Virus record (IMG/VR): IMGVR_UViG_3300024265_000171
Location: 1-28,767 of that record
Strand: one strand, 5' to 3'
Origin: a virus
Length of the DNA stretch: 28,767 bases
Shown here: positions 1 through 28,767 of the stretch, one piece after another
How positions within the stretch are numbered: the first letter of the stretch is position 1
Layout: each line of letters starts with the position of its first letter
Notes under the pieces: model-generated
Told to the model about the DNA's origin: nothing
The model's input: the letters and a program-made list of their open reading frames with translations, nothing else
The model's database searches: none
Made by a program: the position numbers and the translations under genes

Positions 1-657
1 CCTCCCCCCATCAATCCACAATCCTGCCACACCATGCTTTAAAGCGTTCTCAGCGAACGTACCGTCAAGCGGTTTCATGGCAAGGATTATCGGTTCATAG
101 GCTGGCTTTAGGGCTGTGCCGTAGCCGTTCCAGGTTTGGGCTTCGGGGGTTGCGGGGGTAGTAAGGTTGTAGTGTATTGCTTTGCTTTTACCCTTAGTCC
201 ATGCGTGATCTGTTTTCCTGCTTTGTGGCCCCAAATTTCCATCAGCAATACCGCTTGCATGTTCAGAAATTCCAATGACCTCCCTCTCAATCCCCGCCGC
301 CCTATCAATGCCTTTTGAGATATTATGACTTTTAGGAAACCCACTCCCATAAATCCACATCAGGCAATCCCGAATTTCCCATCCGGCATCCTCGATAGCG
401 CACATCAGCCTGTGGTGAGTACGAGTCCCGCCAAAAGCCAAAAGGAAAGCACCTGGTTTTGACACCCTCAAAACCTCTTTCCATGTATCAATCTGAAATG
501 CAACACCAGAAGCATCCCACTTTCTGCCCATAAAACCAAGTTCATAGGGCGGATCCGTGACAATACCAGTGAAATAATTATCCGGAAATGTCGGCATAAT
601 ATCATTACAATTTCCTTGATAAAGAGTCCCGAGTAGTGAATTATAATCTGGATCCAT
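1..657 (-). CDS. DNA adenine methyltransferase (N6-type), partial, C-terminus beyond left edge
   Basis: Predicted S-adenosylmethionine-dependent methyltransferase acting on a base in double-stranded DNA. The frame is open from the ATG at 657 to the left edge, so only the first 219 codons are visible. Motif IV is DPPY at residues 35-38, which favours adenine N6 over cytosine N4. It is followed by the core strand AFLLAFGG (70-77) and the THHRL helix. The catalytic motif comes before the expected FxGxG cofactor motif, which would lie outside the window, so the order is beta-class. The start follows GAGG closely and lies 2 bases after the stop of the Cys-rich gene, suggesting translational coupling. 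Phages use such enzymes against host restriction or for packaging control. No endonuclease partner is visible. The fold call is firm; the target sequence is unknown. Confidence 0.88.
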   Translation of the reverse strand, partial: MDPDYNSLLGTLYQGNCNDIMPTFPDNYFTGIVTDPPYELGFMGRKWDASGVAFQIDTWKEVLRVSKPGAFLLAFGGTRTHHRLMCAIEDAGWEIRDCLMWIYGSGFPKSHNISKGIDRAAGIEREVIGISEHASGIADGNLGPQSRKTDHAWTKGKSKAIHYNLTTPATPEAQTWNGYGTALKPAYEPIILAMKPLDGTFAENALKHGVAGLWIDGGR

Positions 658-659
658 TA

Positions 660-755
660 TTACCTCACCCTCCAACAATACTTCCTCTCACACGGCAATC
701 CGTTACAGCAGCGACCATCTTTAAAACACGGACATTTGGGATTAGGAAATTTCAT
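660..755 (-). CDS. 31-residue cysteine-rich protein upstream of the methyltransferase
   Basis: A short frame starting MKFPNPKCPCF and ending two bases before the methyltransferase start. Six cysteines fall at residues 8, 10, 16, 17, 22 and 27, with basic residues between them, so a small zinc-binding or disulfide-knotted fold is possible. I do not recognise the family. Support comes from the unusual composition and the near-overlap with the downstream gene, whose Shine-Dalgarno lies inside this frame. It has no strong ribosome site of its own; a 9-codon frame beginning MAKKPHE overlaps its start and could couple it to upstream translation. It could instead be a leader that only couples methyltransferase translation. 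Confidence 0.5.
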   Translation of the reverse strand: MKFPNPKCPCFKDGRCCNGLPCERKYCWRVR

Positions 756-813
756 GGGGTTTTTTTGCCATGTTTCCAGCTAATTAAAAAAATGCTGAAT
801 CTGTGAATTTTCT

Positions 814-898
814 ACACCATACAAAGTATATACTAAATAACCTAAATATACGTACACACGATCTTAAATAAACTAAATAACACCATACTATACGTATA
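814..898. repeat. Paired direct repeats and palindrome in the methyltransferase promoter region
   Basis: ACACCATAC occurs at 814-822 and 880-888. ACTAAATAAC occurs at 832-841 and 872-881. TATACGTA occurs at 847-854 and inside the palindrome TATACGTATA at 889-898. Three short words are thus each present twice within 85 bases of otherwise gene-free DNA (756-951), upstream of the Cys-rich gene and methyltransferase. This is consistent with operator sites. The 756-951 gap holds nothing else recognisable. Confidence 0.55.
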
Positions 899-910
899 TG
901 CTTGTGTCAA
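882..910 (-). promoter_or_regulatory. Sigma70-type promoter with a palindrome in its spacer
   Basis: On the minus strand, TTGACA (910-905) is followed after 17 bases by TATGGT (887-882). The perfect 10-base palindrome TATACGTATA (889-898) lies wholly inside the spacer, where a bound regulator would occlude RNA polymerase. It reads toward the Cys-rich gene and methyltransferase. Confidence 0.5.
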
Positions 911-951
911 GTGAATAATGTGTGTAAGGTATTTAAGGGCGATTTGAAAAT

Positions 952-1470
952 TTAAACCCGAGAAATACCACCACCAGACCACAAAACGTCTATAAACGTC
1001 CTATCCCCGCGATGCCAGCGGTTATGGTCGCCCTGGTTACGAAATACCATCAAGTTATTAGGATCATTATTATTACAGTTTCCATCTTCGTGATGAACAA
1101 CCTCACCCTCAACCAGATAATAACCGCAATCACGAACAGACTTACGAGCCATCCGCATGCCGTAAACAGACCGAATATACTCTGGATTCTCAAGATGCTT
1201 CCAGTAATGCTCCTTACAACAATAATGATTCCGGGTACGCAAAAACACAGAGCGAGTCTTTAAAAAATTCTTCCCACAGGACGGTAACGCGCATTTCGCG
1301 GCCTTACGGGTATCAGAGGTCTGGATACCGCTTCGATTCAAAAACCGCAAGACAGAACGACCGGTAACAATACCCCCCGTTAAAACAGCTATCTTGTCCC
1401 CTGAATAGCCCTCGTCCCATAATTCAATTATCTTGTCACCTATAACGGAATCCTTAATCTTATCAACCAT
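952..1470 (-). CDS. HNH homing-type endonuclease
   Basis: Free-standing HNH nuclease of 172 residues, of the type that moves itself between phage genomes by cutting intronless or geneless relatives. The N-terminal part (about 1-55) resembles a helix-turn-helix segment with a YSGDKIAVL helix. Zinc ligands are likely C60, C65, C84/C85 and H88. The catalytic core is VHHEDGNCNNNDPNNL around residues 125-140, then a DHNRWH helix. The start at 1470 is chosen over an ATG ten codons upstream because AAGGAGG lies just before it. The gene has its own promoter and sits between the terminase small subunit and the methyltransferase, and it probably separates parts of the packaging operon. The large terminase subunit is not in this window. 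Confidence 0.9.
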   Translation of the reverse strand: MVDKIKDSVIGDKIIELWDEGYSGDKIAVLTGGIVTGRSVLRFLNRSGIQTSDTRKAAKCALPSCGKNFLKTRSVFLRTRNHYCCKEHYWKHLENPEYIRSVYGMRMARKSVRDCGYYLVEGEVVHHEDGNCNNNDPNNLMVFRNQGDHNRWHRGDRTFIDVLWSGGGISRV

Positions 1471-1490
1471 ATTACCCTCCTTTTTAAAGA

Positions 1491-1519
1491 AGAATAACAC
1501 ACCAATGACGCAAAGTCAA
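1491..1519 (-). promoter_or_regulatory. Sigma70-type promoter for the HNH endonuclease
   Basis: Minus-strand TTGACT (1519-1514), a 17-base spacer, then TATTCT (1496-1491), followed by AAGGAGG and the HNH start at 1470. Geometry is canonical. It suggests the endonuclease is expressed independently of the terminase genes. Confidence 0.5.
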
Positions 1520-1586
1520 CGTCTAATATCGTAAAAGACCTTTTTAGGGGAACTTGAAATCTACTACTATTGGTTTTTGGTATAGG

Positions 1587-1627
1587 TATACGTATATCCG
1601 AAGGGGGGTTTTGCCGGGGTGGGGGGG
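1587..1627. other. Gene-free segment with a second TATACGTATA palindrome and a G-rich tract
   Basis: The 316-base gap 1471-1786 contains no credible gene. It holds a second copy of the palindrome TATACGTATA (1587-1596; the shared word is 11 bases, TATACGTATAT) and, on the plus strand, G-runs of 6, 4 and 7 at 1603-1608, 1616-1619 and 1621-1627. The G-runs could form a three-tier G-quadruplex if the last run is split. The rest of the gap is AT-rich and unremarkable. Confidence 0.45.
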
Positions 1628-1786
1628 TCTGTTTTGGTAATGTCTTATAATGTATGGCCGATAACATGTATTATGGTGGCTTTATAATGAAGCGTAATCA
1701 ATATAACTATCTAACATCACACAGTTATTAAAACCGTCATAAGTTTACACTTAATTACGGTCCATAGATGCACTGTTCATAGGGCT

Positions 1787-2445
1787 CTATGATCCAGTCT
1801 TATCCTCGATCTGTCCAGCCGGCAGCACTGGCGTGACGTCAATAGCCTTCCTGGACTCTTCAGCCTCAAGCCTCTGTTGCTCCCAATCTGCAATTGTTTC
1901 GGGTTCCTTTGGAAAATCAGTTAGTTTGGTCTCAATAGGACCACCACCAGGGCCGGAGTGTTCGCGCTTCTCCGGAGCATTCATTCCACGGACCTTTAAA
2001 GCCATATCAAGAGTCTTGCGCTGCGTCTCAATGGCCTCCACTTCAACCTCTTTGACCAATATATCAACCACTTGACCCTTTTCGTCTTTAACTGGAGCAT
2101 GAAAGAACTTGGTTTGCTTTGCATCGATCAGGGATCTCAGCTTGAGTTTCAGGAAATTCTCAGACAATCCGGTCTCATCGAGCCATAATTCTATTTTGTC
2201 CGATAGGATTGTGAAGTTTTGACATCCGATATTTCTAAAGGAATCATTTGACTTTGCATTATATTTTGCAGCGATAGCGGAAGCGGTTGAATTTAAGAAG
2301 GTGACACTACTTGACTCATTAAGATAGTGCTTGAGCCACACATGGCGCTTTGTAGCTTTGTTTATCCTTCGTTTTTTTTTTTGACTGGGAGATTTTTAGA
2401 TTTATCCGGGTTTGATTTGGTTACGATGGCAGGTGAGTTTTGCAT
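1787..2445 (-). CDS. terS: Terminase small subunit, apparently frameshifted at an 11-A run
   Basis: The small terminase subunit recognises phage DNA and loads the large subunit for packaging. The body (DETGLSENFLKLKL, then a VEVEAIETQRKTLDMALK helix, then an EHSGPGGGP segment) matches the usual order of helix-turn-helix, oligomerisation helix and tail. The 184-residue frame seen downstream begins at a GTG (2341) in mid-domain: its conserved KRHVWLKHYLN segment continues upstream without a start codon. An ATG at 2445 opens MQNSPAIVTKSNPDKSKN, which runs into the poly-A tract (Ts at 2372-2382 on the plus strand) and is out of frame with the body. Removing one A, giving ten, joins the two into about 218 residues. 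A weak AGGA precedes 2445. The frameshift could be a sequencing error, a mutation or transcriptional slippage. Confidence 0.8.
2372..2382 (-). other. Homopolymer A11 slip site in terS
   Basis: Eleven consecutive A residues on the coding strand follow GTC. Read with 11 As the upstream frame ends seven codons after the GTC, at TAA (GTC, three Lys, Asn, Glu, Gly, stop). Read with 10 or 13 it enters the terminase body. Runs of this length are known to cause RNA polymerase slippage and also sequencing errors. Confidence 0.7.
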
Positions 2446-2637
2446 TTTGTTTAGTTTCCTGATTTAGTGGCGCTAGATTGCTCTGTGTTAGTTCTTTGTT
2501 TGAAGGGATAATAGTAAGTATGGGTGAGATGGAACTCTTTCTTATAATGGTGTTTGATATGTTTAGCGATAGTTTGAAAGAATCTTTTTAAATGGATTGA
2601 TTTTTGTATTTTAGGTCTGGCGTCCATGATGATTAAA

Positions 2638-2667
2638 TGATTAGCATAATGGTTTAGTGAATGTCAA
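2638..2667 (-). promoter_or_regulatory. Candidate promoter for the packaging genes
   Basis: Minus-strand TTGACA (2667-2662), an 18-base spacer ending in TGC, then TAATCA (2643-2638). The TGn preceding the -10 is an extended -10 feature. It reads toward terS, about 190 bases away. Confidence 0.4.
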
Positions 2668-2675
2668 TGATATTT

Positions 2676-2715
2676 TAAGGGTTGTGTAAGGTTGTATAAG
2701 GTTTGAAAGGTTGAA
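2676..2715. repeat. Helically phased short direct repeats (iteron-like)
   Basis: Successive units TAAGGGTTGTG (2676), TAAGGTTGTA (2687), TAAGGTTTGA (2697) and AAAGGTTGAA (2706) repeat every 9-11 bases, close to one helical turn, with a weaker unit beyond 2716. The units lie between the divergent minus promoter (2638-2667) and plus promoter (2822-2850). The 462-base gap 2446-2907 has no gene that I can support. It is strongly AT-rich from about 2700 on, so an origin or a regulator-binding array is possible. Confidence 0.5.
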
Positions 2716-2821
2716 TAAAAATGTTGAAAATAAATATATTTTTAATTGGGTGATTTAATGGTGTTTTATTGGATGGTTGAAATTAATTGCAATAAAAGTG
2801 TATTTATTTTGTATTTTATGC

Positions 2822-2850
2822 TTGACACGGTATATTTAATGATTTATATT
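2822..2850 (+). promoter_or_regulatory. Strong sigma70-type early promoter
   Basis: TTGACA at 2822-2827, a 17-base spacer, TATATT at 2845-2850. This is the best promoter match in the window. The predicted transcript starts near 2857 and would drive the plus-strand early genes from 2908. Confidence 0.65.
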
Positions 2851-2907
2851 CAATCATACTGTAAAAAGTACATTAGATATTAACCCTTAATAAACGGAGA
2901 TCATAAC

Positions 2908-3090
2908 ATGGCAATTTATTCAAGATTTGGAATAGAGGTTAAAATAGTCAACTACTGCCAGAAAAGCAGTATGGTAGAAGTGCAAGACGTTGAAGATGGT
3001 GAAAAATATAAGGAGATCCACATAGCTGAACTAAAGGCTGATGGTGGAATTCATGAAATTCAAGACGCCATCCATGCAGTTGTATATTAA
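2908..3090 (+). CDS. Small early protein, function unknown
   Basis: Sixty residues, first gene after the strong early promoter. The start is supported by CGGAGATCATAAC just upstream. It has a short beta-like N-terminal half (IEVKIVNYC, MVEVQDV) and an acidic, helix-prone C-terminal half, with no membrane segment or known motif. First-position early phage proteins often act on host machinery, but that is inference from position only. Confidence 0.75.
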   Translation: MAIYSRFGIEVKIVNYCQKSSMVEVQDVEDGEKYKEIHIAELKADGGIHEIQDAIHAVVY

Positions 3091-3099
3091 TCTTTTAGT

Positions 3100-3127
3100 T
3101 TTACCCTTGATTACGATTGAGGGTAAA
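3100..3127 (+). other. Intercistronic hairpin
   Basis: TTTACCCT (3100-3107) pairs with AGGGTAAA (3120-3127) around a 12-base loop, 9 bases after the stop of the first early gene. No U-run follows, so it is more likely an RNA processing, stability or attenuation element than a terminator. Confidence 0.45.
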
Positions 3128-3166
3128 CCGGATTGATTAACCTATAATATAAAGGAGATGTGAAAT

Positions 3167-3349
3167 ATGGAATTAAGGCACAATTTAGGCAATAGGTTTT
3201 GGCACAAGCTTGACAGGTTGCCAGAAACAGAAGGGGATTTAAAACATCTTGTTAAATTATTTCCTCAAGCTGTTGTCACCAGGAAATCAAACGATAAAGC
3301 CATATTGTTAAGTGAGGCAAAACTTAAAAATCTTCACTGGTATAAATAA
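3167..3349 (+). CDS. Small early protein, function unknown
   Basis: Sixty residues, with a good ribosome site (AAAGGAGATGTGAAAT before the ATG). The protein is basic and histidine-containing, with an acidic PETEGDLKHL patch near residue 20. I see no recognisable domain. It belongs to the tightly spaced run of small plus-strand early genes and ends 14 bases before the next start, whose Shine-Dalgarno AAAGGAGC lies in that gap. Confidence 0.75.
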   Translation: MELRHNLGNRFWHKLDRLPETEGDLKHLVKLFPQAVVTRKSNDKAILLSEAKLKNLHWYK

Positions 3350-3363
3350 AAGGAGCTAAAGCC

Positions 3364-3570
3364 ATGAAAGCTAACTGGACAAATCGCAAAAAGGTCTTGG
3401 ATAAGCGGGAGTTAAACCATTTGCACAAGGATGCTGGTTGCCGGACAAAGGCACAATTCCAAAACAATATTAACCAGCACCACAAATGGAGAAAAGAAAA
3501 TCCCGGCAATCCTGATCCTTGCTTAGAATGCTTGTGGATTGCATCTAAGCTCAATATGTTGCCAGCCTAA
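3364..3570 (+). CDS. Small basic early protein with paired cysteines
   Basis: Sixty-eight residues starting after AAAGGAGCTAAAGCC. Basic throughout the first half, with cysteines at about residue 26 and in a PCLEC motif near residue 52, plus several histidines (HLHKD, NQHHKW) that could bind a metal. I do not recognise the family. Context is the early-gene operon. Confidence 0.75.
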   Translation: MKANWTNRKKVLDKRELNHLHKDAGCRTKAQFQNNINQHHKWRKENPGNPDPCLECLWIASKLNMLPA

Positions 3571-3621
3571 CTCCAAACCATAGCCGCTTAAGCTACCATC
3601 AAGCGGTTATGCTGGGGAGTT
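3569..3621 (+). other. Large intercistronic hairpin with outer and inner stems
   Basis: CATAGCCGCTT (3579-3589) pairs with AAGCGGTTATG (3601-3611), with one G-U pair. The outer arms AACTCC (3569-3574) and GGAGTT (3616-3621) also pair. It overlaps the stop codon of the preceding gene and has no following U-run. Confidence 0.5.
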
Positions 3622-3642
3622 AAATAATAGGATTGAAACATT

Positions 3643-3822
3643 ATGAACATTAAAATCAAACCGTCTGAATTGCCAATTATGCCCGATTATTTATTGCCGG
3701 AAAACTTTAACCGTAAACAGATAAACGCCGGGATTAAAAATGCAGGGCAGGCGGTCAAGAAGAAAGCTAAAAACAAAAAGAAGCGCAAAGCAACACGAAG
3801 ACAAAAACGCAAAAATAGATAG
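3643..3822 (+). CDS. Small, highly basic early protein
   Basis: Fifty-nine residues from the ATG at 3643 to the TAG at 3820. The N-terminal half (KPSELPIMPDYLLPENF) is proline-rich and folded-looking. The last 25 residues are almost entirely Lys, Arg, Asn and Ala, typical of a nucleic-acid-binding tail. The ribosome site is weak (GGATTGAAACATT). The gene fills an otherwise empty gap in a close-packed operon. Function unknown; nucleic acid binding is inferred from charge only. Confidence 0.6.
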   Translation: MNIKIKPSELPIMPDYLLPENFNRKQINAGIKNAGQAVKKKAKNKKKRKATRRQKRKNR

Positions 3823-3857
3823 TTTGGAGTTAATCAATTAAAAGGAGGGTTTACACT

Positions 3858-4130
3858 ATGAAAAACAATTTGCCAAAATTCAGGAGTTACGGAAATTATT
3901 CAAGCGACAATTACGGCGTTAATTCATTGGTTTTTGAATTACCCAGCATTTCAATTTACTTTAGCTATGAGACACCGGTTGCTTTTGAATCAATCAAAAC
4001 GGGTTTGATTATCCGCGAAAATGACTGGGGGCCGACTACCGGGAAACATTTAAACTGGATAGATTCAGACAAATCAAAAAGGGTTTCCGGTGATGAGTTT
4101 GAAAAGAAATTGGCAGAGGCCAGCAGATAA
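3858..4130 (+). CDS. Conserved phage/plasmid-type small protein (YFSYxTxVAF motif)
   Basis: Ninety residues after a strong AAAGGAGGGTTT ribosome site. The pattern NYSSDNYG (13-20), then YFSYETPVAF (34-43), then RENDWGPTTGKHLNWID (53-69) looks like a widespread family of small phage and plasmid proteins that I associate with DUF8033. I give that name with caution, from memory of the motif. The fold is probably mostly beta. Role unknown. Confidence 0.8.
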   Translation: MKNNLPKFRSYGNYSSDNYGVNSLVFELPSISIYFSYETPVAFESIKTGLIIRENDWGPTTGKHLNWIDSDKSKRVSGDEFEKKLAEASR

Positions 4131-4178
4131 ACCCTAACGTCCTGAGTATGACAATAAAAGGCTCGAAAGGCTGATACA

Positions 4179-4400
4179 ATGACACCAAGTGAATTAAAAT
4201 ATCAAGTTGAGCAGTCGGGGAGCAATCCGTATTTTTTCACCCGCAAGACTATGAAATTTTTCGGAGATACCATGAGAAATTATGGGGTCCGGTCAAATGG
4301 CAATAGTTGGGAGCTGTATCGGAAACGACCGGTTAAACATGGATTGAACTCATCGGCACACTTTGACAAAAAGACTTTTGAGCGTGTCCATGATGCCTAA
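4179..4400 (+). CDS. Conserved phage-type small protein (KTMKFFGDTMRNYGV motif)
   Basis: Seventy-three residues. The segment FFTRKTMKFFGDTMRNYGV followed by ELYRKRPVKHGL is characteristic of a small protein recurring in phages of Gram-negative bacteria; its biochemical role is not known to me. The start is placed at 4179. The 48-base gap before it holds no strong Shine-Dalgarno (AAAGGCTGATACA). The end overlaps the start of the next gene by 11 bases. Confidence 0.8.
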   Translation: MTPSELKYQVEQSGSNPYFFTRKTMKFFGDTMRNYGVRSNGNSWELYRKRPVKHGLNSSAHFDKKTFERVHDA

Positions 4401-4539
4401 AACCTGCCCAAACTGCGTACACATGCCGGAGTTCAATAGTCGCTCCGGTGTGTGTCAAAAATTTAGAGATAGCTTTATAGTGAGGGATCTCACCCTTGCT
4501 AAACAATGTATTTATTACCGGGAAACCGGAAAGGATTGA
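4390..4539 (+). CDS. Small four-cysteine protein, probable zinc binder
   Basis: Forty-nine residues from tandem ATGs at 4390 and 4393. Cysteines lie at residues 6, 9, 22 and 40, spaced as CPNC ... C ... C, which would suit one structural zinc. Its start overlaps the previous gene by 11 bases and its TGA lies 3 bases before the next ATG, so translation is probably coupled on both sides. The family is not recognised. Confidence 0.65.
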   Translation: MMPKTCPNCVHMPEFNSRSGVCQKFRDSFIVRDLTLAKQCIYYRETGKD

Positions 4540-4542
4540 ATC

Positions 4543-4833
4543 ATGGAATGGACGGAAACAAGGATATATAAAAATTTTGAGGATGTAGCTTACCGTATGG
4601 CTATTTATAAAAAAGGTGGTGATGAGGTTTGCTCAAAAAAAATGATGGGAGCAGATCCCGCCGGGCAAAAAGACTTCAGGCTAATCGCGGCGGCACCGGA
4701 TCTGCTGGAAGCTTTGCAACACTTATGTAAAACCGTAAGGCCATATATAATGAGCCTTAAGGTCAGGAGAGGGTTTAGCGAAAAAGTAGCATTGACCGAA
4801 GCAGAGAAAGCAATCGTAAAAACTAAATGCTGA
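4543..4833 (+). CDS. Conserved phage-type small protein (LIAAAPDLLEAL motif)
   Basis: Ninety-six residues. The central FRLIAAAPDLLEALQ stretch (about 46-60) is a signature shared by many small phage early proteins, usually preceded by a variable beta region and followed by a charged helix, as here. Its function is not established. The ribosome site AAAGGATTGAATC precedes the start. A perfect 10-bp hairpin follows the stop. Confidence 0.8.
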   Translation: MEWTETRIYKNFEDVAYRMAIYKKGGDEVCSKKMMGADPAGQKDFRLIAAAPDLLEALQHLCKTVRPYIMSLKVRRGFSEKVALTEAEKAIVKTKC

Positions 4834-4843
4834 ACCGTCTACT

Positions 4844-4872
4844 TTATCCCCTGGTTTATGATCAGGGGATAA
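4844..4872 (+). other. Intercistronic hairpin, perfect 10-bp stem
   Basis: TTATCCCCTG (4844-4853) pairs perfectly with CAGGGGATAA (4863-4872) around a 9-base loop, 10 bases after a stop codon. It is followed by CGCAAACG rather than a U-run, so it is probably not a simple terminator. Confidence 0.5.
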
Positions 4873-4900
4873 CGCAAACGATTAACCGATCAGAGGAAAA

Positions 4901-5842
4901 ATGGAGAATTCAAACAAAAAAACAGGAACATCAAAGCTTAGAGAATTACAAGCTTTACCGCTTGATGAAAAAATAAAGTTATCTATAGACGCTGTTAAAT
5001 GTTGGCATGAGGCCTGGTCCGGTGATGTTTATATTAGTTTTTCAGGCGGCAAAGATTCAACGGTATTAAAACATTTGGTTCTGTCTCTTTTTCCTGATAT
5101 TCTTTCGGTCTTTGTCAATACTGGCTTGGAATTCCCTGAAATTGTTAGCTTTGTAAAAACACATGATAATGTAAAAATTATAAGGCCAAAAATGCCATTT
5201 CATAAAGTTATTGAAAAATGGGGTTATCCTGTAATTTCTAAGCGGACAGCTCAATATATTCATGAAGTTAAAAACGCAAAAGGAAACACAGCCACGAAGC
5301 GGTTAAGATTGACCGGTATTAAAACAGACGGCCGGTTTTTCCAAATGTCTATGATTCCTAAAAAATGGCAGTATCTTTGCGATGCACCCTTTAAGATTTC
5401 TCATCGATGTTGTTTCGAGTTGAAAAAGAAACCCTTTGCGCTCATTGAAAAAGACTTAACTGCCTTCACCGGCATGATGGCAGGAGACGGAAACCAGCGC
5501 GAAATGACCTACTTGCAGCATGGTGGGTGTAATCAATATGAGATCCGCATCCCAAAATCAAACCCTTTGGCTTTTTGGATAGAAGCCGACATTTGGGAAT
5601 ATATCAAGCGTTTTGATGTGCCATACTCGAGCGTTTACGACATGGGATACGAGCGTACAGGCTGTGTTTTTTGCTTATTTGGAGTCCACCTGGAACACCA
5701 AAAAACCGGAACAAACCGGATTATACGGTTAAAAAAGACACACCCTAAGCTTTGGAAATACTGTGTTTATAAGCTTGGGATCGGCCGGGTCATGGATTAT
5801 ATCCATATACCTTATGAAGACAGACAGCTTAAACTTTTTTAA
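4901..5842 (+). CDS. PAPS reductase / adenine nucleotide alpha-hydrolase family protein
   Basis: PP-loop ATP-pyrophosphatase fold of the phosphoadenylylsulfate reductase (CysH/DndC-like) family. The PP-loop SGGKDS is at residues 48-53, followed by a VFVNTGLEFPE strand-turn (71-80) typical of the family. Cysteines at 160, 170, 171, 210, 255 and 258 (HRCCFELKK and RTGCVFC) could hold an iron-sulfur cluster. Length 313, within the range of phage members. In phages these enzymes are suspected of nucleotide or base sulfur chemistry, or of altering host sulfur assimilation. No dnd-type partners are visible, so substrate and product are open. AGAGGAAAA precedes the start. Confidence 0.88.
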   Translation: MENSNKKTGTSKLRELQALPLDEKIKLSIDAVKCWHEAWSGDVYISFSGGKDSTVLKHLVLSLFPDILSVFVNTGLEFPEIVSFVKTHDNVKIIRPKMPFHKVIEKWGYPVISKRTAQYIHEVKNAKGNTATKRLRLTGIKTDGRFFQMSMIPKKWQYLCDAPFKISHRCCFELKKKPFALIEKDLTAFTGMMAGDGNQREMTYLQHGGCNQYEIRIPKSNPLAFWIEADIWEYIKRFDVPYSSVYDMGYERTGCVFCLFGVHLEHQKTGTNRIIRLKKTHPKLWKYCVYKLGIGRVMDYIHIPYEDRQLKLF

Positions 5843-5853
5843 AAGGAGGAACC

Positions 5854-6180
5854 ATGCAAGAATTCACAGTCATAGGATTTTGGGAAGATACCGGGCAAAG
5901 GTTTGCCGATTTTATCAGGGCCGAAAGTGCGGACCAGGCCGAAGGGTTGGTAGCGGACAAACAAGGCCCGGAAACATCGGCCCCAATAGTGGTAGCTGTT
6001 ATCAAGGGTTATCACAAACCGAAAGAAACGGCAGTACATATAATCGGAACAACAAGGGGGATACCCTACACTCTTTCAGAAGTAAGAAAGGTGGTCGAAA
6101 CGCAGCGCATGGATCCTTATCACAAAGAGTTGATGTCGTGGCTTTGTGATGAGATAGACAAAAATAACGCAAACCCTTGA
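5854..6180 (+). CDS. Hypothetical phage protein, 108 residues
   Basis: The start follows AAAAGGAGGAACC, a near-ideal ribosome site, 11 bases after the PAPS-reductase-like gene, so the two are likely co-expressed. The sequence alternates strands and helices (FTVIGFWED, QRFADFIRAESADQAEGLV, IVVAVIKGYH), suggesting a compact alpha/beta fold. I see no catalytic motif. A longer overlapping frame at 5763-6149 is its shadow. Confidence 0.78.
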   Translation: MQEFTVIGFWEDTGQRFADFIRAESADQAEGLVADKQGPETSAPIVVAVIKGYHKPKETAVHIIGTTRGIPYTLSEVRKVVETQRMDPYHKELMSWLCDEIDKNNANP

Positions 6181-6252
6181 TTATTGGTAAAGCCTTGGAC
6201 ATGCGCCAGGGGGAGAAAATTGATTACAGGGGCATATAGAAGGATAAATATC

Positions 6253-6375
6253 ATGAAAAAGCCAAAAAGAAGGCGTAAAAGCGAAAGACGAAGGTTTTAC
6301 GACCTGGACAACAGAACCGTTAAAGAGGGAATTGAACGGAGAAAGGTAAAAAGGCGAAATGAAGAAACCAATTAA
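6253..6375 (+). CDS. Small, highly basic Arg/Lys-rich protein
   Basis: Forty residues from the ATG at 6253, chosen because AGAAGGATAAATATC lies directly upstream. An in-frame extension to a TTG at 6184 is possible but lacks a ribosome site. The sequence is dominated by Arg and Lys (KKPKRRRKSERRRFYD, later ERRKVKRRNEE). The ERRR-Y/F-LDNR pattern resembles short basic phage/bacterial peptides of unknown role. It overlaps the next gene by 17 bases. Confidence 0.6.
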   Translation: MKKPKRRRKSERRRFYDLDNRTVKEGIERRKVKRRNEETN

Positions 6376-6544
6376 TACTAAAGAAGCGGCCAAGATCCTG
6401 GGGGTTATTCCCCGAAGAGTAACGGCTATGATTACAGCCGGAAGACTGAAAGCAAGAAAGCATGGGCGTGACTGGCTAATCGAACACGCCGACCTTGAGC
6501 CTGTTATGGTACGCAAACCTGGCCGGCCGGCAAAAGCAGATTAA
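6359..6544 (+). CDS. Excisionase/MerR-type helix-turn-helix DNA-binding protein with AT-hook-like tail
   Basis: Sixty-one residues, almost all one domain. NTKEAAKILGVIPRRVTAMITAGRLKARKHGRDWLI is the classic helix-turn-helix-wing of the excisionase-like HTH_17 family, where the wing tryptophan follows the basic HGRD. The tail RKPGRPAKAD holds a KPGRP core like an AT-hook, which would add minor-groove contacts. Last gene of the early plus-strand operon, directly before the terminator. Its likely role is transcriptional control or DNA bending. No integrase is visible, so an excisionase role is unsupported. Confidence 0.85.
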   Translation: MKKPINTKEAAKILGVIPRRVTAMITAGRLKARKHGRDWLIEHADLEPVMVRKPGRPAKAD

Positions 6545-6556
6545 CCACCCAAAAAT

Positions 6557-6586
6557 AAAGCCCCCAGCATGAACGCTGGGGGCTTT
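6557..6586 (+). terminator. Strong bidirectional hairpin terminator
   Basis: AAAGCCCCCAGC (6557-6568) and GCTGGGGGCTTT (6575-6586) form a perfect 12-bp stem around a 6-base loop. The flanking A and T bases give short U-runs in either direction. It separates the plus-strand early operon, ending at 6544, from the convergent minus-strand replication operon, ending at 6622. Confidence 0.85.
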
Positions 6587-6621
6587 AACCATCCAGTTGC
6601 AATTTCAGTATATAATCAAAC

Positions 6622-6957
6622 TCACAGCCCCGAAGGGCTTAGCAAGGCCCCGGCTTGATATGGGAGGCCGATTATTGACAGTGGGCGGTTTCCGCTACTC
6701 CGGTCATATATTTTATTTAATTTGTGCCCGGCGCTAAGGATATCTAAGAAGATCCGGCCGGAAAGTCTTTCGATCATGGTATTATACTTTTTGCTCAATT
6801 CGATGATGAATGCCCACAGGGTCGGCAAAGTGCAGGTTTTAAGCCGTGTGCCACCCCCGACCAGATATTGAAAAACCGGCTCGAAAATCATCATGATCAG
6901 CATGACAAAAAGCGATACAAACATTGAAAATAAATTCGATAAAGTACGGTAAAGCAT
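6622..6957 (-). CDS. Small membrane protein, last gene of the replication operon
   Basis: One hundred and eleven residues from the ATG at 6957, chosen because AAAAGGAGGAACAAG precedes it; a 24-codon extension lacks this. Residues about 9-35 (LFSMFVSLFVMLIMMIFEPVF) form one long or two short membrane segments. The rest is soluble and moderately basic. No known motif. Position at the end of the minus operon suggests a non-essential accessory role. Confidence 0.65.
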   Translation of the reverse strand: MLYRTLSNLFSMFVSLFVMLIMMIFEPVFQYLVGGGTRLKTCTLPTLWAFIIELSKKYNTMIERLSGRIFLDILSAGHKLNKIYDRSSGNRPLSIIGLPYQAGALLSPSGL

Positions 6958-7025
6958 CTTGTTCCTCCTTTTCAGTATATCCTCTAACGTTTCATAAAAA
7001 GCCATAACACGGCATGGCCATACAA

Positions 7026-7175
7026 TCAACCATTTTCTTCTTTAAAAACACTATCCGGCATGTTCTCATAATCCGGAAATATAATATCAAAGAAATGCAG
7101 TAGAAACAGCACGAACAGCAAGCCGACAAAGAACAGCAGCCACAAAAGCCTGAGCGTCCAGAGTGTTATATCCAT
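7026..7175 (-). CDS. Small single-span membrane protein, 49 residues
   Basis: The start overlaps the stop of the upstream gene as TAATG at 7177-7173, and GAGGAAAAG lies before it. Residues about 9-29 (RLLWLLFFVGLLFVLFLLHFF) form a strong membrane helix, and the C-terminal 20 residues are acidic. Similar tiny membrane proteins flank many phage replication genes; no function is known to me. Overlap and Shine-Dalgarno are the main support. Confidence 0.65.
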   Translation of the reverse strand: MDITLWTLRLLWLLFFVGLLFVLFLLHFFDIIFPDYENMPDSVFKEENG

Positions 7176-7489
7176 TACTTTTCCTCGATCTTAAACGGAT
7201 ATAACGACTCAACAATCTTCTTTTTAGTAATATACATGGCGGTTCTCTTTCCTTTGGTGTCAACGACATGAACCGTTCCGTCCATGTGGAATTCAACAAA
7301 ATCAGCTCGGTATTTTACGTTCCCCGGTAGATGTATCGGAACTTCCATCCAAAAAAAAGACACAATGCCGGCCCTAACTTTCAGCTTAAGCTCATCGTAA
7401 TACCGCGCCTGCTTCTTGCTGGGAAATTTTATACCATCCCTGATCGTCTGGACAGCTCCGAATTTGTGCCTTGGCTTAAATTGTTTCAT
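7175..7489 (-). CDS. DUF1064 family, PD-(D/E)xK nuclease-like phage protein
   Basis: One hundred and four residues matching the phage DUF1064 pattern: an N-terminal FPSKKQARYYDELKLK helix (22-37), then YRADFVEF (60-67), then HVVDTKGK (74-81). Asp63 followed by DTK (77-79) has the spacing of a PD-(D/E)xK nuclease core, so a structure-specific endonuclease such as a junction resolvase is plausible; that is inference. It sits between DnaB and small membrane genes in the replication operon. Its start overlaps the stop of the 28-residue upstream frame as ATGA. Confidence 0.88.
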   Translation of the reverse strand: MKQFKPRHKFGAVQTIRDGIKFPSKKQARYYDELKLKVRAGIVSFFWMEVPIHLPGNVKYRADFVEFHMDGTVHVVDTKGKRTAMYITKKKIVESLYPFKIEEK

Positions 7490-7572
7490 TTTTTAAGGTG
7501 TAAATATATAATAACAGCAATAAAAACAAGTGTTATGCCTAATAGTATGTTGCCAAACACAGTTAATGTCAT
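7486..7572 (-). CDS. 28-residue single-span membrane peptide
   Basis: A tiny frame from the ATG at 7572 to the TGA at 7486, overlapping the DUF1064 start by 4 bases (ATGA). Almost the whole sequence (GNILLGITLVFIAVIIYL) is one membrane helix, with LysLys at the C-terminus. AAGCGGGG lies a few bases upstream. It fills the DnaB-DUF1064 gap and may couple their translation. No function known. Confidence 0.5.
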   Translation of the reverse strand: MTLTVFGNILLGITLVFIAVIIYLHLKK

Positions 7573-7591
7573 TATGCCCCGCTTTCTTTGG

Positions 7592-8923
7592 TTAATAGTT
7601 TGGTTCATATGCTAAATTTTTAAATGTAGTTGTTTTTTTATTCCAGTGAAGTTTTGCCATACCAGTAGGCCCGTTGCGCTGTTTTGCTATATTAAACTCG
7701 GCAATACTCTTGTTCGGGTTGTTTTCATCGTCGTTATAAACTTCATCTCGATACAGAAATGCTATAATATCGGCATCCTGTTCGATATTACCAGAGTCGC
7801 GCAAGTCTGACAGCCGTGGTTTTTTATCGGTTCGCTTTTCCAGTTCCCGGTTTAGTTGTGATAATAAAATCACAGGCACTTCTAGTTCCTTCGCAAGCGC
7901 CTTTAATCCGGCCGTAATAGAGCCAATTTCACGATCCCGGGTGGAACCCTTATCCCCCTGGACAAGCTGAAGGTGGTCAATAATAAATAGTTTAATCCCT
8001 TCTTTTTTCTTTATTTCCCATGCTCTCCTGCGGATCTCATTGTAATGAAGAGAAGCAGAATCATCAAGAAATACAGGCCATGTGGTTATTTTACCCAATG
8101 CCTCTGTGATTTTAAACCAATCATCTTGTTTGAAATTGCCAGATCTAAATCTTTGGGAATTAACTCCGCTTTCCCCCGCTGTCTGTCTTGCGTAAAGTTG
8201 ACGTTTAGACATTTCTAAGGAAAATATCGCCACGGGAACACCTTTTTCTCCTAAATATCCAGCTATATTAATCGCCAACGCTGTTTTTCCCATGCTCGGC
8301 CTTGCTGCGATGACAATTAGGTCTGTGTCTTGAAGGCCGCACGTTATTGAATCAACCACATGAAATCCTGTTGCCAATCCGGTAATTTTCTCTTTCTGGT
8401 TGGATATTTCTTCATAATGATCTACTTCTGAGTTTGTTAATTCTCCATATGAAACAAACGTACCACCGGCCCCAGTATCGATTTCGCTTATTTGCTTTTG
8501 GGTTTGATCGATTATAGACTCGATATTTTCCTGATCTTCAAAACATTGCCTGGCAGTATTGTGTGATATTTCAATCATTTTTCTTAGGGCATATTTGTCT
8601 CTGATTATTTGGATGTGATGTTTAATATTATGACTTATAGGGATCTCGTCTACTAATCTTGCTAAATAGGTGGCTCCACCAATTTCTTCTAACTGTTTCA
8701 GTTCTCTAAGTTTTGTCGAAACCTCCACTAAACCTGGCGCAATATCTTTGTTTAATAATTCAAGAATAACGGTATATATCTTTTGGTGAGCAGTTTTATA
8801 AAAATGCTCTGGTAATAATTGTAGTGCAATATCGTCTGTATAACCCAAAAGACATGAGGCTAATATTGATACCTCAACGTCTAAATCTTGTGGCGGTACA
8901 TGGTTAGTTATCATATAATTCAT
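7592..8923 (-). CDS. dnaB: Replicative DNA helicase, DnaB family
   Basis: Hexameric 5'-3' helicase that unwinds the replication fork. The N-terminal DnaB domain spans roughly residues 8-115. A linker precedes the RecA-like domain with Walker A ARPSMGKT (207-214), Walker B LFIIDHLQL (312-320), a LSQLNRELEKR sensor/loop (354-364), the SDLRDSGNIEQDAD block (372-385) and an arginine-finger region ending in KQRNGPTG (414-421). Full length for the family at 443. The start overlaps the preceding replisome-organiser gene by 20 bases. ATG codons at residues 1 and 4 are both possible. With its own helicase, the phage needs less host DnaB. Confidence 0.96.
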   Translation of the reverse strand: MNYMITNHVPPQDLDVEVSILASCLLGYTDDIALQLLPEHFYKTAHQKIYTVILELLNKDIAPGLVEVSTKLRELKQLEEIGGATYLARLVDEIPISHNIKHHIQIIRDKYALRKMIEISHNTARQCFEDQENIESIIDQTQKQISEIDTGAGGTFVSYGELTNSEVDHYEEISNQKEKITGLATGFHVVDSITCGLQDTDLIVIAARPSMGKTALAINIAGYLGEKGVPVAIFSLEMSKRQLYARQTAGESGVNSQRFRSGNFKQDDWFKITEALGKITTWPVFLDDSASLHYNEIRRRAWEIKKKEGIKLFIIDHLQLVQGDKGSTRDREIGSITAGLKALAKELEVPVILLSQLNRELEKRTDKKPRLSDLRDSGNIEQDADIIAFLYRDEVYNDDENNPNKSIAEFNIAKQRNGPTGMAKLHWNKKTTTFKNLAYEPNY

Positions 8924-9677
8924 CCACGTTTTCTGGAGTTATTTCTTTTTGTGTTCTGGACTTTTCCTGTTTCGGCATCTTAACCCATAATTTATCAAAC
9001 TGCTTCCGTAGTTTACTTGTAGACAAAATATTTGCTTTCCAAAAATCATCTTGTTGACACCAAATAATTACTTTTCGTAGTTCATCCGGTGTGCGTTTAT
9101 CAATCCGTATTGATAGATCAATATGGGAACACCATTTCTGTAAATTTGGTTTTTTAAATTTTGGATTATTTTTAAGGATAAGATTAAATAGAAAAGAAGA
9201 TAATTCAAATTCATCTGAATTCTCACTAAAGATATTATTATCATTCTTTTCATTCTTGTTATGTACCGCTGCTGTACCGTCGCCGTTCTCCTGCTCGTTC
9301 GTTCGCTGTTTCTTTCGTGGTTTCAACATGGGTTGTAAGTCGTTATAATTACATATAGTAAACAAGGTTCCTGCCTGTATCGTTCGTTGTGTTATTCGTG
9401 CGTCCTTCGTAAGTTCTTCGCAAATTCTTCGTACCGTGCTCAAAGACGGCTTTTTTAACCTGTATCCGATCTTATAAGCACAGTCGTTTTGTATGGTCCG
9501 GAGACTTCGGATTAACTGCCCCCTTTTTATCGGAATACCTAAAAATTTATTATCGGCATGATTGGCCTTCCCTAATAAATAGAGCCATATTTTAAGCTTC
9601 CAAGGGCTTGCAAACCAGATGTCGGAACTGAATATCTTCCGATCAATTGTGAATTTAGTCCCTTCACCTTCCCTCAT
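8904..9677 (-). CDS. Phage replisome organiser / helicase-loader-like protein
   Basis: Two hundred and fifty-seven residues. The N-terminal part (IFSSDIWFASPWKLKIWLYLLGKANHAD, about 15-42) and the following winged-helix segment with STVRRICEELTKD match the conserved phage replisome-organiser/DnaD-like N-terminus, which binds origin DNA. A polar linker around 120-155 leads to a helical C-terminal domain (TPDELRKVIIWCQQDDFWKANILSTSKLRKQFDKL), typical of regions contacting the helicase. Directly upstream of and overlapping dnaB, the classic loader-helicase arrangement. The exact loading role is inferred. Confidence 0.82.
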   Translation of the reverse strand: MREGEGTKFTIDRKIFSSDIWFASPWKLKIWLYLLGKANHADNKFLGIPIKRGQLIRSLRTIQNDCAYKIGYRLKKPSLSTVRRICEELTKDARITQRTIQAGTLFTICNYNDLQPMLKPRKKQRTNEQENGDGTAAVHNKNEKNDNNIFSENSDEFELSSFLFNLILKNNPKFKKPNLQKWCSHIDLSIRIDKRTPDELRKVIIWCQQDDFWKANILSTSKLRKQFDKLWVKMPKQEKSRTQKEITPENVDELYDN

Positions 9678-9705
9678 CTATTCTCACAATGGGCCGCACA
9701 GAGCC

Positions 9706-9843
9706 CTATGAATTTTTATATGACCGAATCCTTTCTTGAATAGCTTCTTCAACATCCAAGGGAACGCTACCGTGGCGTTCATAAAGCCGTTCAAGATATA
9801 TCTTCAGTTTGTGAATCCGTATTTGTCTTTCGGTATTTTTCAT
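9706..9843 (-). CDS. Small helical protein, 45 residues
   Basis: A frame from the ATG at 9843 to the TAG at 9706, with AGGTGATGA just upstream. The sequence is charged and wholly helix-prone (QIRIHKLKIYLERLYERHG, then DVEEAIQERIRSYK), suggesting a coiled-coil or helical hairpin. It sits between the HTH regulator and the replisome organiser on the same strand. Unknown function. Confidence 0.6.
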   Translation of the reverse strand: MKNTERQIRIHKLKIYLERLYERHGSVPLDVEEAIQERIRSYKNS

Positions 9844-9865
9844 TCATCACCTATTTATATTTTCA

Positions 9866-10051
9866 TTAATTTTTATTTAAAGTAAGCTTTATGAGCCTGC
9901 GAAGGTGGTCGCTCGGGGGCCTACCTTTTTCTAAATACCTTATATACCTTGGCGTAACGCCCAAATCAGCCGCAAGTAGGTCATATTTCATTGATTGCGG
10001 ATAACGCTTCAACAGTTTGATAATATAGGTTTTTACAGATAGTTTGTTCAT
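9866..10051 (-). CDS. Helix-turn-helix transcriptional regulator
   Basis: Sixty-one residues beginning MNKLSVKTYIIK. MKYDLLAADLGVTPRYIRYLEKGRPPSDHLRRLIKLTL is an Xre-like helix-turn-helix: GVTPRYIRYLEKGR carries the turn and recognition helix. The ATG at 10051 is preferred to one four codons upstream because the predicted promoter places +1 near 10053, so the mRNA would be leaderless; there is no Shine-Dalgarno. It heads the replication operon and faces divergent plus-strand genes, so it probably represses its own and/or the divergent promoter. Confidence 0.82.
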   Translation of the reverse strand: MNKLSVKTYIIKLLKRYPQSMKYDLLAADLGVTPRYIRYLEKGRPPSDHLRRLIKLTLNKN

Positions 10052-10059
10052 AATGGCAT

Positions 10060-10089
10060 ACATTACTATGAAATGGTTTCAATTGTCAA
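10060..10089 (-). promoter_or_regulatory. Regulator promoter with internal inverted repeat
   Basis: Minus-strand TTGACA (10089-10084), an 18-base spacer, TAATGT (10065-10060). The spacer contains TGAAATGGTTTCA (10069-10081 on the plus strand), an inverted repeat TGAAA-N3-TTTCA suited to autoregulation. Predicted transcription starts about 2 bases before the regulator ATG. Confidence 0.45.
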
Positions 10090-10133
10090 GGAAAAAACAA
10101 AAACAATTAAATGAACTTATTTCAAAATAAAGG

Positions 10134-10158
10134 TTGACAACTCACATTCCTTTATAAT
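10134..10158 (+). promoter_or_regulatory. Divergent plus-strand promoter candidate with a short spacer
   Basis: A consensus TTGACA (10134-10139) and a consensus TATAAT (10153-10158) are separated by only 13 bases, too short for ordinary sigma70 contact with both. Either one hexamer is fortuitous or the promoter needs an activator that changes its geometry, such as the adjacent helix-turn-helix regulator. Confidence 0.4.
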
Positions 10159-10169
10159 AAGGATGAACC

Positions 10170-10352
10170 ATAAAAGTAATTTGTCCTGATTATAATAAAT
10201 GTGACAAGCAGCCGCTTAATAAAGAATCAAGCAAACATTGCTATCCTCACGCTCCAGACGAATTGTGTAAGGGCGGGTGTGGTTGGAATGAAAAATTAAA
10301 TCAAAACAAACCGTGTGTTCAATTTCCAATAGAAGAAGAACGTCCCGATTAG
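10170..10352 (+). CDS. Small zinc-ribbon-like protein with ATA at the expected start
   Basis: Sixty codons to the TAG at 10350. The product would read M/I-KVICPDYNKCDKQ, then CYPHAPDELCKGGCGW, then CVQFP, with cysteines at 5, 11, 24, 33, 37 and 49 and HAP between, resembling small cysteine/histidine-rich phage proteins that normally begin MKVICP. Here the first codon is ATA, and no ATG, GTG or TTG is in frame between the upstream stop and residue 4. AAGGA lies 6 bases before the ATA. Either a rare AUA start is used or the gene has lost its start by an ATG-to-ATA change. It lies just after the divergent promoter. Confidence 0.55.
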   Translation: MKVICPDYNKCDKQPLNKESSKHCYPHAPDELCKGGCGWNEKLNQNKPCVQFPIEEERPD

Positions 10353-10451
10353 TAGCCGACCCCAATTCCGTGTGCCACCGGCCGGGAATCAGGCGAAAAC
10401 TTGGGAACCGACAAAAACCCGTTGGCTTGTAATTCAGAACAAACTTACAAC

Positions 10452-10518
10452 TGGCAGAACCGGTGAGAGAGGCACAGGGTCTCAGCTTAAAAGGGAAGGC
10501 AACTCGCCGTTTCTGCCA
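10452..10518 (+). ncRNA. Possible structured leader RNA, three-way-junction-like
   Basis: TGGCAGAA (10452-10459) pairs perfectly with TTCTGCCA (10511-10518). Enclosed are TGAGA/TCTCA (10464-10468 with 10480-10484) and a small GGC/GCC hairpin (10498-10508). The structure sits about 20 bases before the ribosome site of the gene at 10537, in a 184-base gap (10353-10536). It matches no riboswitch class I can name. An open frame also crosses it, so it may be coding instead. Confidence 0.3.
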
Positions 10519-10536
10519 AAACAAGAGGATAGAAGG

Positions 10537-10755
10537 ATGAGATGCAAAATTATTAAAATAGGACCGGCAGACGCTTTTTGTCGTGAACGTGATATTAAGA
10601 GGCTTCACAACCAAAAAGGGGTGTTTAAAAGGTCTGATACAACACCTTGTAAATGGTTGCAGGGCAGGTTTATTTTTGACGATCCAAAAATAACCAGCGG
10701 CGGACGGCTTAGTTTCTATCAAATATGCATTCAGCCACTTGAGCCGTGGTCATAA
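10537..10755 (+). CDS. Small conserved-looking phage protein, 72 residues
   Basis: The start at 10537 follows AAGAGGATAGAAGG. An in-frame GTG at 10372 would add 55 low-complexity residues and has no good ribosome site. The product (MRCKIIKIGPADAFC ... GVFKRSDTTPCKWLQGRFIFDD ... YQICIQPLE) has the look of a small beta-barrel made of alternating strands, compatible with an SH3-like or OB-like fold. Function unknown. It lies 10 bases before the 406-residue gene, within the same operon. Confidence 0.72.
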   Translation: MRCKIIKIGPADAFCRERDIKRLHNQKGVFKRSDTTPCKWLQGRFIFDDPKITSGGRLSFYQICIQPLEPWS

Positions 10756-10765
10756 GGAGAATTAG

Positions 10766-11986
10766 ATGTCTGAAAAAACAATGGACGTAACAGCAGCCCT
10801 TGACCATTTAAGAGAATCACACCCAGATGAAGCTAATTGGCTGGATCAGGTTTATAAAAGGGATGTGGTGGCTCTGGGAACGGATGAATCATACGCTTTA
10901 AGGGACTCAGAAGGCGAAATAAGGTGCTATAAAGAAATGTTGACCCTTTCCACTGCTAATGATGGCTTGGTGAAGATACAGGGCAGGCATACCATATCAG
11001 CACAAGGATATGAAGCCTGGGCCGATGCTGTTGGGGCCTCCGTTATTTTTCCGGCCTCTGTCGTGGTAGACGGTAAAAAAATTGGCAATCCACATCTAAT
11101 CAAAGAAAGTGGAAAGGTGGTTTCTGTTTATGCCCGGGCAATAGCTTTCAGATTTTCCGGCAAAGGTGTACCCATGGCATCTGATTGGACCACCATTCTT
11201 GATCTTCGTATATATAAGATGATTGATTTCTTAGCCAAAACAAAAGAATTCCCACAAGCATTTCAGTTTCTACCAAAAGAAGTGCTACCAGACGGAGCCG
11301 AGACAAACAGGTGGGCCGATTATCCTTTTGATGAGAGCACAACCCTTTGGTTCAACACCGCCCATCCAGAGGCTTTAAGGTGGCTATCAACGATTTTAAA
11401 CCGAGAAAAAAAAGCCGTTGATTACGCCCAGACCTTCGCAAAACGAAATGCACTTAAACATCTCTCTGGACTACAAAAACCTCCACAGAACGCAAGCGCG
11501 TGGCCCATGGTTGTATATTCCTGGCGTCCGATCCACGGCCAGATGATTAACTGGAATGCCACGAAATATCTTCAATTGCAAGATTCGGTTGAAAAACATA
11601 TCCATGGTGAGCAGATCCAGGTAGAAACCGGTACCGAGCGAGTTGAAGAAGATGCTGATCAGGTCGGCATGGAAGATACCATTGATATTGAAGATAAGCC
11701 CGAAACCGACGAGCAACCAGAGGAAATCACCCCAGAAGATAAAGAGGAAGCCATTGACGTAGAGGTTCAGGAAACGGAGCCCGAACCGGAAGTTGAAGAG
11801 CTGGACGCTGTTGAGGAATATTCTTCTGATGATAAAAAGATTGTCGAGTCTTATCAGAAAGCTAAATCCTTTTTTGATGATTATGCATATCCAGAAGCAT
11901 GTAAAAAATTAAAACTAGACCCCAAAGGAAAACATACCGTAGAACAGATGGAGCTAATCAATAAGGCTATTAATAATATGGTGTAA
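10766..11986 (+). CDS. Large early protein with acidic tail; possible recombination protein
   Basis: Four hundred and six residues after AAGGAGAATTAG. The N-terminal ~275 residues look like one folded domain, with LVKIQGRHTISAQGYEAWADAVGAS and a conserved-looking YAQTFAKRNALKHLSG helix. Residues about 285-355 are extremely rich in Glu and Asp with repeated DIE/EEIT/PE motifs. The C-terminal ~50 residues form another small helical domain. I do not recognise the family. Position directly upstream of a Rad50-like ATPase pair suggests DNA recombination, perhaps single-strand annealing, and the FAKRNAL helix loosely recalls annealing proteins; that is inference. Confidence 0.78.
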   Translation: MSEKTMDVTAALDHLRESHPDEANWLDQVYKRDVVALGTDESYALRDSEGEIRCYKEMLTLSTANDGLVKIQGRHTISAQGYEAWADAVGASVIFPASVVVDGKKIGNPHLIKESGKVVSVYARAIAFRFSGKGVPMASDWTTILDLRIYKMIDFLAKTKEFPQAFQFLPKEVLPDGAETNRWADYPFDESTTLWFNTAHPEALRWLSTILNREKKAVDYAQTFAKRNALKHLSGLQKPPQNASAWPMVVYSWRPIHGQMINWNATKYLQLQDSVEKHIHGEQIQVETGTERVEEDADQVGMEDTIDIEDKPETDEQPEEITPEDKEEAIDVEVQETEPEPEVEELDAVEEYSSDDKKIVESYQKAKSFFDDYAYPEACKKLKLDPKGKHTVEQMELINKAINNMV

Positions 11987-12000
11987 AAAAGGAGTATTTC

Positions 12001-12252
12001 ATGGAAATAATTGGGAAGACCGCAAGCGGGTTTATTGTAAGCATTCCAAAAGATGATTTAGAGATGTTGACCGGACATTATTATGGGAAAAGCAGGTTTT
12101 ATATAGGGCAGAAATTGGTTGTTGACAAGCTGTACAATCAATTGACCAGGCTCACCACCCATGAAAAAGATATCAAAAAACTGGCTCACAGCCTAAAGAC
12201 CGCTGCCGGAATGCTGGAAAAGATAGATCCGGTTTTTGAACAGAAGAAATAA
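12001..12252 (+). CDS. Small coiled-coil-prone protein
   Basis: Eighty-three residues, with AAAAAAGGAGTATTTC before the start. The N-terminal part is beta-like (EIIGKTASGFIVSIPKDDLEML) and the C-terminal half is one long amphipathic helix (DKLYNQLTRLTTHEKDIKKLAHSLKTAAGML). It is 16 bases before the N-terminal half of the split Rad50-like ATPase and could be an accessory subunit of it. Family not recognised. Confidence 0.72.
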   Translation: MEIIGKTASGFIVSIPKDDLEMLTGHYYGKSRFYIGQKLVVDKLYNQLTRLTTHEKDIKKLAHSLKTAAGMLEKIDPVFEQKK

Positions 12253-12268
12253 TCAAAGGAGTTTCGTA

Positions 12269-13333
12269 ATGATATCAGCGGTAAAAGCAAAGGGATTTAA
12301 AGGTCTGACTTTCACTCAAGAACTCGGACCTAAAAACATTTTCTTTGGTGGCAATGGTTCAGGGAAGTCTGCCAGGAAAGAGGCGCTTATTCTTGGAGTC
12401 AACGGCCCTACAGGAAAACAAAACTCCGCGGTATTAAATGCTTACGGCAAAGGGGAAAATCCCGTTGAAGTCGGTATAAAGATCGTTGATACTTGGTTTG
12501 ATCGCATATTCAAAAAGGCCAAATCCAGCGTTACCCAAATCCACAAGATTAATAATAAAAAGGTGGATAAAATTAAATTCGCCACCGAAATGGGGAAGGC
12601 TATCGGGACAGTCAGCGCCTTTGATGTTTCCAGTTTTGTGGATGCTTCTGATAAGAAAAAAATCTCACAGGTATTTGATTTATTCCCGCCCGAAGGTGAT
12701 GTTAGCTCTGTGGAAGATGAAATTGACGCACTTAAAACAGAGATTAACGCCAGGCATGCATCTATACGAGTGGCAGAGGAATTGGTTGCCAAGCTTACAA
12801 AATCAATTGCCGAAACCGAACTACCACCCGGGACCTTGGCTATGACAGTGAATGATAAAGAAAAAATTGCCAATGAAATCGATGTTGTTCAAGCTGAGAT
12901 CCAAAAAGAAAAAGATGCAGAGGCCAAGCGTATAGCAGATGAAAAAACGAAAAAAGCAGAGGACGATGCCAGGGTTGAGGAAAAGGCAAAAGCCAAGGAA
13001 CAGGCAGATAAAACGGCCAAGAAAACGGCAGCAGATACCAAGCGCCAGGTAGAAGTAGCCGTAATAGAGACAGAAAAACAACACATCTCTCCAGACGGAG
13101 TCGCTGCAGAACAACAAATGCTTAACAAAATGTCACCCAAAAAACGCGCCCAGATCGTAGATCCTCAACAAGTTGCCTCCAATAGTTATGATGTGGGCAT
13201 TAAAGCCGTTGAAACGATCATAGATGTTATCAATAACATGAAAGAATGTAATAACTGCTTTGCGGAAATGGTGGCCAATGCAGAGCTTAAGAAGCTGTTT
13301 GAACTTAAAAAAACTTCGATGATTAAATTCTAA
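12269..13333 (+). CDS. Rad50/SMC-like ATPase, N-terminal half (Walker A, coiled coil, CxxC)
   Basis: Three hundred and fifty-four residues. The ATG at 12269 is chosen over one 11 codons upstream because AAAGGAGTTTCGTA precedes it. It opens like RecF/SMC/Rad50 N-lobes (ISAVKAKGFKGLTF), and Walker A GGNGSGKS is at 27-34. The lobe continues to about residue 140. Long charged helices follow (about 145-290, rich in Lys, Glu and Ala), then a CNNC motif at 327-330, 24 residues from the end, placed like the zinc hook at the tip of Rad50. There is no ABC signature or Walker B; those are in the gene at 13973. Likely the nucleotide-binding half of a two-subunit DNA-repair/recombination ATPase. Confidence 0.85.
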   Translation: MISAVKAKGFKGLTFTQELGPKNIFFGGNGSGKSARKEALILGVNGPTGKQNSAVLNAYGKGENPVEVGIKIVDTWFDRIFKKAKSSVTQIHKINNKKVDKIKFATEMGKAIGTVSAFDVSSFVDASDKKKISQVFDLFPPEGDVSSVEDEIDALKTEINARHASIRVAEELVAKLTKSIAETELPPGTLAMTVNDKEKIANEIDVVQAEIQKEKDAEAKRIADEKTKKAEDDARVEEKAKAKEQADKTAKKTAADTKRQVEVAVIETEKQHISPDGVAAEQQMLNKMSPKKRAQIVDPQQVASNSYDVGIKAVETIIDVINNMKECNNCFAEMVANAELKKLFELKKTSMIKF

Positions 13334-13337
13334 AACC

Positions 13338-13973
13338 ATGAAAACAAGACCGATAATATTTCAACCCGACTCGGTTCGGGCGATTTTTGGTGGTAGGAAA
13401 TCGCAGACACGAAGGATTGTTAATATTCGCCCTGGAGATCATTTTAACACCAACAAGATTGAAGTCGGAATGGTTTCCGGTGATAAGGGCGAATATTACG
13501 GGTTTACGTCAGAAGAATATGACTACAAATGCCCCTACGGAGTTCCCGGCGACAGGCTTTGGGTCAGAGAATCTTGGTGCGTTCATGCCCGATATGACGG
13601 ACTCAGACCAAAGGTGTTGCCCGAGATAAAATACCTGCAAAATGCCGTAACGCATATGGCAGATGTTTACAAAGCCGAAAAGTCTTTATGGATGGGCAAG
13701 ACACGACCATCAATATTTATGCCCCGTAAATATTCCCGCCTTACGCTCGAAATCACGAATATCAGGGTTGAGAGGGTGCAGGATATAAGCACGCATGATG
13801 CTTATTGGGAGGGTGTTGAAGATTGCGATGTGTTCGGTCACGATGATTGTTTTTATGGAACTGTTGGCAGGGTGTGTTCATTCGAAAGACTTTGGGACAA
13901 GATGCACGGCAAAAAATACCCCTGGTCAAGCAATCCCTGGGTTTGGGTGATTGAATTTAAAAAGGAGCCATAA
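13338..13973 (+). CDS. ASCH-domain protein inserted between the ATPase halves
   Basis: Two hundred and eleven residues. MKTRPIIFQPDSVRAIFGGRKSQTRR and later YGVPGDRLWVRESW, then SIFMPRKYSRLTLEITNIRVERVQDIS, are the signatures of the phage-borne ASCH (PUA-like) family, which binds RNA or modified bases. It begins 4 bases after the N-half of the ATPase and overlaps the C-half by one base (TAATG). The ribosome site is poor, so it may rely on coupling. The last strand WVWVIEFKKE completes the barrel, so it seems intact. Whether it works with the ATPase or merely hitchhiked into the split is open. Confidence 0.85.
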   Translation: MKTRPIIFQPDSVRAIFGGRKSQTRRIVNIRPGDHFNTNKIEVGMVSGDKGEYYGFTSEEYDYKCPYGVPGDRLWVRESWCVHARYDGLRPKVLPEIKYLQNAVTHMADVYKAEKSLWMGKTRPSIFMPRKYSRLTLEITNIRVERVQDISTHDAYWEGVEDCDVFGHDDCFYGTVGRVCSFERLWDKMHGKKYPWSSNPWVWVIEFKKEP

Positions 13974-14557
13974 TGACACAAATACCAGAACTAGAACAGC
14001 AACTACAGGGACTCAAGGCAAGAAAACTTGAACTTGAAGCCAACGAAAAGATTTTTATAAAGGTCCAGGGTTTGACAGAAAGCATGGAGAAAACTCGGGC
14101 TGAAATTGGGGGCCTAGAGGATGATAACACCCCAGCAAAAGAGTCTCTATCCGAACTCGAATACAAAAGGGCTCAGTTAATCAAAAAACCCTTGATGATA
14201 ATGCAAGAATCTATGGACTCTGTAATGCCAGAAGGGAAATCTGCCATTATAGAAATTACAGATGAAAATGAGGTTAAGTTCGGAATTTTATCAACCGGTC
14301 CCGATGGAGTTGTGTTTTCGCCACACGCAGGTTTGTCAGGATCAGAGCAGGTCATGTTCGACCAGGCCCTCACCTTTGCGCTCATGAAGAATTCTGATCA
14401 TGTGATATTGTGTTATGAAGCAGCCGAAATTGATGATAACGGTCTGGTAGAACTGATAAAATCATTACATGACCAGAAAGGCGCTCAGATTATTGTAAAT
14501 TCATGCCACAACCCAGATGTAACATTTAGCAAAGAATGGAATACGGTTCAATTATAA
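13973..14557 (+). CDS. Rad50/SMC-like ATPase, C-terminal half (signature motif, degenerate Walker B)
   Basis: One hundred and ninety-four residues. The first ~75 are coiled coil (LEQQLQGLKARKLELEANEK, ESLSELEYKRAQLIKK). Then comes a C-lobe with the ABC signature LSGSE (121-125) followed by a QALTFALM helix, the Walker B strand VILCYE (144-149) and D-loop Asp154, then a final IIVNSCHNP strand with the H-loop-like His179. The usual Walker B aspartate is replaced (Cys147/Tyr148) while Glu149 is kept. It lacks Walker A, which the gene at 12269 supplies. AAGGAGCCATA precedes the start. Expected to dimerise with the N-half through the coiled coils. Confidence 0.85.
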   Translation: MTQIPELEQQLQGLKARKLELEANEKIFIKVQGLTESMEKTRAEIGGLEDDNTPAKESLSELEYKRAQLIKKPLMIMQESMDSVMPEGKSAIIEITDENEVKFGILSTGPDGVVFSPHAGLSGSEQVMFDQALTFALMKNSDHVILCYEAAEIDDNGLVELIKSLHDQKGAQIIVNSCHNPDVTFSKEWNTVQL

Positions 14558-14569
14558 TATAAAAGTGGT

Positions 14570-14848
14570 ATGGAAACCGTTATTACATATAAAGAGTTTT
14601 ATGAAAAATCTAAAACAGAGCCGCGCCTACAACAGCTTGTTGGTCAATGTCTAATGAGTGCCCTTAAGGTCGCCAAAAAAGCAGAAAAAGTATTTCCAAA
14701 TAGCCCAAAAGCGGATATTGGTTATTTAATATTGTCAGCCATTAAAACCATAGGTCAAATAGAAGGTTTCGTGCTTGTTGGCGAAGAAGAAATTGATGCT
14801 GAATATATGAGCGAAATATTAAATTCTTATCAAGGAGCAAGGCCATGA
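14570..14848 (+). CDS. Hypothetical helical protein, 92 residues
   Basis: Mostly helical, soluble protein (LQQLVGQCLMSALKVAKKAEKV, KADIGYLILSAIKTIGQIEGF) with an acidic end. It begins 12 bases after the ATPase C-half and its TGA overlaps the next start (ATGA), so it is co-translated with the zinc-ribbon gene. No family recognised. Confidence 0.72.
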   Translation: METVITYKEFYEKSKTEPRLQQLVGQCLMSALKVAKKAEKVFPNSPKADIGYLILSAIKTIGQIEGFVLVGEEEIDAEYMSEILNSYQGARP

Positions 14849-15006
14849 ATTGTCCAAAATGTGAAGCTGAATTAAATGAAGATAATTTTAAAATAGTTGT
14901 GTGGGACAGTTCGGCCGATATCGAGCTAACCTGCCCTTCCTGTGAAATCGAAGATGACCCCTTTCTTTCTTTCGACCAGGAATATTTAAACGAAAATATT
15001 TATTAA
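14845..15006 (+). CDS. Small zinc-ribbon protein
   Basis: Fifty-three residues, MNCPKCEAEL then LTCPSCEIEDD, with paired CPxC knuckles at residues 3-6 and 30-33, the standard four-cysteine zinc ribbon. The acidic C-terminus (FLSFDQEYLNEN) is unlikely to contact DNA directly. The start overlaps the previous stop by 4 bases and AAGGAGCAAGGCC precedes it. Such ribbons often bridge proteins; the specific partner is unknown. Confidence 0.75.
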   Translation: MNCPKCEAELNEDNFKIVVWDSSADIELTCPSCEIEDDPFLSFDQEYLNENIY

Positions 15007-15020
15007 AAGGAGCAAAGGTC

Positions 15021-15425
15021 ATGCTGAAACAAGAATACGCATCAAAAATGGTAAAGGTTAACTTCACACAAGCTGAAATGGTTGACCTCGGAGGAAGATT
15101 AGCTGAACAACATCAGGATTTTGAAGATTTAGAAATCCAGAAGTCCGCAGCGTCTTCAGACTTCACGGCCCGGATTAAGGCTGTACGCCTTGCTATCGCT
15201 GGATTATTCCGCAAGATTAAAGATGGTTTTGAAATGCAGCGACATGATTGTCTCGTTGAATATGATTACAATCTCAACATGGTTCATTATGTTTTTGAGC
15301 GCAATGGCTTACGAACCATTGTTGAACAGCGAAGCATGACCCCGGCCGAAAGACAAGTGGCCTTGGCCTTGGAATTCAAAAAGAAACTTTTCAACGGCAA
15401 CAATATCGAAACCTTCATTTCCTAA
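15021..15425 (+). CDS. Hypothetical phage protein with coiled-coil character
   Basis: One hundred and thirty-four residues after AAAAGGAGCAAAGGTC. The N-terminal 75 residues are helical (ASKMVKVNFTQAEMVDLGGRLAEQ, RIKAVRLAIAGLFRKIKDGFEM). A beta segment follows (DCLVEYDYNLNMVHYVFE) and then a C-terminal TPAERQVALALEFKKKLF helix. It resembles a recurrent phage early protein with that helix-beta-helix plan, but I cannot name it. Confidence 0.75.
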   Translation: MLKQEYASKMVKVNFTQAEMVDLGGRLAEQHQDFEDLEIQKSAASSDFTARIKAVRLAIAGLFRKIKDGFEMQRHDCLVEYDYNLNMVHYVFERNGLRTIVEQRSMTPAERQVALALEFKKKLFNGNNIETFIS

Positions 15426-15431
15426 TAAATC

Positions 15432-15851
15432 ATGCGTGTCAAACACAAAGCTGTCATTCGCCACGGAAAAATGAAACTCGATGATCCTGACTTGTTCAAA
15501 AAGGAGATGAAGTCTTTCAAGGATGGATCTGAGGTTTATTTTGTCGTGAAGCCAAAAGAGCCCACCATAGATGACCAACTCAGGCGATATTACTTTAGCC
15601 AGGTGCTACACTTGATATCAGAAGAAACCGGAATGTTATCGAAAGATGATCTTCACCTAAACATGAAAATCAAGTTTGCCAGCTATATTGACGAGAGAAC
15701 CGGCATGACCGTGACACATTCTGTCTTTTCAGATGGATCTACCATGGGTGTTGCTATTAAAAGAAAGTTTATCTGGAATGTAAAACAGTGGGCCTTTGAG
15801 TTTTTAAACATTACGTTTCCAGAGAAGGGTGAGGCTGAAAGTGACCAATGA
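15432..15851 (+). CDS. Phage recombination/accessory protein, NinB-like region
   Basis: One hundred and thirty-nine residues. After a beta N-terminus (VKHKAVIRHGKMKL) comes LRRYYFSQVLHLISEETGMLSKDDLHLNMKIKF, the pattern of a phage family in which 'Q...YYw.vv..isEeTG...ddvH..lK.kF' is conserved, often annotated near NinB-type recombination genes. I see no catalytic motif. The TGA overlaps the next start by 4 bases. The NinB relation is a tentative memory, not a demonstrated match. Confidence 0.72.
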   Translation: MRVKHKAVIRHGKMKLDDPDLFKKEMKSFKDGSEVYFVVKPKEPTIDDQLRRYYFSQVLHLISEETGMLSKDDLHLNMKIKFASYIDERTGMTVTHSVFSDGSTMGVAIKRKFIWNVKQWAFEFLNITFPEKGEAESDQ

Positions 15852-16009
15852 TGGAACTTATAAAATTTATATTTAGTGGGTTTTGGATATTTTTTGGGTT
15901 CTTGGTATTAATATGTGCAATTTCAAATAGACATTGGAATATCAGAAAACACGGATACCCACCATCCCACTGTGATGCCGATGGAGATTTCAAGAAAGAA
16001 GAATCTTAA
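15848..16009 (+). CDS. Small membrane-anchored protein with HCDADGDF motif
   Basis: Fifty-three residues with one membrane helix (FIFSGFWIFFGFLVLICAI, about 7-25) followed by RHWNIRKHGYPPSHCDADGDF, a motif I recognise as recurring in tiny phage proteins of unknown role. It starts at tandem ATGs overlapping the previous stop (ATGA) and ends one base before the ASCH gene, so all three are probably translated together. Confidence 0.72.
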   Translation: MMELIKFIFSGFWIFFGFLVLICAISNRHWNIRKHGYPPSHCDADGDFKKEES

Positions 16010-16010
16010 G

Positions 16011-16472
16011 ATGAAAGTGATTAGTTTATGGCAGCCATGGGCCTCCTTGATGGCCTGGGGAATAAAAACAATCGAAACGAGACATTGGCCGTTACCTCAA
16101 AACATAAAAGGGCCGATAGCTATCCATGCCGCAAAAAAGTTAGTTAAAGTCAAAGATCCTTATTTCGAGGATGCTTTGTTGGAGCGCAATTTGTCTTACA
16201 ATGATCTGCCGAGAGGGTTTATTCTTTGCTATTTTGACACAGTAGAATGTATCCTGATCAACTACCGGCAAGATGGTGTGCCGGATTATCCAGAAAGAGC
16301 TTTTGGAGATTATACACCAGGACGATATATGTGGAAAATGAAAGGATTGAATGTATTGCCGTGGCCACTAATGATCCAGGGAAGGCAGGGAATATGGAAC
16401 TGGAACACAAGCGAACATCCAATTCCCTCAAATGATGTAGCAAAACCAGAACAGCAATTAAAATTGTTTTAA
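16011..16472 (+). CDS. ASCH-domain protein (second copy in window)
   Basis: One hundred and fifty-three residues from the ATG at 16011. A 32-codon upstream extension would overlap the small membrane gene and is rejected. MKVISLWQPWASLMAWGIKTIETRHWP is the textbook ASCH N-terminus: aromatic strand, WASL, GxKxxExR. GPIAIHAAKKL follows and the last part ends WNWN. ASCH proteins are PUA-like RNA or nucleotide binders; some related members deacetylate modified cytidine. It is divergent from the ASCH protein at 13338, so the two are not a recent duplication. Confidence 0.9.
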   Translation: MKVISLWQPWASLMAWGIKTIETRHWPLPQNIKGPIAIHAAKKLVKVKDPYFEDALLERNLSYNDLPRGFILCYFDTVECILINYRQDGVPDYPERAFGDYTPGRYMWKMKGLNVLPWPLMIQGRQGIWNWNTSEHPIPSNDVAKPEQQLKLF

Positions 16473-16506
16473 ATATTAAAGAGCTTATGGCTGAAAGGAG
16501 ATCAAA

Positions 16507-17100
16507 ATGCCAACGGGATACACAGCAGCAATAGCAGATGGAATATCGTTTAATGATTTTATCATGAAATGCGCTCGGGCTATGGGAGCTTGTATTATGA
16601 TGAGGGATGAATCGGTAGATGCAGAGATTCCCCAAAAGTTTGAACCAAGTGATTATCACAAGAAAGCCCTTGAAACTACCAGTCTTGAACTTAAAAGCCT
16701 TGATGGTATGACCAAGAAAAAGGCTACTGAATTAGCAGGGCAAGATTATAAAAAAGAAGTTGCTGATATTCAAAAAGCTATTGAAAAAAAAAACGAACTG
16801 AAAATTAAATACAAAGTAATGTTAATTCAGATTCGAGGATGGAATCCCCCAACACCTGATCATGTAGGATTGAAAGATTTTATGATTCAACAGATTGAAA
16901 GCTCTATAGATTACGACTGCGATAATACCTTCTGGCTAAAAAGAAAGCCGGTGTTGCTTTCTCCGCAGGAATGGATCGGCAAGAAGCGTACAGCGTTACT
17001 CAAAAACCTTGATTATCATAATGAACAAAATTTGCAGGAAATCGAACGAACAGAAAGCCGAACCGCATGGGTAAAAGCGTTAAGAAAAAGTTTGGAATGA
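16507..17100 (+). CDS. Hypothetical phage protein, 197 residues, helical
   Basis: Starts after GAAAGGAGATCAAA. MPTGYTAAIADGISFNDFIMKCARAMGACIMMRD resembles a phage family that keeps exactly this N-terminus. The central part is a charged helical region (KKKATELAGQDYKKEVADIQKAIEKKN), and the C-terminal part contains NTFWLKRKPVLLSPQEWI. No enzyme motif. Its TGA overlaps the downstream HNH-like gene start. Confidence 0.82.
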   Translation: MPTGYTAAIADGISFNDFIMKCARAMGACIMMRDESVDAEIPQKFEPSDYHKKALETTSLELKSLDGMTKKKATELAGQDYKKEVADIQKAIEKKNELKIKYKVMLIQIRGWNPPTPDHVGLKDFMIQQIESSIDYDCDNTFWLKRKPVLLSPQEWIGKKRTALLKNLDYHNEQNLQEIERTESRTAWVKALRKSLE

Positions 17101-17453
17101 AACCATTTATCCCATACCAAAAACCAGAACCATATCGATCAAAAGGCTACAGGGAATACATTGCCACACACCCATGTTGGAGGTGTGGAAAGGGACCAAC
17201 AGAGGCGGCACATTCAACCCTTGGTCGAGCCGGAACGTCAACCAAGGCCCCTGATTCTCAATGCCTACCGGAATGTGTCCATTGTCACCGAATCAAAAAG
17301 CATATGCAGGGCAGGAGTCCCCAGGCAATAGCGGCCAAAGAAAAAATCATTGAGCTTATGTTAGACTATATTGAAAAAGAATATCGGGCCATAGACAGCA
17401 GGATGGTTGTGATCGATTTTTTAACTGATTTCATGAAGGAGAAAAAGATATAA
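17097..17453 (+). CDS. HNH-like nuclease / Ref-DUF968-type recombination protein
   Basis: One hundred and eighteen residues if started at the ATG at 17097 (ATGA overlap with the previous stop). An in-frame ATG at 17067 adds ten. Motif order: HPCWRCGKGPTEAAHS with a CxxC knuckle and AAH, a TKAPDSQCLPECVHCHRIKKH segment with CxxCH, then a C-terminal helix. This matches the small HNH-type nucleases near phage recombination genes, such as the Ref-like and DUF968-type families. The H of AAHS and the HRIKKH histidines are the probable active site. Placed before the UvrD helicase, supporting a repair or recombination role. Confidence 0.85.
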   Translation: MKPFIPYQKPEPYRSKGYREYIATHPCWRCGKGPTEAAHSTLGRAGTSTKAPDSQCLPECVHCHRIKKHMQGRSPQAIAAKEKIIELMLDYIEKEYRAIDSRMVVIDFLTDFMKEKKI

Positions 17454-17475
17454 AATTCATCAAAAGGAAATTCGA

Positions 17476-17730
17476 ATGACCTGCGGTAACGAAACAAAAC
17501 AGCGCCACATGGAAATGACCCAAGAAGAGAGGGATGAAAATTTTTCTTGGATGTATGACTCATATCACAATGCCATTAAGCATGGAGTTGTCCAGTGCAG
17601 GGGTTGCTGGGAATGGCTTTGGTTAAAATATTTATTTAGATGTTTTCATTGCGGTAGTTATTTTTGTACTAAATGTGGTTATGATCATTTCGGACCACAT
17701 CCAAGGATTACGATAATAAAAGGGAGATAA
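17476..17730 (+). CDS. Small zinc-finger protein
   Basis: Eighty-four residues. The C-terminal half carries VQCRGCWEW, then CFHCGSYFCTKCGYDHFGPH: three CxxC knuckles plus histidines, enough for two zinc ions in a treble-clef or RING-like arrangement. The N-terminal half is acidic. It ends 2 bases before the UvrD-type helicase start, so translation is likely coupled. The function may be docking. The family is not named. Confidence 0.75.
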   Translation: MTCGNETKQRHMEMTQEERDENFSWMYDSYHNAIKHGVVQCRGCWEWLWLKYLFRCFHCGSYFCTKCGYDHFGPHPRITIIKGR

Positions 17731-17732
17731 AA

Positions 17733-19499
17733 ATGTTAAACCAACAACAAAAAGAAGCCGCTGAAACCAGCTCTAACCAGGTTCTTGTATTAGCACCACC
17801 CGGCTCAGGTAAGACCGCGACCATTACAGAAAGGGCTGCATATCTAATTGAACAAAAACAAGTGTCTGGATATGAATTATTACTTTTGACATTCACAAGA
17901 CGAGCTTCAAGAGAGATGCGCGAAAGACTTCATAAACGAGTCGGCAATCAGGCTTACAAAATGACAATAGGGACATTTCATGCTGTGGCCCTGAACCTTC
18001 TCAATCGATTTGGGGAGCTTATTGGATTCCAGAAAGAATATAGTACTGTGTATGGAAATTTTGAGGAACAATATCTAATAAAAGATGTTGCCAGAGATAT
18101 GGGATATTATGACGGAAAGCGGTGGAAAAAGATCAAAAAAGGGCAAATTGATGCCATTTTTGCCGATTATTATCACAGAGGTATTGAGCCTGGTCCAGCC
18201 GCACCTGGATATGATTTCTTTAAAGCTTTCGTTTTTAGATGCCGTGAGAATAATAGTTTTACTTATGGATCGTTACTCATAGGGTTAAGATCGCTTCTGC
18301 CCAAAATATCACAGTATTTACACTGGAAGCACATAATTACAGATGAAAGCCAGGACACCGACCCCTTACAGTGGAGCATAATTCGTCAAATTCAAGATCT
18401 ATGCGAAGCCACCCTGTTTTGTGTTTCAGACACGGACCAGGCTATTTACGGTTTTCGTGGAGCCGATACTGGATATTTGATCAGGCACCAGCACGAATTT
18501 GACATCCATGAACTGAAAACCAATTACCGTTCAGATGCCAACATAGTCAATGCCGCCAACCGATTAATCGAACACAACACAGACAGGCTTGAAAAGACAA
18601 TGGCCCCCAACTTGGTGTCGATGTTAGAAATACTGGAGATCCCCAATGTTGACAGTGAAGGCCTGGTAAAAGTCATCAAAACTTTAATAGAAAACAGTCC
18701 TGACACAAAACGAGCCGTTCTTGGCCGGGTCCATGGTATCTTGCAGAAGTTATCCCGGTTATTGGAAGAAGAAGGAATTGATCATACCTACATCGGAAAG
18801 AAAACGGCCTTAACCAATTCGGAGGATTTTCGTCGGTTTCATGCATTTTTTAAACTGATCGTAAACCCCTTTGATAACTTCAGTTTTTTACTTGCTCATA
18901 CTTTATTGGGTGTTTCCCGTGAAACATACGGAAAAATTCGGGTTGCAGCTTCCCAGGAGCACAAAAGCCACTTTCAGGTATGGCAAGAGCTGCCGGGCAT
19001 ATTTAATTTTGCATCTGCTCATGATGAACATGGATGGGAATTAAAAGCTACCATGGCGTATGTTGGGTTGACGATAAAAGAACGGTTTGTAGGATGTGCA
19101 GATGATAGTACGGAGGAAATCGAATCTTTTGTCCAGGCATGGATAGACGATAATCCCAACGGAGATATCAGAGACTACATGGAATGGCTTGCAACTTTTG
19201 ATATCCAGGATGAAATGGCAGAGGAACAACCCCTTTTGACGCTATTAACGGGCCATGCCGCCAAAGGGTGTGAGTGGCCGACTGTTATTATTGCGGGGAC
19301 TAATGAGGGTTTGATACCGTCCAAACAGGCTATTAAAAGCGGGGATATTGAAGCAGAAAGAAGGCTTTTTTACACTATGATTACCCGTGCGGAGGATCGC
19401 TTGATAATTACAACCCGGCCCACAGAGAAGGTCAACGAATATACCGGAGCGATTTCACTGGAGCCGGTGTCACGATTTATAAATGAGATGAAAACTTAG
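17733..19499 (+). CDS. UvrD/PcrA-like superfamily 1 DNA helicase
   Basis: ATP-driven 3'-5' DNA helicase, 588 residues. Q-motif region LNQQQKEAA; Walker A APPGSGKT (21-28); motif Ia LLTFTRRASREMRERL; GTFHAVA (80-86); Walker B ITDESQDTD (202-210), where DES replaces the usual DEaQD; motif III SDTDQAIYGFRGA; TNYRS motif IV; motif V TGHAAKGCEW near residue 505; motif VI RRLFYTMITRAEDRL near the end. Shorter than cellular UvrD (about 720), as phage versions often are. AAAGGGAGATAAAA precedes the start. It probably supports recombination or repair together with the ATPase pair. Confidence 0.95.
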   Translation: MLNQQQKEAAETSSNQVLVLAPPGSGKTATITERAAYLIEQKQVSGYELLLLTFTRRASREMRERLHKRVGNQAYKMTIGTFHAVALNLLNRFGELIGFQKEYSTVYGNFEEQYLIKDVARDMGYYDGKRWKKIKKGQIDAIFADYYHRGIEPGPAAPGYDFFKAFVFRCRENNSFTYGSLLIGLRSLLPKISQYLHWKHIITDESQDTDPLQWSIIRQIQDLCEATLFCVSDTDQAIYGFRGADTGYLIRHQHEFDIHELKTNYRSDANIVNAANRLIEHNTDRLEKTMAPNLVSMLEILEIPNVDSEGLVKVIKTLIENSPDTKRAVLGRVHGILQKLSRLLEEEGIDHTYIGKKTALTNSEDFRRFHAFFKLIVNPFDNFSFLLAHTLLGVSRETYGKIRVAASQEHKSHFQVWQELPGIFNFASAHDEHGWELKATMAYVGLTIKERFVGCADDSTEEIESFVQAWIDDNPNGDIRDYMEWLATFDIQDEMAEEQPLLTLLTGHAAKGCEWPTVIIAGTNEGLIPSKQAIKSGDIEAERRLFYTMITRAEDRLIITTRPTEKVNEYTGAISLEPVSRFINEMKT

Positions 19500-19509
19500 A
19501 GGTATTGAA

Positions 19510-19737
19510 ATGAAATTCGACCCAACAGAAAAAGAAAGTCAAGAAATACAAAATTTGTTTAATGGATATCACCAGGTCTACTGTAATCTTGTAAAGCATT
19601 TTCCTGAGTTTAAAGTATTGATAGACGGATTACCGAACCTAGATAATATCAATTTAATATTGCCGGAATTAAAACCGATTTTAGCAGATGCGCTTTGTCG
19701 TGTGCGTAATTTGGCTGATGGATCGATAGAGATATAA
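19510..19737 (+). CDS. Hypothetical small protein, 75 residues
   Basis: Starts 10 bases after the helicase stop with GAGGTATTGAA upstream. Acidic, helix-prone (EKESQEIQNLFNGYHQVYCNLV, LILPELKPILADALCRVRNLA). No recognised family. Late position in the plus-strand operon. Confidence 0.68.
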   Translation: MKFDPTEKESQEIQNLFNGYHQVYCNLVKHFPEFKVLIDGLPNLDNINLILPELKPILADALCRVRNLADGSIEI

Positions 19738-19744
19738 AAAAACA

Positions 19745-19954
19745 ATGCTAATCACCCATCTTTTCGACCTGTACGTTCGCAGAAACTATCCACCGGACAT
19801 CCTTTCGAGAGAACACGGAGACGATGACAAGATGTTTATCCGTTTCGAGTGGATGTCCGGCAAAACCAGAGAATTTGGATATACCGAAGCATCTTATGAT
19901 GCAATCTGGAAAAGGTTTAATGATTATTGGGCAGGCGCTACTTTAAGTCTTTAG
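19745..19954 (+). CDS. Hypothetical small protein, last gene of the plus-strand block
   Basis: Sixty-nine residues, aromatic- and charge-rich (FIRFEWMSGKTREFGYTEASYDAIWKRFNDYW), probably a compact alpha/beta domain. No Shine-Dalgarno is obvious. The 3' end overlaps the convergent holin gene by 17 bases, so the two transcripts would be complementary there; no terminator separates them. Confidence 0.65.
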   Translation: MLITHLFDLYVRRNYPPDILSREHGDDDKMFIRFEWMSGKTREFGYTEASYDAIWKRFNDYWAGATLSL

Positions 19955-20465
19955 TCTTGCTTCCACGGCTACTTCCGAACTCAAACGCAAAACCATCTCC
20001 GATCATCTTAAGCAAAGCCCCGACTGACATATTGAAAATAGCCAGCACCGCAGGTTTGATTTCTGCATTGCTGTTAATTTGATAGATAATAAAGACAAGG
20101 GCCGCAAAAGCCAGAAAGAGCATTATGTCGGCACGATAATTGTGATATCCCGCCTTGGTCATTGCCGTATCTCTTGAACGGGCATCTTACCGGTCAGCCA
20201 GGTAAGCCTTTTCGAGTTCGAGTTCTATCTGGGCCATGCTCTGTTTAAATTCTAGGGCTAATTTAGGATCATTTTTAAAAGCCTGCTGTGCAACCTGTAA
20301 TCCCTCCGGAGTATCAATATCCTGCCCTGTGAGCTGTTTTGCTGTATTGGCAACAGTTTCGGCTACTTTTCCAGCCTTCTCGCCGGCAAAGTGTTTGATT
20401 AAACCTGGCGCGAATTCAGTTGCTAACTTTAACGCGGCCCCGATTGCTAATAGTGGTAATGGCAT
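19938..20465 (-). CDS. GTA-type 3-TM holin, interrupted by an in-frame TAA
   Basis: The N-part (92 residues, to 20187) reads MPLPLLAIGAALKLATEFAP, then GLIKHFAGEKAGKVAETVANTAKQLTG, ending ELEKAYLADR-stop. The frame continues with DARSRDTA, then MTKAGYHNYRADIMLFLAFAALVFI and a second membrane segment, ending FEFGSSRGSKTKD. Together these match the gene-transfer-agent 3-TM holin family almost end to end. Members normally read ...LADRQDARxRD across the position of the TAA, so a CAA (Gln) to TAA change is likely. The ATG at 20162 could restart the C-part. In the lysis cassette, just after the endolysin. The holin opens the inner membrane for lysis. Readthrough, mutation or two-piece expression are all possible. 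Confidence 0.78.
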
Positions 20466-20881
20466 TAGACTACCTCAAAGTGAACTAAATCTTGGAAGTC
20501 TTGATCAGTTACAGGCTCTCCATCCATGTCCCAGTTCCCGCCCCATCGGATAGCTATTCCTAATTTAGCCGCGGCTGCTTGGATAATTCCAGCGAGGACA
20601 CAACAATGAAGCTTGTTCCAGCTAATCTTTCCATTAATATATGGAACTGCATCAAAAGCTTTAGCTGGCATCGAATTGTGCTTACTATTCGGCCATTTGA
20701 CTTTGGTCTTTTGTGGAGATGTATGGAAATAAGAATCCTGAACCTCCTTCTTTCTATGACTCTCTATTATCGCAAAGTCCATAATTCCATAAGCCATAGC
20801 TTCTCTAGCTACATAAGCTAACCCTGATTCAAGATTTTCAATATGAAGTATCGAGTTTCTACCAAATCTGTATTCGCCCAT
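20465..20881 (-). CDS. M15-family endolysin (L-alanyl-D-glutamate or D-Ala-D-Ala-type peptidase)
   Basis: Peptidoglycan peptidase of 138 residues. SKHNSMPAKAFDAVPY (66-81) carries the zinc ligands His68 and Asp77 in the SxHxxxxAxxxD pattern; RWGGNWDMDG (112-121) and QDLVHFEVV (130-138) give the third ligand His134. IIESHRKKEVQ (38-48) holds the conserved Arg/Gln region. No signal peptide, so export would depend on the holin. The stop overlaps the holin start as TAATG. The length fits single-domain phage M15 endolysins such as the T5 type. Confidence 0.92.
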   Translation of the reverse strand: MGEYRFGRNSILHIENLESGLAYVAREAMAYGIMDFAIIESHRKKEVQDSYFHTSPQKTKVKWPNSKHNSMPAKAFDAVPYINGKISWNKLHCCVLAGIIQAAAAKLGIAIRWGGNWDMDGEPVTDQDFQDLVHFEVV

Positions 20882-20882
20882 T

Positions 20883-21044
20883 TTAATCAGCCCTCATTTC
20901 TTCAAGCATCTTTTCAATTCGTTCGTCGGCATCAATAATAGTAGTGTCGATTTCTTTCAAAGACTTACATGATTGCTCTGTCTCGCGCTCCTGCGCTCCA
21001 TTTTTGCCGTTAAATCTCTTTTTAATTCTATCGAGAAGATTCAC
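20883..21044 (-). CDS. Small charged helical protein in the lysis cassette, GTG start
   Basis: Fifty-three residues from a GTG at 21044, with AAGGAGACAGCGCA upstream, to the TAA at 20883. A basic N-terminus (LLDRIKKRFNGKNG) is followed by an acidic coiled-coil-like helix (LKEIDTTIIDADERIEKMLEEM). It overlaps the upstream membrane gene by 17 bases. It may be a cytoplasmic partner in lysis timing, but the function is unknown. Confidence 0.68.
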   Translation of the reverse strand: MNLLDRIKKRFNGKNGAQERETEQSCKSLKEIDTTIIDADERIEKMLEEMRAD

Positions 21045-21291
21045 TGCGCTGTCTCCTTACGATTTCTTCAAGCAAATCGGTTAGTTTTGTTGTGGTTTTA
21101 GCCATTGCCAGTGCTTGGCTAACCACTTCTTTATTATATGCATCCTTTGCATCCAAAACAACGCCCATTCTCTTGCGCTGTGTATATTGCTCGTATTTGG
21201 TCCAAAGGAGTAAAGCGAATATTAACATGCCAGTAGTACTCAAATCGGCAATTATCGGGTCTAAGATTTTAGTAACTATTGTTTCCCACAT
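21028..21291 (-). CDS. Single-span membrane protein, possible holin accessory or inner-membrane spanin
   Basis: Eighty-seven residues. One membrane helix at about 16-31 (LSTTGMLIFALLLWTKY) is followed by a basic turn (QRKRMG) and a long helix (VVSQALAMAKTTTKLTDLLEEIVRR). A membrane anchor plus coiled coil next to a lipoprotein gene is the arrangement of spanin pairs, but the sequence is not diagnostic and an antiholin is equally possible. Confidence 0.72.
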   Translation of the reverse strand: MWETIVTKILDPIIADLSTTGMLIFALLLWTKYEQYTQRKRMGVVLDAKDAYNKEVVSQALAMAKTTTKLTDLLEEIVRRQRSESSR

Positions 21292-21303
21292 CAGCTTCCT
21301 CCG

Positions 21304-21579
21304 CTACCTCTTCTTATCTGGATATATAAGATCTGAATTTAAATGATAAAGCATATGACGTATTTCATGAGAGAGAACTTCATGGCTTATATAAATCTTT
21401 CCAAACTTATCTTCCCCCTCGATTATAAGCAACCTGTGATCTTCCCACCAATATCCGAACTTGTCTAGTTTAGGTACTATCAAAACCTCAAACGCAGGAA
21501 CCTTAATGGTAATATTTTTGGCTATAGGAGTGGCGCAACTAACAAAAAATATTAGACTAAGTAATAACATTGTTCTCAT
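21304..21579 (-). CDS. Small lipoprotein with HEIRH zinc-protease-like motif
   Basis: Ninety-one residues. The signal peptide MRTMLLLSLIFFVSC has a lipobox-like VSC with Cys15, so the mature protein would be a lipidated envelope protein. The C-terminal half has SHEVLSHEIRHMLYHL, where His71-Glu72-x-x-His75 fits the HExxH zinc-metalloprotease signature. The protein is far shorter than known gluzincins and no third ligand can be assigned. AGGAGTGTAGA precedes the start. Its place in the lysis cassette suggests an outer-membrane spanin-like or envelope-cleaving role; both are inference. Confidence 0.75.
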   Translation of the reverse strand: MRTMLLLSLIFFVSCATPIAKNITIKVPAFEVLIVPKLDKFGYWWEDHRLLIIEGEDKFGKIYISHEVLSHEIRHMLYHLNSDLIYPDKKR

Positions 21580-21580
21580 T

Positions 21581-22438
21581 CTACACTCCTACCCCCATTA
21601 CCTTTCCAATGCTCGCACTAGTTACTCCATCCACCTTACCCGGAGAAGCGACTCCGCAGAATTTATGCGCCCATCCAGCAACTTGTCTCATCATCCAAAT
21701 TGGCACATGCTCAAACATCCCGTATGGATTTAAGTATAGTTCTGCTATTTCTTGTAGAGTTAGTTCTTGGTTATACACAGAAACAAATGAAAGTAAGCCA
21801 TTCCACTCATTCCCTCCCGCAACAACGTCTGTCCCTATTATGTTCCTAGCGTCTAATCCAGCAAACGCACCTGTCGCTGTCAGTGTTTGTGACATGCCAT
21901 CTACATAAGCCTTGAAATTTCCTTGTATTGTAGCTCCAGCCCCATTGTATGAAACAGCATAATCTCTAGTAAATCCCAACATCTTTGCTGGTGGATAGCC
22001 TGTCCTTTGTCTTGTCCAACCAGCATCATTGCTGCCAAAGAATAATCCGTAATAGCTAGGGCTGCTAAGCTCATCATTGCTTACACCAAAAACAAAACTA
22101 CCAGAATTGGTTTTTAATGTTAAGATTATGGGATATGCATAGGAATCTTCCCATGCATCAACTTTTCCCCTTCCAACAAGAGTGAATGGACGGCCTGTAT
22201 CCAAGAAAATCTTATCAGTTCCTAAATCCACATACCCAGTAGAACCGTCAAAGTCTATACCACCAGCTATCCAGCCTGTTCCACCTTGCAACTCTCCCTC
22301 ATTACCATTTCCACTCAAGTCATAAATCCGATCACCAGCACCTTCATTCATTACCCAATAACCGACCAATCCCCTTGACAAAGGATGCCTCCAATTAATC
22401 TGAGTGCCGGGCAAGGGTTTTTGAAGCTGTGAACCCAT
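21581..22438 (-). CDS. LamG/concanavalin-A-like domain protein, probable receptor or glycan binder
   Basis: Two hundred and eighty-five residues. SRGLVGYWVMNEGAGDRIYDLSGNGNEG (about 21-48), then GGIDFDGSTGYVDLG, and later FKAYVDGMSQTL ... WNGLLSFVSVYNQELTLQEIAELY are the hallmarks of LamG-type jelly-roll lectin domains, in the order used by LamG_3 members. In phages these sit on tail tips or fibres and bind host polysaccharide. The start overlaps the previous stop (TAATG). The C-terminal ~50 residues differ in composition and may be a chaperone or trimer segment. Confidence 0.85.
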   Translation of the reverse strand: MGSQLQKPLPGTQINWRHPLSRGLVGYWVMNEGAGDRIYDLSGNGNEGELQGGTGWIAGGIDFDGSTGYVDLGTDKIFLDTGRPFTLVGRGKVDAWEDSYAYPIILTLKTNSGSFVFGVSNDELSSPSYYGLFFGSNDAGWTRQRTGYPPAKMLGFTRDYAVSYNGAGATIQGNFKAYVDGMSQTLTATGAFAGLDARNIIGTDVVAGGNEWNGLLSFVSVYNQELTLQEIAELYLNPYGMFEHVPIWMMRQVAGWAHKFCGVASPGKVDGVTSASIGKVMGVGV

Positions 22439-23082
22439 TATATCCCCGTATTTAAAGTATAAGCCGAAAAAGTATAAACATCTGGTCCATCTGTATCATA
22501 GTCAGCATTATAAATTATTCTTATTCTACTTAATGAAAGGCAGTCTATTGTTAATGTCCACTGAGCCACAACCTCACTCCGAGCATCATCAATGTCCATA
22601 ATCACAGATGCAGCATTAGTTTGTTCATTAGCAAGACCGTCAAGAATGGTGATTGTGTCAGCGCCGTCGCCGCCATTTGCTGTCTGAAAAACGACCTCCG
22701 AATTAGCAGCTGTTGTGTTTTTGATGAATTTAAACTTGCCGTCATTGTCAATCCCGGCAGTTGCAGGATTAGTACAGGCAATTTCTGTTTCACCGGCTGG
22801 TTCAGTAGCATCAAATGCAAGCGGAGCAACCGGAGTTCCAACAGGTCCGACAAATCGAGTATAGTTTGTCCAGTCATCTTTAGCTGGCGTTGCTTCTCCC
22901 GTAGTCTGAATAATAACTTCAGGTTGGCCGGTTGATGCAACCGCTTCGCCCAAAACGGCTTTAATATTTAAAGTAACCTGATAAGCAGTACTTACGTCAA
23001 GCTCGGTGCCGAGTCGCATGGCAGTATTTGCCGTCAAAACCCATTCATCAAGCGTTGTTTGTGATCCTTTTGTTAGTGCCAT
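22438..23082 (-). CDS. Probable virion/tail structural protein, 214 residues
   Basis: MALTKGSQTTLDEWVLTANTAMRLGTELDVSTAY and the Ala/Thr/Gly-rich beta-strand character are typical of phage fibre or baseplate proteins. No catalytic motif. GGAGATGTAAA precedes the start. It lies between the tail-fibre group and the LamG protein on the same strand and may be the tail-tip component linking them; that is inferred from position. Confidence 0.72.
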   Translation of the reverse strand: MALTKGSQTTLDEWVLTANTAMRLGTELDVSTAYQVTLNIKAVLGEAVASTGQPEVIIQTTGEATPAKDDWTNYTRFVGPVGTPVAPLAFDATEPAGETEIACTNPATAGIDNDGKFKFIKNTTAANSEVVFQTANGGDGADTITILDGLANEQTNAASVIMDIDDARSEVVAQWTLTIDCLSLSRIRIIYNADYDTDGPDVYTFSAYTLNTGI

Positions 23083-23083
23083 T

Positions 23084-23365
23084 TTACATCTCCAAATTAT
23101 TATTTAAAAAAGTTACAAGATTATCCATTTTAGCATGATTAAAAACCTGCTGTTCATTTTTATATCCGTTGATAGCAGACTGCATTAATCCTAAAATTTC
23201 TTGTTGTTTGGCATCAATATCCTCACCAAAACGATATTTGATCGAAAAGTTCTTGCTGTGAACTTCAACATCTTCGTTAAATATTTTGAGATTCACTACA
23301 ATATTCCACATCTTTGGCATTGTTTCCAAGACAGAAACCTTTGATATTTCTATTTTTAAAGCCAT
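23084..23365 (-). CDS. Small phage protein, possible fibre chaperone
   Basis: Ninety-three residues. The N-terminal half is beta-rich (LKIEISKVSVL, WNIVVNLKIF) and the C-terminal half helical (AKQQEILGLMQSAINGYKNEQQVF). The position between fibre genes and the small size recall tail-fibre assembly chaperones, but no family is recognised. AAAAGGAGTAGCTC precedes the start. Confidence 0.7.
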   Translation of the reverse strand: MALKIEISKVSVLETMPKMWNIVVNLKIFNEDVEVHSKNFSIKYRFGEDIDAKQQEILGLMQSAINGYKNEQQVFNHAKMDNLVTFLNNNLEM

Positions 23366-23377
23366 GAGCTACTCCTT

Positions 23378-24286
23378 TTAAGCAATTTCTACCCAAGAAT
23401 TAGATGGATCAAACAGAATCGTATTTGTATCTGGCTGCTGATAACCGACAACCCTAACTATGTCAGCACTTCCACTTGGCCTAGTCGTCGTCATTCCTCC
23501 AGCAGTCGTAGCGTCAACATAGAGCGCATCACCAGGACTTGTCCAGTTCCAATCATCCTCCCTGATATAGCCGTATTTTAAAAGTACACATGCATCACCG
23601 TCAGACGCCCCGGAAGATATAACCATTGCCAACTCAACATCTCCCGCCGTTGCCTCTGCATCTGCATCAGTCTTTTCCCACCTACCATCAGCATTAGCAA
23701 GATAAACAAGCTCTCCGAATGCAGCACTCGCATATCCAATTACCCCTGTTGCTGTGATGCCTGAGTATTTACCATCGGCTGAAATGGCTGAGTCGAGTAA
23801 GATTGGATTTTCAGCAACCGTAAGTGTTCCACCTATCGTAAGAGCCGCAACTGTCGCACTTCCAGATGTATTGATATTATAGGTATCTTCATCGGTATGA
23901 GTAGACATTGCATGTGCAGCAGCGGTAGTTGCTGTAATAAGAAAGCCATTTGTATCAAGGACTGCTATCTTTACACCGTCTGTATGTAGAGAATACCCAA
24001 TCCCAAGCGACATTGTTTCTGGGATAATATATCTCGGATTACCTCCATCAGCCGGATCAAGCCTAAGTGTAATATCCACTGCAGCACTATGCGTATTAAC
24101 CAAGGTTATCGCCATAACAACGACTATATCCCCAGCTGTATAAAGTGCGGCAGTCAAGGTATCAGACAACGATCCCGCGGCGAGTTGAGTCAGCACATCT
24201 CCAACCAACCCATGAAAGGTATAATCAACAACCGCATCTACACTTGCTCCACCTTCCAAAACATCTGTATTGTCAAGAACTAACAC
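23378..24286 (-). CDS. Tail-fibre-like or capsid-decoration structural protein
   Basis: Three hundred and two residues from a GTG at 24286, immediately after the upstream TGA and with TCGGAGGA placed correctly for it. The N-terminal ~115 residues are a beta-sandwich-like region. A linker with repeated Thr/Ala strands (SGSATVAALTIGGTLTVAEN) follows. The C-terminal ~120 residues (GELVYLANADGRWEKTDADA ... GYIREDDWNWTSPGDALYVD ... RVVGYQQPDTNTILFDPS) form a domain found repeatedly at the C-termini of phage fibre and decoration proteins. Structural, no enzyme motif. Confidence 0.78.
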   Translation of the reverse strand: MLVLDNTDVLEGGASVDAVVDYTFHGLVGDVLTQLAAGSLSDTLTAALYTAGDIVVVMAITLVNTHSAAVDITLRLDPADGGNPRYIIPETMSLGIGYSLHTDGVKIAVLDTNGFLITATTAAAHAMSTHTDEDTYNINTSGSATVAALTIGGTLTVAENPILLDSAISADGKYSGITATGVIGYASAAFGELVYLANADGRWEKTDADAEATAGDVELAMVISSGASDGDACVLLKYGYIREDDWNWTSPGDALYVDATTAGGMTTTRPSGSADIVRVVGYQQPDTNTILFDPSNSWVEIA

Positions 24287-25948
24287 TCACATTCCTCCGA
24301 AGACAACTGCCCACTTAATTGCCTCAGCCTTATGATTATGCAAACTTCCTGCATCAGAGCTTCCCCCGACAAGAGCTGTATGCCTTGCCGAAGTCAAATG
24401 GTAATGCTCAGCAGCAGTTCCACCCAGCAAACCTGCCAAATTCTCATGATCCGAAGCTTGAGCCGCTGTAAACTGAGTTTCCCAAACTGACTGAACTTGA
24501 ACTGGAGCATCAACTCCTTGCTTAATTATAATCCGTCCGATAAGAACAGAATGCTCAACATGATGTGCGCTTAAATTAGTTGGGGGTGCTTCTGCTTCTG
24601 CTCCAGCAGCACTGACAAACTGTGCTTGTCCATATACAATAGCTATCTCGTCATCGTCTGCTTCGACATAAATCCAAAGATTACAATATTTGTTATTAGC
24701 AAGGTTTGCAAGCGCAGCAGCTCCGGTCTGGGTTATATCATTCCACTTATCAACCCTATATTGATAGAGATCATCATCATACCAGTCACCCTGATCGTCT
24801 AAATAATACGCTTCGAACGTATCTGCATCCCCCACACTCGTAAACTGTGTTATGGGGAACTCGTTTAATAAACCCCAAAGGGTTCCCCCGCTTACAGTTA
24901 ATCTTCTCGTAGCAGTTACACCTGGTACGAGTCCACCAATATGATTATCTCGAATTAAATGTCCCTGTCCTCGAAACCTCTCGATTATATTGGTAATCCC
25001 GTCAGTAACCCACCAAGGATTTTGCAAAATATGCAAGGTCCCACCAACATTAACTACACTTCCCAGAGAAAATTCCGTATCAAGGTCATAAGTATCGGCT
25101 GTCCTTACATCAACCACAGGAGGCGTGCCATAAACCACACCAAGGAACCGAGTCGTGTCTGTAGGAATAGCCTTATCCGCTTGAGCCCAATCAAAGCTTA
25201 ACAATTCTGCGGTATCATCATCGGTTGCTTTGATAAATCCAGTCCCAAGAGCAACCCTGACAACTTCACCGCCAATATCAGAAATAACCCCTCCGGTTGC
25301 CCTACCCGCCGACCCAAAAAGATTTATGTATTCTCTAACATTTGTGTAGGTGGCTCCAGCGATAATAGGGATTCCTATCTTCTCGGCACCAGAAGCACCA
25401 CCAGCAGTAGTCGCACTTAGCTCGGTTTCCGTGTAATACCTCGCATCATGAATATGCAAACCACCTGCATCGCTTCCGTCTGTAAGTGTTTCCAACTCCG
25501 TCCCCGTAGCCGTGGTGTCAGCATGATCGGCAATATCGTGGTCAGATCCAGGTTGAGCAGGAACTAATTCAGACTCAAAGATAGATTCATCAGAATTGAA
25601 ATTCTTTAGATAACACGTATAGACAAATATAACTGCATGATCGCCAGCAGGAGAAGGAGTGCCGCTAAAAGCGTACTCTCCCGCCGTGTTAAACGTAGTG
25701 GTGATATTATTTCCGCCCGAGTCAACAGGCGTTTCCCACGTTGGCTTCCCGTTTGACAGAATAGAAACAAGCGCGTCCGTGTCCGTACCCCACTCGTCTA
25801 AAACAAATACCACATCCGGGCCATTGCCAGCGGGTTTCGTAATCGTACCGCTTGTTATACCGCTACCAGCAGTGTCAAACCAAGTGGCTTTAATGTTTTT
25901 TTCTGCTACGTTTACAGGTTGTGGTATGCCATTTATGATTTCGGTCAT
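24287..25948 (-). CDS. Tail fibre / tail appendage protein
   Basis: Five hundred and fifty-three residues. The N-terminal ~45 residues (MTEIINGIPQPVNVAEKN) are the anchor duplicated at 26748-26880. An Ig-like or beta-rich region follows. HDIADHADTTATGTELETL and DHENLAGLLGGTAAEHYHLT are His-containing fibre motifs of the LGGTxxEHYHLT kind common in phage tail proteins, at both the middle and the C-terminus. It ends in the short WAVVFGGM. The start has only a weak AAAGG upstream. Likely receptor-contacting, since such genes vary fast and are favoured sites of cassette exchange. Confidence 0.82.
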   Translation of the reverse strand: MTEIINGIPQPVNVAEKNIKATWFDTAGSGITSGTITKPAGNGPDVVFVLDEWGTDTDALVSILSNGKPTWETPVDSGGNNITTTFNTAGEYAFSGTPSPAGDHAVIFVYTCYLKNFNSDESIFESELVPAQPGSDHDIADHADTTATGTELETLTDGSDAGGLHIHDARYYTETELSATTAGGASGAEKIGIPIIAGATYTNVREYINLFGSAGRATGGVISDIGGEVVRVALGTGFIKATDDDTAELLSFDWAQADKAIPTDTTRFLGVVYGTPPVVDVRTADTYDLDTEFSLGSVVNVGGTLHILQNPWWVTDGITNIIERFRGQGHLIRDNHIGGLVPGVTATRRLTVSGGTLWGLLNEFPITQFTSVGDADTFEAYYLDDQGDWYDDDLYQYRVDKWNDITQTGAAALANLANNKYCNLWIYVEADDDEIAIVYGQAQFVSAAGAEAEAPPTNLSAHHVEHSVLIGRIIIKQGVDAPVQVQSVWETQFTAAQASDHENLAGLLGGTAAEHYHLTSARHTALVGGSSDAGSLHNHKAEAIKWAVVFGGM

Positions 25949-25958
25949 TTAAAAGCCT

Positions 25959-26546
25959 TTAATAATTAACATAGCGAAACCCAATCGCCCATTCTATATC
26001 CTTCAAAGTCAATCCCCTATATTTAATTCTCTCTTGTTCTGTAAGCGGCCACCGTTTATTCTTAGAACAGTTAAGTTTATTCGAAAGTATTTGCAAATTT
26101 CGCTCATGATGTTTTCCGTTTTTAGCCAAAGGCTTAATATGGTCAACAACATATCCCCCAATTTTAAGTGAATTAAAATATTTACACAAACTATATAAAA
26201 ACATAATTTTAGAGAAGACACTATCGTCTGGTTTTTGGCTTTTTATTCTTGCCTTTCTTTTTCGTTGCATGTGACATTTATATCTTTTCGACTGTGACAA
26301 ACCATGTTTATAGTAGATGTGGTTTTTTCCGGGTTGGAATAAATTTTTACTTTTCTTGGCAGCCTCTCTCGTTAAACACCCACATGATCTGGTTTCTCCA
26401 ATTCTAAGACCAGACCCAACAGCACTGACTGTACCACCACAGTCGCACTTACACTCCCATATCGCATGACTGTTTTTAATACCAGCCATTTTTAATACAG
26501 TCAGCCTTCCGAATTTTTGCCCATTTAATTCCAAAATTTTCCCCAT
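25959..26546 (-). CDS. HNH homing-type endonuclease with N-terminal zinc-binding domain
   Basis: One hundred and ninety-five residues. The N-terminal ~60 (GRLTVL ... WECKCDCGGTVSAVGSGLRIGETRSCGCL) is the cysteine-rich DNA-binding module of many phage homing nucleases, with Cys at 32, 34, 36, 55 and 57. A basic linker (about 85-105) leads to the HNH core VVDHIKPLAKNGKHHERNLQILSNKLN (133-159), with DH at 135-136, Asn150 and Asn157. It lies between the fibre gene and an ochre-interrupted partial copy of that gene's 5' end, so it probably inserted in, or co-mobilised with, this exchange point. It starts one base after an upstream in-frame TAA. Confidence 0.9.
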   Translation of the reverse strand: MGKILELNGQKFGRLTVLKMAGIKNSHAIWECKCDCGGTVSAVGSGLRIGETRSCGCLTREAAKKSKNLFQPGKNHIYYKHGLSQSKRYKCHMQRKRKARIKSQKPDDSVFSKIMFLYSLCKYFNSLKIGGYVVDHIKPLAKNGKHHERNLQILSNKLNCSKNKRWPLTEQERIKYRGLTLKDIEWAIGFRYVNY

Positions 26547-26547
26547 T

Positions 26548-26880
26548 TTATATTATCCAAACAATAGAACCAAAAGAAAAAAATATAGCAATATTAACAA
26601 GAAAAAATTCTCTCTTTCTGTCAGGCGAAATCGTGAAGATATCTCTTTGCGCGACATTAACCCCTTTAAGCGTTGACTTCCAGATAGCCACCTTTGGAAT
26701 AGTCGTGCTTGTATTAGCGCCCGATTAGCATATTTTGAAAACGGAATCGACTCCCGCACCAGCGGGTTTCGATACCGTGCCGCTTGTTGTTCCCGAACCA
26801 GCCGTTGAAAACCAGGTGGCCTTAACATTTTTCTCTCCTACATTAACAGGTTGTGGTATACCGTTTATAATTTCGGTCAT
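26548..26880 (-). pseudogene. Partial second copy of the tail-fibre 5' end, broken by an in-frame TAA
   Basis: From the ATG at 26880 the first ~43 codons (MTEIINGIPQPVNVGEKNVK, then ATWFSTAGSGTTSGTVSKPAG) match the intact fibre N-terminus with few amino-acid changes and mostly third-base differences. After SVFKIC a TAA falls at 26725-26727. The same frame then stays open a further 58 codons to the TAA at 26548, ending in a hydrophobic stretch (FFLVNIAIFFSFGSIVWII). The leader before the ATG also resembles that of the fibre gene. The region beyond the anchor does not clearly match the intact gene. Confidence 0.7.
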
Positions 26881-26889
26881 TTTAGAACC

Positions 26890-27375
26890 TTAAGCTTTGC
26901 CGACTACCGTGATTCCGGTTTTTGAAGGCTTGTATCTCAGGTGCCAGGTGATCGCTCCGGCAGTTGGGGTGCTATTGCTCATAATCATGTCAATCGTTCC
27001 CGGAGGCAATATTAAAGGCGTGGAACAACCCAGAGGTAACGCCGTGGCTGGCTCTGCATAAACAACCGCATCTCCAATAGCACCAGTAATATATGCCCAT
27101 GTGTTTACGATAACAGACTGAAGATCAACCGCAGTACACATCACAGTATCAGCACCGGCAGTCGGATCCATCTGTAGCTGCATTGTACTTGCACCACCAG
27201 ACGTAACCGCCGTTGTGAATTCCCCGATAAGCGATATGACCTCAATCGCCCCGCCTGTAATCGTAAAGATGTCGGCCACCGTTCCCCCGGTTACAACCTG
27301 AGCACCGGCAGATACGGCTTTTTCGGCCATGTCTAAAAGAGCTTCATAAACTTTTCCATCGACCAATTCAGTCAT
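26890..27375 (-). CDS. Virion structural protein, 161 residues
   Basis: AGGAGGACGGT precedes the start. The sequence is Ala/Gly/Thr-rich with predicted strands (VTGGTVADIFTITGGAIEVISLIGEF, TIDMIMSNSTPTAGAITWHLRYKP), typical of a small beta-barrel virion protein such as a decoration or tail-associated protein. No known motif. Ends 10 bases before the fibre-fragment ATG. Confidence 0.72.
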   Translation of the reverse strand: MTELVDGKVYEALLDMAEKAVSAGAQVVTGGTVADIFTITGGAIEVISLIGEFTTAVTSGGASTMQLQMDPTAGADTVMCTAVDLQSVIVNTWAYITGAIGDAVVYAEPATALPLGCSTPLILPPGTIDMIMSNSTPTAGAITWHLRYKPSKTGITVVGKA

Positions 27376-27384
27376 ACCGTCCTC

Positions 27385-27987
27385 CTACACCAATGCTCTT
27401 GTAAATAATGTAAGGCCCCAGGTGTTCGTATCTGCATTGGCAAATCTACAATCGAGCTTATCGCCAGAAGCCATGGGTTTAGGATCATCAAACATATAAT
27501 TGATCCACTGTTGCCCGTTCATATCTTTTGTATAAATCCGATTATCCCAGGCAGAACCCTTGGCCGCATCAACAGTAATGGTGAATTCTTCAGAAGCCGT
27601 GGCTGCTGCTGCGTCCAATGTGAGATAAAATCCCAGGAATTCCCAAGGGGGTCCGGCCCGAAGTTCACCCTGCATCCATGTGTCATAGGTGAACATAGTT
27701 TTCCAAGTATCGGTATTAGCTAATGTTTCAGCTACATACTTGGCGTAAATCAACATACTGTTTGCATCGGGCAAGCTGACTATAGTTCTTAAGCCATTGT
27801 AATTGGTGGTAGCTTCGATGTAAAGCAAGCTGCCAGCCAATAATCCATGCCCCGTATCAGCCAGATCGGTCGTGTACGGAGGATTTACGCTGTCACCTTC
27901 GATAGCGGCCGCAGCGTTGAACGTACCGTTCATTGCTTTAGCCCCAGTGAAAAACCATTCATCCCGTTTGTTTTTAGGTAAAACCAT
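27385..27987 (-). CDS. Virion structural protein, 200 residues
   Basis: AGGAGACAGAAA precedes the start. Beta-rich, with a jelly-roll look (EFLGFYLTLDAAAATASEEFTITVDAAKGS, then WINYMFDDPKPMASGDKLDCRF) like phage proteins of the tail-hub or decoration type. No catalytic motif and the exact role is unknown. It follows the LPD38 gene closely on the same strand. Confidence 0.72.
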   Translation of the reverse strand: MVLPKNKRDEWFFTGAKAMNGTFNAAAAIEGDSVNPPYTTDLADTGHGLLAGSLLYIEATTNYNGLRTIVSLPDANSMLIYAKYVAETLANTDTWKTMFTYDTWMQGELRAGPPWEFLGFYLTLDAAAATASEEFTITVDAAKGSAWDNRIYTKDMNGQQWINYMFDDPKPMASGDKLDCRFANADTNTWGLTLFTRALV

Positions 27988-27998
27988 TTTTCTGTCTC

Positions 27999-28767
27999 CT
28001 ATTTTATTTGATATGCCTCTTTAAGTGTTATTGGTTTTTTAGTGTATGATATTGCAGGGGTTGAGGGTGATCTTTGTCTTGACTCCTGCTTTCTCATCAT
28101 TAATTCATAGGCCCTTTTTGTTTTATCGTTTTTTCTTTGTATTAACGTATTAAGTTTATTCCTTTTCTCTTTAGGAGTTAAGGTTTTAGAATTGTATACT
28201 TTTCTGATCTGCACATTAATATCGCTCAAACTTTTTCTAATACTATTCATGCGCGGCATTAATGCAAGCTTTTCCTTATTTCTATCACGCAATTTACGGG
28301 CTTTGTCAAGATCGCCTGTTTTTTTGTAATCATTTATAGTTCCTACAAGCTGATCTATCTCCCGCATAGTTTCATAGAACCTTGTGGCATGCTTGGTGTT
28401 TCTCGCCGGTCCAGCCTCTTTAATAAATCTTCCCAATAAAGGATAGTCATCGATTTGTTTCTTTGGTTTTGAAGGGAAGTCTCCTAGTTGATATGCCATA
28501 ATATCGGTTATTCCCAAACCAAACGTTCCTACAGTTGACAAATAACCTTCTATGAGGGCCTGAGCCCTTTTCGGAGGTATGCCCCACTTCTCGCCTAATA
28601 GTTTAAGCGTTTCGGATGTCCAGGGATCAAATCTTTCACCCGGGATCTTCTTTTTGAGTCTTTCGGATTCAATCGGCCGGCCAGTGAAAAAACTTTTATT
28701 CGCCCATTGCTCAATCAGAGGTTTTGCTAATTGGGGAGTAGGATTCATTGCAAAAGTATCTATGCCC
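27999..28767 (-). CDS. Large polyvalent-type protein, C-terminal part with LPD38-like region (N-terminus beyond right edge)
   Basis: The frame is open to the right edge: codons before MNPTPQLAKPLIEQ read GIDTFA, so the ATG at 28748 is internal and the gene continues outside the window. AKPLIEQWANKSFFTGRPIESERL, with RFDPWTSETLKLLGEK and GIPPKRAQALIEGY, is the pattern of the large polyvalent protein-associated domain 38 (LPD38). The C-terminal ~130 residues are charged helices (ARKLRDRNKEKLALMPR, RKNDKTKRAYELMMRKQESR). In phages such multi-domain proteins ride in the virion and are injected with the DNA. The function of the missing N-part is unknown. Confidence 0.82.
   Translation of the reverse strand, partial: GIDTFAMNPTPQLAKPLIEQWANKSFFTGRPIESERLKKKIPGERFDPWTSETLKLLGEKWGIPPKRAQALIEGYLSTVGTFGLGITDIMAYQLGDFPSKPKKQIDDYPLLGRFIKEAGPARNTKHATRFYETMREIDQLVGTINDYKKTGDLDKARKLRDRNKEKLALMPRMNSIRKSLSDINVQIRKVYNSKTLTPKEKRNKLNTLIQRKNDKTKRAYELMMRKQESRQRSPSTPAISYTKKPITLKEAYQIK

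Follow-up and report, generated by a model that had tools for sequence, protein, structure and literature searches.

Rad50/SMC ATPases are normally made as one chain, in which the arms hold the two half-heads together. In Rad50, SbcC and T4 gp46, a Walker A N-lobe and an LSGGE C-lobe form an ABC head that carries coiled-coil arms with a CxxC near the tip. The N- and C-lobes are separate chains forming one head in the Rad50 structures 1f2t, 1ii8 and 3qkr, which we take to be engineered constructs. Among phage enzymes, several are split over two genes and reassemble, including NrdA-a/b of phage Aeh1 and gp43A/B, the DNA polymerase of Aeromonas phage 25, and T4 topoisomerase is one more; in some phages a foreign gene lies between the parts of such an enzyme (PMC2988022). 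In phage recombination modules, SMC genes lie beside recT/red-beta and sbcC beside sak4 (PMC8093625). A naturally split Rad50 or SMC gene had no precedent in the open-licence literature that we searched. The locus described here probably holds such a gene, conserved within a phage recombination cassette.

The window, that is, the whole stretch of DNA analysed, is a 28.8-kb uncultivated virus record (Table 1). An earlier sequence-only reading had described the gene at 12269 as carrying Walker A, a helical arm and CNNC without a signature motif, and this description proved correct, with coordinates exact to the base. For the gene at 13973, the coiled coil at its start, LSGSE, the Walker B strand and the absence of Walker A were all found as described; the canonical Walker B aspartate, however, is missing, and a tyrosine occupies its position. 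The gene between the halves is indeed set off from the N-half by a 4-base gap and overlaps the C-half by 1 base, and the N-half gene has its own Shine-Dalgarno-like box at about 12255-12261. In profile searches against solved structures, the C-half matched the C-lobes of SMC3 (4e-8) and Rad50 (4e-5). The N-half alone resembled Pfam AAA_23 only weakly, at E 0.0023, which does not reach the cut-off, and its first 88 residues matched the SMC-like PHROG 32642; no Pfam or PHROG model spans the full length of either half.

Table 1. Genes and motifs of the split ATPase locus, in window coordinates.
Feature	Position	Strand	Basis or remarks
406-aa protein, candidate single-strand annealing protein (PHROG 32428), first cassette gene	10766..11986	+	phrog_32428 E 8e-18
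N-half of the split Rad50-like ATPase	12269..13333	+	354 aa; Walker A lobe, ascending coiled-coil arm, hook-like CxxC hairpin near the C-terminus
Walker A GGNGSGKS	12347..12370	+	N-half residues 27-34; read from sequence
CNNC, hook-like CxxC	13247..13258	+	N-half residues 327-330; read from sequence
ASCH-type gene (PHROG 874), probable passenger between the halves	13338..13973	+	phrog_874 E 2e-61; at the N/C junction in no relative
Shine-Dalgarno-like AAGGAG of the C-half	13962..13967	+	read from sequence
C-half of the split ATPase	13973..14557	+	194 aa; descending coiled-coil arm, LSGSE, Walker B strand, D-loop, H-loop
Signature motif LSGSE	14333..14347	+	C-half residues 121-125; read from sequence
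Atypical Walker B and D-loop VILCYEAAEID	14402..14434	+	Tyr at the Asp position; Glu149 and Glu152 family-invariant
UvrD/Rep-type helicase, last cassette gene	17733..19499	+	Pfam UvrD-helicase E 1e-51, UvrD_C 1e-31, above the curated cut-off

Relatives were gathered by searches of viral contigs and genomes, which yielded 35 split genomes: 34 distinct loci, including the window and the MAG contig L014, and L074, a prophage-like locus in a genome from the same phylum as L014. In 35/35 genomes, N and C form two distinct ORFs next to each other, N first, and none of these genomes has a fused copy; the N and C profiles recover full-length separate partners with E values of about 1e-33 to 1e-148 per half. 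The split itself is thus real and beyond chance, as the sequence-only reading had proposed. The two ORFs are spaced by -16 to +21 nt in 30/35 genomes, often as an ATGA overlap, and a stretch of 192-1153 bases parts them in five. Because the halves are separate across 35 genomes, mostly without an insert, neither an error nor the ASCH gene can account for the break. A frameshift or one-off break confined to the window was ruled out, the split being the rule in the family. Each of 19 split virus records, up to 83 kb long, contains a single locus for the N-half and a single one for the C-half, which leaves neither with a second partner of its type in that record. The pairwise divergences of N and C are correlated (r 0.88, and 0.78 once the divergence of the annealase-like protein is removed), partly because of shared ancestry; the value for C against the annealase-like protein given N was 0.02. 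With the C-half profile, the split family was detected in 3/395 sampled genomes of the phylum of L014, other matches being weak and mostly to large SMC-type proteins. Searching a cultivated-phage collection by tblastn with the N-half, C-half and 406-aa protein of the window, the L008 N-half and the fused proteins of L068 and L069 returned nothing above noise, and megablast of the window region against cultivated phages found no homologue.

The motifs expected of an ABC ATPase are distributed over the two halves consistently. Walker A is present in 35/35 N-halves and CxxC in 34/35 (L026 lacks it), LSG is found in 34/35 C-halves, and the H-loop histidine in 31/35 members. In these 34 N-halves, CxxC begins 17-35 residues from the C-terminus, which places the break just past the hook-like motif. 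That this motif is the remnant of a hook, as had been suggested, is well supported at the level of sequence by its conservation and by a central CPxC in the fused relatives L067, L068 and L071. The Walker B aspartate is absent from 35/35 C-halves, its place being taken by Y, L, V, Q, S, I, A or K, and normal ATP hydrolysis is therefore uncertain. The fused protein of L068 lacks this aspartate too (GLFELAEAD), so the loss may be older than the split. Glu149, next to the lost aspartate position, and Glu152 are invariant in the 35 C-halves. An ungapped alignment with the fused relatives L067, L069 and L070 (LLLDNAEAID, LIIDEFQSLD and LVIDDAEQLD) puts Glu149 on the column of the catalytic glutamate, and the HMMER alignment to SMC/Rad50 puts it one position off, with a two-residue gap; by such a one-position shift, Glu149 may itself act as the Walker B acid. 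In a small subgroup, the C-halves of L063, L073 and L074, the D-loop aspartate is replaced by glycine (EAAELG or EGAELG).

The structure was predicted with AF2 for the N and C halves of L015 as a read-through, a locus used for this purpose because its halves share a reading frame and lie 18 nt apart; the stops were read as glycine, and the other genomes entered as trimmed N-only and C-only rows. The model has a mean pLDDT of 88, with about 95-98 over both lobes. Its top Foldseek match in the PDB is the SMC head 5xei (E 3.2e-15, probability 1.00), followed by cohesin, Rad50 and condensin heads, with low TM-scores that we attribute to the arms. The joined chain is thus predicted to form one ABC head. 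Its arms are about 70-110 residues long, a hinge is absent, and the N-half stretch before CxxC is partly predicted to be disordered. The CxxC lies between two short helices, which are followed by the break and then by an 84-residue helix of the C-half; in this model, the hook stays on the N-half. The joint prediction that the sequence-only reading had called for therefore gave one confident head, but for a single read-through chain of a relative and not for the two chains of the window.

The gene order around the halves is constant: an annealase-like gene, the N-half, the C-half and a UvrD-type helicase gene, an order kept in every split relative, as the synteny check proposed earlier brought out. 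The helicase gene lies 3' of the C-half, directly or within about 3 kb, in 34/34 two-half loci and in the prophage L074, and the cassette is located in the early region of phage genomes on dozens of unrelated contigs. A homologue of the 406-aa protein is encoded upstream of the N-half in 35/35 genomes with both halves, the window protein sharing 34-49% identity with its counterparts in split relatives, which bears out the suggestion that this acidic neighbour belongs to the same system. The same suggestion made for the small helical 83-aa protein (12001-12252) did not hold up, as no homologue was detectable in the loci of the relatives. The AF2 model of the 406-aa protein is a confident alpha/beta fold (pLDDT 80) with weak RAD52 fold hits (probability 0.51, E 0.2), and hhalign gave E 0.04 for RecT and 0.02 for ERF, no better than the 0.013 of an unrelated control; no significant RecT, ERF or RAD52 match was obtained with Pfam, PDB profiles, Foldseek or hhalign. 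We lean towards the view that the protein anneals DNA strands and that the cassette hence acts in recombination. A Mre11/SbcD/gp47-type metallophosphatase was sought with Pfam Metallophos in 21 virus records, possibly incomplete, without a match (a control search succeeded in 14/14 genomes), and no YqaJ nuclease partner was found in the split virus records.

Several further features of these regions were noted. Genes resembling NUMOD4-HNH homing endonucleases lie between the C-half and the UvrD gene in two relatives (L006:6534-7115 and L011:6492-7079), which marks the cassette as a target for mobile genes. The UvrD helicase of L026 (L026:4463-7120) is interrupted in frame by about 270 extra residues, which weakly match intein-splicing sequences and are probably an intein, and the UvrD homologue at L020:9791-11678 is matched as two pieces with a short gap, reflecting a frameshift, an insertion or another split gene. 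In the window, a DnaB-like replicative helicase and a DnaD-like loader are encoded at 7592-9677 on the minus strand and transcribed away from the cassette.

In two more distant phages, the place of the split halves between their two neighbours is taken by one Rad50/SMC-like gene, whose open frame has 655 codons in L068 and 713 in L069, the UvrD-type gene again being downstream. The search for fused versions that had been proposed earlier thus found single-chain genes in the very slot of the cassette, and no other finding argues as strongly that N and C together make up one ATPase. In a tree of the 406-aa protein, the members associated with split genes fall on one side of a branch with support 99 and the two rows associated with fused genes on the other, the latter with very long branches.

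The gene between the halves in the window had been proposed as a third component of the ATPase; such a three-part assembly would respond to a modified base or an RNA. Its position exactly between the halves speaks for this, and its tight spacing suggests that it is probably co-transcribed and translationally coupled with them. However, an ASCH gene is present at the junction in 0/34 relatives, and where a junction is interrupted it is by unrelated genes. Five kinds of insert occur: the ASCH-type gene of the window, a PAPS-reductase-like gene (L021), DUF5662 (L019), a 90-aa ORF (L014) and a 67-aa ORF (L034, and L035, its near-copy). L014, L034 and L021 have close neighbours on the tree without an insert, implying that insertion probably happened several times. 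L019, the sister and nearest relative of the window, has a different insert at its junction and a homologue of the window ASCH-type gene elsewhere on the other strand, and ASCH homologues sit away from the junction in several relatives. The proposal of a third subunit is therefore very unlikely, and the gene is best read as a passenger, most likely nothing else, at a junction that tolerates insertions. The name ASCH was given in the sequence-only reading; the gene at 13338-13973 has no Pfam match at E 1, so Pfam does not confirm the name. A second ASCH gene of the window (15915-16472, Pfam ASCH E 2.5e-4, PHROG 3193), which follows the ASCH-type gene at a distance of about 2 kb, again shows such genes away from the junction. 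The 90-aa ORF (L014:9002-9274) contains cysteines, is membrane-like and overlaps both halves by a few bases, and PAPS-reductase-like genes (PHROG 424) are found at 4901-5842 of the window and at L021:9212-9916, the latter being the insert between the ATPase halves.

With the ASCH gene set aside, the halves might still act apart, the N-half as a P-loop protein with some other partner and the C-half as a regulator without an ATP site of its own. They are separate genes, each with a ribosome-binding site, and the C-half, having lost the Walker B aspartate, may have drifted from catalysis; yet the single locus for each half per record with no other relative of either, their adjacency in 30/35 genomes, their tightly correlated divergence and the fused gene in the same slot of L068 and L069 make separate action quite improbable. 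The cell might instead make one continuous chain from the two frames, through recoding or through splicing of RNA or protein; their overlap by a few bases in many relatives and the intein-like insert in the UvrD of L026 speak for this. However, the 192-1153 bases between the frames in five genomes, with a whole ASCH gene in the window, mean that frameshifting cannot join N and C there, and translation of the C-half can begin at a start codon and ribosome-binding site of its own, so we give joining still less credence than a role for ASCH as a subunit. A broken gene, whether a pseudogene or a sequencing error, could not have been excluded from one window alone, but the same break with intact, conserved halves in 35 genomes has already refuted this idea and leaves it a negligible chance. 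A defence or anti-defence function, Lamassu-like or of another SMC type, concerns the role of the cassette rather than the split. The ATPases of defence systems are often SMC-like, the N-half of L003 has weak padloc matches (e.g. mad3 1e-7 and LmuB 1e-4), and the fold search also returned Lamassu and retron ATPases. These padloc matches are short or generic for P-loop and coiled-coil proteins, though, the cassette has no conserved effector nuclease or toxin, and it lies in the early phage region of dozens of unrelated contigs with a helicase adjoining; we consider such a function unlikely, if less so than the other alternatives.

The reading that we prefer, with a probability of roughly 0.75, is a conserved split Rad50/SMC-type ATPase of a phage recombination cassette with the ASCH gene as a passenger. 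Its core, that the two polypeptides belong to one Rad50/SMC-type ATPase, was already put forward in the sequence-only reading and is upheld by the fused relatives in the cassette, the joint predicted head and the occurrence of one of each half per record. The N-half would contribute the Walker A lobe, the ascending arm and the hook-like CxxC hairpin, and the C-half the descending arm and the lobe with the signature, the Walker B strand, the D-loop and the H-loop; in the cell, the two would co-fold into one head-and-arm unit. Two such units may pair by way of ATP between their heads, with zinc bound by CxxC at the tip as a possible second contact. Given the gene for a candidate annealing protein upstream and that for a UvrD-type helicase downstream, the ATPase most likely would work on DNA ends or replication forks, presumably in recombination. 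More speculatively, and in our judgement rather improbably, it could be a Rad50-type machine free of both Mre11 and the Walker B aspartate, in which ATP- and DNA-driven joining of the two chains, only one of them bearing the hook, and not classical hydrolysis, loads the annealing protein and UvrD onto DNA ends. A natural, conserved two-chain version would mean that chain continuity is dispensable, and the split ATPase would be a ready tool to test the roles of the hook, the arms and the Walker B aspartate.

How the phage system relates to those already described can be set out as follows. The cassette of annealase-like protein, split Rad50-like ATPase and UvrD was absent from the cultivated-phage collection searched, and its non-helicase proteins are unannotated in PHROGs; in gene content it resembles the phage recombination modules described previously (PMC8093625). 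As in Rad50 and SbcC, Walker A, coiled coil and signature lobes come together in one head (35/35, 34/35 and the L015 model). The CxxC at the turn of a helical hairpin in that model, present in 34/35 members, is a candidate zinc hook. In contrast to Rad50, SbcC and T4 gp46, the phage system consists of two genes, its Walker B aspartate is replaced, its arms are short and no Mre11/SbcD/gp47-type metallophosphatase was seen in the 21 records; neither a single polypeptide nor a canonical Walker B hhhhDE occurs in the 35 genomes. The SMC proteins (bacterial Smc and cohesin SMC1/3) are the closest matches in fold and C-lobe profile, but the phage system lacks a hinge domain, having a CxxC hairpin in its place, its arms are much shorter and it is made of two chains. 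The single-chain phage SMC-like proteins of L069 (PHROG 32642) and L068 share the slot between the annealase-like gene and UvrD and have a homologous N-lobe, whereas they are one chain of about 620-710 aa with low similarity to the split family outside the N-lobe. Split NrdA, gp43 and T4 topoisomerase are different enzymes in which the inserts are homing endonucleases, whereas most members of the Rad50-like split are insert-free and the inserts, where present, are of five kinds. Split phage enzymes and two-chain Rad50 heads are thus already known, and what is new relative to the open-licence literature is a naturally split Rad50/SMC gene which, unlike the engineered Rad50 heads, is conserved and retains its arms and CxxC.
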